A DNA stretch of 64,000 bases from Halohasta litorea. Its GTDB lineage: Archaea > Halobacteriota > Halobacteria > Halobacteriales > Haloferacaceae. The notes beneath the pieces were generated by a model. It ran no database searches and was not told where the DNA came from. It was given only the letters and a program-made list of their open reading frames with translations. Shown in pieces: positions 1-64,000 of this stretch (position 1 is its first letter; every line of letters begins with the position of its first letter). The stretch covers positions 310,001 through 374,000 of the forward strand of contig NZ_JANHDJ010000001.1 in assembly GCF_024494645.1 (NCBI RefSeq). The letters are read 5' to 3'. The translations under genes and the position numbers were made by a program.

Positions 1-579
1 AATCGCGTCGAGCCGATCCTCGGCGACGCCCTCGTATTTCTCAAACGCGAGGTGTTCGGTTCGGTCGTCCTCGGGGCTGTCCTTCGCTCGCACGCGCCCG
101 GTAAACGTCGCGATCGCCCCCGATCGGTCGGCCTTCGGTGAGGCCTTTGCCCGCTGAATGAGGGTTTCGAGCGTGATGTGCGGTTCCACGTCGTCGAGCT
201 GATCGACGATCGATGCGATGTCAAGCCCATCGGCTGTCGGCGCGCTGGCGACGATCTCCGCCGAGGGTGGGGTTTCGGCATCGCCGATCACCACGGTCGG
301 CAGCCGGTGGTGGGCCAGCCCCGCGACGATCGCGTAGTCGTACTCGGGAGCCAGCGAGTCCAGGAGACCCATCACCGACCGATCCGTTCCGCTGCCGGTC
401 CACCGACCGTTGCCGTCGACCCGAAACGTGCCGTCGGCGTTCTCGTCGTCGGGCGCTGCTACCGATTCGACCGTGTGGTCGACCGTCGCCACCGGTCCTT
501 CGCGGCTCTCGGCCACCCGATCGGCGAGTCCCTCCATCGCCGACCGGCTTCCATCGCCGATGATACAGAGCGTTTGCAT
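1..579 (-). CDS. moaE: Molybdopterin synthase catalytic subunit MoaE with degenerate MobB-like N-terminus (3' end outside window)
   Basis: MoaE is the large subunit of molybdopterin synthase, which inserts sulfur into precursor Z during molybdenum cofactor synthesis in the cytoplasm. 193 codons are visible from the ATG at 579; the C-terminus lies beyond base 1. The MoaE domain begins near residue 150, seen as SGAIATFTGRVR followed by EHLAFEKYEG. About 145 residues precede it, much more than in stand-alone MoaE (about 150 residues in total). They begin MQTLCIIGDGSRSAMEGLADR, which resembles the MobB nucleotide-binding start, but the GKT/S lysine of a P-loop is absent. A MobB-like/MoaE fusion is my reading from haloarchaeal homologues. 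It is divergent from pyrH, with 109 bases between the two starts. Confidence 0.85.
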   Translation of the reverse strand, partial: MQTLCIIGDGSRSAMEGLADRVAESREGPVATVDHTVESVAAPDDENADGTFRVDGNGRWTGSGTDRSVMGLLDSLAPEYDYAIVAGLAHHRLPTVVIGDAETPPSAEIVASAPTADGLDIASIVDQLDDVEPHITLETLIQRAKASPKADRSGAIATFTGRVRAKDSPEDDRTEHLAFEKYEGVAEDRLDAI

Positions 580-688
580 GGCTCAAGGGGCGGCCCAGTC
601 GCCCTTTAGTGTTGTAGTCGACTGCGGGGAGTTCCGCGGAGTACGTGCTTGACAACGCTTAAGGTCAACTCGGAGTTAGCCGACAGCA

Positions 689-1408
689 ATGAGAGTCGTC
701 ATTTCGATCGGTGGAAGTATTCTCGCTCCGGAGCTCGATTCGAACCGCGTGGCCGCCCACGCCGAGGTCATCGAATCGCTGGCTGCCGAGGGCTGTGAGG
801 TCGGTCTCGTCGTCGGTGGCGGCGGCGTCGCCCGCGACTACATTACGGCTGCACGGGACCTCGGTGCCAACGAGGTCCAACTTGACCAGCTCGGGATCGA
901 CGTCACCCGGATTAACGCCCGCCTACTTATATCGGCCCTCGGATCGGGCGTGAAACCCACTCCGGCGACCGACTACGATGCTGCGGGCGATGCCCTCCGG
1001 CGCGGCGATATCTCGGTGATGGGCGGGATCACCCCGGGCCAGACGACTGACGCGGTCGCCGCGGCGTTCGCCGAGTACGTCGGTGCCGATCTCCTGGTGT
1101 ATGCGACCAGTACCGACGGTGTCTACGACGCCGACCCCAACGCCGACCCCGAGGCGATCAAATACACCACGATGTCGCCCGCCGAACTCGTCGACCTCAT
1201 TGTTCCGATGAGCCGGGATGCCGGGGCGTCCGCGCCGGTCGATATTCTGGCGGCCAAACTCATCGAGCGCTCGGGAATGCGCACGGTCGTCCTGGATGGC
1301 TCGGAGCCCTCGAACGTCGAGTCGGCAGTGCTCCGCGGGGACCACACCGGTACCGACATCATCCCGCCGGGCAGCAGCGAACCCGCCCACTGGGTCGAGA
1401 CCGAATGA
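689..1408 (+). CDS. pyrH: Uridylate kinase (archaeal UMP kinase)
   Basis: Phosphorylates UMP to UDP in pyrimidine nucleotide synthesis; cytoplasmic. The 239 residues match the amino-acid-kinase fold: N-terminal phosphate loop VISIGGSI, the glycine-rich VVGGGGVARDYI at about 50-62, and the nucleotide-binding segment YATSTDGVYDADP near 145. The length is that of the archaeal hexameric family. The stop overlaps the LysRS start by four bases (ATGA at 1405-1408), so the two are very likely co-transcribed and translationally coupled. A weak TATA-like sequence lies about 28 bases before the ATG, consistent with a leaderless message. Confidence 0.95.
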   Translation: MRVVISIGGSILAPELDSNRVAAHAEVIESLAAEGCEVGLVVGGGGVARDYITAARDLGANEVQLDQLGIDVTRINARLLISALGSGVKPTPATDYDAAGDALRRGDISVMGGITPGQTTDAVAAAFAEYVGADLLVYATSTDGVYDADPNADPEAIKYTTMSPAELVDLIVPMSRDAGASAPVDILAAKLIERSGMRTVVLDGSEPSNVESAVLRGDHTGTDIIPPGSSEPAHWVETE

Positions 1409-3060
1409 GCGACGACAGCAGCGGCTCGCCGCACACGCTCGCAGCCGACGACGAGTCTACCCACCGGGACTTCTGGGCAGAGACCATCGCCGACGAGGTG
1501 GAAGCACGCGACCCGGACGAACCGATCGTCGTCAAGGGTGGCGTCTCGCCGTCGGGGGTCGCCCACCTCGGCAACGTCAACGAGATCATGCGGGGCTACT
1601 TCGTCGCCGAAGTCCTCCGGGACCGCGGCCACGAGGTCCGGCAGGTCTTTACGAGCGACGACAAGGACCCGCTCCGAAAACTCCCTCGCAAACTGGCCGA
1701 CGCCGACGGACAGATCGTCGGGTTGGGCGAGGTCGACGCGGGCGCGCTCGGCCGGAACCTCGGCAAGCCCTACACCGCGATCCCCGACCCCTTCGGCGAG
1801 GCCGACTCGTATGCGGCCCACTTCGCGGCGCTCCTGGAGGCCGACGCCGACCGCCTCGGCGTCCCCATCGAGATGCACTCCAACACCGCATTGTACGCCG
1901 ACGGCACCTTCGACCCCGTCGTCTCCCACGTCCTCGCGAACGCCGAGACGGCCCGCGACGTCCTCTCTGAGTATCAGGCCAAGGTCGACGTCGAGTACGT
2001 GCCCTTCAATCCGGTCTGCCAGGAGTGCGGCAAACTGACCGAGACGGTCACGAACATCGACCTCGATAGCGAAACCGTCGACTACGTCTGTACCGACATG
2101 GAGGTCGGCGACGAGACCATTGAGGGCTGCGGCCACGAGGGAACGGCCACTTTCCGCGAGGGGAAACTGCCGTGGCGCTTCGAGTGGCCCGGCCAGTGGC
2201 AGGTGCTGGGGGTCGATTTCGAGCCGTTCGGCAAGGACCACGCCGAGGGCTCGTGGCCATCCGGCGTCGATATCGCCGAAAACGTCCTGGATATCGAGCC
2301 ACCGGTACCGATGGTCTACGAGTGGTTCACGCTCAACGGCGAGGCACTCTCCTCGTCGGCCGGAAACATCGTCACCGTTTCCGAACTGCTCGACCTGCTG
2401 GAGCCCGAAGTCATCCGCTACTTCTTCGCGCTCGACCCGAAGAAGGCCCGCGACCTCGATCTCTCGCGGCTCGACCAGTTAGTCGACGATTACGACCGGT
2501 TTGAACGGGCCTACTACGAGGGCGTCGACGACGAGTCTGTGACGGCGTTCGCCGAGGCGGCCTACCCGTACGTGGTCGATTCGGTGGCCGATGACCAGCC
2601 GATCCGCTTGCCCTACACCTTCGCGGCCGTCCTGGGGATGGTCGAGGAACGGGACCTCCGGATCAAACTCGCCACAGACGAGGGCCACATTCCGGCCGAC
2701 GCCGACGAGGCGACCATCGAGGCCGCCCTCGCTCGCGTCGAGAAGGCCCGCAACTGGGCCGAGCGGATGGACAACGCCTACAACTACCGGCTCCAGACCG
2801 ACCTCCCCGACACCGAGTTCGACGAGTCCGTTGAGTCAGCCCTCGACGCGCTGGCCGACTTCGTGGCAGCGGGCCACGACGGCGACGAAATTCAAGGCGA
2901 AATCTACGATACTGCCCGCGATCACGATATCGAGATCGGCGACCTGTTCGAGGCTGGCTACCGGCTCTTTTTCGACGAAACCCAGGGCCCCCGGCTCGGG
3001 GAGTTCCTCGGGGAGTTGGAAACCGAGTTCGTCGTCGGGCGGCTCCGCCGGGACCGCTGA
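1405..3060 (+). CDS. lysS: Lysyl-tRNA synthetase, class I
   Basis: Charges tRNA-Lys with lysine. This is the archaeal class I enzyme, unrelated to the class II LysRS of most bacteria. The 551 residues contain a HIGH-like signature PSGVAHLGN near 52-60 and a KMSKS-like ALSSSAGN near 315. A cysteine-rich stretch lies between them (CQECGK and the C/H residues around 235-250), consistent with the zinc-binding insertion of the family. The gene starts inside the pyrH stop (four-base overlap). A second transcript start seems to follow at about 3073-3080, where a TATA-like TTTTATAT precedes the small zinc-ribbon gene. Confidence 0.96.
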   Translation: MSDDSSGSPHTLAADDESTHRDFWAETIADEVEARDPDEPIVVKGGVSPSGVAHLGNVNEIMRGYFVAEVLRDRGHEVRQVFTSDDKDPLRKLPRKLADADGQIVGLGEVDAGALGRNLGKPYTAIPDPFGEADSYAAHFAALLEADADRLGVPIEMHSNTALYADGTFDPVVSHVLANAETARDVLSEYQAKVDVEYVPFNPVCQECGKLTETVTNIDLDSETVDYVCTDMEVGDETIEGCGHEGTATFREGKLPWRFEWPGQWQVLGVDFEPFGKDHAEGSWPSGVDIAENVLDIEPPVPMVYEWFTLNGEALSSSAGNIVTVSELLDLLEPEVIRYFFALDPKKARDLDLSRLDQLVDDYDRFERAYYEGVDDESVTAFAEAAYPYVVDSVADDQPIRLPYTFAAVLGMVEERDLRIKLATDEGHIPADADEATIEAALARVEKARNWAERMDNAYNYRLQTDLPDTEFDESVESALDALADFVAAGHDGDEIQGEIYDTARDHDIEIGDLFEAGYRLFFDETQGPRLGEFLGELETEFVVGRLRRDR

Positions 3061-3100
3061 GCCCCCAGCAGCTTTTATATTCTGGTACGGAAGGACAGCT

Positions 3101-3331
3101 ATGAGCGAGGAGCGATCGCTAACCGAGTTTTCGTCGACCGATGCTGCCGAGAGCCACGCCGACGACAGTAGGGCTGACGACGGTGACAACGCCGAATCCA
3201 TCGAACCGGCGACGGTCACCTACCGCTGGCGGTCCGAGGGCGCTGTCTGTGCTCAGTGCGGCGACTCCACCGAGAAACAGTGGCTCGACGACAGTGCGTT
3301 CGTCTGTCCCGACTGCAAAAGCTGGGCGTAG
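3101..3331 (+). CDS. Small zinc-ribbon protein, function unknown
   Basis: 76 residues. The N-terminal 40 residues are acidic and look disordered. The C-terminal part is a treble-clef or zinc-ribbon type module with CAQCG and CPDC pairs about 21 residues apart. Proteins of this layout are common in Halobacteria and have no proven role; nucleic-acid binding is only a possibility. I chose the ATG at 3101 because TTTTATAT at 3073-3080 lies about 25 bases upstream, which fits a leaderless message. The longer frame would overlap lysS. The stop codon TAG lies within a 15-bp inverted repeat (3328-3342) shared with the convergent mutL end. Confidence 0.75.
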   Translation: MSEERSLTEFSSTDAAESHADDSRADDGDNAESIEPATVTYRWRSEGAVCAQCGDSTEKQWLDDSAFVCPDCKSWA

Positions 3332-3342
3332 TCTGTGACTAC
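3328..3342. repeat. 15-bp inverted repeat over a stop codon (family member 1)
   Basis: GTAGTCTGTGACTAC: perfect six-base arms with a three-base centre. It covers the TAG stop of the zinc-ribbon gene and sits between the convergent ends of that gene and mutL, followed by a CCCTTTT run. A near-identical 15-mer recurs at 5080, 8078, 10348, 14111 and 19900. It could be a terminator element, a protein-binding site or a small dispersed repeat. Confidence 0.7.
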
Positions 3343-3353
3343 TCCCTTTTCAG

Positions 3354-5015
3354 TCAGCGAAACCGCGTCGAGCCACGCTCGAAGCCCGCCGCCAGCGTCG
3401 ACTCGTCGAGCGAGCAGACCGTCGGTCGGCCGTGGGGGCAGGCAAACGGCTGTTCACACTCGCCCAGCCGCTCCAGGAGCTGCTCGGCCTCGCCCGTCGT
3501 GAGCCGGTCGCCAGCCTTGAGCGAGGGATGGCAGGCCAGATCCGACAGCAACGCGTCCCGCCGGTCGTCGGGCTGGTGACCGGCAGCGAGCCGATCAAGC
3601 GTCTCGACGAGTGCGTCCGTCTCGGCGACCCGACCAAGCGGGGCCGGAAGTCCCGACACCCGAAGCGTCCCGCCGCCGAACGGTTCGACATCGAAGCCGA
3701 GGTCGGCCAGCAGGTCGGCGTGAGTCTCGGCGGCTGCCGCGGCCCCGGGGCCGACCGACACCGTCTCCGGCGGGTCGAGCGGCGCGGTCGGCACCCCTTC
3801 GTCGGCGACCGTCGCCCGGAGTCGTTCGTAGTTCACCCGCTCGTGGGCGGCGTGTTGGTCGACCACCAGCAGCTCGTCGCCGTCCTCACAGAGCAGGTAG
3901 AGATCCCGAAACGGGCCGATAACACGAACCTCGCCGAAGGGATCGGCTCGGTCGACGGCCCGGAGTTCGGTTTCGAGATCGGTTGCGGCGGCGTCGGTTC
4001 GTCGGATATCGGCGGTCGTCAGCGCCTCCGAGACCGCCCGCTCGACGGCCGTTTCTATCGCTTCGCGGGCAGTCAGACCGACCTCCTCCTTGGCGGGGTG
4101 GACGTTCGGATCGACCGTCCCGGCCGGTGGGTCGACGTCGATCGCGGCGACCGGGTATCGGTTGCCAGCGACCAGCGAGCCGTAGCCACTGAGTACGGCC
4201 TGCCGGAGCCCGGTGTCGGTGACCGGGCGGCCACCGACTGAGACGCGAACGTGTTCCCGCGTCGCGCGGGTCACCGACGGATAACAGCAGATCCCGTCTA
4301 CCGAGAGATCGCCACCGGCTGCAAGGCTCGTCTCGTGGTGGATCGTCGTCGACCGACTGGCGGTTCCGGCATCGTAGACTCCAAGCAGGGCATCCTGGAG
4401 CCCGCTGCCACTTGCCGAAAGCGTCTCGGTGCCGTTGTGGGTCAGCGAAAACCGGACCGCCGGACGCGCCAGCGCATACCGGGCCACCAGCTCGCTGATC
4501 CGGCCGAACTCGGCGGCGGCTTCGGCCAGCGACTCACGGCGGGCGGGTCGATCGGCGAACAGATCGGTGACGGTGACGGTCGTCCCCTGTGCGCGCCCGG
4601 CGTTCGTGACCGTCACCTCGCCGTCTTCGATGCGGAGCTTCGTCCCGACGGCCTCGCCGTCGTTGGTCACGAGTTCGAGGGTCGCACAGTCGGCGATCGC
4701 TGCCAGCGCCTCCCCCCGGAAGCCGAGCGTCGACACACCGGTCAGATCGGCGGCCGTCTCGGCGGGGAGTTTGCTCGTGGCGTGACGTTCGACGGCACGT
4801 TCGGCGTCGGCCCGGGAGAGCCCACAGCCGTCGTCGGCGACCCGGATGCGCTCGGTGCCGTCGCCGTCGACCGTGATTTCGATGCGCCCGGCTCCGGCAT
4901 CGAGGGCGTTGTCCAGGAGTTCGGCGACGACGCGGACCGGGCGGGTAATCACCTCGCCAGCGGCGATCCGGGCGACCGTGGCCTCGTCGAGTCGGTGAAT
5001 CGTCGGCCTGTCCAT
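3354..5015 (-). CDS. mutL: DNA mismatch repair protein MutL
   Basis: MutL couples mismatch recognition by MutS to strand nicking and excision. The 553 residues have the GHKL ATPase domain first (ELLDNALDAG, DDGCGL, LGFRGEAL, QGTTVTVTDLF), a ribosomal-S5-like fold domain in the middle and a C-terminal dimerisation domain. The C-terminal domain carries DQHAAHERVNYE, matching the DQHA(x)2E(x)4E endonuclease motif, and a late CPHGRPTVC segment also typical of nicking MutL. An intrinsic endonuclease is therefore likely. In the ATPase motif I the usual VEN is LDN. It lies just downstream of mutS in the opposite order expected for an operon tail: both are on the minus strand with mutS first, and the 79 bases between them hold a repeat. 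Co-transcription is possible. Confidence 0.96.
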   Translation of the reverse strand: MDRPTIHRLDEATVARIAAGEVITRPVRVVAELLDNALDAGAGRIEITVDGDGTERIRVADDGCGLSRADAERAVERHATSKLPAETAADLTGVSTLGFRGEALAAIADCATLELVTNDGEAVGTKLRIEDGEVTVTNAGRAQGTTVTVTDLFADRPARRESLAEAAAEFGRISELVARYALARPAVRFSLTHNGTETLSASGSGLQDALLGVYDAGTASRSTTIHHETSLAAGGDLSVDGICCYPSVTRATREHVRVSVGGRPVTDTGLRQAVLSGYGSLVAGNRYPVAAIDVDPPAGTVDPNVHPAKEEVGLTAREAIETAVERAVSEALTTADIRRTDAAATDLETELRAVDRADPFGEVRVIGPFRDLYLLCEDGDELLVVDQHAAHERVNYERLRATVADEGVPTAPLDPPETVSVGPGAAAAAETHADLLADLGFDVEPFGGGTLRVSGLPAPLGRVAETDALVETLDRLAAGHQPDDRRDALLSDLACHPSLKAGDRLTTGEAEQLLERLGECEQPFACPHGRPTVCSLDESTLAAGFERGSTRFR

Positions 5016-5079
5016 CCGTTGGTCGACCGCAGTCGCCCGACGACTTTAGCCCCTTCGGGCCGGGTGACGGTGGATGGTA

Positions 5080-5094
5080 GTAGGCAGTGACTAC
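5080..5094. repeat. 15-bp inverted repeat abutting the mutS stop (family member 2)
   Basis: GTAGGCAGTGACTAC, one arm mismatch from a perfect palindrome. It touches the mutS stop codon (5095-5097) and lies between mutS and mutL. Confidence 0.6.
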
Positions 5095-7935
5095 CTATTC
5101 GCGAAGCTCCGACCGCAGTTCGTCCAGCGTGTTGAGCGCCTCCAGGGGCGTCATGCTCGCCACGTCGGCCGCCCGGAGCGCGACGGCGACCCGAACCATC
5201 GACTCCTCGTCGAGGGGGTCGTCGACCGCGGGGTCGGCCGCCCCGCCGAAGAACTCCTCGTCGGGGTAGGAGGCACGGTGGTCGGCCGCCTCGGCTTCCG
5301 AATCGGCTTCTTCGGCCCCCACATCGAGTTCCTCCTCGGGATACGAGGGGCGGTCGTTGTCGACCGCTCCGGTCTGTTCGTTCGCCGAATCGGTGGCCGT
5401 CCCCGATCCGTCCCGTTTCATCTCCGAGTGTGCATCCGGTGTCCTGTCGGTCGGCGTTTGGTCGGCAGTGGCTGTCGGCTGGCTCCCCGCCGATCCGCTC
5501 TCGGCTCGGCTGCCGTTGGCCGACTCGACGACCGACCGCGCGCGGTCGACGACCGTCTCGGGGACGCCAGCCATCCGGGCGACTTCGATCCCGTAGGATG
5601 CCGAGGAGGCACCCGGCGCAACCCGGTGGAGGAAGGTGACTTCGTCGCCCTCGCGGGTGGCCGCAAAGTGGCGGTTGACGACGCCCTCCCGCTCGTCGGC
5701 CAGCGCAGTGAGTCCGTGGTAGTGGGTCGCAAACAGCGTCGTCGCCCCGAGTTCGTCGTGGATGAACTCGGTGGTTGCTTGGGCGATCGCCAGCCCGTCG
5801 GCGGTGCTGGTCCCCCGGCCGACCTCATCGAGCAGCACGAGCGACTCTTCGGTCGCGTCGTGGAGGATCTCGGTGAGTTCGCTCATCTCACGCATGAACG
5901 TCGACTCCCCGCCAGCGATGTCGTCGCTTGCCCCGACGCGGGTGAAGATCCGGTCGAGCACCGGTAGTTCGGCGGCCTCGGCGGGAACGAAACTCCCGAT
6001 CTGTGCCAGCAGGCAGGTGAGCGCGACCTGCCGCATATACGTCGATTTCCCGCTCATGTTGGGGCCGGTGATGATCGCCACCTCTCCCTGCGAGAGGTCG
6101 GCGTCGTTCGGGACAAACGACTCTTGGGTGGTTTCGACGACCGGATGCCGACCGCCTTCGATACTGATACCGCCGGTCTCGACCGACCCGTCGTGGAACT
6201 GCGGCCGGATGTAGTCGCCCGCGGCGGCGACCGTCGACAGCGCACAGACGGCGTCGAGTTCGGCGATGGCGGTCGCCAGTGCCTGTATCCGCTCGGTTTC
6301 GGCGGCAACTTCGCTTCGGACCTCGCAGAACAGTTCGTATTCGAGGCTGTCGGCGCGTTCGGCGGCCCCGAAGATCTCGTTTTCGCGCTCTTTGAGTTCC
6401 GGCGTGTAGAACCGCTCGGAATTCTTGAGGGTCTGGCGGCGCGTGTAGTCGTCGGGTACCTGATCGAGGTTCGGATTGGTGACCTCGATGTAGTAGCCGT
6501 GGACCTGGTTGTGGCCGACCGACAGCGAGTCGATCCCGGTCCGCTCGCGTTCGGCGGCCTCCAGCTCGGCGACCCACTGTCGACCCTCCCGTTCGGTGGT
6601 TCGCAGCTCGTCGAGGTCCGCGTCGAAACTCGGTTTGATGACGCCGCCCTCGGTGAGTTCAGTCGGCGGCTCGTCGACGATCGCGCTCTCGATCAGGTCG
6701 GCGATCTCCTGGAGGGGATCGAGCCGCTCGCGGTAGGGAGCCAGCGCATCGATCCCGTCGAGGGTCTCGACGAGGTCGGGGACGACCGACAGGGTGGCCT
6801 GGAGCGCCCGGAGGTCTCGCGCGTTGGCCCGGCCACGGGAGACCCGGCTGACGAGCCGTTCGAGATCGTAGGCATCGGCTAACCCGTCCTGAAGTTCGGC
6901 GCGTTCGACCGACGCCTCGACGAGCGCGTCGACGGCGTCGAGTCGGGTTTCGATCGCCCGACGCTCGACCAGTGGCCGACGGAGCCACCGTGTGAGACAG
7001 CGCCGCCCGAGTGCTGAGGCGCTTTCGTCGATCACGTCGAAAAGGGTGTCGCCAGCGCCCAACCCGCGGTTTTCGAACAGTTCCAGACTCCGGAGGGCGG
7101 CGGCGTCGAGTCGGAGGTGCTCTTGCTGCTCGTAGCGGCGGATACGGGAGACGTAGTCCAATGAGCCGTCGTCACCCTGGGTGTACTCGGCGTAGGCCAA
7201 CACTGCCCCGCAGGCCCGGCGTTCGGCGTCGGTTGCGAGTCGACCGTCGGGGTCGACGTAGGCTGACAGGCAGTCGATGGCGGCCTCGTGGTCGAACAGC
7301 GTGCGGTCGACCTCGGTTTCCATCCAGCCGGTGGCCGCGTCGGCGGGCGTGACCGTTGGCGTCTCGGGAGCCACAAGCAGTTCCGAGGGTGCGATCCGGT
7401 CGAGTTCCTCCGCGAGCCCCGCGCGGTCGGCGACGCTCGTGACGAAACACTCGCCGGTCGAGACGTCGACAGCGGCGATTCCGAACCCTCCCTGCTGGCT
7501 TTCGACGGCGCTGGCGACGTAGTTCGTCGTGCCCGATGCCAGCAGTTCCTCCTCGACGACAGTGCCCGGGGTGATGACGCGGGTGACCGCCCGGTCGACC
7601 AGGCCGGTCGCGGCTTCGGCGTCCTCGACCTGGTCGGCGATGGCGACCCGGTAGTCGGCCTCTACCAGTCGCTCCAGATAGGAGCTGGCGTTGTCGATCG
7701 GGATTCCAGCCATCGGATAGGTGCCCGTCGAATCCTCCCGCTGTGTCAGCGTGACCTCACAGATACGGGCGACTACCTCGGCGGCCTCGCAGAACGCCTC
7801 GTAGAAGTCGCCGACCTGAAACAGCACGAGGGCCTCGTCGTGGGCCTCACACAGCTCCAGATACTGGCTCAGCATGGGAGTCAGCTCGTCTTCCTTTTCG
7901 GCCATCGTCGACGGCGGCCCGGTGGCGGTTGTCAT
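5095..7935 (-). CDS. mutS: DNA mismatch repair protein MutS
   Basis: Recognises base mismatches and small loops, then recruits MutL in an ATP-dependent way. With the ATG at 7935 the protein has 946 residues, somewhat longer than the usual 850-880. Domain I starts with [23 protein letters not shown], in which F..GDFYE is the Phe-x-Glu mismatch-reading motif. The ATPase has Walker [10 protein letters not shown], Walker [12 protein letters not shown] and ATHYH. A linker of about 110 acidic residues near 790-900 is inserted before the C-terminal helices; it carries two copies of an RxSYPxEE motif. I prefer 7935 over the longer frame starting at 8061, because residues before it do not resemble MutS and the repeat at 8078 lies there. 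Confidence 0.96.
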
Positions 7936-8077
7936 TGGCAGTAGGCAGTACCCAAGCGACATAAACGCCTCGCTAATATCAAGAAATCGAGATATACTCG
8001 ATTCTCGATACACCCTCTCGTTCGATGGTACGAGAACAACGTTTCTACCGAAGACTGTCACCGAGTGAGAACGGTTC

Positions 8078-8092
8078 GTAGCCTGTGACTAC
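8078..8092. repeat. 15-bp inverted repeat in the mutS-SUI1 divergent region (family member 3)
   Basis: GTAGCCTGTGACTAC, one arm mismatch. It is the only member not on a stop codon. A partial relative, GTAGGCAGTA, is at 7941-7950 just upstream of the mutS start. The 250-base region between the divergent starts otherwise shows only promoter-like sequence. Confidence 0.6.
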
Positions 8093-8158
8093 CACGAGTA
8101 GTGACCGCTGACCGGCTTCGAGCGGCCGGTCGACCCGCGAGTTCCCGACACTGTTTAA

Positions 8159-8479
<321 letters not shown>

Positions 8480-8599
8480 CCAGCACCTAACGCCACACGT
8501 CGAGTGCCGCCGCTGATACTTTTCCCGAGCGACTGCCCTGATTCACATACATATCAGAAAGCCTGAAGAGCTATTGGTGCTCGGGTCGTTCGGTTCGGT

Positions 8600-10351
8600 A
8601 TGCGAAGTCACGTCGCCGTACTAATCGCCGTGTTCCTCGTCGTTGGGTCGGCCGGAGTGCCGCTTGCTGCCGGGCTGCCGGGCGATGCCGTTGCCGCGAC
8701 GGACTCGACGGCCGCTTCGGCACAGCTGACCGACGACGAGATACGGATGACGACCACGCTCGACCGGACGCCGGACCGGGTTGGCGAGATCACCGCGACA
8801 ACCTCCTTTCGGTTCCCCGACCGCGTCACCGAGTTCACAGCCCGGCTTCCGGAGGGAGCCACCGTCACCGAAACCGACGGCTTCGACCGCGAGACGGCGA
8901 GCGACTACGCGTGGGACGAACGGACCGACCAGCCGTCGGTGACGTTTCGGGTCGACGCCGACAGGCTGACAGACCAGGAGGGACCGCTGGCCGAGGATGG
9001 CCGATACCTCTTTACCGAGACCGACGAGTGGGCGTTGGTCCAGATCCCGTCACTCGGCATCGAGTGGACCCGAACCGGATCACCCAGCGACGACCTCGAG
9101 TTCGTCCGTGAGACGACGGTTTCGGGACCCGGCGTGGCTGGCGACCGGATGGCGTTTCTCGGCCCCCACGAGGTCGAGACACACACCGCACACGGTCAGA
9201 CGTTCCGACTCGTCGTCCCCGAGGCCGCCGACCTCGAACCGTCGAGTGAGGAGGTCTTCGACTCGTTGAGCCACGCTTCCGACCGGCTTCGTGTCGGCGA
9301 CCGCGACCCCGAGGTGTTCGTGGTCGCCGCCCCGACCGAGTCGGTGTCGTGGGGCGTCCGCGGGCTCCAGGTCGGCGATTCGGATATGTGGGTCCAGGAC
9401 AGCGAGGAGATGGAGCTGGCCACCAACGTCTGGCTCCACGAGTACGTCCACACCAGACAGTCGTTCGAAACGACCGACGAGACGCAGTGGCTCAGAGAGG
9501 CGACTGCGACCTACTACGGGGCCTCGTTGGCCCTCGAAGGCGGCCACGTCGACTTCGACCGCTTCCGGCGTGTACTCGACCGCGGCGAGGAGGCCCCGCA
9601 GTCGAACTCCGTGCTGAGCCAGCCCGACAGCTGGGAGAACAACGCCAACTACTGGAAGGGATCGCTCGTCGTCGGTGACACCGACCGGTCGATCCGGGCG
9701 GCCACCGACAGCGAGTCGAGTTTCGAGGCGGTGTTCCGTTCGCTCAACAGCCACGCCACCGACGCACGCGACGCCGACCCCGTAACCGCCGGTGATCTCG
9801 AAGCCTACCTCGGGGCGGCTGGCGGCAGCGAGGTGGCTGCCGCTTCGATGCGGTATGCAACCACCGACGCCGCGCCGACGATGTGGGACAGCCGAACCCA
9901 CGGCGAGGTCTTCGGCCAGCTTCCGGCCCAGTTCCGATACTCCTTCGCGGCCGACGATCCGATCCGTGTTTCCGGCGACGACGGTTCGAGGTCCCTCAAC
10001 GGCACGTCGGGAACGCTGACCGTCGGCGAGACGCTGACCGTCGAGATGGTCGCCGAAAACGTCGGCGGCACCGTCGGCGACTACGAACTCCTGTTCCGCG
10101 TCAATGAGAGTCAAACGACCGCAAGCGGGCGGCTTCGGCCGAACGAATCGTCGAGCCACCGGTTCGATCAGACGTTCTCCGAGCCAGGTCGCTATACGGT
10201 CTCTGTCGGCGACGAACAGCTCGATATTCGTGTGGTCGAACCCGATAGGGGACTCCAGGAGCCGATCGGTATCGAAACGCCTGGATTCGGTGTCGGAGGG
10301 GCTGTTAGTGCGCTCCTACTGTCGGGGCTCCTCGCGCGGCGACGGGCGTAG
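8600..10351 (+). CDS. Secreted HExxH metallopeptidase-like protein with PGF-CTERM anchor
   Basis: 583 residues with a Sec signal peptide (hydrophobic core VAVLIAVFLVVGSAG, cleavage near 28). A zinc-metallopeptidase motif HEYVH is at 280-284, with a third-ligand-type glutamate at E300 in WLREATATYYG. This is the HExxH...E layout of gluzincins. A CARDB-like beta domain follows near 470-560 (VGETLTVEMVAENVGGTVGDY). The C-terminus is PGFGVGG, a hydrophobic stretch and ARRRA: a tripartite PGF-CTERM tail, so archaeosortase A (encoded at 41712-42728) would cleave it and lipid-anchor the protein outside the cell. The substrate is unknown. The stop codon lies inside a copy of the 15-bp repeat. Confidence 0.8.
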   Translation: MRSHVAVLIAVFLVVGSAGVPLAAGLPGDAVAATDSTAASAQLTDDEIRMTTTLDRTPDRVGEITATTSFRFPDRVTEFTARLPEGATVTETDGFDRETASDYAWDERTDQPSVTFRVDADRLTDQEGPLAEDGRYLFTETDEWALVQIPSLGIEWTRTGSPSDDLEFVRETTVSGPGVAGDRMAFLGPHEVETHTAHGQTFRLVVPEAADLEPSSEEVFDSLSHASDRLRVGDRDPEVFVVAAPTESVSWGVRGLQVGDSDMWVQDSEEMELATNVWLHEYVHTRQSFETTDETQWLREATATYYGASLALEGGHVDFDRFRRVLDRGEEAPQSNSVLSQPDSWENNANYWKGSLVVGDTDRSIRAATDSESSFEAVFRSLNSHATDARDADPVTAGDLEAYLGAAGGSEVAAASMRYATTDAAPTMWDSRTHGEVFGQLPAQFRYSFAADDPIRVSGDDGSRSLNGTSGTLTVGETLTVEMVAENVGGTVGDYELLFRVNESQTTASGRLRPNESSSHRFDQTFSEPGRYTVSVGDEQLDIRVVEPDRGLQEPIGIETPGFGVGGAVSALLLSGLLARRRA

Positions 10352-10362
10352 GCTGTGACTAC
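10348..10362. repeat. 15-bp inverted repeat over a stop codon (family member 4)
   Basis: GTAGGCTGTGACTAC, one arm mismatch. It covers the TAG stop (10349-10351) of the PGF-CTERM protein in the same register as the copy at 3328, and is followed by CTATTTAAAA. Confidence 0.6.
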
Positions 10363-10449
10363 CTATTTAAAAGCGTCCTGCCGATCGTTGGTAGACGTTG
10401 CTACGTACTTATAAAACCGATCAGCTGTCGAGAGCGAGGGACCGGCTGA

Positions 10450-10803
10450 TCAAAACGGGGCTTCAGGCCCCTCGTCGGGGGCCGTCGACTCGGCCTCGAT
10501 CTCCCCGTCCCACTCGGTCAGTCCGCCGTGCATACTCTCGACGCGGGCGGTGTCGGTACCCTCGTAGGAGCCGATCAGCCGGGCGGCCTGCACGCTGGCC
10601 TGTCCGTGCGGGCAGACGGTGACGATGTGGTCGGCGTCGGCCAGCGTCTCGACACGTTGTGGCAGCTGGTTGAACGGCACGTTCTCGCTGCCGGGGATGT
10701 GGCCCTGTCGGAAGGCAGCCGGTGACCGAATGTCGACGATCCGTGGCGGGTCGTCGGTCTCCAACAGCGTTTCGACCTCAGAGGGACTGATCTCGCCGTC
10801 CAT
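10450..10803 (-). CDS. Rhodanese-like domain protein
   Basis: A single rhodanese domain of 117 residues, typical of small cytoplasmic sulfurtransferases or persulfide carriers. It shows IVDIRSPAAFRQGHIPGSENVP near the N-terminus and the catalytic loop VCPHGQAS, with the active cysteine at the start of a CPHGQAS loop. The final MHGGLTEWDG is the usual C-terminal motif. The ATG at 10803 gives the standard domain start; a longer frame adds only eight residues. It is convergent with the PGF-CTERM gene and has no obvious partner gene. The specific substrate cannot be told from sequence. Confidence 0.9.
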   Translation of the reverse strand: MDGEISPSEVETLLETDDPPRIVDIRSPAAFRQGHIPGSENVPFNQLPQRVETLADADHIVTVCPHGQASVQAARLIGSYEGTDTARVESMHGGLTEWDGEIEAESTAPDEGPEAPF

Positions 10804-10955
10804 ACCTCTCCAACCCGGCGGCCTCAAATAAGTCCCTCGTCGTCCCGACGGTCATCCATACAGTTTGTTACGAAATTATAGACAGTTTGGTTAATATGAG
10901 ATTAGACAGAACACTTATATGTTTATCGGCCGTTTGGGTTTCCGGAGTGGTTCCC

Positions 10956-11477
10956 ATGTACGACAACATCCTCTACCCCACCGACGGAAGCAAAGGTGCC
11001 GCAGCGGTGCTGGACCACGCCCGCAACCTCGCCGAAACGTACGATGCGACGTTACACGTCCTGTTCGTCGTCGACGCCGATCACACCGAAACCGGGATGG
11101 TGGTCCGACGCGGGGAGGACGGCGACTGGAAAACAGGGATGGTAAAACGGGACACCGAACCGACCGATGGCAGGGGCCATATGATCCGTCACGAAGAGGA
11201 GATGCGAGAGTCGATCGAAGAACAGGGCCACCACCTGATACAGGAAACCGCCTCGTGGCTGGCCGATGAAGGCATCGAGACCGTGACTGCGGTCAGACAC
11301 GGCGTCCCGGCCCAGACGATCACGGAGTACGCCGAGGAGAACGATATCGACCTCATCACGATGGGTACCCACGGCCGACGCGGTATCCGCCGCCGCCTGA
11401 TCGGCAGCGTCACCGAAAAAGTCGTCAGGCTCTCCGAATCGCCGGTGATGACCGTTCGACTCATCGAAGACGAGTAG
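10956..11477 (+). CDS. Universal stress protein UspA family, with insertion (tandem copy 1)
   Basis: 173 residues of the UspA ATP-binding type. It starts MYDNILYPTDGS and has the nucleotide motif GTHGRRGIRRRLIGS. Compared with the 146-residue UspA at 42825 it has about 30 extra residues around 50-80 (GMVVRR, DWKTGMVKRD). The next gene shares this insertion. The start is the ATG at 10956, preceded by GGAGTGG at a normal distance; the copy downstream has nearly the same ribosome-site context. A TATA-like ACTTATATG lies near 10913. The role is stress-related nucleotide binding by family; the specific function is unknown. Confidence 0.9.
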   Translation: MYDNILYPTDGSKGAAAVLDHARNLAETYDATLHVLFVVDADHTETGMVVRRGEDGDWKTGMVKRDTEPTDGRGHMIRHEEEMRESIEEQGHHLIQETASWLADEGIETVTAVRHGVPAQTITEYAEENDIDLITMGTHGRRGIRRRLIGSVTEKVVRLSESPVMTVRLIEDE

Positions 11478-11536
11478 TCGGCCTCCCTCCAGGGTTTCGA
11501 CCGGCAGTTTGCAGCGGCTGGTAAACGTGGCACCAC

Positions 11537-11550
11537 TTTTATATAATTAT
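11537..11550 (+). promoter_or_regulatory. TATA region for the second UspA gene
   Basis: TTTTATATAATTAT, a strong archaeal TATA-type box about 35 bases before the ATG at 11579. It suggests the second UspA has its own promoter and is not only expressed by read-through from the first. A transcript starting about 26 bases downstream would just include the GGAG ribosome-binding site at 11567-11570. Confidence 0.5.
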
Positions 11551-11578
11551 TATACAAAATATACATGGAGTGGTTACA

Positions 11579-12085
11579 ATGTACGATCACATTCTCTACC
11601 CCACCGACGGGAGCGAGGCAGCCGAGGTCGTCGAAAAACACGTCAAAAGCCTTGCAGACGCCTACGACGCCCGGATACACATCCTCTATGTCGTGGATTC
11701 AGATCACAACAAGTCGTCGATGACCCTCCAGCGCGACCAACACGGCAACTGGACGACAGGGATGTTCCGTCGAGACTCCGATGGCAATCGGGGCGGGATG
11801 TCGAAAGACAAAATCGACGTCCTGGAGCTCCTCGAACGGGAGGGCACCGAGCTCATCCAGGAGATCGCTGGCGAACTGAGTCAACAGGAGGGATACAAAA
11901 CGGCGACAGCCTGCAAGCGGGGCAGACCGCACAAGGTGATCACCTCGTATGCCGCGGACAACGACATCGATCTGATCGTCATGGGGACCCACGGTCGAAG
12001 CGGGCTCAGCCGACAGCTGATCGGCAGTGTCACCGAGAAGGTGATCCGAACTGCCGACACTCCCGTCCTGACCGCCCGACAGTAA
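11579..12085 (+). CDS. Universal stress protein UspA family, with insertion (tandem copy 2)
   Basis: 168 residues, starting MYDHILYPTDGS, with the ATP motif GTHGRSGLSRQLIGS. It is a tandem paralogue of the gene 100 bases upstream and shares the inserted region, here MTLQRDQHGNWTTGMFRRD. The sequence around the start (GGAG, spacer, ATGTACGA) is nearly identical in the two genes, which suggests duplication including the translation signal. The start at 11579 is chosen for that match; a GTG three codons upstream is less likely. Confidence 0.9.
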   Translation: MYDHILYPTDGSEAAEVVEKHVKSLADAYDARIHILYVVDSDHNKSSMTLQRDQHGNWTTGMFRRDSDGNRGGMSKDKIDVLELLEREGTELIQEIAGELSQQEGYKTATACKRGRPHKVITSYAADNDIDLIVMGTHGRSGLSRQLIGSVTEKVIRTADTPVLTARQ

Positions 12086-12095
12086 GGTGTCGCCC

Positions 12096-12653
12096 CTACA
12101 GCATCCCGTCTTTTTCAGCCAGCAGTACACCCTCGACAGTCGCGTCGTTCGTCGGTTCGCTCCGGGCGACTGTGGCCGCCTCCTCGACGGTGACGGCCCG
12201 CGGCCGCAGGAACTCGTTGGAATCGAGTTCCCGGTCGACCGGGGTGAGGTCCTCGGCGAAGACGAACCCACGGCGGTGTCGGAGTAGTCCCGTCGAACAC
12301 CAGAAATCCTGGATGAGCGTGGTCTCGGCGGGTGCAAATCCGGTTTCCTCGCGGAGCTCACGAGCGGCCGCCTCGCGGAAGGACTCGCCCGGCTCGACGA
12401 TGCCCGCCGGAAGCTCCAGTTGAGTCTCGCGGACGGTCGGCCGGTACTGCTCGACAAACAGCAGCTGACCGTCGGTCACCGCGACGATCACGACTGCGGG
12501 AGCGAGTTCGGCCCAGTAGTATTTTTTCTCGGAGCCGTCGGGCTGTTCGACCAGATCGTAGCCGCCGGTAAACCAGCCGGTTTCGTACTCGGTGACTGAC
12601 TCGATTACCGGCCACTCGGGGTCGGCGAGTTCGGCGAGCGCGTGGTTACTCAT
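12096..12653 (-). CDS. NUDIX hydrolase (ADP-ribose pyrophosphatase-like)
   Basis: Hydrolyses a nucleoside diphosphate linked to another group. The 185 residues carry the NUDIX box GIVEPGESFREAAARELREE followed by TGF, matching Gx5Ex7REUxEExGU. An upstream AGIVEPGE loop and the downstream QDFWCSTG are like the ADP-ribose pyrophosphatase subgroup (NudF-like), but the substrate is inferred only. The start overlaps the stop of the upstream membrane protein by eight bases, so the two form an operon. The C-terminal end faces the UspA pair. Confidence 0.9.
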   Translation of the reverse strand: MSNHALAELADPEWPVIESVTEYETGWFTGGYDLVEQPDGSEKKYYWAELAPAVVIVAVTDGQLLFVEQYRPTVRETQLELPAGIVEPGESFREAAARELREETGFAPAETTLIQDFWCSTGLLRHRRGFVFAEDLTPVDRELDSNEFLRPRAVTVEEAATVARSEPTNDATVEGVLLAEKDGML

Positions 12654-13047
12654 CGGCGGCCTCCGAGACGACGTCGACGCTGTATCGCTGGCCGTCCCGC
12701 TCGACGATCACCCGCTCGCCGCCGTCGCGGGCGGCGTCGGGCTCCAACTGCTGGAGGGCGCTATGCTCGTCGAACGGCGTGTGCGTAAAGGCGTCCTTAA
12801 ACCCGCCGAGGGCTCGCTGGTAGCCCGCCGAGCGGCCATCATCAGCGGACAGCGCAGTCGTGAGGTACGGGTACCGCCGTTCGCTGATCTCGGTGACGTT
12901 GACCGCGGTCCCGTCGTCGTCGGTCGCGCTGACTTCGAGATAATACTGCTCGCCCGAGCCGAGATAGCCGGGGAGGGCACCCAACGCCAGCAACACGAGT
13001 GCCACGACCCCGACGGCGACGAGCGCGTTCCGCATGATTCTGCGCAT
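12646..13047 (-). CDS. Membrane-anchored protein, function unknown
   Basis: 133 residues. One N-terminal hydrophobic segment (about 8-30, ALVAVGVVALVLLALGAL) is followed by an extracellular-type domain with no motif that I recognise. An internal ATG at 13035 would remove four residues and is equally possible. It is upstream of, and overlaps, the NUDIX gene by eight bases, so they are probably co-transcribed. It is divergent from the DUF5787 gene, with a TTTATTTTT box between them that suits the plus-strand gene. Confidence 0.6.
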   Translation of the reverse strand: MRRIMRNALVAVGVVALVLLALGALPGYLGSGEQYYLEVSATDDDGTAVNVTEISERRYPYLTTALSADDGRSAGYQRALGGFKDAFTHTPFDEHSALQQLEPDAARDGGERVIVERDGQRYSVDVVSEAADE

Positions 13048-13120
13048 ACCGTCGGTAGGGAGCGGCTCCGGATACGGATTTCGACAGCGGGTTTATTTTT
13101 CCGGCGTTCCCACCACCCAC

Positions 13121-14077
13121 ATGGAGTTCCGGTTCGAGGTGGCGCTCTGTGGCTGGCTCGAAACCCACACCGACTGGCTGGTCGCTCGCCAGCTCGGTGG
13201 CGCAGTCGCCTCACCCGGCAGCCGGATCGTCGACGTCTGCGGACTGAAACCCGGCCCCGAGTTCGACCAGCGAACCCGGATCACCAGCCGCGAGATCCCC
13301 CCACTGGCGATCGAAAGCAGCGCTGGCGCGGGCGAGGCCGTCTACTGGCGGGAGGCCTTCGACTGTTCCCCGGATCACGCTCGGAGCGTCATCGAGCGGG
13401 CGGTCGACTGCGGGTTTTTCGAGGTCGAACGCCGCAACGGTCGGCAGTACGTCCGACAGACAGCACGGTACCCAGACTGGTTCGGTGGCCTCGTCGGGAT
13501 CGAAAACAAGCCCGATCTGTCGCAGCCGGGGGATCTCGACCGCCAACTCCGGCTTGACGTCTCGCTCGGACTGTTCGACGAGGTGATCCTCGCCACCGAG
13601 AGCTACGTCACGCGGGCCCATCTCAACCGACTCCCCGAGGCCGTCGGCGTCTGGCGGTTCGATCCCGACACCGGCGAGCAGAGGGTGGTTCGGGAGTCAA
13701 CTCCGCTGTCGACCGAGGGGCCAGGTGTCGAACCCCAGACGAAACGGCCGCTCCGGACGGATATCGAGTTCGTCACGCCCGCCGAGAAGAGACGGAAACG
13801 CCGCCGGATCGCCGAGCGCGCCTACGGCAAGGGGTGGCGAACCTACGAGTTCCCCGGCTGTCGACACATGGAAGCGACCGACGACGGGCGACCCCGGTGT
13901 TCGTGGTTCGGCCGCGTGGTCGACCCCGTGGTCGCGTGTGGGGCAGACTGCGAGGGGTTCGACTCGGCCGCACCGCCCGCGGTCGACATGGAGACGTTGC
14001 GGGACCGCCGGAGTCCGTGGGTCGCCGATCCGGACGGAACGAGTCGGAGCCAAAGCGGGTTGGACCAGTTTTTGTGA
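13121..14077 (+). CDS. DUF5787 family protein, nuclease-like (PD-(D/E)xK-type core with Cys cluster)
   Basis: 318 residues, close to the haloarchaeal DUF5787 family. I see a restriction-endonuclease-like pattern: GSRIVDV with D38, then IENK with E128 and K130, followed by a QLRLDVSLGLFDEVILAT helix and strand typical of that fold. Between D38 and E128, residues 75-115 look like a winged-helix insertion. The C-terminus has four cysteines at 247, 260, 273 and 277, perhaps binding zinc or an Fe-S cluster as in Cas4/AddB-type nucleases. The nuclease assignment is inference. The ATG at 13121 lies about 26 bases after TTTATTTTT. It converges with a zinc-finger gene. Confidence 0.75.
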   Translation: MEFRFEVALCGWLETHTDWLVARQLGGAVASPGSRIVDVCGLKPGPEFDQRTRITSREIPPLAIESSAGAGEAVYWREAFDCSPDHARSVIERAVDCGFFEVERRNGRQYVRQTARYPDWFGGLVGIENKPDLSQPGDLDRQLRLDVSLGLFDEVILATESYVTRAHLNRLPEAVGVWRFDPDTGEQRVVRESTPLSTEGPGVEPQTKRPLRTDIEFVTPAEKRRKRRRIAERAYGKGWRTYEFPGCRHMEATDDGRPRCSWFGRVVDPVVACGADCEGFDSAAPPAVDMETLRDRRSPWVADPDGTSRSQSGLDQFL

Positions 14078-14110
14078 GTACTCACGGGGAAATCAGCGGC
14101 TACTCGCGGC

Positions 14111-14125
14111 GTAGTCAGTGACTAC
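14111..14125. repeat. 15-bp inverted repeat over a stop codon (family member 5)
   Basis: GTAGTCAGTGACTAC: perfect seven-base arms around one base. It covers the TGA stop (14115-14117) of the minus-strand zinc-finger gene and lies 33 bases after the DUF5787 stop. Confidence 0.7.
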
Positions 14126-14483
14126 CGGGTTCGATTCGCTCGTCGACATCGCCAGCGGCATACGAGAGGTCGACCGGGTGGTCCGTGTGACGGGCATGGG
14201 TTTCGGCCCAGCGTCTGGCCGGTCGCTCGTCGAGATAGGCCTCGGCGTCGGGACACTGCTGGCAGTCGACGAGCCACGGCGAGACGTCGTCCGGAAAGTG
14301 GCCCGTGTGGCGTTTGTGATCCAGGGCGAACTGTTCGAACGCCTGATTGCCGGCGTACAGCGTTTCGAGTTCGTAGGTCAGTTCCCAGTCTCGGTCACAG
14401 CGCGAACACGTGATCGTCGGCGTGTCGTCGACCGCGTCGACGGCCGAGGGTGTCACATCGATGTCGTCTGGCGAGGTCGGCAC
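14115..14483 (-). CDS. Double C2H2-type zinc-finger protein
   Basis: 122 residues from the GTG at 14483. There are two related zinc-finger-like units: CSRC, spacer of about 29, H-x3-H (HKRHTGH), then CQQC, spacer of about 23, and HARHTDH. This is a duplicated CxxC...HxxxH module, probably structural zinc and perhaps nucleic-acid binding. I prefer GTG 14483 because ATACATATG lies about 28 bases upstream (leaderless) and GGAGGA precedes it. A longer start at 14522 would put the TATA box inside the gene. It is convergent with the DUF5787 gene; the function is unknown. Confidence 0.65.
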   Translation of the reverse strand: MPTSPDDIDVTPSAVDAVDDTPTITCSRCDRDWELTYELETLYAGNQAFEQFALDHKRHTGHFPDDVSPWLVDCQQCPDAEAYLDERPARRWAETHARHTDHPVDLSYAAGDVDERIEPGSH

Positions 14484-14718
14484 ATCTCCTCCTACCTGCC
14501 CCGAGCATATGTATCTATTCACCCGGTATGGGGCGTCTACTCACACACAGCCGCGAAACTCCGCATCCCTTATGTGGACCGAGTCGTCCCATGTGCCGGA
14601 CTCCGCGGTCAGGTCGTTGTGTCCCGATCCGCGAGCTGTCGGCCGCTGTGTGCTGTAGGTATTACGAAGCCATCTCGCCACAACGCCTGTTGGTGCGCTC
14701 GTGGATGAGTGGTGTGCG

Positions 14719-15063
14719 ATGGCAATCCAACAGCTCCAACAGCACGACAGCGAGATGAGCGAGTGTATCGATAACTGCTCGGAGGCCGCCCAGGCCTGCG
14801 AGATGTGTGCGGATGCTTGCGCCGAGGAAGGCGAAGAGATGGCCCGGTGTCTCCGGCTCTGTCGGGACGTCGCCGATCTCGCCTCGATGCACGCCCGGTT
14901 TATGGCCCGTGAGTCCGAGTTCCACGCCGAGCAGGCCTCGCTGGTCGCCGACGCCGCCGAAGCCTGCCGCGATGAGTGTGCCCAACACGACATGGACCAC
15001 TGCCAGACCTGCGCCGAGGTCCTGGAACCCTGTATCGAGAGCTGTCGGTCGATGGCAGCCTGA
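14719..15063 (+). CDS. Cys-rich four-helix-bundle protein, copper storage (Csp/DUF326)-like
   Basis: 114 residues, nearly all helical, with 13 cysteines in C-x2-C and C-x3-C pairs (SECIDNC, ACEMCADAC, ARCLRLC, ACRDEC, CQTC, EPCIESC) along the helices. This is the pattern of the Csp/DUF326 copper-storage four-helix bundles, in which cysteines line the core and bind Cu(I). No signal peptide is seen, so it would be cytosolic like Csp3. The ATG at 14719 is chosen; an upstream GTG in frame adds six residues. It stands alone between the zinc-finger gene and tRNA-Ile, with no copper ATPase or regulator next to it. Confidence 0.8.
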   Translation: MAIQQLQQHDSEMSECIDNCSEAAQACEMCADACAEEGEEMARCLRLCRDVADLASMHARFMARESEFHAEQASLVADAAEACRDECAQHDMDHCQTCAEVLEPCIESCRSMAA

Positions 15064-15113
15064 GGTGGCCCCATACGGACCGACTATCGACCGTGTAGCT
15101 GTCGACTAACAAT

Positions 15114-15139
15114 TACCCCGGAGCCGGTTTGTCGGGGTA
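15114..15139 (+). other. Hairpin downstream of the Csp-like gene
   Basis: TACCCCG, a 12-base loop and CGGGGTA form a 7-bp stem 50 bases after the stop of the Csp-like gene. It may stabilise or end the transcript; no T run follows directly. The 289 bases from this gene to the tRNA hold nothing else recognised. Confidence 0.4.
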
Positions 15140-15352
15140 GGCGACGGTAGTGTAGCAGTATCACGCGGTCGATCCACGACCGTAACGCAGCGTGCAACTC
15201 CTGCCCGTCGCATTCTTTATTGTCATAAACGTCTCTCTGGTGCAGTCAATATCTGCAAGCCAAAAATAAAGACACACAGCTCAACACTGTGAGACCGGTA
15301 AGAATTGGCTGGGGAGGTGCGCCGTTTGTGTGCGGCCGAAGCCGCCACGAGA

Positions 15353-15426
15353 TGGGTCGACACGGATTTGAACCGCGGACCTCCCGGTTATCAGCCGAGC
15401 GCTCAACCTAACTGAGCTATCGACCC
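15353..15426 (-). tRNA. tRNA-Ile (GAU anticodon)
   Basis: 74 bases that fold as a standard tRNA read on the minus strand. Acceptor GGGTCGA pairs with TCGACCC, and the D-arm is GCTC/GAGC. The anticodon stem CTCGG/CCGGG has the loop CTGATAA, giving anticodon GAT. The T-arm is CGCGG with the loop TTCAAAT, and the discriminator is A. No intron and no encoded CCA. A TATA-like TTAAACAG is about 35 bases upstream near 15460. The adjacent gene on the same strand is fxsA. Confidence 0.95.
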
Positions 15427-15582
15427 TGAGTGGCGCATCTCTTCGTAGCGGTGGGTTCTGTTTAAGCGTTTCCTTTCCCCACCGTCACGTCACCCGGTTT
15501 CACAGTTCACACGCTCGTCGACACCCCACGAGACGGGCGCGCCGCTGGTTTCTGCTCGTCGTCCGAAAAACCCGCCCGCGCC

Positions 15583-16170
15583 TTACGAATCGGATCGGTG
15601 TTCGCCCGCGTCGTCCTCGTCGACCTGCTCGAAGTCGACGTCGACGATGTCGTCGTCGCCGCTGCCGTCCCGCGACTGCTGTGTCGTCTCCCCCTGTCCC
15701 ATATCGAAGGGGTTCTCCCCGTTGCCCGCGGCCTGGTCGGGATCGGGGAAGCCAAAGGTCCAGACCTTTCCGCTGCCGAGGCCGCCGGTCTGTTTGTCGA
15801 TGTAGGGGACGACCACCCAGCGCTTGAGCGCGACCCGGATCGGGAGCCGCGTCGGCGGCAACACAAGCAGGAAGCCGAGCAGGTCGGTGACGAGGCCAGG
15901 TGTGAGCAGGAAGGCTCCCGAGGCGATCAGCAGCCCGCCGTCGAGCAGCTCGTCGGTCGGCGGGGTGCCGGAGGCGAGCTTGCGCTGAAAGCTGGCCAAG
16001 GTAGAGCGTCCCTCCGCGCGGACGAGGATCATTCCGATGAGGCCGGTGAGGACGACCAGTGCGACCGTCTGGAGCCACGTCAGCAGCTCCATCCCGACGA
16101 TGGCGACGAGGACGAAGGCATCGATCAGCGGGATGAGGAGCAACAGCGCGAGCAGATAGCGCGTTCGCAT
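15583..16170 (-). CDS. fxsA: FxsA family membrane protein
   Basis: 195 residues with three predicted membrane helices in the first 120 residues (YLLALLLLIPLIDAFVL, TVALVVLTGLIGMILV, GLVTDLLGFLLVLPP) and an acidic cytoplasmic tail. The SGAFLLTPGLVTDLLGF segment is characteristic of FxsA. Known members affect phage exclusion in E. coli but have no settled biochemical role. The ATG at 16170 gives an N-terminus that goes straight into the first helix; the longer frame adds a basic stretch that is not like the family. It is divergent from the archaellin gene. Confidence 0.9.
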   Translation of the reverse strand: MRTRYLLALLLLIPLIDAFVLVAIVGMELLTWLQTVALVVLTGLIGMILVRAEGRSTLASFQRKLASGTPPTDELLDGGLLIASGAFLLTPGLVTDLLGFLLVLPPTRLPIRVALKRWVVVPYIDKQTGGLGSGKVWTFGFPDPDQAAGNGENPFDMGQGETTQQSRDGSGDDDIVDVDFEQVDEDDAGEHRSDS

Positions 16171-16340
16171 AGCTACTCGTTGATGGCGGCCGTCTATAAC
16201 CTCTTTTGTCGACTGCGGCAATGCCGAGAGCCCAACAACAGCTATTCGGAACCGTCGGCTTCGAAACCGCACACCGCTCTATCAAAAATGAAATTCAGGA
16301 ACGCACATTTATCTGGACAAACTTACTTCCCAGAGATAAC

Positions 16341-16367
16341 GTCCGTAGAGCCGACGAACCTACGGAC
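16341..16367 (+). promoter_or_regulatory. Hairpin in the archaellin mRNA leader
   Basis: GTCCGTAG, an 11-base loop and CTACGGAC form a perfect 8-bp stem that ends 12 bases before the archaellin ATG. A TATA-like CATTTATC near 16306 would start transcription so that the hairpin is inside the untranslated leader. It could affect stability or translation; no T run follows. Confidence 0.6.
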
Positions 16368-16379
16368 ATTCACAAACCA

Positions 16380-16946
16380 ATGTTTACAGACAACGACAGA
16401 GGCCAAGTCGGAATCGGCACACTGATTGTGTTCATTGCGATGGTCCTCGTGGCGGCGATCGCAGCGGGCGTACTGATCAACACGGCCGGGCTACTTCAGA
16501 CGCAGGCGGAAGCAACGGGTGAGGAGTCCACACAACAGGTTGCCGACCGCATCCAGATCCAGAGTGCAACCGGGACGGTCGACAGCGACTCCAGCCCGAC
16601 TTCAATTAATAAGACGAACCTCACGCTCACCAAATCACCCGGTGCGGGTGACATCCAACTGGATAATGTGAGCTACCAGATCGTTACAGATGATCAAGTT
16701 GTAACCGGTGTCTTCACTGATGATGGTGTGACGATCGGCTCCATCTCATCGGAGACGGATGACAACGTGATCACTGACCGATCGGATCGGTACGAGGTCG
16801 AGTTCAATAACACCGATATCCTCTCTGAGACCATCGAGGGCGGAGATTCGGTCGAAATAACACTCACAACCGCTGCGGGTGCCTCGACAGTCGCTGAACT
16901 CCGCGTTCCGGATTCACTGGTCGACCGTGACGCAGTCTCTCTGTAA
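16380..16946 (+). CDS. Archaellin (type III/IV-like flagellin)
   Basis: Subunit of the archaellum filament. 188 residues, the usual haloarchaeal size. A short leader [11 protein letters not shown] is cut by the prepilin-like peptidase before [20 protein letters not shown], the hydrophobic N-terminal helix typical of FlgA/FlaB. The tail is beta-rich with sequons such as NKT, NLT, NVS and NNT, likely N-glycosylation sites. The ATG at 16380 is chosen because it gives the class III leader. The gene is solitary, with no arl/fla accessory genes here, so it may be an accessory archaellin whose machinery is elsewhere. A run of six T (16984-16989) follows. Confidence 0.92.
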
Positions 16947-16983
16947 GATCGGTCGGCGGTCCGAAGCGTAGCGTCCTACCTGC

Positions 16984-16989
16984 TTTTTT
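16984..16989 (+). terminator. T-rich terminator after archaellin
   Basis: Six T in a row, 38 bases after the archaellin stop, in an otherwise GC-rich gap. Archaeal terminators are often plain T runs; no stable hairpin is obvious. Confidence 0.4.
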
Positions 16990-17114
16990 ATTGGCAGCTA
17001 TGGTGGCTAGTGGTCCGTTTACGGGTATCGTTGGAGACGACGATCGCTTTCCATCCCCGTGTGTATCCAATCGATGAGCGAAGCCCTTAGGCGACAGCCG
17101 CGCCGAACGCATCT

Positions 17115-18755
17115 ATGAACGAGTCGACCCGAGTCGAATGGCGGTCGTGGGGCCAGGAGGCCTTCGCGGAGGCCGAACGGACCGCCACCCCGATTCTCCT
17201 TTCGCTTTCGGCAACGTGGTGCGGTGCCTGCCACGAGATGGATGCCCGAACCTACGCCGAGCCGCGTATCGCCGCCAACATCAACGACAGCTTCGTCCCG
17301 ATCCGCGTCGACGTCGACCGCCACCCGCGTGTCCGGGAACGCTACAACATGGGCGGCTTTCCGACCACCGCGTTCCTCACCCCGCAGGGCCACCTGCTGA
17401 CGGGTGCGACCTATCTCGGCCCCGACGGGATGCGACAGGTCGTCGACCGCATTCGCGAACTCTGGTCGGAGAAGGGAGCTGCGGCGGGCCGAGTTCCTCG
17501 CGCACTCACGGATGAACCGACCCCTGCAGGCGAGCTCTCGGAGCGCATCGAGGAACACATCGCGGGTCAACTTACCGAGCAGTTCGACCCCCACCACGGC
17601 GGCTGGGGCACCGAGGCCAAGTTCCCGATGTCGCGGACCATCGAGTTCGCCCTCAAACGGGAGCGACAGCAGGCCCTCCAGACGCTGGATGCGATCGCCC
17701 AACACTTGCATGACACCGTCGACGGCGGCTTCTTCCGATTCGCCACCAGCGGCGACTGGTCCGACGTGCGCTACGAGAAGGTCCTGGACACCAACGCCGC
17801 ACTGCTCCGGGCCTTTGCGAACGCCTACCTCTACACCGGCGAGGAGGCCTACCGCGAGCCCGCGGCCCGCACGGTCGAGTATCTCACAGACACGCTGTGG
17901 ACCGGCATCGCCATCGGCGGGAGCCAGGGACCCGGCCAAGGGGCAGCGTACTACACACTCTCGGCCGACGAGCGTGCCGACCACGAGTCTCCGCGGACAG
18001 ACCTCACCGTCTTCGCTGGCGGCAACGCGCTGGCCGTCGACGCCCTGCTGGCCTACTACAGCTACACCGACGACGAGACCGCCCGCAGCTACGCCGAGCG
18101 CATCCTCGCGGCACTCGAAGATGAGCTGGTCGACACCGACTCCGGCGTTGTTACCCACTACCGCGCTGGCGAGGAGACGGGCGAGACACACCTGCTCGAA
18201 GACGCCGCCCACGTCGTCAACGGCTGGACCCGCGCCCATCAGGTCCTCGGCGATAGCCGATACACTGACGTCGCCCAACGCGTCGCCGACGAAGCCATCG
18301 ATGTACTCCACGACGACGGTGCGTTCCGCGACGGCCCGTCCCGCGGCGAGGGGCTTTGTGACCGACCACTCTACCCCATCGACAGCGGCGTCGAGTTCGC
18401 CGACAGCCTGTTGGACCTCGCAGTGCTCTCCGGCGAGCCGCGCTACCGCGAGCTCGCAGCCGAGGCCATCGAGGCCTTCGCCGGCGCGTGGGACCGGATC
18501 GGCGTCCAGGTCGCTGGCTACGGCAGTGTCGCCGCCCGGCTGACCAACGGCGATCTCGTCGTCGACGTCGGCGACCCGGCGGGCTCGGATCTTCACCGAG
18601 CCGCGCTCAGAATCGCCGACCACGAAACCGTCGTCGTCCCCGGGGCCGAGGGGGCCGACGCCGGAACCGCGAACCTCCGGAACAGCGACCTCCCACCGGC
18701 CGCAACGCCCGACGAACTCCTCGCTCGCGTCTCCGAGGCCGCCGAGGCCGAATAG
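17115..18755 (+). CDS. DUF255 thioredoxin-domain protein (YyaL/SPATA20 family)
   Basis: 546 residues. The N-terminal domain (about 1-130) is a thioredoxin fold with WCGACH active-site cysteines and a cis-proline region GGFPTTAF. The rest is a helical six-hairpin-glycosidase-like barrel (for example GGWGTEAKFPMS, ALLRAFANAYLYTG), as in the YyaL/spermatogenesis-associated protein 20 family. The family has a redox-like head and a barrel of unknown substrate. This protein is shorter than many members (about 700 residues). A TATA-like CCTTAGG lies 28 bases before the ATG. Neighbours give no hint of a pathway. Confidence 0.9.
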   Translation: MNESTRVEWRSWGQEAFAEAERTATPILLSLSATWCGACHEMDARTYAEPRIAANINDSFVPIRVDVDRHPRVRERYNMGGFPTTAFLTPQGHLLTGATYLGPDGMRQVVDRIRELWSEKGAAAGRVPRALTDEPTPAGELSERIEEHIAGQLTEQFDPHHGGWGTEAKFPMSRTIEFALKRERQQALQTLDAIAQHLHDTVDGGFFRFATSGDWSDVRYEKVLDTNAALLRAFANAYLYTGEEAYREPAARTVEYLTDTLWTGIAIGGSQGPGQGAAYYTLSADERADHESPRTDLTVFAGGNALAVDALLAYYSYTDDETARSYAERILAALEDELVDTDSGVVTHYRAGEETGETHLLEDAAHVVNGWTRAHQVLGDSRYTDVAQRVADEAIDVLHDDGAFRDGPSRGEGLCDRPLYPIDSGVEFADSLLDLAVLSGEPRYRELAAEAIEAFAGAWDRIGVQVAGYGSVAARLTNGDLVVDVGDPAGSDLHRAALRIADHETVVVPGAEGADAGTANLRNSDLPPAATPDELLARVSEAAEAE

Positions 18756-18886
18756 CCCTTCGGATCGCTACCAGTCGACCGCCACGCGCCGATTCGCTGC
18801 TGTAGACCGCCATCAACTGATATTCATACGTACAAATTATGAAGGTTTTCGCCACGTTTTATACGCCTCTCGACGCGTGAGTAGGT

Positions 18887-19903
18887 ATGGAGTACCGACA
18901 ACTCGGATCGACGGGCACGCGCGTTTCAGAACTCTGTTTCGGCACTTGGCGTTTCGGGCGCAAGACCAATGGTGTCCTCGAAACAGACGAGGAGGAGGCA
19001 CACGAACTCCTGGATACGTTCGCCGACCACGGCGGCAACTTCATCGATTCGGCCAACGTCTACGGTGATCCCAACGGGACCAGCGAGTCCTACATCGGCT
19101 CGTGGCTCGAAGACCGCGATCGGGAAAACTACGTCCTCACCTCAAAAGTCTACTTCGAGTACGACGAAGACAATCCCAACGGGTCGGGCCTCTCGCGGAC
19201 CCACATCCGAAACCAGATCGACAAGACGCTCGATAACCTCGGCACCGACTACCTCGATCTCTATTACATCCACCGCTGGGACGAGAACACGCCGATCGAG
19301 GAGACGCTGTCGACGCTCGACCGCATCGTCGAGGAGGGGAAGGTCAACTACCTCGGGGCCTCGACGATGGCCGCGTGGCAGCTCACGAAGGCCCTCTGGA
19401 AGTCGGATATCAACGACTACCAGCGGTTCGACGTGACCCAGCCGCTGTTCCACGCGGGCTACTACAAGGACGTCGAGGACTACCTCGACGTCTGTGCAGA
19501 TCAGGACCTCGCAGTCTGTCCCTACTCGCCGTTAGCCGGTGGCTTCCTGACGGGCAAGTATGAACGCGCCGATCCTGACGATCCGAAGTCAGTTCGGGCA
19601 CCCGACGGCTCGCGGGGGAGTTTCGACGAGCGATTCGAGCGCTTCTATCTCTCCGAACGCGGCTGGAAGGTCCTGGATGAGATCCGCGCGGTCGCTGACG
19701 AAGTCGACGCCTCGCCCGCCCAGGTCTCGCTGCGGTGGCTCATGGATCAGGAGGCGTTCACCTGTGTGCCGATCGTCGGTGCACGAACCACCGACCAGCT
19801 CGAAGAGAACCTCGGAGCCGCCGAGGTCTCGCTCACGGCTGACCAGCACGATCGGATCACCGACGCTCGATTCGATGAAGACGGTCGGCGCTGGGGTCAT
19901 TAG
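18887..19903 (+). CDS. Aldo/keto reductase (voltage-gated potassium channel beta-like)
   Basis: NAD(P)H-dependent oxidoreductase of 338 residues. It starts MEYRQLGSTGTRVSELCFGTW, with the catalytic tetrad visible as D-x4-Y (DSANVYGD), K in TSKVYFEYDE, and H in YIHRW. The C-terminal cofactor segment is VPIVGART. This belongs to the AKR subgroup with YghZ and channel beta subunits. GTTTTATACG is about 27 bases upstream, so the message is leaderless. It lies next to the sugar-catabolism cluster and could act on one of its sugars, but that is only position. The stop codon is inside a 15-bp inverted repeat. Confidence 0.92.
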   Translation: MEYRQLGSTGTRVSELCFGTWRFGRKTNGVLETDEEEAHELLDTFADHGGNFIDSANVYGDPNGTSESYIGSWLEDRDRENYVLTSKVYFEYDEDNPNGSGLSRTHIRNQIDKTLDNLGTDYLDLYYIHRWDENTPIEETLSTLDRIVEEGKVNYLGASTMAAWQLTKALWKSDINDYQRFDVTQPLFHAGYYKDVEDYLDVCADQDLAVCPYSPLAGGFLTGKYERADPDDPKSVRAPDGSRGSFDERFERFYLSERGWKVLDEIRAVADEVDASPAQVSLRWLMDQEAFTCVPIVGARTTDQLEENLGAAEVSLTADQHDRITDARFDEDGRRWGH

Positions 19904-19914
19904 TCACTGACTAA
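19900..19914. repeat. 15-bp inverted repeat over a stop codon (family member 6)
   Basis: TTAGTCACTGACTAA: perfect seven-base arms around one base. It covers the TAG stop (19901-19903) of the aldo/keto reductase, between convergent genes. It differs from the other copies at the outermost bases. Confidence 0.65.
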
Positions 19915-19940
19915 CCGCTTGCAGCGACGGCCTCCGCAGC

Positions 19941-20612
19941 TCAGTGCTGCTGGCCGTAGCCGGCGAACGACTCGGTTAACCGTTCTATTTCATCGTCCGG
20001 CAGCAGGTTCGGCTCGCCGATCGACAGCGCCTGGTAGTGGATCCGTGCGCAGTATTCGACCATCAGCGCGGTCTCGAACGCCGAGCCGATATCGTCGCCG
20101 ACCGCAAGCACGCCGTGGTTTTCGAGCAGGCAGGCGTTGTACTCGTCGCCGAGGGTGTCGGCGGCGATTTTCCCCAACTCGGGGGTCCCATAGGTCTCGT
20201 AGGGGGCGACCGGGACCTGATCGCCAGCGAAGGCGATCAGGTAGTGTGAGGGACCGATCGGCTCGCCGAGGCTGGCGAAGGTGCTGGCGTACGGCGAGTG
20301 GTTGTGGACGATCCCGCCGACGTCGTCGCGCTGGCGGTAGACCATCGTGTGCATCGGGGTTTCGGCGGAAGGCTCGAACTCGCCGTCGAGTGTCTCGGCT
20401 TCGAAGTCGACAAGCGGCACGTCCGCGCCACCGATCTCCTCGTAGGCCATTCCGGAGGGGCTGATGACGGCGTACTCGTCGCCAACGCGGCCGCTGACGT
20501 TGCCGCCGGTGCCCTTCGTGAGCCCTTGGTCGAGCATATCCCGGCCGGTGTCGGCGATCGTCTGGCGTTTCGTGGTCAGTTCGTCGGTGTCGATGGAATC
20601 TGGGATCGTCAT
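19941..20612 (-). CDS. Class II aldolase/adducin family protein (fuculose-phosphate aldolase-like)
   Basis: Cleaves a sugar phosphate (for example L-fuculose 1-phosphate type) by a zinc-dependent retro-aldol reaction. The 223 residues contain TGGNVSGR, SPSG, an acidic E in SAETPMH, the zinc ligands HNH (VHNHSPYAS) and the later H of LLENHGVLAVG. It follows the 2-hydroxyacid dehydrogenase on the same strand by 41 bases and is divergent from the FGGY kinase. A kinase, an aldolase and a dehydrogenase together suggest sugar or polyol degradation. The exact sugar cannot be told. Confidence 0.9.
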   Translation of the reverse strand: MTIPDSIDTDELTTKRQTIADTGRDMLDQGLTKGTGGNVSGRVGDEYAVISPSGMAYEEIGGADVPLVDFEAETLDGEFEPSAETPMHTMVYRQRDDVGGIVHNHSPYASTFASLGEPIGPSHYLIAFAGDQVPVAPYETYGTPELGKIAADTLGDEYNACLLENHGVLAVGDDIGSAFETALMVEYCARIHYQALSIGEPNLLPDDEIERLTESFAGYGQQH

Positions 20613-20653
20613 TGGTCTGTGTTGTTGTGTGGGGTTGCGAGCTGTGGCTGTGC

Positions 20654-21724
20654 TTACTGCTCGGGCGGCGAAAACGACGACAGCACGGCTTCGTTGGCGA
20701 CGTGCTGGGGCTCCTCGCCCTCGAAGAGCGCCTCCAGATCGTCGCGAATCATCGCGGAGTGTCGGCTGATGACCTCCTCGGTCGCCCCGCCGAGGTGGGG
20801 CGTCGTGACGACGTTATCGAGTTCGAGTAGGGGGTGATCGTCCGGAATCGGTTCCTGATCGTACACGTCGAGGGCCGCCCCGCCGAGTCCACCGCTCTGG
20901 AGCTGCGCAACGAGGGCCTCCTGGTCGATGATCGCACCACGCGCATTGTTTATAAAGAACGCGTCGTCTTTCATCCGCTCGAACTCCGCGGGGCCGAGCA
21001 GCCCACGGGTGCTATCGGTGACCGGGACGTGAACCGAGACGATATCGCTTTCATCGAGCAGCTCGTCGAGGTCGACCTTCTGGGCCCCGTAGTCGGCCAT
21101 CGTTTCGGCATCGATGTAGGGGTCGAAACTCAGCAGGTCGACTTCGAACCCCTGGGCGCGTGTAGCGACCTCGCGGGCGACCGCACCCATCCCGACGAGG
21201 CCGACCGTCTTGCCCGCGAGTTCGGTTCCTTTGAGCTGTGTGTAGGGCGAATCGGTGCCCATCCCCCACGTCACGTCCTCGCGGCTCCCGCCGCCCGCCG
21301 CGTCGGCCTGCGGCTCGCCGGTGTAGGTGCCGGTGTGCAGCAGGTGGTGGGAGTGGGCGATGTTGCGGCAGAGGCTGAGGATCTGTCCCCACGTGAAGTC
21401 CCCGACGCTGACCGCGTTGCGGCCGGGCGTATAGAGCACCGGAATCCCGTGGTCGGTGGCGGCCTCGATGTCGACGTTTGCATCCGGCCCGCCGCGCGGG
21501 CAGGCGATAATTTCGAGATCGTCGGCGTCGGCGAGAACCGATTCGGAGACGCCCTCATAGCCGACGATAAGGACTTCGACGCCGTCGAGCCGCTGTCGAA
21601 ACTCGTCGTCAGGAAGCCGCCCATCGCGCTCGCTGATCGGGGCGTACTCGACATCGAAGCCGAGTTCGTCTCGGAGGGTCGCTACGACTGCTGGATCGAA
21701 GTTCGCTGTGATGAGTGCGTTCAT
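20654..21724 (-). CDS. D-isomer-specific 2-hydroxyacid dehydrogenase
   Basis: NAD(P)-dependent oxidoreductase of 356 residues. The nucleotide-binding motif is GLVGMGAVAREVA. The catalytic region shows NNARGAIID, LDVYDQEP and TPHLGG, which hold the Arg, Glu and His of the D-2-hydroxyacid dehydrogenase family. The ATG at 21724 is preferred to the longer frame at 21787, whose extra 21 residues are unlike the family and overlap the TATATATG box. It is the first gene of the minus-strand pair with the aldolase. It may interconvert a 2-keto acid and hydroxy acid made by sugar breakdown; the substrate is unknown. Confidence 0.92.
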   Translation of the reverse strand: MNALITANFDPAVVATLRDELGFDVEYAPISERDGRLPDDEFRQRLDGVEVLIVGYEGVSESVLADADDLEIIACPRGGPDANVDIEAATDHGIPVLYTPGRNAVSVGDFTWGQILSLCRNIAHSHHLLHTGTYTGEPQADAAGGGSREDVTWGMGTDSPYTQLKGTELAGKTVGLVGMGAVAREVATRAQGFEVDLLSFDPYIDAETMADYGAQKVDLDELLDESDIVSVHVPVTDSTRGLLGPAEFERMKDDAFFINNARGAIIDQEALVAQLQSGGLGGAALDVYDQEPIPDDHPLLELDNVVTTPHLGGATEEVISRHSAMIRDDLEALFEGEEPQHVANEAVLSSFSPPEQ

Positions 21725-21784
21725 GAGGTGGGTGTAGCCGGACGTTCGCTGGGACCGAACGCTCCACAGCGGGTCTGAGGTTAA

Positions 21785-21951
21785 CAACCGTTATATATGT
21801 GGTGGTAGCTCCCAACAATCGAACACTGTGTTCGGAGGAATCGCCGTGTCGTACACGTTCTGACCTTCATTTGGTGGTTGTTTGATATGTAGGGTAGATA
21901 TGCCAGTATTTGTGAAAAAGTATTATTCGCCTTTAATTATAACTATTTTTT
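21785..21951. promoter_or_regulatory. Divergent promoter region with two palindromes (putative operator)
   Basis: Between the dehydrogenase and kinase starts I see TATATATG (21792-21799), which would serve the minus strand, and AT-rich TATTATTC/TTTAATTATAACT just before the kinase. Two inverted repeats lie between: CGAACACTGTGTTCG (21820-21834; perfect seven-base arms) and CGTGTCGTACACG (21845-21857; five-base arms). Centres are 24 bases apart, about two helical turns. This looks like a binding site for a regulator controlling both operons; no regulator gene is nearby. Confidence 0.55.
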
Positions 21952-23520
21952 ATGTCACAAGTGCTTATCGGCGTCGACGCTGGCACGACCGTGATCAAAG
22001 CAGTGGCCTTCTCGCTCGATGGCGAGGAACTCCATCATCACAGCCTCGATAACGCCGTCGACAGCCCCGAGCCGGGGTATGCCGAACAGTCGATGGCGGC
22101 GACCTGGGAGACGACCGCCGAGGTGCTCCAGGAGGTCGTCGACCAACTCGATAGCGACGACGAGATCCTCAGCGTCGGGGTGACCGCACAGGGCGACGGC
22201 TGCTGGCTACTCGACGAGGACAACGAGCCGATCCGCCCGGCAATCTTGTGGTCCGACAGCCGCGCCAACAGCATCGTCAGCGAGTGGGCCGACCAGGGGA
22301 TCAGCCAGGAGATTTACGACATCTGTGGCGGTGGACTGTTTCCGGGGTCGAGCCTCACGATCCTCCAGTGGCTCAAGGATCACGAACCCGAGACGTTCGC
22401 ACAGATCGGGACGGTTTTTTGGTGTAAAGACTGGCTGAAGTACAAGCTCACCGACGAGATCGTCTCGGACCCCTCGGATATGTCGCTGCCGTATCTCGAC
22501 ATCGAGACCGTCGAGTACGAAGACCGGGTGCTCGAACTCGCCGGGCTCGAATCAGTCGCCGACGCGCTTCCCCCGATCACAAACGGCGACGAGATAATCG
22601 GCGAGGTTACCGACACCGCTGCCGAGCGGACGGGTATCCCCGAGGGTACCCCGGTCGTCTCCGGGATGTTCGACGTGCCCGCCTCCGGCATCGGCAGCGG
22701 GGCGTCGGCGGCTGGCGACGGCTCATCGGTGGTCGGGACGACCTCGCTGAACCAGACGATCCTGGACGAGCCCTACAAGGGATCGACGCCGGTTGGCATC
22801 ACCGCCGCCCTCGGCGTCGAGGGGCTGTGGGCACGCTTTATGGCCTCGATGACCGGCACGCCGAACCTCGATTGGGCGCTCGAAGAGATCATGGCCTTCT
22901 CGCAGTTCGATCTCGTCGAGATGGCCGTCGGCGAGATCCCCGTCGGCTCCGACGGTATCATCTACCACCCCTTCCTGAGTTCGGCGGGCGAGCGCGCGCC
23001 GTTTTCGGACCCCAACGCCCGCGCGCAGTTCATGGGTTTGAGCCAGGAACACACCCAAGCCCATCTCGTCCGCGCGGTCTATGAGGGGATCTCGCTGGCG
23101 ATGCGGGACTGTTACGAACATCTCCCGTACGACACCGACGAGATCTTCCTGAGCGGCGGCGGGGCGAACTCCGACTTCTGGTGTCAGATGTTCGCCGACG
23201 CCCTCGACGCCTCGATTGCGGTCCCGAACGGCAGCGAGTTCGGTGCCCAAGGAGCGGCGATCCTCGCCGGAATCGGCGTCGGCGTCTACGAGGACCTCCA
23301 GTCGGCGGTCGACCGAACGTCGTCCGTCGAGCGTTCCTTCGAGCCCCGCCCCGAGAAGGCCCAACAGTACGACCGCTGGTACGACGTTTATAAAGAGGCC
23401 TACGAGGCGACGTTCGACGTCTGGTCCCACCGCGCCGAGGCGGTCGACGACCTCGAAGCGATGCGTGCCTCGGCGGCCAGCGAGCAGCCCTCGTCGGTCA
23501 CCGAGGAGGCCGACGACTGA
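21952..23520 (+). CDS. FGGY family carbohydrate kinase (xylulokinase/L-xylulose or erythritol kinase-like)
   Basis: Phosphorylates a sugar or polyol using ATP. The 522 residues have the two ASKHA-fold domains: N-terminal GVDAGTTVIKAVAF phosphate loop, the mid-protein substrate region FWCKDWLKYKLTDEIVSDPSDMS, and the C-terminal adenosine loop LSGGGANSDFWCQM with GAQGAAILAG. FWCKDWLKY and SDPSD are most like the L-xylulose/erythritol-kinase-type branch, but substrate calls in FGGY are unreliable. It is divergent from the dehydrogenase-aldolase pair; together they look like one pathway. The C-terminal 40 residues are acidic and family-variable. Confidence 0.92.
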   Translation: MSQVLIGVDAGTTVIKAVAFSLDGEELHHHSLDNAVDSPEPGYAEQSMAATWETTAEVLQEVVDQLDSDDEILSVGVTAQGDGCWLLDEDNEPIRPAILWSDSRANSIVSEWADQGISQEIYDICGGGLFPGSSLTILQWLKDHEPETFAQIGTVFWCKDWLKYKLTDEIVSDPSDMSLPYLDIETVEYEDRVLELAGLESVADALPPITNGDEIIGEVTDTAAERTGIPEGTPVVSGMFDVPASGIGSGASAAGDGSSVVGTTSLNQTILDEPYKGSTPVGITAALGVEGLWARFMASMTGTPNLDWALEEIMAFSQFDLVEMAVGEIPVGSDGIIYHPFLSSAGERAPFSDPNARAQFMGLSQEHTQAHLVRAVYEGISLAMRDCYEHLPYDTDEIFLSGGGANSDFWCQMFADALDASIAVPNGSEFGAQGAAILAGIGVGVYEDLQSAVDRTSSVERSFEPRPEKAQQYDRWYDVYKEAYEATFDVWSHRAEAVDDLEAMRASAASEQPSSVTEEADD

Positions 23521-23525
23521 TCGCG

Positions 23526-23762
23526 CTACTCGCCGACGTATGGCCTGACGCGCCGGACGATTTCGTCGACGTCGAAGCCGTCTTCCTCCTTGTCGAAGAC
23601 GGTCTCGCCGTCGACGCGCACGACGAAGATCCCGTGGTCGCCCATGACGAGCGACGCCCGGTCCAGCCGGTCGGCGAACTGTCTGAGAATCGCCTCCTGG
23701 ACGGTCAGCGCTCGATCCAACATTCCACAGGGAACGCAGTACTCGATTTCGACGGTGGTCAT
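23526..23762 (-). CDS. Rdx family protein (SelT/SelW/SelH-like)
   Basis: 78 residues of thioredoxin-like fold. CVPCGMLDRA near the N-terminus is the CxxC redox motif of the Rdx/SelW family, and the end has DVDEIVRRVRPYVG. Family members are thought to act in redox control, but partners are not known in archaea. It is convergent with the FGGY kinase (six bases apart) and on the same strand as the heme O synthase module. Confidence 0.9.
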   Translation of the reverse strand: MTTVEIEYCVPCGMLDRALTVQEAILRQFADRLDRASLVMGDHGIFVVRVDGETVFDKEEDGFDVDEIVRRVRPYVGE

Positions 23763-23856
23763 AGGCTACTAGTCGGGCCAGCAGCCGAAAAGGGTGGCTA
23801 CCGCGACGCCGAGCAGGCCACCGACCACCAAAGTCAGCTATCAGCCGCCAAGCCAG

Positions 23857-24534
23857 CTACCGTCCGATGAGCCGGTGCTGCCACGTCGGTCGCCAGTACA
23901 GCAGCGCCGCCGTGAGGACGAAGACGGCCGTCGAGAGGCCATAGGAGATCTGCAGCGCCGAGGCGACGAGAATCGAACTGCCCCCGGTGACCGCCGAGGC
24001 GAGCGAAGCGACGATCGGCCACGAACAGGAGACACAGGAAAACAGTCCGATGAGTCCGGCAGCCGCCGAGCCAGCGGTGTCGACCACCGTCACATAGACG
24101 AGATACGCTAGTGCGCCGTAGCCGAGCAGGTAGATCGGGATCAGGTTGATCGTCACCAGCGCGCCGCTGTAGAGCGCCGCCGGGCCGAAGCCGAACGGGA
24201 GCCACGCGATCCGAAAGCCGGTCGCGGCATCGCCGATTCCGGCACCCACGACGCCACCGGCGAACAACAGCAGCCCGAAGTAGCCCGCGGCGATCAGTTT
24301 TCCGCGCCGTCGAACCGCCGGTGTCGAGGGGTCGGCCTGGCTGTTGGCCACGACCCACGCCGAGACGTTGATCCAGATCAGGCCGTAGCCGACCAGCCGG
24401 GCCGATCCGAGACCGGCGGGCGATAGGAGCACATAGAGCGCGAGTGCGAACAGCTGGCTATTGATAAATAGGCCCCAGTAGAGCCGCCTGCCGGTCGGCA
24501 CCGGAATCGCGAGGCCAGTTCCTTGTTCGCTCAT
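23857..24534 (-). CDS. Polytopic membrane protein with CxxCxxP motif, downstream of heme O synthase
   Basis: 225 residues with about six or seven predicted membrane helices. The segment FSCVSCSWPIVASL holds CxxCxxP inside a helix, which is a feature of electron- or metal-handling membrane proteins such as CcdA-like ones; this is only similarity of pattern. It starts within the ctaB stop (ATGA overlap at 24531-24534), so it is co-translated with heme O synthase. A role in heme or copper delivery to the oxidase fits the context but is inferred. Equivalent haloarchaeal proteins carry only a DUF name. Confidence 0.75.
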   Translation of the reverse strand: MSEQGTGLAIPVPTGRRLYWGLFINSQLFALALYVLLSPAGLGSARLVGYGLIWINVSAWVVANSQADPSTPAVRRRGKLIAAGYFGLLLFAGGVVGAGIGDAATGFRIAWLPFGFGPAALYSGALVTINLIPIYLLGYGALAYLVYVTVVDTAGSAAAGLIGLFSCVSCSWPIVASLASAVTGGSSILVASALQISYGLSTAVFVLTAALLYWRPTWQHRLIGR

Positions 24535-25934
24535 AGCGCGAGGCCTTCGACGACGATCGCCAGCAGCACGAAGCCGAGGTAGGCGTTCGAGGCGTGGAAC
24601 GACCGGAGGGCGGCGGCTTTCGTCTGCTCGTAGTGGAGTTGGACCACCATCCACAGGAAGACCCCACCGAAGACGACACCCGTGAGGACATAGAGCCAGC
24701 CGAGGGTTTCGGAGGCCGCCAGCGCCGCGCCCGCGATCAAGGTTGCCCCGAGATACCAGACGATGTGCCGACGGGTCGTTGTCTCGCCGCGAACGACCGG
24801 CATCATCGGGAACCCGCCGCGGGCGTAGTCGTCCTTGTAGGCCAACGCGAGGTTGTAGAAGTGGGCCGGTGTCCACAGGAAGATCAGCGTCGCCAACAGC
24901 ACCCCACCGAGGCCGATCTCGCCGGTGACTGCTGCCCAGCCGATGAGGGCAGGCAGTGCTCCGGCCGCACCGCCGATGACGGTGTTTTGGACCGTGTTCG
25001 GTTTGAGGATCAGCGTGTAGACGACGCTGTAGAAGACGATCGCGATGAGGCCGAGGGCCGCCGCGAGCCAGTTAATCGTCCAAAAGAGGCCGACCGAGAC
25101 GGCGGTCAGCAGCAGGCCGAAGGCCACGGCGTTGGGGACGGGCACGAGGTCGGTCGCCAGCGGCCGGTCGTTGGTGCGAGCCATCCGGCGGTCGACATCG
25201 CGCTCCAGGACGTGGTTGAACGTTCCTGATGCCCCGATCGACAGCGACCCGGCGATCAGCGTGGCGGCGGCCGTATAGGGTGTCAATCCGGGGCCGCCCG
25301 CCAGTGCCATTGCCGCAGCCGCAACGAGACACAGCAGCCACATCAGCCGCGGTTTCATGAGTCGGAAGTACGCAAAGAGCGTGGCTTTGGCGCGGGCGGT
25401 CGGGTCAGTTGGTACCGGCGGTCGATCGGTCGGATCGAGCGGCTCGGCCATCTCAGGGCCGGTCTCTGGGACGTCCTCGGGGTCGCCGGTTTCGGCCTCC
25501 AGCCACCACGCCAGCGCCGCCAGCAGCCCGCCGAAGATCGTCACCCCGGCGGCGAGGTGGAGAATCGAGATCGTTTGGGTGCCGCCGGTCGTCGCAACGA
25601 GCGCGCCGAGTCCGGCCTGGGCGGGGAACAAAAGCAGTGCGAGGGAGAGCGCCGCCCGGACGCGTCGGCTGGTGTCGGTTCGCCACGCCATGATCGTCGT
25701 CGCCAGCACGCCGAAGCCGACCAGCACGGCGGCGATCCGGTGGCCGAAGGCGACCCAGCCGTCGAGGCTGGCCGGAAGCGACCAGCCACTGCCGCAGGCT
25801 GGCCACGCTGTGCAGGCCGCTGCGGCGTCGGTGAGCGCGGTCGCCACACCGATGATGAGCAGGAGATAGACACCCATCGTTGTCGCCGCCAGCAGGCCCG
25901 GGAACCGATCCGGTGATCGGAGACTCGAAATCAC
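24531..25934 (-). CDS. ctaB: COX15-like/protoheme IX farnesyltransferase (heme O synthase) fusion
   Basis: Adds a farnesyl group to protoheme for heme O, the precursor of heme A in cytochrome oxidase. The 467 residues have an N-terminal four-helix COX15-like half (about 1-150; CTAWPACGSGW, HRIAAVLVGFG, ISILHLAAG) and a C-terminal UbiA-like prenyltransferase half with FNHVLERDVDRRMARTNDRP and YTLILKPNTVQNTVIGG. The GTG at 25934 is preferred: a minus-strand TATATA is about 26 bases upstream (leaderless) and the extra residues of the longer frame are unlike the family. It is divergent from coxB. The fusion with a heme A synthase-like half is known in Halobacteria. Confidence 0.9.
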   Translation of the reverse strand: MISSLRSPDRFPGLLAATTMGVYLLLIIGVATALTDAAAACTAWPACGSGWSLPASLDGWVAFGHRIAAVLVGFGVLATTIMAWRTDTSRRVRAALSLALLLFPAQAGLGALVATTGGTQTISILHLAAGVTIFGGLLAALAWWLEAETGDPEDVPETGPEMAEPLDPTDRPPVPTDPTARAKATLFAYFRLMKPRLMWLLCLVAAAAMALAGGPGLTPYTAAATLIAGSLSIGASGTFNHVLERDVDRRMARTNDRPLATDLVPVPNAVAFGLLLTAVSVGLFWTINWLAAALGLIAIVFYSVVYTLILKPNTVQNTVIGGAAGALPALIGWAAVTGEIGLGGVLLATLIFLWTPAHFYNLALAYKDDYARGGFPMMPVVRGETTTRRHIVWYLGATLIAGAALAASETLGWLYVLTGVVFGGVFLWMVVQLHYEQTKAAALRSFHASNAYLGFVLLAIVVEGLAL

Positions 25935-26081
25935 TACCTCCGTCTTGGGTATCGCCGTATATAGGAGCCCCGTTTCGGCTGTCCTCCCCAGTGGTCGCTT
26001 TCTGCTGAGCCGGTGGCTGGCGGTCGGTAGGTCGGGCAAGTCAGTAGGTATTTAGGCCAGCCATGCTAGTTTCGAAGCAGC

Positions 26082-26849
26082 ATGAACGCCAAGCGTTTCA
26101 CACTCGCTTCGCTGCTGTCGGCGGCCGTTTTGGTCCTTCTGGCCGATCCGGTTGCCGCGCAGTCGACCTCGGCCGATCTCATCAACGAGCTCAACGACAA
26201 ACTGTTGTATATCGCCCTGCCGATCACGCTGTTGGTCGAGATCATCCTCATCTACGCTGTCCTCCGGTTCAAGGACAACGACGAGCCGAAGCCCACCAAG
26301 GAGAACCGACGCCTCGAAATCACCTGGACGGTCGCCACCGCCTTTATTCTGCTTTTCGTCGGCGTCGCCTCCTACGGCGTGATGGCCGATCCGAACGTGA
26401 CCTTCGGTGCTGCCGACGAGGAAGTCGCCCCCGACGACAGTGACGTGCTCATCCAAGCCGAAGCCTACCAGTGGGGCTGGAATATGACCTACCCCGAGCA
26501 CGATATCAGCATGGAGAGCAGTGGTGAGGGGCCAACGATCTACCTCCCTGAAGGACAAGACGTCTACATCGGCGTGGGATCGCGGGACGTGATCCACGCC
26601 TTCCACGTCCCCGACCTCGGGCTGAAGATGGATGCGATCCCCGAGGAGACCCAGTACCTCAAGACCAGCGACCTCGAAGAGGGCACCTATCAGGGCTACT
26701 GTGCGGAGTACTGTGGTCTCGCCCACTCGAATATGTACTTCACCGTTGAGGTCGTCGACCAGGCCGAGTACGACCAGTGGATCGCCGAGCAGACCGAGTC
26801 CGAATCCGGCGGCGAGGCTGGCAACGAAACCGCGAACGCGAGCGCCTAA
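26082..26849 (+). CDS. coxB: Cytochrome c oxidase subunit II (CuA)
   Basis: Electron-entry subunit of a heme-copper oxidase. 255 residues: a signal sequence ending near AAAQS, two helices (YIALPITLLVEIILIYAV, WTVATAFILLFVGVASYG) and an exported cupredoxin domain. The CuA site is CAEYCGLAHSNM together with the upstream histidine in VIHAFHVPDLG. The tail is acidic. Subunit I is not in the window, so it lies elsewhere. It is transcribed away from ctaB, so heme synthesis and oxidase genes sit together. Confidence 0.95.
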   Translation: MNAKRFTLASLLSAAVLVLLADPVAAQSTSADLINELNDKLLYIALPITLLVEIILIYAVLRFKDNDEPKPTKENRRLEITWTVATAFILLFVGVASYGVMADPNVTFGAADEEVAPDDSDVLIQAEAYQWGWNMTYPEHDISMESSGEGPTIYLPEGQDVYIGVGSRDVIHAFHVPDLGLKMDAIPEETQYLKTSDLEEGTYQGYCAEYCGLAHSNMYFTVEVVDQAEYDQWIAEQTESESGGEAGNETANASA

Positions 26850-26968
26850 CGCCGATACTCCACCCCTTTTCTATCGACTTTCCCGTCCAGTCGACCAGCG
26901 ACTGCTGACCTGCCGTCGGTCGCCGCAGGACCACCGTTTTGATATACACCCGAAAACACCGTTCGAGT

Positions 26969-29900
26969 ATGGATGATGTCACCGACCAGTACTCGCCCGC
27001 CGACGTAGAGCAGGCGGTCGAGGCCTACTGGGACGAGCACGACGCCTACGAGGCGACCAAGGAGGCACACGCCGACGACCCCACCTTCTTTTTCGTCGAC
27101 GGGCCGCCCTATACCTCCGGCCAGATGCATCTCGGCACCGCCTGGAACAAGACGCTGAAGGACGCCGTCATCCGCCACAAGCGGATGACCGGCCATCAGG
27201 TAACCGACCGGCCGGGGTACGATATGCACGGTCTGCCGATCGAGGTCAAAGTCGAGGAGGAACTCGGCTTTGAGAACAAACAGGACATCGAGGACTACGG
27301 GATGGAGGCGTTCATCCAGGAGTGCATGGAGTTCGCCCAGACGAACCGCGAGGCGATGGACGAGGACTTCCAGTCGATCGGCGCGTGGTTCGACTGGGAC
27401 AACCCCTACGAGACGGTCTCGCCCGAGTACATGGAGGCCGCCTGGCACGGCTTTAAACAGGTCGCCGAACGCGGCCTGGTCGAACAGGGTAAACGCTCGA
27501 TCTCCCAGTGTCCACGGTGTGAGACCGGAATCGCCAACAACGAGGTCGAGTACGATCAGGTCGAAGACCCCTCGATCTACGTGAAATTCCCCCTCAGCGA
27601 CCGCGAGGGGAGCCTCGTCATCTGGACGACGACGCCGTGGACGATCCCCGCCAACACCTTCGTCGGCGTCGGCGAGGAGCTGACCTACAACAAGGTCCGA
27701 GCCACCAAGGGCGGCGACGAGGCCGTCCTCTATATCGCAAGCGAGTGTGTCGACGACGTGCTGGGGCGGGGCCGGTACGACGACTACGAGGTCGAAGCCG
27801 AACTCGATGGCTCCGAACTCGTCGGCTGGAGCTACGACCACCCACTCAGCGAGGAAGTGCCTGACTACCCGAGCTTCGAGGGCGCGGGCGAAGTCTACAC
27901 TGCCGACTTCGTCGAGGCCGACCGCACCGGACTGGTCCACTCCGCACCCGGCCACGGTGAGGAGGACTTCCATCGCGGCCAAGAGTTGGGACTCGACATC
28001 TTCTGTCCGGTCGCTGGCGACGGCACCTTTACCGAGGCTGGCGGCAAGTACGCAGGCCAGTTCGTCCGCGACGCTAACGACGAGATCAAAGCTGATCTCG
28101 ACTCTCACGGCGCGCTCCTTGCGAGCGAGACCTACGAGCACTCCTACGGCCACTGTTGGCGCTGCGACACCGACATCATTCAGCTAACGACCGACCAGTG
28201 GTTCATCTCGATCACCGATATCAAAGACGAACTCCTGGACAACATCACCGAGGCCGAGTGGCATCCGCAGTGGGCCCGCGACAACCGCTTCAGGGACTTC
28301 ATCGAGAACGCCCCCGACTGGAACGTCTCGCGGCAGCGCTACTGGGGAATCCCGATCCCGATCTGGATTCCTGAAGACGCGGAAAGTAGCGAGGGTACCC
28401 TCGACGAGGAGATGATCGTCATCGGCACCCGCGAGGAGTTGGCCGAGCGGGCCGACCAGGAGATCGACCCCGAGGAGATTGATCTCCATCGGCCGACCGT
28501 CGACGACATCACGATCACCGAAGGAGGTACCACCTACCGCCGGATCCAGGACGTCTTCGACGTCTGGCTCGACTCCTCGGTGGCGACCTGGGGGACGATC
28601 GGCTACCCCGGCCAAACCCAGGAATTCGAAGAGCTGTGGCCCGCCGACCTCATCATCGAGGCCCACGACCAGACCCGCGGCTGGTTCTGGTCCCAACTTG
28701 GCATGGGAACCGCGGCCTTCGGCGAGAGCCCCTACAAGGAGGTCCTGATGCACGGCTTCGCCAACGACAAACACGGCCGCAAGATGTCCAAGTCGGTTGG
28801 TAACATCGTGACACCCGAAGAAGCGATCGAGCGCGCTGGCCGCGACCCACTGCGAGCCTACTTGTTGAGCCACGACCAGCAGGGCGTCGATCTTTCCTTT
28901 GACTGGGACGGCCTCGGCAGCATGGTCGGCCGCCTGAATATCCTCTGGAACGTCTTCCGCTTCCCACTGACGTACATGGATCTCGACGGCTACGATCCCG
29001 CCGAGCCGGACCTGAGTGAGGGCGAACTCACCGTCGTCGACGAGTGGGTGCTCTCGCGATTGCAGGATGTCAAGCAGGAAGCCACCGAGGCGTGGGACGA
29101 CTATCGCGTCGATGACGCCCTGAACACGGTGCTCGACTTCGTCACCGAGGACGTCTCGCGCTTTTATGTCAAGGCGACCCGCGAGCGGATGTGGGACGAC
29201 GGCGACTCGCCGTCGAAACTCGGGGCCTACGCGACGCTTGCGACAGTCCAAAACGAGGTCATCCGCCTCTTGGCTCCGTTCACGCCGTACATGTCCGAAC
29301 GGATGTACCAGATTCTCGATGGCAGCGAAACGACGGTTCACGCCCTGGAGTGGCCCGAAGTCGACGAGGAACTCCACGACCCCGAGCTTGAAGACGACAT
29401 GGCCGTCCTCCGGGATGTCGAGGAGGCCGCCGCCAACGCCCGCCAGCGCGGCGGCCGCAAACTCCGGTGGCCCGTCTCGCGCATCGTTGTCGAGACCGAC
29501 GATGAAGACGTGGCCAGTGCGGTCGAGAACCTCTCGGACCTCTTGGGTGAGCGTGTCAATGCCCGCAAGATCGAGGTTGTCGACGAGTTCGACGAACTCG
29601 AAGAGTTCGCCGAGCCGCAGATGGGCGAGATCGGTCCCGCCTTTGGCGCAGATGCCCAGAAAGTGATGTCGGCCGTCGAGGGAGCCGCACGCGCCGCGGT
29701 CGAGGCTGGCATCGAGGTCGACGGCGATACCGTGGACCTCGAAGAAAGCATGGTCGAATACCGCAGCGAGCCGCCGGAGCACGTCACCGGGACCGAGTTC
29801 GACGGCGGGACGGTGTACGTCGATACCACGCTGACCGAGGACCTCGAATCCGAGGGGTACGCCCGTGATGTGATCCGGCGGGTCCAGGAGATGCGCAAGG

Positions 29901-30124
29901 ACCTCGATCTGGATGTCGAAAGCGAGATCCAGGTCGGCCTCAGCATCGACGACAAGCGCATCGAGGAGTTCGTCGATGAGCACCGCGAACTGATCGCCGA
30001 GGAGGTTCGGGCCGCCGAGTTCGTCGACGAACCCGCCGCCGCGGGCGATTTGATCGAAGACTGGGAGATCGAGGGCGTCGACGTGACGATCGGTGTTGCA
30101 GTTGTCGCCGAGCAGACCGCTTAA
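26969..30124 (+). CDS. ileS: Isoleucyl-tRNA synthetase
   Basis: Charges tRNA-Ile. 1051 residues with the class I HIGH motif PYTSGQMHLGTAWN, the editing domain (TTPWTIPANT), and KMSKSVGN, then the helical anticodon-binding region. The length is typical of the archaeal/eukaryotic type. The ATG at 26969 is about 27 bases after TTTGATATAC, so leaderless; a longer frame adds ten residues upstream of the TATA box and is rejected. The C-terminus meets MutS5 convergently, with only 15 bases between them. Confidence 0.97.
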   Translation: MDDVTDQYSPADVEQAVEAYWDEHDAYEATKEAHADDPTFFFVDGPPYTSGQMHLGTAWNKTLKDAVIRHKRMTGHQVTDRPGYDMHGLPIEVKVEEELGFENKQDIEDYGMEAFIQECMEFAQTNREAMDEDFQSIGAWFDWDNPYETVSPEYMEAAWHGFKQVAERGLVEQGKRSISQCPRCETGIANNEVEYDQVEDPSIYVKFPLSDREGSLVIWTTTPWTIPANTFVGVGEELTYNKVRATKGGDEAVLYIASECVDDVLGRGRYDDYEVEAELDGSELVGWSYDHPLSEEVPDYPSFEGAGEVYTADFVEADRTGLVHSAPGHGEEDFHRGQELGLDIFCPVAGDGTFTEAGGKYAGQFVRDANDEIKADLDSHGALLASETYEHSYGHCWRCDTDIIQLTTDQWFISITDIKDELLDNITEAEWHPQWARDNRFRDFIENAPDWNVSRQRYWGIPIPIWIPEDAESSEGTLDEEMIVIGTREELAERADQEIDPEEIDLHRPTVDDITITEGGTTYRRIQDVFDVWLDSSVATWGTIGYPGQTQEFEELWPADLIIEAHDQTRGWFWSQLGMGTAAFGESPYKEVLMHGFANDKHGRKMSKSVGNIVTPEEAIERAGRDPLRAYLLSHDQQGVDLSFDWDGLGSMVGRLNILWNVFRFPLTYMDLDGYDPAEPDLSEGELTVVDEWVLSRLQDVKQEATEAWDDYRVDDALNTVLDFVTEDVSRFYVKATRERMWDDGDSPSKLGAYATLATVQNEVIRLLAPFTPYMSERMYQILDGSETTVHALEWPEVDEELHDPELEDDMAVLRDVEEAAANARQRGGRKLRWPVSRIVVETDDEDVASAVENLSDLLGERVNARKIEVVDEFDELEEFAEPQMGEIGPAFGADAQKVMSAVEGAARAAVEAGIEVDGDTVDLEESMVEYRSEPPEHVTGTEFDGGTVYVDTTLTEDLESEGYARDVIRRVQEMRKDLDLDVESEIQVGLSIDDKRIEEFVDEHRELIAEEVRAAEFVDEPAAAGDLIEDWEIEGVDVTIGVAVVAEQTA

Positions 30125-30139
30125 AAATCGGCTTCAGTT

Positions 30140-31900
30140 TTATGTTTCATCCCACTGCGCATCCGACAGCGTTCGCTGAACCGCTTCCTCACCCACAGCT
30201 GCCGCCAACGACTCGAAACCAGCCCGCTCGGCACGGTCGTTGGCGTTCGCCACCAGCCGCGAGACGATGAACTCCGGCGTCGATTTGCCAACTGTCCCGA
30301 AGCGCGGCTGGTAGTCGACCCGGAGTTCGAGATCGGGCGTCAGCCCCTCGGCGAAGATGCCGTCGATCCGGGCGGTCTCGGGTAGGGGGCTCAGGTCGTC
30401 GGCGAGATGGGTGACGTAGACGCCCAGCGCCGACTGGTCGACGGTCAGCGAGACGAGCCCGTTTAAGAGGTCGGCGGCCCGCCCCGGCTCGGTAATGGCC
30501 TCGAACTCGTCGACTAACATTAGCGCTTTCCCCTCCGTGGTCAGCGGCGGGACGATGGATTTCAGCGTCGATTCGAGCACGCCAGCGTTGAACGAGGCGT
30601 GTCGGCGGTGGAAGACGATCGTCTCGAAGGTGCCGACGGCGGCCTGGTCGGCGGGGACCGGCAGCCCCATTGCCGTCAGCAGGGCGACCTGACTCAACGT
30701 TTCGAGCAGCGTGGTCTTCCCGCCGGAGTTCGCCCCCGTGAGGACGGTCACGCGGTCGCCAGTCGGCGGCGAGACGGCTCGCGGCGTGTCGGCCAGCTCG
30801 TGGTTGCCGACCCCGTAGGTGATCGGCTGGACCTCGCCGTCCAAAAAGAGGTTCCGCGCGCCGACCACTGCCAGCCCATCGTCGGTTAGCGTGGGTTCCT
30901 GGAGGTCGTATTCGGCGGCGAATCTACCGAGCGACAGCGAGAGGGCGATCTCGCTGACCGCCTCAACTGCGGCTTCGACGTCGCCTTCGGCAGTTTCGAT
31001 CCGGCTCCGTAACTCCTCGATTACGGTTGCCTCGCGGTTCTCGACTTCGGTTTCGAGATCCGCGACAAGTTCCCGGAGCGTCGCGCTCACGTAGTCGGCG
31101 GCGTCGACCGCCTCGTCGGGGGCGGCCGACCGGATCGTGTTGTGCGGGATGCCGGTCTCGCTGGCGACGTGGTCGACGACGCCGCTCCGGAAAGCCTGCA
31201 TATCCCGCACCCCGCCGTCGCGGACGGTGTCGATGATATCGAAGGCCGCGTTGTTCAGTTCGCGGGCCGCATCGCGTTGCTCGCGGAGCCGGTCGAGCTC
31301 CTCGTCCGCTCCCTCGACCACGCGCGGTCCGTCCGAGGACTCGCGGATGTAGCCCAGTGCGCCCGCGGCCTCAGTAAGTGCGGCCTCGTCGACCGCGCCA
31401 AGCGCCTCGAAGGTCGATCCCCCGAGGCCAACGTCGCGGAGTTCGAGGGCGGCCTCGACGGCCGCGCGATCGGTGCCACCGGCCTCGTCGTAGGCCTCGA
31501 AGGCCGCGAGAACGCGCTCGCGGTCGTCGTCGGTAAGGTCGGTCCAGACGGCTTTGGCCGCCAGGACGTCGTCGAGTCGGCTCTCGATGGCCTCGCGGTC
31601 GGTCAGCGGCGTCATGACGCGGATCCGGTCGGCGGCGTGGTCGGCGACCGCGTAGCTGCTGGCCAGCGTGAGGAGGTCGTCGTAGACGCTCCTGGTGTCG
31701 CTCGTTCCGAGCACGTCGATTCCCGCAGTGCCGTTGGCCCGACGGAGGATTCGGACCGCCCGACCGCGGGGGACGCCAGCCTCGGCTAGCGTGCGGATAT
31801 CCGCGCTCTCGATGGCGTCGATGGCCGCCGACTCGCCGATCGACTCCCGGAGCAACTCGGCGGTCTTCGGTCCCACACCCCAGTAGGCTTCCAGTCGCAT
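30140..31900 (-). CDS. MutS5-like DNA-binding ATPase
   Basis: 586 residues of the MutS2/MutS5 branch. There is an N-terminal helix-hairpin-helix motif (YWGVGPKTAELLRE), a coiled central clamp and a C-terminal ATPase with Walker A GANSGGKTTLLE and Walker B ALMLVDEFEAIT. No mismatch-reading domain I and no Smr nuclease domain are seen, so it differs from MutS at 5095 and from bacterial MutS2. Archaeal members lack settled function; recombination or branched DNA handling is possible. It is convergent with ileS. Confidence 0.9.
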   Translation of the reverse strand: MRLEAYWGVGPKTAELLRESIGESAAIDAIESADIRTLAEAGVPRGRAVRILRRANGTAGIDVLGTSDTRSVYDDLLTLASSYAVADHAADRIRVMTPLTDREAIESRLDDVLAAKAVWTDLTDDDRERVLAAFEAYDEAGGTDRAAVEAALELRDVGLGGSTFEALGAVDEAALTEAAGALGYIRESSDGPRVVEGADEELDRLREQRDAARELNNAAFDIIDTVRDGGVRDMQAFRSGVVDHVASETGIPHNTIRSAAPDEAVDAADYVSATLRELVADLETEVENREATVIEELRSRIETAEGDVEAAVEAVSEIALSLSLGRFAAEYDLQEPTLTDDGLAVVGARNLFLDGEVQPITYGVGNHELADTPRAVSPPTGDRVTVLTGANSGGKTTLLETLSQVALLTAMGLPVPADQAAVGTFETIVFHRRHASFNAGVLESTLKSIVPPLTTEGKALMLVDEFEAITEPGRAADLLNGLVSLTVDQSALGVYVTHLADDLSPLPETARIDGIFAEGLTPDLELRVDYQPRFGTVGKSTPEFIVSRLVANANDRAERAGFESLAAAVGEEAVQRTLSDAQWDET

Positions 31901-31997
31901 ACGCCAGCCTCGACAGCCGCGCGTATAGTGATTGTTGTTGATAGACCGCGTCAGCAGAAATACCGATGTTTAACATGGTCTTGGCCGTAGTGGCCGT

Positions 31998-32444
31998 ATG
32001 GGCAATCTACGACGACGGCTGGTTTTGACGGCCATCATCGGGGTCGTCGGCGCGGCTCTCGGTATCGGTGGCGCTGGCCACGCCTATCTCCGGAAGTGGC
32101 GGCGATCGATACTCTGGTTTCTGGTCTCGATGGGCTCGTTTCTCGCATTGGTGTCGGTCTACGTCCCCGACCTGGAGACGGTCGACCCCTACGATATCAC
32201 GACCTTCCCTCCCGAGGTGATCACCCCGCTGGTCGTGATTCTCGGCTTCAGCGTCGTTGATGCGCTCTTGGTCGCGTTCCTCGATCAGCGCGAAGCCGAG
32301 ATGACGCCGGGTATTGGGGACGATGGTGACGGCGACAACGGGGTTTCCTGTCCCCACTGCGGCCGGTCGACCGACCCCGAACTCGACTTCTGTACGTGGT
32401 GTACCGAGCCGCTCCAGGTGACAGAGACCCAAGACAGCGACTAA
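31998..32444 (+). CDS. Membrane protein with C-terminal zinc ribbon
   Basis: 148 residues. The N-terminal part has about three membrane helices (ILWFLVSMGSFLALVSVYV and flanking segments). The C-terminus is a zinc ribbon, CPHCGRSTDPELDFCTWC. Similar haloarchaeal proteins are named only as DUF or zinc-ribbon domain proteins. GTTTAACATGG is about 27 bases before the ATG. The function is unknown. It is convergent with the symporter gene, 24 bases away. Confidence 0.75.
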   Translation: MGNLRRRLVLTAIIGVVGAALGIGGAGHAYLRKWRRSILWFLVSMGSFLALVSVYVPDLETVDPYDITTFPPEVITPLVVILGFSVVDALLVAFLDQREAEMTPGIGDDGDGDNGVSCPHCGRSTDPELDFCTWCTEPLQVTETQDSD

Positions 32445-32468
32445 GCACGATCACTGCCTCTCTCACTC

Positions 32469-33449
32469 TTACTCGGTAGCCACTGGCTGCCACCACGCTC
32501 GATCCCTGATCGCGATATGGATCTGCGAAATGACACCCAACAGCGGCAGCTCCAACAGCGGCCCGATAACCAGCGCCAGCGGAATCAGCGGCTCGTTCGG
32601 AAACGCGACCACCGTGATCGCCAGTGCCGTCGGCGAGTTCCGTGACAGCACTGTGTTGTTGAAACAGACCAGCTCCCGGTAGGAAAACGAGAGCAGCCGA
32701 CCCACGCCGAAGCCGACACCGAGATTGATCGCGTAGAAGGTAACCACCGGCACCGCGATGAGGCCGAGCAGGCGAGGGTTCTCCAGGATCACCGCACCCT
32801 GCGAGGCGAACATCGCGCCGATAGCGAGGGTCAGAAAGCCGATCTGGACCGGGCTCAGTTTGGGCAGGAACCGCTCTCTGAACCACTCCTTGCCCTTCGT
32901 TCGCGTGATGCCAACGCGGGCGATCCCGCCGAGGGTCAGCGGCACCACGAGCACCAACAGCACGCTTTCGAGCAGGACGCCCAGCGGGAGGTCGACGAGC
33001 ATCCCCGCGAAGGCGTAGAGATACACCGGCAACAGGAGGAGTTGGAGCACGAGATTGTACGGCAAAAGCGAGGTCGCCAGCGGCACGTCGCCGTCGGCGA
33101 TGTCGGTAAAGATCAGATACCAGTCGGTACAGGGGGTGACCAGCAGCATGATCAGGCCGACCCACAGCGCGGGCTGGTTCCGAAGGAAGACCGCACCGAG
33201 GCCGACCGCCAAAAGCGGGTTCCAGACGAAGTTGGTCACCAGACTGGAGCCGACCACGCGACGGTTCCCGAAGGCGGCCCGTAGCCGCGAGAGCGGAATC
33301 CCGGTGAACGACGCAAATAGCATCACCATCAGAAAGGGGAGGATCAGTCGATCCGCAACAGCGGGGACGCCGTCGACCTGTCCGGCTCCGAGCCCGACGA
33401 GAACAGCCAGCAGGACGAAGACGGTCTGGTACTTCTCGACGGAATCCAT
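32469..33449 (-). CDS. Bile acid:sodium symporter family / ACR3-like transporter
   Basis: 326 residues with about ten membrane helices. LVTPCTDWYLIF matches the conserved cysteine region of the arsenite permease (ACR3)-related branch of the bile-acid/sodium symporter superfamily. Arsenite or another anion export is therefore a candidate, but no arsenic regulator (ArsR) or reductase is in the neighbourhood, so the substrate is open. It is transcribed on the minus strand after the DUF371 gene, 48 bases away. Confidence 0.8.
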   Translation of the reverse strand: MDSVEKYQTVFVLLAVLVGLGAGQVDGVPAVADRLILPFLMVMLFASFTGIPLSRLRAAFGNRRVVGSSLVTNFVWNPLLAVGLGAVFLRNQPALWVGLIMLLVTPCTDWYLIFTDIADGDVPLATSLLPYNLVLQLLLLPVYLYAFAGMLVDLPLGVLLESVLLVLVVPLTLGGIARVGITRTKGKEWFRERFLPKLSPVQIGFLTLAIGAMFASQGAVILENPRLLGLIAVPVVTFYAINLGVGFGVGRLLSFSYRELVCFNNTVLSRNSPTALAITVVAFPNEPLIPLALVIGPLLELPLLGVISQIHIAIRDRAWWQPVATE

Positions 33450-33497
33450 TTCGTTGGGGAACCCCTGCGAGTCGCTTGAAGAACCCGGTTTGGATGT

Positions 33498-33920
33498 CTA
33501 TCGTTCGACGCGGAGTTTGAGGGTGAGATCAGCGCCATCAGCGAGGGCCGCTACGAGTTCGCGGTCGACGCTCTCGGCGGCTCCCTCCGCGCCGACCATG
33601 ATCGTCCGGTCGTCGACGTAGTCGCTCGTCCGGCCCACCGCACTCCGGTCGTCTTTAAAAGTGAGTTCGGGGTGGCCGTGACCCGTGATGGTGTGGGTGT
33701 GGTCGTCGGTCGAGAGGGTGGCGGTGATCTCGGCGTCGTGGGACTGGGCAGCGTCGACGAACTCGTCGGAAAAATCGGCGGGAGTGCGGTCGGCCTCGAT
33801 GGCGAGAATGCAGTCGCCCGCCGGAGTGAGCCAGTCGTCGCTGGTGACTTCGAAAGTGCTGGCGTGGGTCGACTGGACGTGTTCGTGCCCGCGTGCGTGA
33901 ATCGTCTCGGTGTACTCCAT
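33498..33920 (-). CDS. DUF371 family protein
   Basis: 140 residues matching DUF371: the start HARGHEHVQSTHASTFEVTSDDWLTPAGDCIL is the family signature (GHxxVxxxHxTTFE and LTxxGDCI). The beta-rich protein is cytosolic and its activity is unknown. It is upstream of the ACR3-like gene on the same strand, 48 bases apart. The start codon at 33920 matches the family N-terminus. Confidence 0.88.
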   Translation of the reverse strand: MEYTETIHARGHEHVQSTHASTFEVTSDDWLTPAGDCILAIEADRTPADFSDEFVDAAQSHDAEITATLSTDDHTHTITGHGHPELTFKDDRSAVGRTSDYVDDRTIMVGAEGAAESVDRELVAALADGADLTLKLRVER

Positions 33921-34031
33921 ACATCATCTCACTCCGGTGGCCGAAAAGATCACTCGATTCTCTCGTTCGGGGTGACCTTCGGCGATCAAAACAATTTTTA
34001 AATTGACACTTTTATATGCCGTCGTTACTAC

Positions 34032-34238
34032 ATGGCTCAGGACGAAGACACTCTTTTAAATGATATCACGAGAACGGTCAGCGTAGCGGTGCTGATATAC
34101 CTCATTGCACTCGTGATGGGTGCCAGTTTCGGTGCTCTCGGGCTCGGTTTTAGCGGCAGTCCGCTGTTCGGAATCCTCATTCCGATGGGAATCGTCTTCG
34201 TCGCGTTCACGCTGTATTACTACTGGGAATACGAGTAG
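34032..34238 (+). CDS. Small two-helix membrane protein
   Basis: 68 residues with two membrane helices (VAVLIYLIALVMGASFGALGLGF and LFGILIPMGIVFVAFTLYYYW) joined by a short loop. No known domain. TTTTATATG lies 15-25 bases before the ATG at 34032, and an AT-rich run precedes that. A homologue family of short haloarchaeal membrane proteins exists, but with no role. Located between the DUF371 and coiled-coil genes. Confidence 0.65.
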   Translation: MAQDEDTLLNDITRTVSVAVLIYLIALVMGASFGALGLGFSGSPLFGILIPMGIVFVAFTLYYYWEYE

Positions 34239-34466
34239 TTCCTGATGCGTCCGAGCCACTGATCGTTTCGTTTCTTTATATACTTCTGTGTATCATGTGT
34301 GGCTGTCGCATGCGCCGAATTCGGGCGGTATGGTACCTCTTTTCACAGTCACTGTCACCGAAGTATTTATATTGGGGCCACCAGTATGAGTAGGTACCAG
34401 AACGCCTCCGGCGCTGGTGGCATCGCACGCAGAATGATCGGGAACTCTTATCCACGGTCGGTCGCA

Positions 34467-34482
34467 CAGTGGCAGGCCACTG
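34467..34482 (+). promoter_or_regulatory. Hairpin in the leader of the coiled-coil gene
   Basis: CAGTGG-CAGG-CCACTG forms a six-bp stem 37 bases before the ATG at 34520. A TATA-like TATTTATATTGG at 34364-34375 predicts an untranslated leader of about 120 bases, unusually long here. The 281 bases from 34239 to 34519 contain this hairpin and the TATA box but no other gene I can support. Confidence 0.4.
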
Positions 34483-34519
34483 CCATGTCCGGAGCAACAA
34501 TGGTACCGAGGTTTCAACT

Positions 34520-35431
34520 ATGAGTGTAGTAAACGAATACGACATCGAAGAGCTCAACGACTCCGATAACGTCGAGCTCACCGACGAACGGCTCGAAAAC
34601 GGCTCGAAAGGCAAACTGATCAAACTCGCAGGTCAGCTTCGAGACCGCCGCAACGAACTCAACCAGATGGCTTCCGAGCGCGCCTCCAAGCGCGACGACC
34701 TCAACGCGGAGACCCGCGAAAAGGTCGACGAAGCCCAAGAACACCGCGAGGAGCGCGACTCTCTCAACGAGCAGGTCCAGGAACACAAAGAGAGCCGCAA
34801 CGAGCTCAACGCGGAGGCCAACAAACTCTTCAACAAGGTCGAATCGATGAAGGAGGATCTCGAACTCGACGATGGCAAGCCCATCGAAGAGCTCGAATCC
34901 GAGATCGAAGACCTGGAGTTCCAACAGCAGACCGAAGTCCTCTCGACCGAAGACGAGCGCGAGCTCATCGAGAAGATCGAGGACAAACGCGAGGAACTCG
35001 CCGAGAAGAAGGAGAAAGTCGACGACACCGGCGAGCTCGACGAGCTCGTCGAGGAGGCCGAAGAGGTCCGCTCGGAGGCGTCCCAGCACCACCAGAAGGT
35101 GACTGAGCTCGCCGACAAGGCCCAGGAACATCACAACCAGATGATCGAGGCCTACCGTGAGGCCGACGAGATCCGGGACAAGGCCGACGAGATGCACGAG
35201 CTGTTCGTCGAGGCCCAGGAAGCGGCCGACCGCCACCACGAGGACTTCGTCCGCGTCCAGAAGCGCCTCCGCGAGCTGGACAAAGAGGAAGAAGAAGAGC
35301 GGAAGGACGAGCGCCAGGAGAAGATGGAGGAAGAAAAGCAGGAAGCCGAGGACATCTATCAGAAATTCAAAGAGGGCGAGACCCTCGACACCGAGGATCT
35401 GATGAAGCTCCAGAAGACCGGCCTTCTGTAG
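34520..35431 (+). CDS. Long coiled-coil protein (COG1340-like)
   Basis: 303 residues, almost entirely charged heptads (E, K, D, R), with no globular domain. Archaeal proteins of this kind (COG1340) have sometimes been named phosphoserine phosphatase by mistake; no catalytic motif is present. It may be structural, for example in chromosome or cell-shape organisation, but that is a guess. The ATG at 34520 follows GAGGTTTCAACT. The leader is long and contains a hairpin. It is upstream of DUF373 by 80 bases. Confidence 0.8.
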   Translation: MSVVNEYDIEELNDSDNVELTDERLENGSKGKLIKLAGQLRDRRNELNQMASERASKRDDLNAETREKVDEAQEHREERDSLNEQVQEHKESRNELNAEANKLFNKVESMKEDLELDDGKPIEELESEIEDLEFQQQTEVLSTEDERELIEKIEDKREELAEKKEKVDDTGELDELVEEAEEVRSEASQHHQKVTELADKAQEHHNQMIEAYREADEIRDKADEMHELFVEAQEAADRHHEDFVRVQKRLRELDKEEEEERKDERQEKMEEEKQEAEDIYQKFKEGETLDTEDLMKLQKTGLL

Positions 35432-35511
35432 ATCGACCTGGGAGTTTCCTTTTCCGACAACTGAGCGTGACACCGACGGGATTTTTACCGACAGGTGTGC
35501 TTTGAGCGGCT

Positions 35512-36612
35512 GTGACGACGCTCGTCTGCTGTGTCGACCGCGACAACGACATCGGCCGGAAAGCGGGGGTTCGGCCCCCGATCGCCGGCTGGGAAGCGGT
35601 GCGCTCGCTCGTGATCGACGTCGGGCTCGCCGAGCCCGAGGCAACGGGTGTCAACAGCCTGCTTGAGGCCTTGCGGGTCACCCGCGAACTCCGCGATGAG
35701 GGCGACGACGCGGTGGTCGCAGTGCTGTCGGGCAGCAGCGAGTCGCCGGTCACCGCCGACCGCGCGATCGCCGCCCAGATCGACAGCCTCGTCGAGCGCT
35801 ACGATCCCAGCGACGCGATCGTCGTCGTCGACAGCGCCGCCGACGAACGCGTGGTTCCGATCGTCGAAAGTCGGCTTCGGGTCGACGCGGTCGATCGGGT
35901 GATCGTCCGCCAGACCCGCGACATCGAGTCGACCTACTACCTGCTCAAACAGTTTCTGGCCGACGAGGAGCTTCGGACCACCGTGCTCGTCCCGCTCGGT
36001 GTCGGCCTGCTGTTGATACCCATCCTCCTGTTTTGGTTCTCGCCTGCGGTCGCCCTCGGCGGGGTGGCCGCGCTGCTCGGGCTTGCCGTTCTTTATAAAG
36101 GACTGGGGGTCGACGAACGGATCGGCTCGCTGTCGTCCTGGAGCCGCGAGCTACTGTACTCCGGCCGGGTCGCGGTTGTGACCTATGTGGCGGCGGTCGG
36201 GCTGGCGGCGATCGGTCTCTTCGTCGGGGCGTTGGGGGTCTCGGAGACCGGCGGGACCGAGCTGGAGCCGATCGCCGCGGTCGGCTTCGTCCACTACAGT
36301 ATTCCGTGGCTCGCGCTGGCGGCGGTCACCGCGGGGACGGGTCGGCTCCTGGACGAACTGTTGGCCGCCGAGACGGTCCAGACGCCGTACCTCAACCTCC
36401 CGTTTGCGCTGCTGTCGGTTGGGATCGTCGTTCGAGGATTCACTGGCTACGCCTTCGAGACCGAACTGGCGGTCGGTCCGGCGGTGTTGACGCCAGCCCA
36501 GCGGCTGGTCGTCTATATCGGTATCGGGATTCTCGTGAGTCTAATCGGCGTGCGGGTGACGAGCCTGCTCGAACGGTGGACCGTCGGGCGGGCTGTCGAC
36601 CAACAGCGTTAG
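35512..36612 (+). CDS. DUF373 family membrane protein
   Basis: 366 residues. A cytoplasmic N-terminal domain of about 150 residues has CCVDRDNDIGRKAG, the DUF373 hallmark, and IVVVDSAADERVVPIVESR. It is followed by about seven or eight membrane helices. It begins with GTG at 35512, and TTTTTACC lies about 27 bases upstream (leaderless). DUF373 is archaeal and of unknown function. Its stop lies inside the stop of the next minus gene (four-base overlap, convergent). Confidence 0.88.
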   Translation: MTTLVCCVDRDNDIGRKAGVRPPIAGWEAVRSLVIDVGLAEPEATGVNSLLEALRVTRELRDEGDDAVVAVLSGSSESPVTADRAIAAQIDSLVERYDPSDAIVVVDSAADERVVPIVESRLRVDAVDRVIVRQTRDIESTYYLLKQFLADEELRTTVLVPLGVGLLLIPILLFWFSPAVALGGVAALLGLAVLYKGLGVDERIGSLSSWSRELLYSGRVAVVTYVAAVGLAAIGLFVGALGVSETGGTELEPIAAVGFVHYSIPWLALAAVTAGTGRLLDELLAAETVQTPYLNLPFALLSVGIVVRGFTGYAFETELAVGPAVLTPAQRLVVYIGIGILVSLIGVRVTSLLERWTVGRAVDQQR

Positions 36613-36800
36613 CGGCCCGCCTGATACTGGCCGTGTTTGAGGCCGATACCGAAGGTGATGAGTCCGAAGACGACCATCGATGGCAGCACCATCATCAGCA
36701 CCGTCGACGCTTGCATCATCGGTGCGGCGACAAGTGCGATCGTTCCGATAGCGATGACAGCAACGAACAGTCCAATCGTCGTTGTGCGGTCGAACTCCAT
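36609..36800 (-). CDS. Small two-helix membrane protein
   Basis: 63 residues with two membrane helices (IGLFVAVIAIGTIALVA and STVLMMVLPSMVVFGLITFGIGL) and short ends. No known motif. It ends inside the DUF373 stop, convergently, and it follows the 244-residue membrane protein on the same strand by 45 bases. The function is unknown. Confidence 0.7.
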   Translation of the reverse strand: MEFDRTTTIGLFVAVIAIGTIALVAAPMMQASTVLMMVLPSMVVFGLITFGIGLKHGQYQAGR

Positions 36801-36845
36801 ACCGGAAACAGGAACTCCGAACGCCTAAACGCTCCGAAACGACGA

Positions 36846-37580
36846 TTAGTCGTCTTTGGGCCGAACGAGGTCGGCGAACGTGACGAGCACGCCCAGTCCC
36901 CAGCCGACCGGCACCGCGAGGCCGAACCACATCAACGCATAATAGACGCCTTCGAGGGCGAACTGTTCGCGGAGGAGCTCGTTGAGCCCACCGATGAACA
37001 GGACGTTATCGAGAATGAAGATCGCGAGCTGTTCGCTGTTGGGGAAGATGATCCCCCCAAGCGTCGGCGAGTAGAGCGCCGCGACCACCGGCGGCAGGAA
37101 CAGCGCGGTCATCGCCGAGGGGTAGGCCAGCAGAATGCTCGTGAGCCGACCGCCGATGCGGGCGAACAACACCGCCGCCGCCGCGGCGACGGTGGCGACT
37201 ACGCTGGCAGCGAGGACGGCAATAAACCCCTCGAAGGACAGTTGGAAGCGGGCGACGACCGACAGCCCACCCCAGACGACGACCGACAACAGGATCGCAC
37301 CGAGGATGCCGAGTCGGGTCGCCGCGCTGTCGAGTTTGCCAGCGTAGTAGCGGGTTCCGAAGCCGACGAGCAGGAGGGGGTAGCCGAGCAACACCGGCAG
37401 CATTCCGATCGTCGCCCACAGGTAGTAGCCTACTTTTTGGAGGGTCGTTTCGGGCTTCCACTTGCCGAGGACGTGACCGGGGTTGAGTTGACGTGGGAAG
37501 ACGACCTCCATCCACGTCTCGTGGAGCCGCAGCATATCGATACGGACTGCGCCCAACAGCCCTGGTGATCGACGTTCCAT
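36846..37580 (-). CDS. Polytopic membrane protein, YIP1-like layout, function unknown
   Basis: 244 residues. An N-terminal amphipathic cytoplasmic segment (PRQLNPGHVLGKWKP) precedes about five or six membrane helices. The pattern of a soluble head followed by five helices resembles the YIP1 superfamily, but this is a layout match only. It is upstream of the small membrane gene at 36609 and on the same strand as the aldo/keto reductase. Confidence 0.65.
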   Translation of the reverse strand: MERRSPGLLGAVRIDMLRLHETWMEVVFPRQLNPGHVLGKWKPETTLQKVGYYLWATIGMLPVLLGYPLLLVGFGTRYYAGKLDSAATRLGILGAILLSVVVWGGLSVVARFQLSFEGFIAVLAASVVATVAAAAAVLFARIGGRLTSILLAYPSAMTALFLPPVVAALYSPTLGGIIFPNSEQLAIFILDNVLFIGGLNELLREQFALEGVYYALMWFGLAVPVGWGLGVLVTFADLVRPKDD

Positions 37581-37667
37581 TTACTCCTACTGATAGGCCG
37601 GAGAATGTGAACTTTGTGTTCGGCTACTGATCGATGCCGACCGTTTGGCTGCGGTTTCGATCCGTCG

Positions 37668-38504
37668 CTACTGGTTCCACGGGCCGAATCCGGGGTCGAC
37701 ACGGCGGCCGGTCTGCTCGATCGACTCGATCCGCTCGATCTCGTCGTCGCTCAGGCTGACCGACAGCGACTGCCAGTTGTCCCGGATGTGGGCTTCGCTT
37801 GTCGCCTTCGGGATCGCCGTGATCCCCTGCTGGCGGAGCCACGCGAGGCTCACCTGGGCGGGGCTGGCGTCGTGGTCGGCGGCGATCTCCTGGAGCGTCT
37901 CGTTTTCGAGGACGTCACCACGGGCCAGCGGCGAGTAGGCCACGAGTTCGACGCCCTCCGCTTCGCAGACCTCTCGAAGCTCCTCCTGCTGCAGGAACGG
38001 ATGGCACTCGACCTGGTTGGCGACGATCGGCGCATCGGAGATCTCGATGGCCTCCTGGAACTGCTCGGGCTCGAAGTTGCTGACGCCGATCCGGTCGATC
38101 TTCCCGTCGTCGTAGAGTTCGTTCAGTGCTTCCAGTGTCTCCTCGGCGTCGTAGGTGCGGGACGGCCAGTGGACGTACATGAGGTCGACGCTGTCGACGC
38201 CGAGGCGGTCGAGGCTGGCCTCGGTCGTCTCGATCACGTCGTCGTAGGCGAGATTGTCGATCCAAACCTTGGTCGCCAGAAAGATCTCCTCGCGGTCGAC
38301 GTCGGCCGCCGCGAGTCCGTCGCCGACATCCGCCTCGTTGCCATAGGCTTGGGCGGTGTCGATGTGTCGGTAGCCCATCTCAAGGGCCGTTTCGACCGAC
38401 GCCGCACAGGCGTCCGGATCGGTGTTCTCCCAGGTGCCGAGGCCGAGCATCGGGATGTCGCCGCTGTACGGACAGTCGTCTACTGCTGGATCGTCATCAG
38501 ACAT
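37668..38504 (-). CDS. Aldo/keto reductase (2,5-diketogluconate reductase-like)
   Basis: 278 residues with the AKR catalytic tetrad: D and Y in HIDTAQAYGNE, K in ATKVW, and H in VHWPS. The cofactor segment is IPKATSEAHIRDN. It is of the small bacterial-type AKR group (2,5-diketo-D-gluconate reductase or glyoxal-type reductases); the substrate is unknown. It lies 69 bases before the geranylgeranyl reductase gene's 3' end, on the same strand. Confidence 0.92.
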   Translation of the reverse strand: MSDDDPAVDDCPYSGDIPMLGLGTWENTDPDACAASVETALEMGYRHIDTAQAYGNEADVGDGLAAADVDREEIFLATKVWIDNLAYDDVIETTEASLDRLGVDSVDLMYVHWPSRTYDAEETLEALNELYDDGKIDRIGVSNFEPEQFQEAIEISDAPIVANQVECHPFLQQEELREVCEAEGVELVAYSPLARGDVLENETLQEIAADHDASPAQVSLAWLRQQGITAIPKATSEAHIRDNWQSLSVSLSDDEIERIESIEQTGRRVDPGFGPWNQ

Positions 38505-38572
38505 ACACTCGACTGTTTGGGCTGTTGCCGAAAAGGGGTTGTGATAGGCCGGTGATTGAGGCGGTTGTGAGA

Positions 38573-39946
38573 CTAGTATTTCGGCTCAGCACCCGAGATC
38601 TCGTAGATCTCGTCCATGATGTCGTCGCGGACTGACTGCCACGCCGGGAACCCTTCGGGGGTGGTGGGATACCGGTCGTAGTGGTCGGCCAGCGCCGAGG
38701 CCTTGCGGCGGACCTTCACCAACTGGATGAGCTTCTCCCAGTGGCCGTAGGTGTCTTTGACCGTCCGGAGCTTCAGTGACAGCGGCATGGGGCCGGTGTC
38801 CTTGCCCGCCATCGCGTCGGCGAGATGCTGGGCCGGGACCGACGAGACGATCTCGGTGAGTTCATCTACCTCGTGGGCGGTCCCCCAGATGTTGTAGCAG
38901 TCGATCGCCGCGAAGTGTTTGCCGAAGTCGGTCATCACGTCGCGGTTGTACTCCCAGAGGGCGGCCTCGCTTACGTCGCCCTCGTCGATAGCCGCGATCG
39001 CCCGCTTGGTCGCCCAGTGGGCCGATTTGGCCGCGCCGGGAATCCCACCGCCCGTCGTGGGGTTGACGTGGCCCGCGGCGTCGCCGACCGCAATGTAGCC
39101 GTCGGCGACCGCCGAATCGTACGGCCGACGTGTCGGCACGGCCGCACCGAGTTTGTCGACGACGGTCGGATTGACGAGTTCGGGGCGGGATTCGACGTCC
39201 TCCTCGATCGCCGAGATCATCTGCATTTCGGGTTGGTCCATCTGGAAGCCGACGCCGACGTTGATCCGGGTCGGGCTGCGGGGGAAATACCAGAGATAGC
39301 CCAGCTCCTTGGTGGGTTTAAAGACAAGGGCGTCGTCCCAGTCGACCGGCTCATCGACCTCGATGACCTCCCGGTAGGCTGAACAGAACTGCGAGTACCG
39401 AACATTGGTATCGAAGTAGCTGTCGCCGAACTCGCCTTTGTCCTGGAGGATCGACAGCGCGCCCGCGGCGTCGATGACGATCTTGGCGTCGTAGGCGACC
39501 GACTGGCCCGTTCGTTTCCCGGTGACACCCGTGACCGTGCCGTCGTCGTCCTGGACGACGTCCTGGACGACCGTGTCGTAGTGGATGTCCGCTCCGAGGC
39601 GTTCGGCCTCTTCGAGGATGACCTCGCCGTAGCGTTTGCGGTCCAACACGGCTCCCGGCCCGCGGAAGCCGATTTCGATGTCGTCGTTGCTGGAGGGGTT
39701 TTCGAACACTGCCCGGGTGATCGACTGGTTCGTGAACGCCTCGTCTTTCAGATAGTCGAGGTCGATGACGTCGGGGAACGTCGCGGTTCCTTTGATTGCA
39801 TCGCCACAGGCGATGTGGCCCGCGGCCTCGACGGGCTTTCGCTCCAGAATAACCGTGTCGAGACCCGCAGTCGCCGCGGTTGCCGCGGCAAACGCACCGC
39901 CGGTGCCGCCACCGACGACAACGATATCATATGACTCGGCTGACAT
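38573..39946 (-). CDS. Geranylgeranyl reductase family protein (archaeal lipid saturation)
   Basis: FAD-dependent oxidoreductase of 457 residues that saturates geranylgeranyl chains of ether lipids or related isoprenoids. The N-terminal FAD motif is YDIVVVGGGTGGAFAAATA, the second FAD site is GYIAVGDAAGHVNPTTGGG, and there is a substrate-cavity segment YLWYFPRSP typical of the family. The ATG at 39946 starts just before the Rossmann strand; the longer frame is rejected. More than one paralogue is normal in Halobacteria, so the exact substrate is not fixed. It is divergent from the lipoprotein gene. Confidence 0.9.
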   Translation of the reverse strand: MSAESYDIVVVGGGTGGAFAAATAATAGLDTVILERKPVEAAGHIACGDAIKGTATFPDVIDLDYLKDEAFTNQSITRAVFENPSSNDDIEIGFRGPGAVLDRKRYGEVILEEAERLGADIHYDTVVQDVVQDDDGTVTGVTGKRTGQSVAYDAKIVIDAAGALSILQDKGEFGDSYFDTNVRYSQFCSAYREVIEVDEPVDWDDALVFKPTKELGYLWYFPRSPTRINVGVGFQMDQPEMQMISAIEEDVESRPELVNPTVVDKLGAAVPTRRPYDSAVADGYIAVGDAAGHVNPTTGGGIPGAAKSAHWATKRAIAAIDEGDVSEAALWEYNRDVMTDFGKHFAAIDCYNIWGTAHEVDELTEIVSSVPAQHLADAMAGKDTGPMPLSLKLRTVKDTYGHWEKLIQLVKVRRKASALADHYDRYPTTPEGFPAWQSVRDDIMDEIYEISGAEPKY

Positions 39947-40069
39947 AGATCCTCTTTGCTGGCGATGATAAAAAAGGTCATCATCTGTAGACCAACGAGT
40001 TACATCTCGAACAGTATCTTTGATGTGTTTCTCGCTGTATCTCAGCCCTCTGTCGACCGCTTCGAAAAT

Positions 40070-40083
40070 ATGATAAATATCAT
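40070..40083. promoter_or_regulatory. Palindrome between the reductase and lipoprotein genes
   Basis: ATGATAAATATCAT: six-base arms around AA, in an AT-rich patch 46 bases before the lipoprotein ATG at 40129. It could be an operator or part of a TATA-type promoter. The 182-base divergent region also has GATGA/TCATC arms around a run of six A (39975 area). Confidence 0.35.
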
Positions 40084-40128
40084 GACTGTAACCGAAACAA
40101 AATTGTGTGCTCGCTATCTGTAGCTGGT

Positions 40129-40815
40129 ATGGATCGTCGACGGGCACTCACGCTTATCGGGACTGTGGGGCTGACCGGAGTTGCTGGCTGTCTGGGTGAG
40201 GACGGAGAAATAACTGCGGCTGCCGCTCCGGCGGTGATCACGACTGCCGACCAGCTGGGGTACGAGGCCGATGGGCCGGAGGAACTCTCCATCGACGAGA
40301 CGATCGAAGTCGGCGGGGTCGAACGTGATATCCGGGTGACGACCTACTCCGCGGCCTATACTGACTCGGATGATCAGAGCTCGGTGTTCCTGTTCAGTAC
40401 CCCGGACGCCTCTGTCGCCGGAATCTCGGTGAACCCGCTGGCCCGGCTCAGCGGTGCGGATCTCATTGCCCGTCTCGTCGACGAGGGGTTGGCACAAACG
40501 GAGGGCGATTTCGCCGTCAGCGAGATCGAGCAGGAAGACGAGGTCACCCTGTCGATCCTCGGCGCGGAGCGAACGGTCCCGATCTTCTCGGCGGTGGTCG
40601 AAGCCGAGGGGTCCGAAAACCCGCAGATCGAGGGTGCCGAAAACGGGGAGATCCCCGTTCGACTCTACCTGCTGTCGACCACTCATCAGGAGGACGTGTT
40701 GCTTGCGATCGGTATCCATCCGGAGTCGATCGACGCCAGCGAGGATATCCAGGCGCTCCTGGAGGGTATCGAACACCCCGTCGGCCCTACATCCGAGACC
40801 AACGAGACGACCTAA
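40129..40815 (+). CDS. DUF6517-like secreted lipoprotein
   Basis: 228 residues. It begins MDRRRALTLIGTVGLTGVAGCLG: twin-arginine-type signal, hydrophobic core and the lipobox GVAGC with the lipid-carrying cysteine at residue 21. The rest is a beta-rich acidic domain of the haloarchaeal DUF6517 type, with no catalytic motif. The protein would be exported and membrane anchored. ATG 40129 is chosen because it puts the double arginine near the start. Located before dph5. Confidence 0.82.
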   Translation: MDRRRALTLIGTVGLTGVAGCLGEDGEITAAAAPAVITTADQLGYEADGPEELSIDETIEVGGVERDIRVTTYSAAYTDSDDQSSVFLFSTPDASVAGISVNPLARLSGADLIARLVDEGLAQTEGDFAVSEIEQEDEVTLSILGAERTVPIFSAVVEAEGSENPQIEGAENGEIPVRLYLLSTTHQEDVLLAIGIHPESIDASEDIQALLEGIEHPVGPTSETNETT

Positions 40816-40860
40816 CGCGGTTCAACAACTGTTATTCGGGCCGAGCGGTTCGGTCGACGC

Positions 40861-41670
40861 ATGCTTACGTTCATCGGACTCGGGCTCTATGATGCCGACT
40901 CGATCACCTGTGAGGGTCGCAATGCCCTCCGTGAGGCCGACCGTGTGTTCGCCGAATTTTATACCAGCACGCTACTCGGAGCCACCGTCGCGGACCTCGA
41001 AGCCGCCCACGACATCGACATAGAGGTCAGAGATCGAGCAGGTGTCGAGCAGGACCCCGAGGCGATTCTCGCGGCCGCCGAAACCGAGGACGTCGCCTTT
41101 CTGACCGCCGGAGATACGATGATCTCGACGACCCACTCGGATCTCCGCATCCGGGCCGAAGCCCGCGGTATCGAAACGCGTGTTCTCCATGGTGTGACCG
41201 CCGAAACCGCCGCCAGCGGGCTGACCGGCCTCCAGAACTATCGGTTTGGGAAGGCCGTCACCCTCCCATTTCCGTTCGTCCACGGGGCCGGAGACGTGCC
41301 GCCGAGCGTGATCGAATCCATCGAGGCCAACCAGGAGCGCGGACTCCACACGCTTGTCTACCTCGATATCAAAGTCGACTACCACAAGCGCCGCGGCGGG
41401 CCCGACCTGGAGGACCCGTATATGACCGCAAGCCACGCGGCGGAGTTACTGGCCGCCGAGTGGGACGACGATGCCCTGGCGGTCGTCGTCGCCCGCGCGG
41501 GGAGCCCCGAGCCGCTCGTTGCGGCCGACCGTCTGTCGGCGTTGGCCGACCGCGAGTTCGGCGAGCCGCTTCATCTCCTGGTGATTCCTGGAGACCTCCA
41601 TCACGTCGAGGCCGACGCGCTGGCAGTGTTGGCCGACGCACCCGCCGAACTGGTCGACATCGACGAGTGA
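40861..41670 (+). CDS. dph5: Diphthine synthase
   Basis: SAM-dependent methyltransferase that converts the modified histidine of elongation factor 2 to diphthine. 269 residues of tetrapyrrole-methylase fold: MLTFIGLGLYDADSIT at the start, FLTAGDTMISTTH as the conserved GDP-like loop, and HGVTAETAASGLTGLQNYRFG. TGTTATTCGG lies about 28 bases upstream, so the message is leaderless. The neighbouring artA on the opposite strand matches an arrangement that I recall from other Halobacteria. Confidence 0.95.
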   Translation: MLTFIGLGLYDADSITCEGRNALREADRVFAEFYTSTLLGATVADLEAAHDIDIEVRDRAGVEQDPEAILAAAETEDVAFLTAGDTMISTTHSDLRIRAEARGIETRVLHGVTAETAASGLTGLQNYRFGKAVTLPFPFVHGAGDVPPSVIESIEANQERGLHTLVYLDIKVDYHKRRGGPDLEDPYMTASHAAELLAAEWDDDALAVVVARAGSPEPLVAADRLSALADREFGEPLHLLVIPGDLHHVEADALAVLADAPAELVDIDE

Positions 41671-41711
41671 CCAGCCCACCGACGGTGAAGGGAAGTGCCG
41701 ACGGCTGACGG

Positions 41712-42728
41712 TTAGTCTGCCCGGCGGGCCTCGGGCTGTTCGACCGCGGGCTCCCGTGGGAGATCCAGGGCGTCCTGGAGGTCGTGTTCCTCGCCCGTTA
41801 GTATGTAGAGAATGTCTTCGAGTACGGTCAACAGCTCCGGGATCTGACGGGCGACGAGATACGTAATCCCGATGAGTGCGACGACCGCCAGCAGCTGGCT
41901 GATGATGCGGTCGGAGACGAGAAACGAGACCCGATAGGCGTTGGTCTCGCCGAACATGAACAGGACGACCTCGGGGAACCAGTGCATCAGCTGGTTGCCC
42001 GAGACGATCGATATGAACGCCGTCCGGAAGACGTTGAGCACGAAGATGATCGGCACCGCCACAGCCAGCCCCCGGAGTTTGCGGCTCAGTGGGGCCCGCA
42101 CCGCCCCGATGAGGCCGCCGAAGATGGCGATGCTCCCGAGGCCGGTACAGGCCAGGACGATAGAAACGTTGTAGCGATGGCCGTCTTCGAGGATCCATTG
42201 GTAGGTCGCCATATACCCCTCGGGGCTCTCGACGAGCGCTGGCGAGTAGCCGAACAGCGTGATGATCTCGCCGGTCAGCATCGTCACGAACTCGATGAGG
42301 AACTGTCGCGGTGCGGGGAACGTCGCTCCACCCACCGTGAACGCCGGGATCGTCTCGAAGGGGAGATAGATCACTCCCATTACCGCGACCGCCCGCGAGA
42401 GGACGAACAGCGTATCCCGGCCGTCGTAGAGGAGTTTTGCGACATAGAGGCTGGCCGGAAAGCCGACGAGGCTCAGGATTCCCTCGACGTAGCTTTGATG
42501 TTCGAAGGCGAAGGCCGGGAACAGATTCAGCCAAAACAGCCCGAAGCCGACCCACGCCGCGACCGCGATGGGGCGGGCGGTATCCATTAGGTCGGCGTCG
42601 GTCCGGCGGCCGTACCACTCGACGGCTCCGGCGAGGACGAACAGGCCGATGACGACCCACGCCAGGGCGTCCGACAGTGGCCCCACGGTAAACAGTTCGC
42701 TGCGAAGCCACTCAGTCGCCGTTTGCAT
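41712..42728 (-). CDS. artA: Archaeosortase A
   Basis: Membrane cysteine transpeptidase that processes PGF-CTERM proteins and couples them to a lipid anchor. 338 residues with about eight membrane helices. The catalytic residues of the family are present at C194 (ACTGLGS), R235 (NVFRTAF) and R274 (VSDRIISQ), spaced exactly as the essential Cys, Arg and Arg known in the Haloferax enzyme. The C-terminal tail is acidic and cytoplasmic. It is convergent with dph5 and lies in the same region as the S-layer glycoprotein gene, one of its likely substrates; the other is the HExxH protein at 8600. Confidence 0.93.
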   Translation of the reverse strand: MQTATEWLRSELFTVGPLSDALAWVVIGLFVLAGAVEWYGRRTDADLMDTARPIAVAAWVGFGLFWLNLFPAFAFEHQSYVEGILSLVGFPASLYVAKLLYDGRDTLFVLSRAVAVMGVIYLPFETIPAFTVGGATFPAPRQFLIEFVTMLTGEIITLFGYSPALVESPEGYMATYQWILEDGHRYNVSIVLACTGLGSIAIFGGLIGAVRAPLSRKLRGLAVAVPIIFVLNVFRTAFISIVSGNQLMHWFPEVVLFMFGETNAYRVSFLVSDRIISQLLAVVALIGITYLVARQIPELLTVLEDILYILTGEEHDLQDALDLPREPAVEQPEARRAD

Positions 42729-42824
42729 GGGTGATAGGTCGACTACTGGTCATAAATCCCTTGTCGTTGTGTGCGAGCGCGTCGTCACAGCGTCGGTGTC
42801 GCGCTGGCCTCGTTACTGCTGTGG

Positions 42825-43265
42825 TTACTCGTCGGCGGGCGATTTGACCGTCGTCACCGGGAGGTCGGTCGTCTGGATCACGCGTTCGGCGACGCTGCCG
42901 AGCAGGAGCCGGTCCATCCCGGTTCGGCCGTTGGTTCCCATGACGATCGCGTCGGCCTCGACAGTGTTGGCGTAGCTCGTAATCACGTCGGCGGGTGCGC
43001 CCTCGCGGATGCTCGTTGTGGTTTCGAGCCCGGCCGCCGCGGCGCGGTCGGCGATCTCGCTGGTGGCCGTTTTGCCTTCCTCCTGGAGCGTTTCTTTGAT
43101 GTGGTCGGTGCCGAGCTTGGGTGCCATCTGGCCCACCCGCTCGTGGTCGACGACGTACAGAACGTGAATATCGGCGTCGTGGCGGTCGGCGAGGTCGATC
43201 GCGTGGACCGCGGCCTCGGTTGCGGTCTCGCTTCCGTCGGTCGGAAACAGCACGGTATCGTACAT
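42825..43265 (-). CDS. Universal stress protein UspA family
   Basis: 146 residues, the usual Usp length, starting MYDTVLFPTDGS, with the ATP motif GTNGRTGMDRLLLGS. It lacks the insertion found in the pair at 10956-12085. It is downstream of the S-layer gene on the same strand, but a hairpin terminator lies between, so it probably has its own promoter. The specific role is unknown. Confidence 0.92.
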   Translation of the reverse strand: MYDTVLFPTDGSETATEAAVHAIDLADRHDADIHVLYVVDHERVGQMAPKLGTDHIKETLQEEGKTATSEIADRAAAAGLETTTSIREGAPADVITSYANTVEADAIVMGTNGRTGMDRLLLGSVAERVIQTTDLPVTTVKSPADE

Positions 43266-43362
43266 AGTTGGCCCTTGTACTCAACCGTAGTGAATGAATC
43301 GCTTAGGTAGTGTTTATAATGAGTATCGAAACCGACTGCTGCTGCTCGGCGGCTGAAAGAAT

Positions 43363-43388
43363 GAAAAAGGGACCGGCACGAGGCCGGT
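43363..43388 (-). terminator. Hairpin-plus-T terminator of the S-layer gene
   Basis: Read on the minus strand: ACCGGC, a five-base loop, GCCGGT, then CCCTTTTTCATTCTTTC. This intrinsic-style hairpin with a T tract sits 40 bases after the S-layer stop. It would suit a very highly transcribed gene. Confidence 0.65.
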
Positions 43389-43428
43389 GGTTGAAACGGC
43401 GTGCAGTTACTCGCGAAGCGTCGTCAGA

Positions 43429-46056
43429 TTAGTTCTGACGTCGGGTCGCGAGGAGTGCTGCGCCGAGGACTGCAACGAGTGCGACGATGGCACCGAATCC
43501 GGGCGTCTCCTCGCTGGAGGAGTCGTCGGATTCACCGTCGTCGGATGCGCTATCGTCAGACGAGCTGTCGTCAGACGAGCTGTCGTCGGACGAGCTGTCG
43601 TCAGACGAGCTGTCGTCGGACGAGCTGTCGTCGGACGAGCTGTCGTCTTCAGGGGCTTCGTCTTCGAGAGTGCCCTCTTCGACGAGCATGGAGTCGACCG
43701 AGTCAACCGACGAGCCACTCACGCGGTATTCGGTCTGGAACTGATCTTCGACATCCTGATCGCTGAAGTCGAATTCGGCCGAGACCGAACCGTCTTCAGT
43801 GATGTTGACGTCCTGTCCGTTACGGAACGAGGACGAGGCTTCGGTCGAAGAGACGCGGATCGTCGCGTCGGTTCCGGGTGCGACGTTCGTCTCACCACTG
43901 ATCTCGGAGTCTTCGATGTTCTCGGCTTCGAGGACATCATCGACGTTCACGTTATCGAAGTCGATGCTACGCGGTGCCAGATCGAACTGGGCACTGCTGC
44001 TGAGTGTCTCGCCCTGTGCGAGGTACGGGTAGTTCTCGGCGTTGTCTGCGTTACCGAACGGAGCCGGACTCTGGTCGGTAGCGAACTCGTACCGGTTGTC
44101 CTCGTTGTCAGCATCGTATTCGAGTTCTGCGTTGAAGCTAACGTCTTCTTCAGGCGCGTCACCGTTCTTGAAGGCGCTGTCCGAACTCGTATCAGCGACG
44201 ACGAAGAACTGACCGTTCTCTTCGTCAAGCACCACGAAGGTGTCGCTGTCGCCACCGTCTTCCAGGTTAACCTTCAGCGGGGCCTGGTTACCGGTAGATT
44301 CTTCCGCAGTAACCTCGAAGTTGATCGATTCGTTGGTGTCCTCAACGAACTTGTAGAGGACGTCACTCGAAACACCGTCGTCGAGTCGATCCCAGTCAGA
44401 ATTGGCAGCGGTGTCACCATCTGCGCCGGCGACTAGGCCACCGTAGAGACCGGTTGCCTCGACTTGGACGATGAGACGGTCTTCGATAGCGACCTCGTCA
44501 CGGACCGTTGCAGCGTCGACGAGTTCGCTGACTTCGGTTTCGTCGTTTGCACTCTCACTAGGTGCCGTATGAACGGTGATGTCACCGATCGTTGGCTGCT
44601 CGAGTGTCAGCACAGCGCTTGCGAGCTGGTCGGTGGCTTCGCCACCGGAACTCGCATCAAAGACGGACTCGTCTTCCGTGTCGATGTCCGTGCCACCGAT
44701 CTGGATTTCGTAATCCGTCGGCTGGAGCGGTCGGGTTAGCTGGGAGTCGTACTCATCAGAGAGCGAGAGATCGCTCGTGATGTAATCAATGTAATCGTTG
44801 GAAGCACTATCACTGGTACCTTCATCGTCACCGAAGAGCTTCGCATCATCGGGGACGTTCTGGAAGGTACCACCGTTTGGTCCTGCTTCGTGGTAACCAC
44901 TCTCGATAGTGTCGACGTTCTCAGTGTCGTAGACCTCTTCTGTGTCAAGTCCCGGATCGGTACCGAGGAGACGGGTGTTGGCCGAGATGCTTACTGGCTC
45001 GTCTTCGTCGTCAGCCTGCACGTACAGGACTTCAACGAAGTCAGAGTCTTCATCACCGATCTGGACCCACGTCTCGTCGGTGTCTTCCAGTTCGAACTCG
45101 AAGGTTGCAATGTCACCAGCGGTGTCGGTGACTGCACCCTCACTGAAGGACGCTCCTTCGTCGGATTCGGAGATACTGACCGTATCTGTTGCGGTTGCGC
45201 CGGTATCAGACACGATGAACTCGAACTCGTACTCACCAGCGTCTGGGAGTCCGGCGTTGTTCTCGAGGTTCGAAACGTTCATCTGGAGATCGCTACCGGA
45301 AACCGTTCCGTTACTCTCGAGTGTGTCTAGGTTGAGCGTGACGTAATCGTCATCTCGGATGTCATTGATGTTGTCGCCGTCCTCACGATCGTAGCCGAGG
45401 TGATCGAGCGGGAGATCGTCCGAATCGGTGACCGTACCGGTTGTCCCGTTCTTCGTCTCGAACAGGTCTTCGATCATCTCTGCGTCGAAGGAGTCAGGAC
45501 CGTCGACGCTGACCGTTAGATTGTAGTCTGTGGCCTGTCGGTCCGAATCGAGTTCGATAACGCTTGCGTTGTCGGTTCCGTCAACCTCGCTGTCATCGAA
45601 CTCAGCACTGAAGCCTTCGCTAATAACCGAGAAGGTCTGGACGATTTCCGTGTTACCACTCTGGTAGTTCGCTGTGTTCGAGATACCGTACTCGGCTCCG
45701 GTCTCGAGATCCGTGGTATCTACCTCGTAATTGGTGAATGTCGAATCATCGGTCGCTTCTGGGTTCAGCGTACCGATGAGGCTGGTCCCGTCAATATCAC
45801 CATTATCTCTCGAAACTTCCACCAGGTACGCACTGTCACCTGCTGTGTAGTTACTTGAGTCCGGTACTGTTGTGTTGAATTCCTGCCCAGTGTAAACTGT
45901 TGATGGAATTCCAGAGTTACCTACTTCTTCGGGTGCTGTCGCAGCCGCACCGCCCGCAAACGCTGCGGGAACGGCGACGACTGAAAGGATCATAAGCGCG
46001 GCAAGGAACGCTGCACGTCCCTTCTCGCGATATGATGTTGTGTCGTTTCGTGTCAT
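43429..46056 (-). CDS. csg: S-layer glycoprotein (major cell-surface glycoprotein) with PGF-CTERM
   Basis: Forms the surface lattice outside the membrane. 875 residues. The signal peptide SYREKGRAAFLAALMILSV is the stereotyped haloarchaeal S-layer type, cleaved near AFA. The body is acidic and beta-rich, with BGTF-type surface domains and many N-x-S/T sequons (for example EFNTT, NYTAG, NVSNL, NESIN). A DDSSS-repeat stalk (six exact 15-bp units at 43559-43648) precedes PGFGAIVALVAVLGAALLATRRQN, a PGF-CTERM tail cut by ArtA. The ATG at 46056 is the first in a good context. Landmarks NTRLLG, TGLYGGLV and ISGETNVAPG recur in the paralogue at 50089. Confidence 0.92.
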   Translation of the reverse strand: MTRNDTTSYREKGRAAFLAALMILSVVAVPAAFAGGAAATAPEEVGNSGIPSTVYTGQEFNTTVPDSSNYTAGDSAYLVEVSRDNGDIDGTSLIGTLNPEATDDSTFTNYEVDTTDLETGAEYGISNTANYQSGNTEIVQTFSVISEGFSAEFDDSEVDGTDNASVIELDSDRQATDYNLTVSVDGPDSFDAEMIEDLFETKNGTTGTVTDSDDLPLDHLGYDREDGDNINDIRDDDYVTLNLDTLESNGTVSGSDLQMNVSNLENNAGLPDAGEYEFEFIVSDTGATATDTVSISESDEGASFSEGAVTDTAGDIATFEFELEDTDETWVQIGDEDSDFVEVLYVQADDEDEPVSISANTRLLGTDPGLDTEEVYDTENVDTIESGYHEAGPNGGTFQNVPDDAKLFGDDEGTSDSASNDYIDYITSDLSLSDEYDSQLTRPLQPTDYEIQIGGTDIDTEDESVFDASSGGEATDQLASAVLTLEQPTIGDITVHTAPSESANDETEVSELVDAATVRDEVAIEDRLIVQVEATGLYGGLVAGADGDTAANSDWDRLDDGVSSDVLYKFVEDTNESINFEVTAEESTGNQAPLKVNLEDGGDSDTFVVLDEENGQFFVVADTSSDSAFKNGDAPEEDVSFNAELEYDADNEDNRYEFATDQSPAPFGNADNAENYPYLAQGETLSSSAQFDLAPRSIDFDNVNVDDVLEAENIEDSEISGETNVAPGTDATIRVSSTEASSSFRNGQDVNITEDGSVSAEFDFSDQDVEDQFQTEYRVSGSSVDSVDSMLVEEGTLEDEAPEDDSSSDDSSSDDSSSDDSSSDDSSSDDSSSDDSASDDGESDDSSSEETPGFGAIVALVAVLGAALLATRRQN
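43559..43648 (-). repeat. Six tandem 15-bp repeats encoding the DDSSS stalk
   Basis: Plus-strand unit GACGAGCTGTCGTCR, six copies in a row with only the last base varying (A or G). On the coding strand it reads as DDSSS. Such an exact array can expand or shrink by slippage, so stalk length may vary between strains. Confidence 0.85.
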
Positions 46057-46580
46057 ATGTTGTGTTGATTCGTTGTACTGCAACTGCACTGCATCGACAA
46101 CACTCTATTTCCGTCCACTACCGTCCTACACCGACCGAGCCTCACTGTTGACCTGTGCCATCACAAGTCGTACTACATCGGACGTACTCTACCGTGCTGT
46201 CCTGGGTAGGGGTGTCTGAAACACGAAGGCAATCTGGTATATACTTTGTGTTTGACAGTGGATATAGGAGACTGGTATAACCGACAGCATTCGATCCGGT
46301 ATTCTGCTAGTAACACGGTAGTTGTAGCCTATACTAACAAGTGAGGAATGAGTTTGATTTGTATAGTGTGGTACAGCTAGACAAACACGCGTGTTGTTTT
46401 ATGAATCCGTCATAGACGCCGAGTTAGTTTGGTTATGAGTAACTTGCCTCAGAACGAAGTTGGTAAACGTCTCTTGATTCCCCCCTATTATTGTTATTCA
46501 AATGAGTATTTATAATAAACAGTGCTAAACAGAGTCCCAATTTCATAATGACCTTTATTCTGCGAACGTGAATCGAAGCC
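46057..46580. other. Long divergent region upstream of the S-layer gene
   Basis: 524 bases with no supported gene. On the minus strand GTATATACC at 46236-46244 is a possible S-layer promoter that would leave a leader of about 150 bases; a nearer GGAAATAG (46105 area) is another option. On the plus side, the stretch 46480-46560 is AT-rich (TATTTATAATAAAC) and holds the CTTTATTC box for the small ORF at 46581. Confidence 0.5.
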
Positions 46581-46712
46581 ATGCATACACAAACCGGTCT
46601 TTTCGGTGTCGAGAGTCGATCAGTTTTTGCGGTGGTGAGTTCTATTACATCTATCCGTGAGGAACCGTACGTAGGTCGAACAGTTCATATCATCGCACGG
46701 AGTAAGCAATGA
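46581..46712 (+). CDS. Putative small leader ORF coupled to the COG1361 gene
   Basis: 43 codons: starts MHTQTGLFGVESRSVF and ends HIIARSKQ. No similarity is recognised. Its support is in the signals: CCTTTATT at 46552-46559 is about 25 bases before the ATG (leaderless start), and its TGA overlaps the next gene's ATG (ATGA at 46709-46712). The next gene also has GGAG six bases before its ATG, the sort of site used when a ribosome is already on an operon message. It could be a real small protein or a regulatory leader peptide. Confidence 0.5.
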   Translation: MHTQTGLFGVESRSVFAVVSSITSIREEPYVGRTVHIIARSKQ

Positions 46713-48001
46713 ATATCTCTTTAATTACCTCGAAGGGTCTCGCAATCGGTGTGTGTCTGCTCCTCCTCATGACTGCCACCAGTAGTGTCGTCTCGGCACA
46801 AAGTGGCTCGTCAATAGATGTACAAGGGTCGCCGGATATCAGCGTCTACGCGCCGGACAACGAGGTCACACCCGGTAGTGAAACGACGTTCACAGTCCAA
46901 CTCGACAACGACGGCGAGGTTACCGATGGTGACCCGGCCGACCGGCAGTACGTTACGACCGCCCGAAGTGTTATTACCACACTTGAGGCTGATGATATAC
47001 CGATCACAGTCAAAACAGGGACTCAATCGGTCGGTGACATAACAGAATCCGAGCCCGAAAACGTCGACTTCAGAATAGAGGTCCCGAACGATGCCGAACC
47101 CGGGACCTACGAGATGGAACTCGACATGGAGTACACCTATACCAGTAAGGCCGAAGATCTCCCTGGATACAGGCCGTCACAAACCACTCAGAGTCGATCA
47201 ATAAGCAAGGAGGTCAAAATCGAAATCAGCAATGACGCTCGCTTCCGTATCACCGATATTAATAGTACTCTTCGCGTGGGCGAGGAGGGCGACATAACGG
47301 GCGAGATCGAGAACGTCGGCGGCGAGGACGCAACTAACGCCGAAGTCCAGTTCCCGACCGACGCCGAGAACCTGTTCCCACAGGAGACCGCCGTCGCCGT
47401 CGGTAATATCGAGGCCGGGGAGTCCGCCGAGTTCCGTATCCCCATCGAGGTCGGCAGCGAGGCCGAGGCCGTCCCCAAACGGTTCGATCTCCCCGTCTCG
47501 TTCCGTGACGAAAACGGCATCCGCCAGACCGACGACGACCCCGAGTTCCTCGCCGACATCGGACCTGAACGCGACACCTTCGGCGTCGAGCCGGTCAACC
47601 GTACGATCACCGCCGGGAGCGGTACCACCTTCGAAGTAACGTTCACCAACAACCGCGAGGAGACGCTGACCGACATCGAGCCCAAACTGTTCACCGACTC
47701 GCCGTTCAGCAGCAGTAGCAGCGAGGGGTTCGTCGAGTCACTTGCCCCCGGCGAATCCGAGACAGTCACCTTCGACCTCTCGGCGGAGGGGTCGGCGACG
47801 CCGAAAACCTACCCGGTCACCGTCGACGTTCGCTACCAGGACGCTGAGGGCAACAGCCAGATAACCGACAGCTACCGGCTGCCGGTCGAGGTACTTGAAC
47901 CCGAAGAAAGCGGCGGGCTGGGCTCGCTCGGTACCGTTGCAATGCTGATCGTCTCGCTGCTCGCGGTCGGCGGCGGCTACGTCTGGTACCGCGGCCAATA
48001 A
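46709..48001 (+). CDS. COG1361 surface protein with CARDB-like repeats and C-terminal anchor
   Basis: 430 residues. A signal peptide (AIGVCLLLLMTATSSVVSAQ) is followed by three beta-sandwich units of the NEW3/CARDB type with spaced ENVGGEDA, TFTNNREETL and PGTYEMELD patterns. One C-terminal membrane helix (LGTVAMLIVSLLAVGGGYVWY) ends with a short basic tail; there is no PGF motif. Such COG1361 proteins often accompany RND-type exporters in archaea, but none is here. Starts at ATG 46709 with GGAG in front; probably co-transcribed with the small ORF. It meets the FtsZ-like gene convergently, four bases apart. Confidence 0.8.
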   Translation: MNISLITSKGLAIGVCLLLLMTATSSVVSAQSGSSIDVQGSPDISVYAPDNEVTPGSETTFTVQLDNDGEVTDGDPADRQYVTTARSVITTLEADDIPITVKTGTQSVGDITESEPENVDFRIEVPNDAEPGTYEMELDMEYTYTSKAEDLPGYRPSQTTQSRSISKEVKIEISNDARFRITDINSTLRVGEEGDITGEIENVGGEDATNAEVQFPTDAENLFPQETAVAVGNIEAGESAEFRIPIEVGSEAEAVPKRFDLPVSFRDENGIRQTDDDPEFLADIGPERDTFGVEPVNRTITAGSGTTFEVTFTNNREETLTDIEPKLFTDSPFSSSSSEGFVESLAPGESETVTFDLSAEGSATPKTYPVTVDVRYQDAEGNSQITDSYRLPVEVLEPEESGGLGSLGTVAMLIVSLLAVGGGYVWYRGQ

Positions 48002-48005
48002 CCTT

Positions 48006-49109
48006 CTATTCGTTTTCGGCGGCCGCCCGGAGTTCGGCAAGCCGTTGGCAGTCTCCGATGCCAGCCAACACCACGAGCGCGAGTATCTCGTCGGTGTCGG
48101 GTGTCGGAATGTCGCCGCCGCGGATCTCGACGCTGCCGGTCTCTTGGGCGAGCCATGACCGTGCGTCGGCGATCGCTCGGCGGTTGAGCCACTCGGGCGG
48201 TCCGCCGGTTACCAACAGTCCCCGTTCGACCGCCCCGCGGTCGACATCGACCGTTAGCTTCCCATTAACGGCCCGTCGGACGGTGGTTTCGATGGCCTTG
48301 ATCGCCGTTGTCTCGTCGAGGTCGACCTCCTTGGTAAACAGCCCCAGTCCGAACCGGGATTCGGTCGGCCGCTCGATTTCCTGTGTGGCGTAGCCGAGGG
48401 CGACGATCCGACCCTCCGAGAGAGTGTTGATCACCTCGCTTGCGTCGACGACGCTCTCGGCGACCCGACCGCTGCGGTCGGCTTCTCCGGCCTCGAACAG
48501 CGCGATGAGTCGGGTCGCCAGCGTCTCGTTGAGCCGAGTGCGAACTTCGGGTTCGGCCGCGGATTCGGCAGTTTTCGTCCACAGCGCGTTGTCGAAGACG
48601 AACAGCGCGTCGGTCGCTTCCAACACGGGGTCGACCGCTTTCCCGGCGTTGGCCGCCCGGCGTTGCTGGTCGGTGGTCTCGGTTCGCTCCGTCTCCGGCA
48701 GCACCCCAACGCCGTAGATCGGCACCCCGTACACTTCACGGAGTTCGGCGGCGAGTGTCGGTAGTAGCGTCGCCCCGGTGCCTCCAGCGAGGCTGGTACA
48801 CAGCAGGAATGCATCGCCACGGGAGGTTGCGAGATCGTCGACCGCCCGAAACAGCTCGGTCAGCTCCTCGTCGGCAGCCTCCTGCCCGCGGTTGCGGTGA
48901 CCATCGAACCCTCGCCCGGAGCCGGTGAGTGTACCGTACAGATGGCGGTTGTCTTCGGGTATCGTTTCGAGGTCGGCCAGCGACCCCTGGTCGGTATCGA
49001 GGGCAACGGTGTCGACGACCGCCGACCGCGAGCCGCGTTCGTCAGCCGCTGCCACCGTGTCGGCGATCCGGGAACCTGCGCCGCCGAGTCCACAGACGAT
49101 GAGTTGCAT
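48006..49109 (-). CDS. Tubulin/FtsZ superfamily protein, divergent (CetZ/FtsZ-like)
   Basis: 367 residues of GTPase-type tubulin fold. The N-terminus has VCGLGGAGSRIAD, and the tubulin signature is SLAGGTGATLL at 106-116 (GGTG core retained). The T7 catalytic loop, normally NxDFADV, is best matched by VVDASEV at 220-226: the asparagine is valine, the first Asp is D222 and the second is E225. Hydrolysis may therefore be weak or altered. In Halobacteria such proteins control cell shape or are uncharacterised; I cannot assign this to a CetZ subgroup. It stands alone between two surface-protein genes. Confidence 0.8.
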   Translation of the reverse strand: MQLIVCGLGGAGSRIADTVAAADERGSRSAVVDTVALDTDQGSLADLETIPEDNRHLYGTLTGSGRGFDGHRNRGQEAADEELTELFRAVDDLATSRGDAFLLCTSLAGGTGATLLPTLAAELREVYGVPIYGVGVLPETERTETTDQQRRAANAGKAVDPVLEATDALFVFDNALWTKTAESAAEPEVRTRLNETLATRLIALFEAGEADRSGRVAESVVDASEVINTLSEGRIVALGYATQEIERPTESRFGLGLFTKEVDLDETTAIKAIETTVRRAVNGKLTVDVDRGAVERGLLVTGGPPEWLNRRAIADARSWLAQETGSVEIRGGDIPTPDTDEILALVVLAGIGDCQRLAELRAAAENE

Positions 49110-49156
49110 AGCGACTCCTCGGAGCGGTACGCAAAAAAGAATGTGCTCGGTGACCC

Positions 49157-49951
49157 CTAGAACGGGAACAGCGACTCGGCGTCGGGATCGCGTTCGATGA
49201 GTTCGATCTCGTGGCCGTCCTGGTCGGTCGTAAAGGCATACAGGTCGTCGCACTCTTCGGGACTCCGGTAGTCCGCTGCCTCGCGGAGCATGAGTTGGTC
49301 CCAGTCCTCCTGGAGATCGTCGACGCGCACGCAAAGATGGCCCCACGCATCGCCCATCGTGTAGGAGCGGCCATCATAATTATACGTGAGTTCGAGCCAC
49401 ATCGCCTCCTGAGGGGCGTCTTCGGGGCCCATGAAGTAGTTCGCAAAGCTGTCGGATTCCCAGCGGCTCCGCGGTTCGACGTACTCGAACTTCCGGGTCC
49501 AGAAGCCGAGGGCCTCGTCGGCGTCCTCGACGCGCATCATCGTGTGGTCGATCGACCACAGGGCACCGTAGTCGCGCTGGACAATCTCGACCTCGTGGCC
49601 GTCGGGGTCTTTGACAAAGGCGTAGCGGCCCCCACAGGATTCGGGGTCCCGGTAGTCCTCAACGCCCTCGTCCATGAGCTGCTGGTAGTGGGCCTCCAGT
49701 TCGCCTTCGGGGACTCGGACCGCAATGTGGCCCCACGCGTCGCCCACTTCGTCTGTGGTCTCGCCGTGGTTCGAGGTGAGTTCGAGCATCGCACCGTCGT
49801 CGTGCATTCCTTCCGGCCCGAGATAGACAATGGTGAAGCCGTCGCCCTCGTGTCGGTCTTTCTCCTCATAGCCGAGGTGGGTCTGGTACCAGTCGACCGA
49901 TGTTTCGAGGTCGTCGACGCGCAGCATTACGTGATCGAAGAGTCCAGTCAT
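49157..49951 (-). CDS. VOC family (glyoxalase-type) protein with two domains
   Basis: 264 residues made of two tandem vicinal-oxygen-chelate modules (about 1-125 and 130-255), each with a start like FDHVMLRVDDLETS or IDHTMMRVEDADEA and an end DPDGHEVEIV or DQDGHEIELIE. The metal-binding His and Glu positions (H6, E58-type ELTSN and H in WGHIAVRV) are seen in both halves. It could be a glyoxalase I-like lyase or another VOC enzyme; the substrate is not fixed. On the minus strand just before the FtsZ-like gene (47 bases). Confidence 0.85.
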   Translation of the reverse strand: MTGLFDHVMLRVDDLETSVDWYQTHLGYEEKDRHEGDGFTIVYLGPEGMHDDGAMLELTSNHGETTDEVGDAWGHIAVRVPEGELEAHYQQLMDEGVEDYRDPESCGGRYAFVKDPDGHEVEIVQRDYGALWSIDHTMMRVEDADEALGFWTRKFEYVEPRSRWESDSFANYFMGPEDAPQEAMWLELTYNYDGRSYTMGDAWGHLCVRVDDLQEDWDQLMLREAADYRSPEECDDLYAFTTDQDGHEIELIERDPDAESLFPF

Positions 49952-50088
49952 ACATGATCAATATTGAACGCCGGGTCGAAAAGGATACCGAAGGCTGCCG
50001 AAACCTCTGGTTTCGGTAAGACGTCGACGCTTCGGATTGGGTCGTCACGACCGGCGACGGTCCGAATCCATCTCCGGGTTCGATTCGC

Positions 50089-53000
50089 TCAGGTCCACTG
50101 GCCGAGGAGGTGCATCGCACCGGTGACTGTCGCTGCGACCGCGACATCCCGACTCCGGATACCGAACAGCCCAAACAGCCCCTCGGGGTCGGACTCTGTC
50201 GGGTCACCTGTCTCCTCGGGCGAACCGCTCACTGTTGGCCCCTCGGAGTCGAGACTGTTGATTCGGGTGTCGTTCTCCGAATCGGGTTCGGTAACGGTGA
50301 GCTGGCCGGTCCGTTCGTCGTCTTCGGTTCGGACGGTATACTCGTACTCACCGACCGGCAGCACGACGAACTCATCGGACAGATCCAGAGACACGTCTTC
50401 GCCAGCTTCGAGTGTCACGGATTGGTTTCTGATCGTCTCCCCGTCGAGAGTGAATTCGACCAGTTGCCGATCGGCGATCTCACCGGTGTTGACGATCGTC
50501 GTTTCGATCGCCGAGAGCCGCTGGCCGCGAACGACTTCTGCCTCTTCGGTCAACGATTCGATCTCAAAGTTTGATGGGTTGTCGAGATCGTCGACGACTC
50601 TCACGCCGCGTTTGTCGATGAGTCGGTTCTCGATGAGCCGCCCTTGAGAGTAGAACTCGACTTCGACCCGTTCGCCCGGCTCGAAATCGGAGAAGTCTTC
50701 GGTTATCTCGAAGGTGCGGTCCTCGCTGATTTCGACGTCCTCGATCGTGATCGTTTTCGGATTCGGACGGTTGCTCGCGATCAACTGCATTTCAGCCTGC
50801 GAGCCCGGGGCGATGTTAGTCTCCCCCGAGATAACGCTCCCCTCCTCGGCAGCAACGATCAGCTCGTCATTCAGTGTGGTCTCGCCGTAATCGATGTAGG
50901 GGTCCTCGAAGACGAACGAATCGTTGGCACTCACGGTCGTATCACTCGATCCAAAGTACGGGAAGTGTTCGAGTCCGTCGACTTCGTTGACGGCCGGATC
51001 GAACGGGTTGGGTCTCGCGCCGATCGAAAAGTCGTAGTTTTTGTATTCGTACCGGCTATCGGGTGGTGACTCATAGGCGATATCGAACGTGAGCTCGTCG
51101 CCATCCCGCGGCTGTCTGTCGAACGGGTCATTTCCACGGGTGTCGATGACGACATAAAAGCCACCGATGAGGGGATCGGTGCCGATCGCATCGGTGTTGT
51201 TCCATTGGTCGGCGCTATCGTCCGGGAGGATATACAGATCACTCTCGTCTACATTTTCGAACTGGAGGGTCGATCCCCCGTGATTCGGCGCACCGAGTTC
51301 GGTATCTGTGAGCTCGATGTGAACTCCTTCGTGGCGGTCGAGCAGGGTCTGGACCCAATCGGCTGGGATATTACCTGGACCATCTTGGTTGGTGTTGACG
51401 ACTGAGTTCTCGCTGGCCTGGCGGTCCATGAGCGCCCCGTACATCCCGACCGACTGGACTTCTATGAGGATCCGATCCCCACGAGCGACTCTGTCGGTTT
51501 CGGTCGCCGCACCGAGTAGCGCCCCGATATCACCGGTTCCCATCGATTCGTCGGTGTCGTCGAACTGCTCGACACGGTCCGCCGCAGCCGGTGGAAGCGT
51601 GTAGGTCGTCACCTCGCCGATCTCCGGCTGAGTAAACACGAGGTTCGATCGGGCAACGGGCTGCCGGAAGTCCGGGATGTTGTCGTTCCGTTCGATCACC
51701 GTGCCACTGCCGCCAGCGACCAGCCGGTACCGACCGGCCTGCAGCGGGCTGCCTCTCGCCGAGAGCCCCATCTCCGTGCGGAATTCGGCCAGCGTCCCGG
51801 CGATCTCGTTTCCGTTTTCGTCCTCGAAGGACACATCCGAGAACTCGCCTGTGGGCTCGCTGCCCGCGCCGATCGAGTGGGCGTAGCTCGTGACATCACC
51901 TTCGACCGGAATATAAACGTCCTCAGAATCCCGATCACTGCCGACGAGTCGGGTGTTGATAACGAAGGTGGCATCGCCGGAGACGTGCAACACATCGAGA
52001 TAGTTCTGCAGGTTCCCTTCGTTGGCCTCCCGGTCGCCACCGATCAGAATGTATGCCTCGTCGAGATCTCCGGTCGAGAGACTCACCTCGACGAAGTCAC
52101 CGGCTGGCGACTGATAATCCGTCTCGGAGAACTCGACCTGTTCGGAATCGAAGACGTTCGAGACTTCGAACGATTCGGTTTTGCTCGTCCCGAGGGCCGA
52201 GAGATCGATAGTGTACTGTCCGTCATTGATCTGTTGGCGTTCGGGTACGGTGAACGTCGTCTCGCCTTCGAATGTCCCGTACTCAGTATCCAATGTGGTT
52301 GGGGAGACGATTCCGTCGACGCTGAAATCGACTGTATCGTATACTGTTTCGTTGAACGAGTAGCTCACAGTTACTTCATCACCGGCCTGCCAGGAATCCG
52401 GCGCGACTGAGTCGATACTGAGTTCGACGGGTTCCGTTCGCTCGACCGTGAACTCCTCCTCGCTCGTTTCTCCCTGTCTGATCTGGATCTCTCGGGTTTC
52501 GGTTTCGTACTTCGGATGCTCGACGGTCAGCTCGTGGGAGCCGAACGGGAGATCGGCAAATGAGTATTCACCGTTCGAATCGGTTGTGGTCGTGTCTTCA
52601 CCCTCGACAGTGACGTTAATTCCGTGGAGCGGTGCACTCGACCCATCGACGGACTGTACGACACGCCCTTCAAGCCCGCCGTTAACGTGATCGAGTTCGA
52701 AATTCACCGTCTCGCCAGACTCTGAAATCGATGACGACTCTTCGCTAGACATGAAATTATCCGCCGAGGCGGTGATCGTCCGCGTTTTTTCGGGGGAGGT
52801 CGTACTTACAGGAACGTTGTTAATCGTGTATCCGCCGCTCGAATCGGTCGTTGCGGTCAGCGATCCCAACCCCGGCCACATATCGGGGTCGTCGACTGCG
52901 ACCTCAATGGTGGCGTCTCGGATCGGATTTCCCCTAGTGTTCGTGACTGACCCGGAGACAGTCGTGAGCCGTTCGCTCATATCTGGGTTGACGCTGGTCG

Positions 53001-53643
53001 TGCTGCCCTCGTTCACGGAGATATCGCTTTGTGTGGCTGGTTCGAAGCCGTCCTGTGTTGCTTCGATATCGACCACACCAGTTGGAACCTCAATCGAATA
53101 CTCTCCGTTTGCATCCGTTTCAACAGTTGACGGTAAGTCAGTGCCTTCGATCAGGTCCTGATCGGATCGGTGACTCACCGCTATTTCCACATCGGGTATC
53201 GGACCCTCGATTTCTCCCCCCGTCGACTCGACTGTTCCAGACACGTTCCCGGTAGTTCGTTCCAGCGCTTGATTGTCAATGAAATTCTCGGTCACCGGTG
53301 AGTTGGTGGTTGAGACGGAAATTTCTCTGTTGACACTCTTGTAGTTGTTGTTCGGATCGCTGATTTCCAGTGTCTGGTCCTCATAGGGGACATCTTCAAG
53401 ACGGTAGGTACCATCGCTGTCGGTCGTTGTTTCGAGATCGTCGTATTTGGCGATGCTGACTGTCACATCGCCAAGCGGCTCGCCGATCTCGTTTTCGATC
53501 GTTCCCGTGATGTTGCCACTAGCTGGGTCACCGTCTTGATGATCGGCAGCAACACTCCCGGTCAACAGCACGACACCACCCAGCAATAGGAGGGTAAAAA
53601 GAATGACAAGCCGATGGGTTCGTCCGAAAACTAAGGATCTCAT
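50089..53643 (-). CDS. S-layer glycoprotein paralogue with carboxypeptidase-regulatory repeats, no PGF-CTERM
   Basis: 1184 residues. A signal peptide (LVILFTLLLLGGVVLLTGSVA) is followed by four carboxypeptidase-regulatory-like (CarboxypepD_reg/Cna_B) units starting near 45, 133, 225 and 325 (GTIENEIGEPLGDVTV, GRVVQS). The second half, about 480-1000, parallels the S-layer glycoprotein at 43429: NTRLVG against NTRLLG, VGMYGALM against TGLYGGLV, and ISGETNIAPG against ISGETNVAPG. A CARDB-like unit then precedes a C-terminus ending DVAVAATVTGAMHLLGQWT, with no PGF motif and no basic tail. The anchoring is unclear. The start is ATG 53643, with TTAAATACC about 48 bases upstream. Confidence 0.82.
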   Translation of the reverse strand: MRSLVFGRTHRLVILFTLLLLGGVVLLTGSVAADHQDGDPASGNITGTIENEIGEPLGDVTVSIAKYDDLETTTDSDGTYRLEDVPYEDQTLEISDPNNNYKSVNREISVSTTNSPVTENFIDNQALERTTGNVSGTVESTGGEIEGPIPDVEIAVSHRSDQDLIEGTDLPSTVETDANGEYSIEVPTGVVDIEATQDGFEPATQSDISVNEGSTTSVNPDMSERLTTVSGSVTNTRGNPIRDATIEVAVDDPDMWPGLGSLTATTDSSGGYTINNVPVSTTSPEKTRTITASADNFMSSEESSSISESGETVNFELDHVNGGLEGRVVQSVDGSSAPLHGINVTVEGEDTTTTDSNGEYSFADLPFGSHELTVEHPKYETETREIQIRQGETSEEEFTVERTEPVELSIDSVAPDSWQAGDEVTVSYSFNETVYDTVDFSVDGIVSPTTLDTEYGTFEGETTFTVPERQQINDGQYTIDLSALGTSKTESFEVSNVFDSEQVEFSETDYQSPAGDFVEVSLSTGDLDEAYILIGGDREANEGNLQNYLDVLHVSGDATFVINTRLVGSDRDSEDVYIPVEGDVTSYAHSIGAGSEPTGEFSDVSFEDENGNEIAGTLAEFRTEMGLSARGSPLQAGRYRLVAGGSGTVIERNDNIPDFRQPVARSNLVFTQPEIGEVTTYTLPPAAADRVEQFDDTDESMGTGDIGALLGAATETDRVARGDRILIEVQSVGMYGALMDRQASENSVVNTNQDGPGNIPADWVQTLLDRHEGVHIELTDTELGAPNHGGSTLQFENVDESDLYILPDDSADQWNNTDAIGTDPLIGGFYVVIDTRGNDPFDRQPRDGDELTFDIAYESPPDSRYEYKNYDFSIGARPNPFDPAVNEVDGLEHFPYFGSSDTTVSANDSFVFEDPYIDYGETTLNDELIVAAEEGSVISGETNIAPGSQAEMQLIASNRPNPKTITIEDVEISEDRTFEITEDFSDFEPGERVEVEFYSQGRLIENRLIDKRGVRVVDDLDNPSNFEIESLTEEAEVVRGQRLSAIETTIVNTGEIADRQLVEFTLDGETIRNQSVTLEAGEDVSLDLSDEFVVLPVGEYEYTVRTEDDERTGQLTVTEPDSENDTRINSLDSEGPTVSGSPEETGDPTESDPEGLFGLFGIRSRDVAVAATVTGAMHLLGQWT

Positions 53644-53809
53644 GGTTGTGAAGCGGGTGCGCAGTAGATGTCGAATACTCTCAGTATGGGTATTTAATCT
53701 TCTTGCTGTAATTCTCAATTCATATAATTTATTGCGCGATCAGCTGAGTATGACCGACGGACAGATGAAAGGCTTGATGTGGTGACCTTTCGTTGGGTCA
53801 CTAACGAGT

Positions 53810-54226
53810 ATGCCGGAGTGTACAAATTGTGGCACCCAAGTCGGGGAGTCGGCCAACTTCTGTCCGAACTGCGGGAAGCCACAGAACCCAACCGCTCAAA
53901 ACCGGCTCGATCAGAAGATCGAAAAGCGGGCCAGCCAACAGGCCAGCCAGCAGGCTGGATCGAGCCAGTCGACAAGCCAACGGAGCCAGCGCGACGAGCT
54001 CATCGAGCGCGCAGGCTACGCGTTTGGATTCATTTTTGTCGTTTCGGCAGTTTCGGTCCTCCCGAGTCCTGGAGGCGTGTTCACGCTCCTCGGCGGACTA
54101 CTGTTGTTCCCACCCGTCCGACAGCTCTCAGCACGAGTGTTCGGATCGCCACTTAAAGCGGAATTCAACGCGGCCGTCGCAGTCGTGTTGATGCTTCTCG
54201 GCACTGCGATTCACTACATCTTGTAA
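53810..54226 (+). CDS. Zinc-ribbon membrane protein
   Basis: 138 residues: an N-terminal zinc ribbon (CTNCG and CPNCGKP), a Gln/Ser-rich linker (QQASQQAGSSQSTSQRSQ) and two or three membrane helices (YAFGFIFVVSAVSVL, GGVFTLLGGLLLF, AAVAVVLMLLGTAIHYIL). The role is unknown; the layout recalls the gene at 31998 turned round. It is divergent from the S-layer paralogue and convergent with the surface protein at 54258. Confidence 0.75.
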   Translation: MPECTNCGTQVGESANFCPNCGKPQNPTAQNRLDQKIEKRASQQASQQAGSSQSTSQRSQRDELIERAGYAFGFIFVVSAVSVLPSPGGVFTLLGGLLLFPPVRQLSARVFGSPLKAEFNAAVAVVLMLLGTAIHYIL

Positions 54227-54257
54227 GAAGTCTGGAAAGTAAATCTGCTGTCTATTT

Positions 54258-55541
54258 CTACCGTCGACGCCAGACGACGAACGTCCCCACCGAGAGTGCG
54301 GTCATGACGAGCCCGATGAGCGCTTGTGGATACAACAGCCCGATCAAGGTGTCGACAATCCCACCGCTCTCGGTGGTTTCTTCGCCGTCGCCGGTCTCCG
54401 ACTCCGACTCGGTGCCCTCGACTGTGATCGTTCCCTCAACACTGTCACCGTCGGTGGTGACGGCGTATGCGGCCTCACCCGGATCGGTGGGGGCCTGTAG
54501 TGTCGTCGACACCGTGGTTTCGGCTCCCGAGTCGAGCCGTGTCCCAACCGAAGCCCGTGACTCCTCGCCCAACTCGAAGACGACGTCTCCCCGTTCGGTC
54601 GTCGGCCACTCATTGGTCACCGTCGCGGTGATTGTCACCGACTCACCGGGCTCGACACGCTCGGAAATGTCGAGCGACGAGATACGGAACGGCCCGCCCT
54701 CCGGGGATTCGCTTGGCAGTGCCACGGTCTCGGTGCGGCCGGTGTCAGTTACTTCGACAGTGATCGCATCGGGGAACGTCTCGATCGTACTGAAATCCGT
54801 CTCCAGAGATCCATCGTTGAACCCACGGAGCACGATCACGTCTGCATCGGCGTGGGTGTCATACATTCGGCGGCGCTCTCCGAACGGCGTCCGGTCGGCG
54901 AACGGTCTGTTGTGGTCTCGGAGCATTCGATCGCTCATGAACACTCCCTCCAACTCGGTGTAGGAGAGTGTTGGACTGCTTACGTTGACGTTGTATCGAA
55001 CGCGGTTCGACTGCAGTTCGATCTCCCGATCGCTCTGTGACGTGCTGGATGCCCCACCCTCCCACTCCACCGCAAGCGTCTGTTCGAGCACTTCGAAGGG
55101 GGCTGCGTTTTCGACGGACGTAGTGCCAGCCACAGCCCCGTCGTTGATGTCGACGGTCGTCCCGCGACTATTGCCGAGGACCAACACGTACGTGCCCTCG
55201 AGATCGGTTGTCTCCAAGGTCGTTTCATTGTCTTCGAATGTGATCTCGCGAACAAGCGGTCCGACCTCCTCGGTTTCGGTATCGTACTCTCGGAGGAGGA
55301 GTCCCTCGGCGTCGATCTCGTTGTGGGGGTCCTCGAACCAGAGCGTCTGGCCCTGCCAGTAGAGGTCTCCGGAGCTTAGATGCCGGTCGACGCCGTTTCG
55401 CTCGGCGTCATCGTCGGTGTGTGAGAGAAACACCGGCTGGTCGGCACTCGCTGTCGATGCACCGACAGTGCCCACACTCGCAACAGCCCCAAGCACGGCC
55501 AGCAGCACCACACATACCACGACCCGCGTGTGCTCACTCAT
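54258..55541 (-). CDS. Surface protein with S-layer-like N-terminal domain and C-terminal membrane helix
   Basis: 427 residues: a signal peptide (VVVCVVLLAVLGAVASV), then a domain containing LYWQGQTLWFED, the kind of YQGQ segment that begins haloarchaeal S-layer/BGTF proteins. A CARDB-like domain follows near 275-360, then an acidic Ser/Thr/Glu linker (TESESETGDGEETTESGG), a membrane helix and RRR. It is probably a third, smaller surface paralogue anchored by its own helix. The position with the other two surface genes supports that. Confidence 0.72.
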   Translation of the reverse strand: MSEHTRVVVCVVLLAVLGAVASVGTVGASTASADQPVFLSHTDDDAERNGVDRHLSSGDLYWQGQTLWFEDPHNEIDAEGLLLREYDTETEEVGPLVREITFEDNETTLETTDLEGTYVLVLGNSRGTTVDINDGAVAGTTSVENAAPFEVLEQTLAVEWEGGASSTSQSDREIELQSNRVRYNVNVSSPTLSYTELEGVFMSDRMLRDHNRPFADRTPFGERRRMYDTHADADVIVLRGFNDGSLETDFSTIETFPDAITVEVTDTGRTETVALPSESPEGGPFRISSLDISERVEPGESVTITATVTNEWPTTERGDVVFELGEESRASVGTRLDSGAETTVSTTLQAPTDPGEAAYAVTTDGDSVEGTITVEGTESESETGDGEETTESGGIVDTLIGLLYPQALIGLVMTALSVGTFVVWRRR

Positions 55542-55867
55542 GGGTTACCCGTCGAAACCGCCTACAACAGAGATGAACGATCGATTCGAGCAGTCGAAGT
55601 GTGGCTGAGTCATACACCTATGCTGTAACGCGGACGTATTATATCCATCGTCGCTGACCATTCTTTTAATCGATACGTTGTGATATTCCTCTATTCCATT
55701 GTTTTCAAGGGCCTATGAACTACTCCAGATGGTTGAGTCATCGCACCCGTACGGACGATTGAGGTGGTACAACGAGCACAATCCGTACTGTACTCTATTA
55801 TGACGTCGCGCGCTTGAACTCACGGGAACCAACACGTATTATAAGAGTCCGATTGAACAACGTTTCA
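55542..55867. other. Divergent region before uppP
   Basis: 326 bases with no gene I can support. The TATTATAAG box at 55837-55845 is the likely uppP promoter. A second AT-rich box, GTATTATATCC at 55635-55645, could serve the minus-strand surface gene or nothing. No repeat or tRNA seen. Confidence 0.5.
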
Positions 55868-56695
55868 GTGAGTGCTACGGATCTTCTCGTTGCGGTTCTG
55901 GCTGGTATCGTCCAAGGAATCGTTGAGTGGCTTCCGGTCTCCAGTCAAGGTAATCTCTCGCTGTTTTTGACTGGCGTGGGGATGTCTCCGGATATCGCAC
56001 TGCAGCTCGCACTGTTTCTTCAGATTGGGACGACTCTCTCGGCTGCCAGCTACTATCGCGAGGAGATTGCGACTGCGGCCCGCGGACTGCCGCTATGGCG
56101 GCCACAGGCTGCGTTTGACCAACAGAATGCGCTGGTTTCGTTCATTTTGATTGCCTGTCTTATGACTGGGCTCGTCGGGATTCCGCTATATGTGTATGCC
56201 GTCGACTTTGCGGGTCAACTGTCCGGTGGACTGTTTATTGGACTGATCGGTGTCCTCCTTATTCTAACGGGAGTTTTGCAGTTGGCATCTGAATCAGTCG
56301 GCGCAGGCTATCGAGAACACCCCACACTGGTGGATGCCTGTCTCGTCGGCGCTGCACAGGGGGTCGCTATTCTCCCCGGCATTTCTCGGTCCGGGACGAC
56401 AACAAGCACGCTGTTGTTCCGAAGCTACGATCCACCGGTTGCATTTCGGCTTTCATTTCTACTGTCGATTCCCGCTAGTTTGGGGGCTGCGGTCCTCACT
56501 GTCGTTGGTGCTGGTGGCCTCCCTGGAATCAGTCCAGCGGGGGCGATTGCTGCAACTGCTACCAGCGCTGTCGTTGGCTATGTGACTATTGATGCGTTGA
56601 TGCGAATCGTTGAGCGACTCCCGTTTTGGCTCATCTGTTTTGGGCTTGGTGGCCTCGCGATCATTGGTGGTGGCGTCGTCTCGTTGATCGTATGA
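55868..56695 (+). CDS. uppP: Undecaprenyl-diphosphate phosphatase (UppP/BacA family)
   Basis: Dephosphorylates a polyprenyl diphosphate so that the lipid carrier for glycan assembly can be reused. 275 residues and about eight membrane helices. Both catalytic motifs are present: GIVEWLPVSSQGN and PGISRSGTT. GTG 55868 is preferred over ATG-like starts upstream because TATTATAAG sits about 27 bases before it (leaderless). It is the first glycan-related gene here and converges with the minus-strand membrane operon; it fits the sugar transferase and acyltransferase that follow. Confidence 0.93.
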   Translation: MSATDLLVAVLAGIVQGIVEWLPVSSQGNLSLFLTGVGMSPDIALQLALFLQIGTTLSAASYYREEIATAARGLPLWRPQAAFDQQNALVSFILIACLMTGLVGIPLYVYAVDFAGQLSGGLFIGLIGVLLILTGVLQLASESVGAGYREHPTLVDACLVGAAQGVAILPGISRSGTTTSTLLFRSYDPPVAFRLSFLLSIPASLGAAVLTVVGAGGLPGISPAGAIAATATSAVVGYVTIDALMRIVERLPFWLICFGLGGLAIIGGGVVSLIV

Positions 56696-56746
56696 GGCCT
56701 CAAAAACAAAACCGGATGTTGATATCTGCTGGCGAGGGTATCTGTA

Positions 56747-57355
56747 CTACTCGGTGTCGGCCTCGTTCGAATCTACATCGTCCTCTGCGGTCTCACGATG
56801 AGAGTCAGTAGTCTCTGTGTTTGTCGATGACGGTGGTTCTGGCGGTTCAAAAGCGGAGATGATCAGTTGTACAGCTTTCGTCTCTTGAATATCTCTTAGT
56901 GTCCGTTGTGAGCCAAGCCCAAACAGTCCAACAAGGGCCATGAGGATTGCGACTACTGTGCTTACGATTGATAGACTCTGTGTTAGTCCACCAACAAGCA
57001 GGACGCCCAGCGCACTCGCGATGACACCGAAGCTGACAACGTTGACTGGACGCTCTTGGAACGCAGTGACACCGTTGTGTACTCCACTCATGAGCGTCGA
57101 CGTTTGGGCGCTCTGTGTGAGCTCCTCCAGGAGACGATCTATGAGTTCGATGACGGGGCCGACAGTCCACGTCTCTCGGAGATCGATTACGATCACCTCC
57201 GGTTCAGGTTTGGCCGTAAGCCATCGGTAAATAAACGACCCAGAGACTACACGTTGGATCACGTTGGTCGACCGATTGGCTGTTGAGGTGATCCACCGTC
57301 TTCCCCGTCGGATTAGGCTGACTGTTATCGATCCGTCACGGGTTGTGTTGGACAT
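56747..57355 (-). CDS. Membrane protein, last gene of the DUF4330 operon, function unknown
   Basis: 202 residues. The N-terminal 70 residues are basic and beta-rich (WLTAKPEPEVIVIDLRETWTVG). Then come a helix, two membrane segments near 105-145 (FGVIASALGVLLVGGL, IVSTVVAILMALVGLFGL) and an acidic Ser/Thr tail. No domain is recognised. It starts one base after the DUF4330 stop, so it is the distal gene of a four-gene minus-strand operon (59259 to 56747). Similar haloarchaeal proteins occur next to polysaccharide genes, by my recollection. Confidence 0.65.
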   Translation of the reverse strand: MSNTTRDGSITVSLIRRGRRWITSTANRSTNVIQRVVSGSFIYRWLTAKPEPEVIVIDLRETWTVGPVIELIDRLLEELTQSAQTSTLMSGVHNGVTAFQERPVNVVSFGVIASALGVLLVGGLTQSLSIVSTVVAILMALVGLFGLGSQRTLRDIQETKAVQLIISAFEPPEPPSSTNTETTDSHRETAEDDVDSNEADTE

Positions 57356-57356
57356 C

Positions 57357-58172
57357 TTATTGGCTCAGCTCACTCACATTTCCTGTGACTGTTGTTGTTC
57401 CGAGATCGAGTCTCAGTTGCTGGCCGATTCGAAGGGGACTATTGTGGAATCGATTTCCAGACTCGGTTTCAATGGTCCGCAACTCGACTGTGAGTCTAAC
57501 GTCTCTGTTCGTTGGATGCTCGCGAAGATAGATATTGCCGTCATCACTTTCGAGGACGACCTCCGCAGGTTGTGTGGTCACCGATTGAACTGTCACAAGT
57601 GGCTCACCATGGCTAGTTTGGGTCAGTCCCTCCGAAATTCCCGCTGCAACATCTTGGTCGATATCCTCGAGTTTTACCTCCGTCGTGATGTACTCAGTAT
57701 TTAGATCCGAACCATCTTTGTCGAGGCGTTGTATCGATCCCTCGGCACCATACTCATCGGTCTCGATGGTGAGAGTATCTCCGACACGGAATCGAGTTCC
57801 AGCAAATTCGAATCGTGGTGTGTTGGGAGTTGCTTCGGCGATGTCTCCCTCCAGTTCGGCTCTAATGGTGACTGCTTCGGTGGTCGCGTCGACAGGAGTT
57901 GAATACACATCAGTCACTGTCAGATTGTGGCCCTCACGTTCCATGGTGTCGCCTGCTGTGATACGGTCGGCGACGTAGTCTGGATGGTTTCCGAGGTTAA
58001 TAGTTGCATATCGGGTATTCAACTCGGAGTTGTCAGATCCTATGTCATCAGCGTTTGGCGCAACAACAACTGCGATACCAGCAACTCCAATAGCAACGAC
58101 TAGAAGGATCGCTAGTGCATCGATTACATTGATCGCGCCAAAGAGATTGCCTTCATCGTCGATTAGCTCCAT
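57357..58172 (-). CDS. DUF4330 family membrane-anchored protein
   Basis: 271 residues. The N-terminus ELIDDEGNLFGAINVIDALAILLVV is the DUF4330 hallmark (DxxGxLFGxINxxD plus a membrane helix). The rest is an extracytoplasmic beta domain. DUF4330 genes are often found near polysaccharide or cell-envelope genes in bacteria and archaea; the activity is unknown. The stop and the next ATG are one base apart. Translational coupling with its neighbours is likely. Confidence 0.82.
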   Translation of the reverse strand: MELIDDEGNLFGAINVIDALAILLVVAIGVAGIAVVVAPNADDIGSDNSELNTRYATINLGNHPDYVADRITAGDTMEREGHNLTVTDVYSTPVDATTEAVTIRAELEGDIAEATPNTPRFEFAGTRFRVGDTLTIETDEYGAEGSIQRLDKDGSDLNTEYITTEVKLEDIDQDVAAGISEGLTQTSHGEPLVTVQSVTTQPAEVVLESDDGNIYLREHPTNRDVRLTVELRTIETESGNRFHNSPLRIGQQLRLDLGTTTVTGNVSELSQ

Positions 58173-58265
58173 AGAGTGCCCCCGAGAGTCATATGCAAAC
58201 GAGTCTGTTCCGTTAGGATAGGTATTACTATCTTTTCTTTGTGATCTATCGACGTTTGTTAGTGC

Positions 58266-58757
58266 TTACTGTTGGTGGATTATGCGACGGTCGACAAGTG
58301 CTACTATAAGTGCAATAGACCCAACTACCACAAGCACTCGATAGTCCGACGAGACATACAGCCCTGGTGTCGGGTGGCGATACCACGAAAAGGGATACAG
58401 CCAGGCGCTTGCAGCCCCGTCGGCCCATATTTTGAGACCATCGGTTAGCAGGTGTGAAATCCCACCGGCCACTAGTAATATAAACGCAGTTCGATGGTGA
58501 TCAGCAACGACCAGCGATCCAATAGCAGCGAGAATACTGATGCCACCGAGTGTGTGGACTGCGCCGATATTGAATGGAACCCCGAGTGTGGTTTCGATGG
58601 TCGCGTCGGTGACGAACAGCCCAATTCTGCTGAGATCCGGAAGTAGGGCTCCTATCATTCCCATTGCGACCCAACGTTTTGTGAACCACTCAACGTACCA
58701 CCTTGCGACAGTAAAAATGGTGTAGGCAATCAAAACATGCGAAAGGAGTTCAGCCAT
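58266..58757 (-). CDS. YdjM-like metal-dependent hydrolase membrane protein
   Basis: 163 residues. Starts MAELLSHVLIAYTIF, with H residues near the start and LPDLSRIG, then GGISHLLTDGLKIW: these are the H-x-D-type motifs of the YdjM/LexA-regulated membrane hydrolase family (DUF457). About four membrane helices. It overlaps the upstream OB-fold-like gene by eight bases. The function is not established. Confidence 0.75.
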   Translation of the reverse strand: MAELLSHVLIAYTIFTVARWYVEWFTKRWVAMGMIGALLPDLSRIGLFVTDATIETTLGVPFNIGAVHTLGGISILAAIGSLVVADHHRTAFILLVAGGISHLLTDGLKIWADGAASAWLYPFSWYRHPTPGLYVSSDYRVLVVVGSIALIVALVDRRIIHQQ

Positions 58758-59259
58758 TGTGATCTGCCTCTGTGGTATTTGATCGCTGATCAAATGTGAG
58801 TTGCTGGAGGTTGAGTTGCCACTGGGTGAGGAAGTATCCAATCGCAAACAGAATGCCCACAACAGAGACAGCTAGTTTGTACTGAGACTCCGTTGGGCCG
58901 TGATTTACGACGACGGTTTCTGAGGCCGTCATGGTCTCGTCGGCCTGAAGTGTTCCGTAGGCTTGGACAGTACCGCCTGGCTCGACTGTAGCAGTGGTGT
59001 CGTGGACCTCGATTTCGGCTGCAACCTCGTCGGCATCATCGGTGATCTCGATTGTGAGTGTCTCGTCGACAGGGTCTGTGGACTGGACCTCTCCAATTAG
59101 GAGGATACGCTCATCGACGTACTCCTCGTAGTCGGTGTCAAGCTGCTCGCCTGTCGGGTGTGGCCAGTTTGTGTCGTAGGTAGCGCCGTAGTGGATACAG
59201 AGACCGAAAGCACCGAACAGCAGCAAGATGCAAACGGCGACTCGGAGCCCGGTTCGCAT
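58750..59259 (-). CDS. Membrane-anchored protein with OB-fold-like middle, first gene of the operon
   Basis: 169 residues: a helix (RVAVCILLLFGAFGLCIHY), an extracellular beta segment of about 95 residues (GEVQSTDPVDETLTIEITDD, GGTVQAYGTLQADET; OB-fold-like, similar to NfeD/SoxD-type small domains), then a second helix (AVSVVGILFAIGYFLTQW). ATG 59259 is preceded by ATATATACAAG about 27 bases away, so leaderless. It leads the four-gene minus operon and overlaps the next gene by eight bases. The role is unknown. Confidence 0.65.
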   Translation of the reverse strand: MRTGLRVAVCILLLFGAFGLCIHYGATYDTNWPHPTGEQLDTDYEEYVDERILLIGEVQSTDPVDETLTIEITDDADEVAAEIEVHDTTATVEPGGTVQAYGTLQADETMTASETVVVNHGPTESQYKLAVSVVGILFAIGYFLTQWQLNLQQLTFDQRSNTTEADHNG

Positions 59260-59380
59260 ATGTACTGTCCGAGAGGGGTAGCGTACTTGTATATATTGAC
59301 TACGTGTCGGCGGCTGTTCCTGTTGTGAGAACAAGAGATACAGTACATTTTATATAAATTGCCCATTTGGTCATAGATGA
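59260..59380. promoter_or_regulatory. Divergent promoters of the DUF4330 operon and the sugar transferase
   Basis: The 121-base gap contains two TATA boxes: ATATATACAAG near 59285-59295 for the minus operon, and TTTTATATAAATT at 59348-59360 for the sugar transferase. Each lies about 27 bases from its start codon, the spacing of leaderless haloarchaeal promoters. Confidence 0.6.
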
Positions 59381-60841
59381 ATGTTGACAGGGTGGCGATA
59401 CCGGGCTGTGAGTGTGACTGGTGTTGTCGCGCTCGTCGTGAGTAGTCTCCTTATTGCCAATCACCCCGCAGTCCAGCAGTTGTTCACGACCTACGTGCCG
59501 CTATTTAATCGGCTCGAACCGGCGGTTCTAAACGTCGTCTCGCTGTGGTGGGCGGTACTGTCGAGTGTGGTTGTCATTGGGGGGAGTCTGTTGCCGTTGT
59601 ACAGACCGCGGCCGAGTCGGGTGCTCGATACGGTGTTTTATGCTCAAAAGCGGGTTATTGTTGGTGGGCTTGGACTGGCGGCGTTTGGATATTTCCAGTG
59701 GTCTCACCGCCTCCCGCGGGCAACACTCACGATGACCGTCGGGTTGTTGCTGGTTACTGTGCCAATCTGGTTCGTCTGGATCCGTCGACGGCCGATTGCC
59801 GACGCCGGGCGGACGTTACTGGTTGGTGACGATCTCGAACAAATCGAGCGGATAGCGCTAACGGTCGACTCGGAGGTCGTTGGATGCCTTCGTCCAGCGG
59901 TGACTGCCGATAAGACTGTGATTGCCGACGGTGGTCTCTCAATGTCTGACTCTCCACAGGAGTCCGCTAGGGGTAATGCTACGGCGGCCGAGCAGGTCGA
60001 CGGCCACGGAGGACTTGAATCTCTCTCGCATCTCGGCGGGCTCTCGCGTCTCAATGACGTGCTCGTCGAGGAGGATATCGATACCGTCGTCTTGGCGTTC
60101 CGGCAGGCTGATCGTGGGGACTTTTTCGGGGCACTCGATGTCTGTCACGACCATGGTGTGAACGCGAAAGTCCATCGGGAGTACGCCGACAGTGTGTTGG
60201 TCTCGGAGGGTGATGTTGGAGATCTTGTGGATGTTGATCTCGAACCGTGGGATCCACTAGATCATCTGCTCAAGCGGCTATTTGATATTGTGTTTGCGAC
60301 GGTTGGGCTGGTTGCTTTCGCACCACTGATGACTGTGATAGCCGTCGCAGTCAAACTCGATAGTCCAGGGCCGGTATTCTACTGTCAAGATCGAACCGCA
60401 GGTTTCGGGGAAACGTTCCCAGTGTACAAGTTTCGATCCATGATTCCAGAGAGGGAAGATACAACGCCGACTGAGGACGAAGAGAACAGTCGAATTACTC
60501 GTGTTGGACGTTTACTGCGCAAAACCCACCTAGACGAGCTTCCCCAGCTGTGGTCTATTTTCGTTGGCGATATGAGTGTTGTCGGACCACGGGCGGTATG
60601 GACAGAAGAGGAAGTACTGCTTGAGGATGACGAGCCTGCATGGCGGAAACGGTGGTTCGTCAAGCCAGGATTGACTGGCTTAGCACAGATTAATGATGCC
60701 AAAAGTACGGATCCGAATCTAAAATTGCGATACGATCTAGAGTATATTCGTCAGCAGTCGTTCTGGTTTGATCTGAAGATTGTTATTCGGCAAATCTGGA
60801 AAGTATTGACTGACATCCGAGAGCTCCCCTTTGAAAAGTAA
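59381..60841 (+). CDS. Polyprenyl-phosphate sugar transferase (WbaP/WcaJ type)
   Basis: Starts glycan assembly by moving a sugar phosphate onto a polyprenyl phosphate carrier at the membrane. 486 residues: about four N-terminal helices, a CoA-binding-like Rossmann middle (about 130-270), a further helix (FDIVFATVGLVAFAPLMTVIAV), then the catalytic domain with YKFRSMIP, THLDELPQLWSIFVGDMSVVGPR and KPGLTGLAQI. TTTTATATAAATT is about 27 bases upstream of the ATG. This is the key gene of a polysaccharide or glycan locus together with uppP and the genes at 63 kb. Confidence 0.93.
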   Translation: MLTGWRYRAVSVTGVVALVVSSLLIANHPAVQQLFTTYVPLFNRLEPAVLNVVSLWWAVLSSVVVIGGSLLPLYRPRPSRVLDTVFYAQKRVIVGGLGLAAFGYFQWSHRLPRATLTMTVGLLLVTVPIWFVWIRRRPIADAGRTLLVGDDLEQIERIALTVDSEVVGCLRPAVTADKTVIADGGLSMSDSPQESARGNATAAEQVDGHGGLESLSHLGGLSRLNDVLVEEDIDTVVLAFRQADRGDFFGALDVCHDHGVNAKVHREYADSVLVSEGDVGDLVDVDLEPWDPLDHLLKRLFDIVFATVGLVAFAPLMTVIAVAVKLDSPGPVFYCQDRTAGFGETFPVYKFRSMIPEREDTTPTEDEENSRITRVGRLLRKTHLDELPQLWSIFVGDMSVVGPRAVWTEEEVLLEDDEPAWRKRWFVKPGLTGLAQINDAKSTDPNLKLRYDLEYIRQQSFWFDLKIVIRQIWKVLTDIRELPFEK

Positions 60842-61249
60842 GTATCGGATCTCCAGGCCCTAACTCACAGAAAGGATTCCCCAGCGCAAAACTCACGCTG
60901 AAATGTGTTGTATACACTTTGGTTGGTGTTGAATTCTTTCTGTAGGACCCATCTTCACACAAACAGCGGTGAAAGGCAGTCTGAGGAGCATCGATCTGTG
61001 CCTCTCATCGACTGCGGGGGACCTTGTCGGAAAACCGCATGGAGGCGTTGGGTTCGAGGCAGTCTCCTACGACTGATATAATAGTAATACTACAACCAAC
61101 TCCAATTCTGACTGCTGTGAATATACTTTCAGGGGGGACCCAAGCAGATCTAACTCTACTACCGACGGCGAAGGCCAACTAGACCTGCTGTCTTTGGTCG
61201 AAACTGAGCGTACTTGCTGTTTTGTTCCTTGAGATCTTACGATTTGGTA
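60842..61249. other. Gene-poor stretch after the sugar transferase
   Basis: 408 bases with no gene I can support, of lower GC than the rest. On the minus strand the frame of the decayed ORF at 61250-61579 stays open for 60 more codons to 61067, without a known motif. No insertion-sequence ends recognised. Confidence 0.4.
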
Positions 61250-61579
61250 TTATCCTGGAGGCCACTGCTGGGCCAACAGCACGATCAGAACGACGGTAGA
61301 TTGCCGTCGCTGGGAAACTAGACATCCAAAGGTGAGACAGACGATAGCGACGGATCGACATTGGAGCCTACGCTAACCAGAAGGCCCGAGCTTTCTTTTC
61401 GAGACCAACAGTACGACACACACTGCCCAGACATAGGCCAATAGCCATTCGGCAGAGAAATAGCGGCTGTCCCAAAGTGGTCCCAGAAGACAGTCTCTCG
61501 GTCGATACCAATACAACACAAGCGGGCCACTACCACAAGAATAGACGATGATTAGAAGATATAAAATCAACACAAACAC
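61250..61579 (-). pseudogene. Decayed membrane-protein ORF with in-frame stop
   Basis: From an ATG at 61579 the frame reads MFVLILYLLIIVYSCGSGPL, with hydrophobic segments through WLLAYVWAVCVVLLVSKRK, then a TAG at 61373-61375. It continues in the same frame (SVAIVCLTFGCLVS, STVVLIVLLAQQ) to TAA at 61250. The hydrophobic pattern carries on past the stop, as in a membrane protein that has lost function. I do not recognise the parent; a polymerase or flippase of the glycan cluster is conceivable. In this less GC-rich region long open frames by chance are rarer, but it could still be chance. Confidence 0.35.
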
Positions 61580-61680
61580 ACCTCAGAGAGTTCGCTCACT
61601 CGTCGGTAGCTGATTCGAGTGAGACGACCCCAGTCGTACAGTCTACAACTAACGACACCACACCGGTAAGCGAGATCCTC

Positions 61681-62460
61681 GTGCTTGCCGATGGTGGCGA
61701 AACATTCCCCAGTTACGAAACCACATCGCAGAATCTCACAGTCCTTCGAGAATATACTGCAGATGGTGTCCTGAAGGTATTCCGTGATGGGAAAGACCAC
61801 TTCGTGTATCTTCGATCGACCGAACCTGCTCATCGATGGACACTCCGTCAGGATGCAGAATGGTCGACCCCCGACGTTGGCGACCAAATCTGGAGTATTC
61901 CCGACAACTGGGAGCTTCAGTGTCACGATCGACTAGATCATGGCGGTCGATGTCGTGTATATGCAATTGAAGGGTCCGATCGTTCTGTAAGGGTTCGGGT
62001 TCCAGAGGATTGCCAGATTAGAGATGCCCAGTTTCGAGTCGAAGCAGTCGGTGACCTTGTGGTTGAACATAATGGGTCCTTCTCGAAAGAAGCTGTCGAA
62101 GATACCCTCCCAGCGTGGCGTGGCCGCGACCAGTTCCCTGGAGCACGTGACAATGTGAACGGTGATCAAACGATCGCCGCACTGGTGACGCTTGTCGACC
62201 GGTGGGACGACTTCGAGTCCGCAAGTCTCGAGTGGTTCGAAACTGAGGCCAGAGAAATATTCGAGGAGCGTGTCGACGACCCCGACACATTGTCTCTCAG
62301 GGATGGAGCCTTTCAGCCAGACATCGACTTTTCGGCGGTCGCCTACATTGTCGAAGACATCTGTGGTGTCGATCACAATGTGGCAGCAGACGTAACACGA
62401 GTTCTGATGGACTGTGAGGCGCTCAGTGTGCATCCTCCGGCACAGGTCCGACTCGTTTGA
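61681..62460 (+). CDS. Unrecognised protein
   Basis: 259 residues from GTG 61681, acidic and mixed alpha-beta, with no motif I know. The frame is open for another 40 codons upstream, to a stop at 61549, but no ATG or GTG occurs there; a TATA-like AGATATAAAAT lies at 61556-61567. If that box is used, the leader is about 95 bases or the gene has been cut at its 5' end. Segments such as VRVRVPEDCQIRDAQFRVEAVGDLVV and FSAVAYIVEDICGVDHNVAADV look like a real folded protein. Located between the glycan genes and the low-GC stretch. Confidence 0.5.
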   Translation: MLADGGETFPSYETTSQNLTVLREYTADGVLKVFRDGKDHFVYLRSTEPAHRWTLRQDAEWSTPDVGDQIWSIPDNWELQCHDRLDHGGRCRVYAIEGSDRSVRVRVPEDCQIRDAQFRVEAVGDLVVEHNGSFSKEAVEDTLPAWRGRDQFPGARDNVNGDQTIAALVTLVDRWDDFESASLEWFETEAREIFEERVDDPDTLSLRDGAFQPDIDFSAVAYIVEDICGVDHNVAADVTRVLMDCEALSVHPPAQVRLV

Positions 62461-62569
62461 CATCCACTCCGCGCTAAACAGTAATTACCAGATCAAATTC
62501 CTATAAAATCAGCTACTTGGAGTAGGAAGGGTCGGAAAGCATATATTTACCCTATCTTGATCTATTGTC

Positions 62570-62806
62570 ATGGCTGATTGTGTAGACTCTAACGACTGTC
62601 TTTCAGATCCAATAAATGCCGAAACTCTTCGAGATTATCATGGTGTACCCATCTCTAAACATTATTTTTATCAGTTTAATAATGGCATATCTGGAAAGAC
62701 AGAATATGTGACGATCACAAATAGGGGTTATCTACAATTAGTTAATGGTGATTTTGTTCCTGATGAGCTGTTTGAGAATTCACGAGTATACACATTTCTT
62801 GAATAA
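62570..62806 (+). CDS. Small AT-rich ORF, function unknown
   Basis: 78 residues, starting MADCVDSNDCLSDPI and ending SRVYTFLE, with Tyr/Phe/Asn-rich middle (YFYQFNNG). No motif is known. GCATATATTTACC at 62537-62549 lies about 27 bases before the ATG, so the message would be leaderless. Codon use is AT-rich and unlike the acidic, GC-rich neighbours, which suggests transfer from elsewhere. The true start is likely 62570. Confidence 0.55.
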   Translation: MADCVDSNDCLSDPINAETLRDYHGVPISKHYFYQFNNGISGKTEYVTITNRGYLQLVNGDFVPDELFENSRVYTFLE

Positions 62807-62829
62807 GATTCCATACTAAATGGCCCTGT

Positions 62830-62925
62830 TTAGTTAGTGACTTCCTCAGCTGGTGCTTGATCATCGATTGATGCGGTCGACTCGCTTGTGGCGGATCTGT
62901 CCGATCTTGTTGGCAGATTATTCAA
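62830..62925 (-). pseudogene. Possible orphan 3' end of a lost gene
   Basis: On the minus strand, 31 codons open after a TAG end in ...SESTASIDDQAPAEEVTN and a TAA at 62830. An acidic, Ser/Thr-rich end like this is typical of haloarchaeal protein tails, and no start precedes it. It may be the remnant of a gene lost from the glycan region, or chance. The rest of the gap 62807-63011 holds a TTTTTATAC box at about 62984-62992 for the acyltransferase. Confidence 0.2.
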
Positions 62926-63011
62926 CTATAAATTTGAACAGTATATCTTGATGATCCATCATCTTCGATCAAATATTCATGTTTTTATACTTCAAAATAA
63001 ACATAGGGCGT

Positions 63012-63572
63012 ATGCAGAACAACGAGCTATCGGATGTAACGGTTGGGCATTCGTATTCGCCTGAATCAACTTCTCCAGACATAGGCACAGACCCGACATT
63101 CCGTGGAGGAACAGTAGTGTACAATGATGTGCAAATAGGTGATCACATCAGTACCGGTCACAACGTGTTGATACGTGAAAAAACAGAGATCGGTGATGAT
63201 GTTGTGGTAGGAACAAACAGTGTTATCGACGGGCACAGTACTATCGGATCAAACGTCAGTATGCAGACGAGTGTCTATGTCCCCAAACAATCGACTATCC
63301 TCGATCGAGTGTTCATTGGGCCTGGTGCGGTACTTACCAATGATACCTCGCCGGTTCGTGAGGACGTCGACCTAGAGGGCCCGACGATCATGCCAGATGT
63401 CTCAATTGGGGCTAATGCGACGATTCTTCCCGGCGTGACAATCGGTGAACGATCGTTTGTTGCGGCAGGTGCCACAGTAACGTCCGATGTGCCACCTGAT
63501 ACGTTAGCCATTGGAACTCCTGCAGAACACCGTGAGTTACCTGCCCGGCTTGCGGGAGGCAATGACCTGTGA
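63012..63572 (+). CDS. Hexapeptide-repeat acyltransferase (sugar N-acetyltransferase-like)
   Basis: 186 residues of left-handed beta-helix. Repeats of the hexad type (IGDHISTGHNVLIREKTEIG, IGSNVSMQTSVYV, IGANATILPGVTIGERSFVA) run most of the length, ending IGTPAEHRELP, a usual closing motif. This is the WbbJ/WlbB-like sugar O- or N-acyltransferase family. ATG 63012 is chosen for the TTTTTATAC box about 25 bases upstream. It overlaps the aminotransferase start by four bases. The pair is typical of making an N-acylated amino sugar for a glycan. Confidence 0.9.
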   Translation: MQNNELSDVTVGHSYSPESTSPDIGTDPTFRGGTVVYNDVQIGDHISTGHNVLIREKTEIGDDVVVGTNSVIDGHSTIGSNVSMQTSVYVPKQSTILDRVFIGPGAVLTNDTSPVREDVDLEGPTIMPDVSIGANATILPGVTIGERSFVAAGATVTSDVPPDTLAIGTPAEHRELPARLAGGNDL

Positions 63573-64000
63573 TCCCGATTGCAAATCCGGATCTCGGAAC
63601 ACCGGAAGCCGAGAGTGTTAGTGAAGTAATACACAGTGGAATGGTTGCTGACGGAGAGCACGTACGAGCGTTCGAAGATGCTTTTTCGGAGTTCTGTAAC
63701 ACTGACTATGGTGTCGCAACGAGCAACGGAACGACGGCACTCCACTCTGGTCTGAAGGCACTTGGAATTGGACACGGTGACCGAGTCGTGACGACTCCAT
63801 TTTCGTTTGTTGCCAGTGCCAACGCAATCAGACTTACCGGTGCCAAGCCTGTCTTTGCCGATATCGATCCACAGACGTATAATTTGGATCCCGATTCGGT
63901 CGCCGACGTTGTTGCTCAGCAGGACGTCGATGCGATCCTAACGGTCCATCTCTATGGGTTGCCGAGTGATCTCGATGCCTTAGGTGAGATTGCTGATGAA
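63569..64000 (+). CDS. DegT/DnrJ/EryC1/StrS sugar aminotransferase (5' part; 3' end outside window)
   Basis: PLP-dependent aminotransferase that puts an amino group onto a nucleotide-linked keto sugar. 144 codons from GTG 63569 (GTGA overlap with the acyltransferase stop) are visible. It has SNGTTALHSGLKALGIGHGDRVVT, TPFSFVASANAI and the conserved NLDPDSV region of DegT. The lysine that binds PLP lies past the end of the window. With the acyltransferase before it, it likely makes an N-acetylated amino-deoxy sugar. Confidence 0.9.
   Translation, partial: MIPIANPDLGTPEAESVSEVIHSGMVADGEHVRAFEDAFSEFCNTDYGVATSNGTTALHSGLKALGIGHGDRVVTTPFSFVASANAIRLTGAKPVFADIDPQTYNLDPDSVADVVAQQDVDAILTVHLYGLPSDLDALGEIADE

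Follow-up and report, generated by a model that had tools for sequence, protein, structure and literature searches.

An S-layer-like surface protein of Halohasta litorea (P0001) ends in a short C-terminal tail, termed here the LGxW tail, which is almost certainly a genuine conserved element and which was found in Halohasta, Halorubrum and four further genera belonging to two families. It is distinct from the PGF-CTERM signal and is accompanied across genomes by a small zinc-ribbon membrane protein. As a whole, these observations are best explained, by a modest preference, as a sortase-independent tail anchor that is recognised and retained by the zinc-ribbon protein. ArtA-dependent lipid anchors are considered to hold much of the haloarchaeal coat. 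Since the tail conserved here falls outside this scheme, is present on a surface protein in most Halorubrum genomes examined and has one candidate partner, it offers a small testable system, and the lack of PGF-CTERM in a surface protein is no reason to regard it as unanchored.

The window, i.e., the whole 64,000-nucleotide stretch of DNA that was analysed, contains the following features of relevance:

41712..42728, minus strand: archaeosortase A (ArtA), with no other archaeosortase detected in this genome (TIGR04125, 1.7e-94)
43429..46056, minus strand: PGF-CTERM S-layer protein (P0002), the paralogue used for comparison, 4 kb from P0001 (NF045517, TIGR04126, TIGR04207)
50089..53643, minus strand: S-layer-like surface protein with LGxW tail (P0001), 1184 aa, open reading frame intact, ATG at 53643
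53545..53643, minus strand: putative Sec signal peptide of P0001, residues ~1-33, probable, read by eye
52438..53514, minus strand: four carboxypeptidase-regulatory-like units of P0001, residues ~44-402 (PF13620 CarboxypepD_reg, four stretches, 4e-45), borders set by eye
50584..52131, minus strand: S-layer-homologous beta-sandwich region of P0001, residues ~505-1020 (BLASTP 2e-29, AlphaFold2, Foldseek)
50635..50871, minus strand: BGTF surface domain of P0001, residues 925-1003 (NF045517, 55.9 bits, cut-off 40)
50092..50175, minus strand: LGxW tail of P0001, final 28 residues with R at -20 and W at -2, lacking a basic end (alignments, profile searches, geometry)
53810..54226, plus strand: zinc-ribbon membrane protein with several helices, 138 aa, encoded divergently beside P0001 and a candidate partner of the tail (PF13240, 1.2e-7)
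54258..55541, minus strand: 427-aa surface protein with a weak CARDB match, a C-terminal hydrophobic stretch and RRR (open reading frame list, domain scan)

Kinship of P0001 with S-layer proteins

A preliminary description had presented P0001 as an S-layer paralogue whose second half parallels the nearby S-layer protein and whose first half holds four carboxypeptidase-regulatory-like units. Homology supports this account. Residues 475-997 of P0001 align with residues 275-778 of P0002 at 26% identity over 556 columns (BLASTP, E=2e-29), the BGTF model NF045517 matches both paralogues (3.5e-15 and 1.4e-18), and PF13620 recovered the four N-terminal units. The two paralogues are the only BGTF proteins in this genome. 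The PGF-CTERM model TIGR04126 matches P0002 at 4.4e-12. In the NCBIfam scan, TIGR04207 gave no match to P0001; the equivalog model for ArtA-dependent S-layer glycoproteins, NF041335 (cut-off 1100 bits), likewise did not match P0001 and scored only 68.1 bits for P0002.

The structural model of residues 409-1184 (AlphaFold2, 22 homologues) is predicted to form a chain of beta-sandwich domains with a mean pLDDT of 80, while the tail was modelled at low confidence (pLDDT ~33). In Foldseek, the top-ranked structure was 7ptp_A, an S-layer protein solved in situ (E=5.7e-14), with a whole-length TM score of just 0.25 and many other Ig-fold chains scoring close below it. The 50 VIA-align matches listed, a mixture of Ig and transglutaminase folds, did not include 7ptp, which excludes nothing, and sequence searches against solved structures returned nothing for either the profile or the PGF S-layer protein. 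The predicted fold agrees with S-layer descent; fold similarity does not show a lattice, and the alternative S-layer or pillar role suggested in the preliminary description is a candidate function. Like the haloarchaeal S-layer glycoprotein family (NF045517; 7ptp), P0001 combines a BGTF domain above the cut-off, similarity to P0002 and a beta-sandwich chain, but it differs in its N-terminal carboxypeptidase-regulatory-like units and in its tail. Most likely, P0001 is an additional surface protein of S-layer family descent. Among 24 genomes checked for BGTF, most tail carriers possess a further BGTF protein besides the tail-bearing one; in one (G369), the tail-bearing protein is the sole BGTF protein.

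Full-length orthologues share 71% (G046) and 61% (G047) identity with P0001, and 97 of the 170 genomes of the window's family matched it when four candidates per genome were scored. A single-protein search for related loci returned 48 pattern matches without a relative, whereas the alignment-based search succeeded. Against plasmids, tblastn recovered only the carboxypeptidase-regulatory repeats, in six Priestia records.

Geometry, distribution and probable transferability of the LGxW tail

The PGF-CTERM signal comprises a PGF motif, a hydrophobic domain and a positively charged end and is processed by ArtA, as described in PMC7157517. P0001 has no such signal: TIGR04126 and PF18204 gave no match to it, and no PGF motif occurs in the three minus-strand frames around its stop codon. 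Eight tail-bearing proteins (P0001, L072, L102, L103, L106, L109, L110 and L114), each scanned against Pfam, NCBIfam or both, gave no model match in the tail. The preliminary description was therefore right that the C-terminus has neither PGF-CTERM nor a basic end, yet its "no recognisable sortase tail" holds only in that sense, as the end is not featureless and carries a conserved tail of another kind. Of the two options that it offered, anchoring by another route is the one supported.

Homologues were examined for a C-terminal motif, and their aligned tails share an invariant L-G-x-W. The tail is a length-fixed element of 28 residues, with the layout R[DE]-16 residues-W-x-stop and the end pattern ...G..[HY].LG.W. 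Across 59 distinct tail proteins, the stretch from the last charged residue to the C-terminus measures 18 residues in 50, 19 in five and 20 in one, with three exceptions. In a set of 56 tail proteins, R occupies position -20 in 53, exactly one residue follows W in all 56, and neither K nor R occurs from -18 to -1, although the regular expressions used to select the tails predetermine some of this range. What was free to vary is the Arg at -20, the number of residues following W and any position outside the expressions. Two variant proteins outside this set (L116 and L117) carry R in place of W. Mean hydropathy of the 18-residue stretch is about 1.0-1.7, a marginal value for a transmembrane segment. 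A pooled dN/dS of ~0.16 was obtained for the last 20 codons of 24 Halorubrum-type proteins. Because the DNA had been gathered around the tail, the occurrence of [HY].LG.W. as the last residues of 58 of 5443 distinct open reading frames (at least 100 aa), all 58 being tail proteins, is a check of specificity and not a frequency; the R or E spacing is seen in 56 of them, and L109 and L110, which make up the remainder, are likewise tail proteins. An open-licence literature search found nothing naming this tail.

Searching with a profile built on the C-terminal 36 residues detected the tail in 57 of the 170 family genomes (E<1e-4), mostly once per genome, comprising 4/4 genomes of Halohasta (g1), 5/5 of g13 and 48/52 of Halorubrum (g21); 60 genomes were listed, and G018, G030 and G033 (E 0.004-0.006) were set aside. 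A broader profile, applied to 392 genomes of the order, located it outside the family in three genera of another family, f4, namely g55, g80 and, with one genome, g46 (63 listed, 16 with E above 1e-4 set aside, 47 retained). The order set repeats the family genomes and so adds only the 10 from f4 as independent cases. In three f4 genomes, G299, G431 and G439, the tail either diverges or is read in a different frame from the body. Cut-offs for the tail and zinc-ribbon counts were chosen after the lists had been seen, and absences are soft because four candidates per genome were scored in the P0001 search and 10 to 21 in the order searches.

Some Halorubrum genomes encode a second tail client of ~530-590 aa without BGTF. 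When a profile of five such proteins was compared with the BGTF family using hhalign, the aligned part was only the 28-aa tail, at 64% identity. In its behaviour the tail resembles a transferable module, since nothing else is shared with this unrelated ~550-aa surface protein; the alternative that it is merely the inherited end of one orthologous family is ruled out by the same comparison, in which the bodies are unrelated and the tail is shared. It is very probably a transferable functional signal.

Three Halorubrum species (halophilum, amylolyticum and strain Atlit-26R, together HrrX) illustrate this separation. Their body shares 59% identity with Halohasta and 30% with other Halorubrum, and their tail 28% and 85%, respectively. 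The body tree groups HrrX with Halohasta and g13 (100/100), and the tree of the zinc-ribbon protein places HrrX inside Halorubrum (100/99). Thus, the HrrX tail and zinc-ribbon gene track the host and the body tracks another lineage. One reading is selection for a matching tail; the swap could also be a recombination whose breakpoint lies before a conserved 3' end, without any selection for matching. A PGF-type S-layer protein has been described for Halorubrum in PMC8875312, and PMC10544981 reports two S-layer genes in Hrr. lacusprofundi and a Halorubrum S-layer protein acting as a virus receptor. In view of this reported receptor role, swapping bodies while the tail stays the same could influence how the surface varies when viruses exert pressure.

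The zinc-ribbon membrane protein as candidate partner

The protein encoded divergently next to P0001 has an N-terminal zinc ribbon, and its remainder is predicted to be helical and probably membrane-embedded (model mean pLDDT 79). Residues 57-111 resemble the FxsA family (PF04186) weakly (E=0.0095, 16.5 bits against a gathering score of 25.2); the similarity is confined to the helical part, and the protein differs from FxsA in scoring below the gathering threshold and in its added N-terminal zinc ribbon. No solved structure matched its model under E=1 in Foldseek.

This protein is encoded in 38 of 54 loci examined (some genomes contributing twice), usually adjoining the tail gene in divergent orientation, and among the open reading frames of 13 loci around zinc-ribbon or tail genes, only these two families recur in at least six other loci. 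Within the window's family, 56 genomes carry both, one the tail only, two the zinc-ribbon protein only and 111 neither. The tail-only genome (G059) is 73% complete; of the two with the zinc-ribbon protein only, G144 is 84% complete and in G153 the S-layer-like gene is broken in frame. Halorubrum genomes G133 and G147 contain neither. These counts retain 58 of 59 listed zinc-ribbon genomes, G098 (1.6e-11) having been set aside. Across the 392 genomes of the order, the zinc-ribbon protein was identified in 46 at E<=1e-20, every one of which also has the tail (E<=1e-4), and the sole tail match without the protein is G377 (tail E=1.0e-4, in a 297-aa frame); here, 50 genomes were listed, and G098, G287, G315 and G420 (E 6e-9 to 2e-11) were set aside. 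Co-occurrence is spread over six genera in all, so that independent events are few.

The association extends to unlinked genes. In five of the 10 f4 carriers (G216, G230, G299, G356 and G409), the tail and zinc-ribbon genes lie on separate contigs or far apart, and Halorubrum genomes G121, G124, G129 and G134 keep the zinc-ribbon gene without an adjacent S-layer-like protein, their second client being unlinked. The second clients of G121 and G134 have Arg instead of Trp despite the presence of the zinc-ribbon gene, which speaks against a strict rule. Overall, the zinc-ribbon protein is likely to be a functional partner of the tail.

In Halohasta, in g13 and at two of the three HrrX loci, the 427-aa surface protein also occurs together with the tail gene.

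Possible modes of anchoring

We propose that P0001 is secreted and that its own C-terminal tail, not the PGF-CTERM/ArtA lipid route, would keep it at the membrane. R[DE] would lie at the outer face, followed by the marginally hydrophobic 18 residues ending in G..[HY].LG.W, with the free C-terminus one residue past the Trp. The tail would enter the membrane, where the zinc-ribbon multi-helix protein would recognise it and then retain the tail protein; such retention would make up for the absence of the usual basic stop from the tail. We infer insertion, physical recognition and retention, and physical retention as the actual mechanism stands at roughly even odds. A broader formulation is held more tentatively, at slightly under an even chance: the LGxW tail on S-layer-like and Ig-type proteins, together with a dedicated, co-evolving zinc-ribbon multi-helix receptor that would recognise it within the membrane, may constitute a second sortase-independent haloarchaeal anchoring system, in which bodies are exchangeable between genera and the tail must match the host receptor.

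Comparison with the PGF-CTERM/archaeosortase A system (TIGR04126, TIGR04125) reveals a similar plan. Both have a short C-terminal module with a hydrophobic segment, preceded by an acidic low-complexity linker, and both modules are common to unrelated haloarchaeal surface clients. However, the PGF motif precedes the hydrophobic stretch, whereas the LGxW motif lies at the extreme C-terminus, lacks both PGF and a basic end, and has just one or two clients per genome.

The leading alternative, which we regard as unlikely, is an ordinary C-terminal membrane anchor that involves no recognition, the zinc-ribbon gene being a long-standing divergent neighbour that serves a different purpose, such as regulation or stress, and is simply co-inherited. 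The adjacency and divergent orientation of the two genes in most loci are compatible with this explanation, as is the greater variability of the body relative to the tail, which is often seen with anchors; nor does a zinc ribbon combined with several helices imply a receptor. However, an invariant L-G-x-W and an exact length exceed the needs of a generic span, and co-occurrence persists in the five f4 and four Halorubrum genomes with unlinked genes. An ordinary anchor would also be expected to have a basic end, as found in five S-layer-type PGF tails, and the LGxW tail has none.

A less probable alternative still is that the tail is a processing signal, cut near a Gly-Gly pair by an intramembrane protease (e.g., a rhomboid), after which the protein would either leave the cell surface or be attached to a different anchor, in the style of rhombosortase and GlyGly-CTERM. 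Helix-breaking sites are a feature of rhomboid substrates, and Gly occurs at -15 in 48 and at -16 in 43 of the 56 tails; most tails thus share with GlyGly-CTERM small residues at the start of the C-terminal hydrophobic segment. The Ser/Thr/Asp/Glu/Gly-rich linker ahead of the tail is also what precedes sorting tails. Nevertheless, the Gly pair is missing from the Halohasta and g13 tails, no basic end is present, and neither GlyGly-CTERM nor any other NCBIfam CTERM model matched the scanned tail proteins. The LGxW tail further departs from the GlyGly-CTERM/rhombosortase arrangement in its C-terminal LGxW. Speculatively, a PDZ-type protease might instead recognise the C-terminal carboxylate of the tail.

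A dedicated second archaeosortase is ruled out because tail carriers have one archaeosortase, as non-carriers do: the window's genome contains a single TIGR04178 (exosortase/archaeosortase) match, and an archaeosortase is present in 168 of the 170 family genomes, nearly always exactly one, in carriers and non-carriers alike. The preliminary description had also raised a lost anchor, as well as a frameshift near 50089 that conceals a PGF motif. Loss of the anchor, or an assembly or frameshift artefact, has the absence of PGF-CTERM from P0001 in its favour, yet can be dismissed with near certainty: the frameshift proposal fails because no minus-strand frame around the stop codon contains PGF and relatives share the C-terminal frame, and loss is contradicted by a tail that is under purifying constraint, conserved over two families, and identical in kind and reading frame from one genus to the next.

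Genes around the tail gene

Besides the gene for the S-layer-like protein that ends in the LGxW tail (the tail gene), the window contains the following features.

48006..49265, (-), CetZ tubulin-like gene (PF21011, 1e-50), situated between the S-layer gene and the tail gene
54258..55541, (-), gene adjoining the tail gene and encoding a surface protein of 427 aa whose C-terminus is basic
55814..56695, (+), undecaprenyl-diphosphatase-like gene, near the tail gene
59381..60841, (+), polyprenyl glycosylphosphotransferase-like gene, near the tail gene

The 427-aa protein is encoded beside the tail gene in Halohasta and in another genus of the same family (g13), as well as in two of the three Halorubrum loci with a Halohasta-type body; none turned up at the remaining Halorubrum loci examined. 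Homologues of the undecaprenyl-diphosphatase-like and polyprenyl glycosylphosphotransferase-like genes likewise flank the second tail client, a ~550-aa surface protein, at one locus (L114).

Tandem tail-bearing paralogues and a disrupted S-layer-like gene

Halohasta salina carries two adjacent tail-bearing paralogues in tandem (L119:6781-13762), and their tails differ. In genome G153, the S-layer-like gene adjoining the zinc-ribbon gene (L161) goes out of frame inside an 844-codon open frame, and a search of this genome for the tail found none.

Variants of the second tail client

In Halorubrum, the second client is adjoined by a convergent ~550-aa gene (L116:4645-6339, L117:6441-8078), whose product is without the tail and gives a weak, sub-cut-off match to the haloarchaeal surface domain BGTF. 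The two second clients at these loci (L116:6407-8470, L117:4508-6286) terminate in LGLRV and LGHRV, with Arg at the position occupied by Trp in the others.
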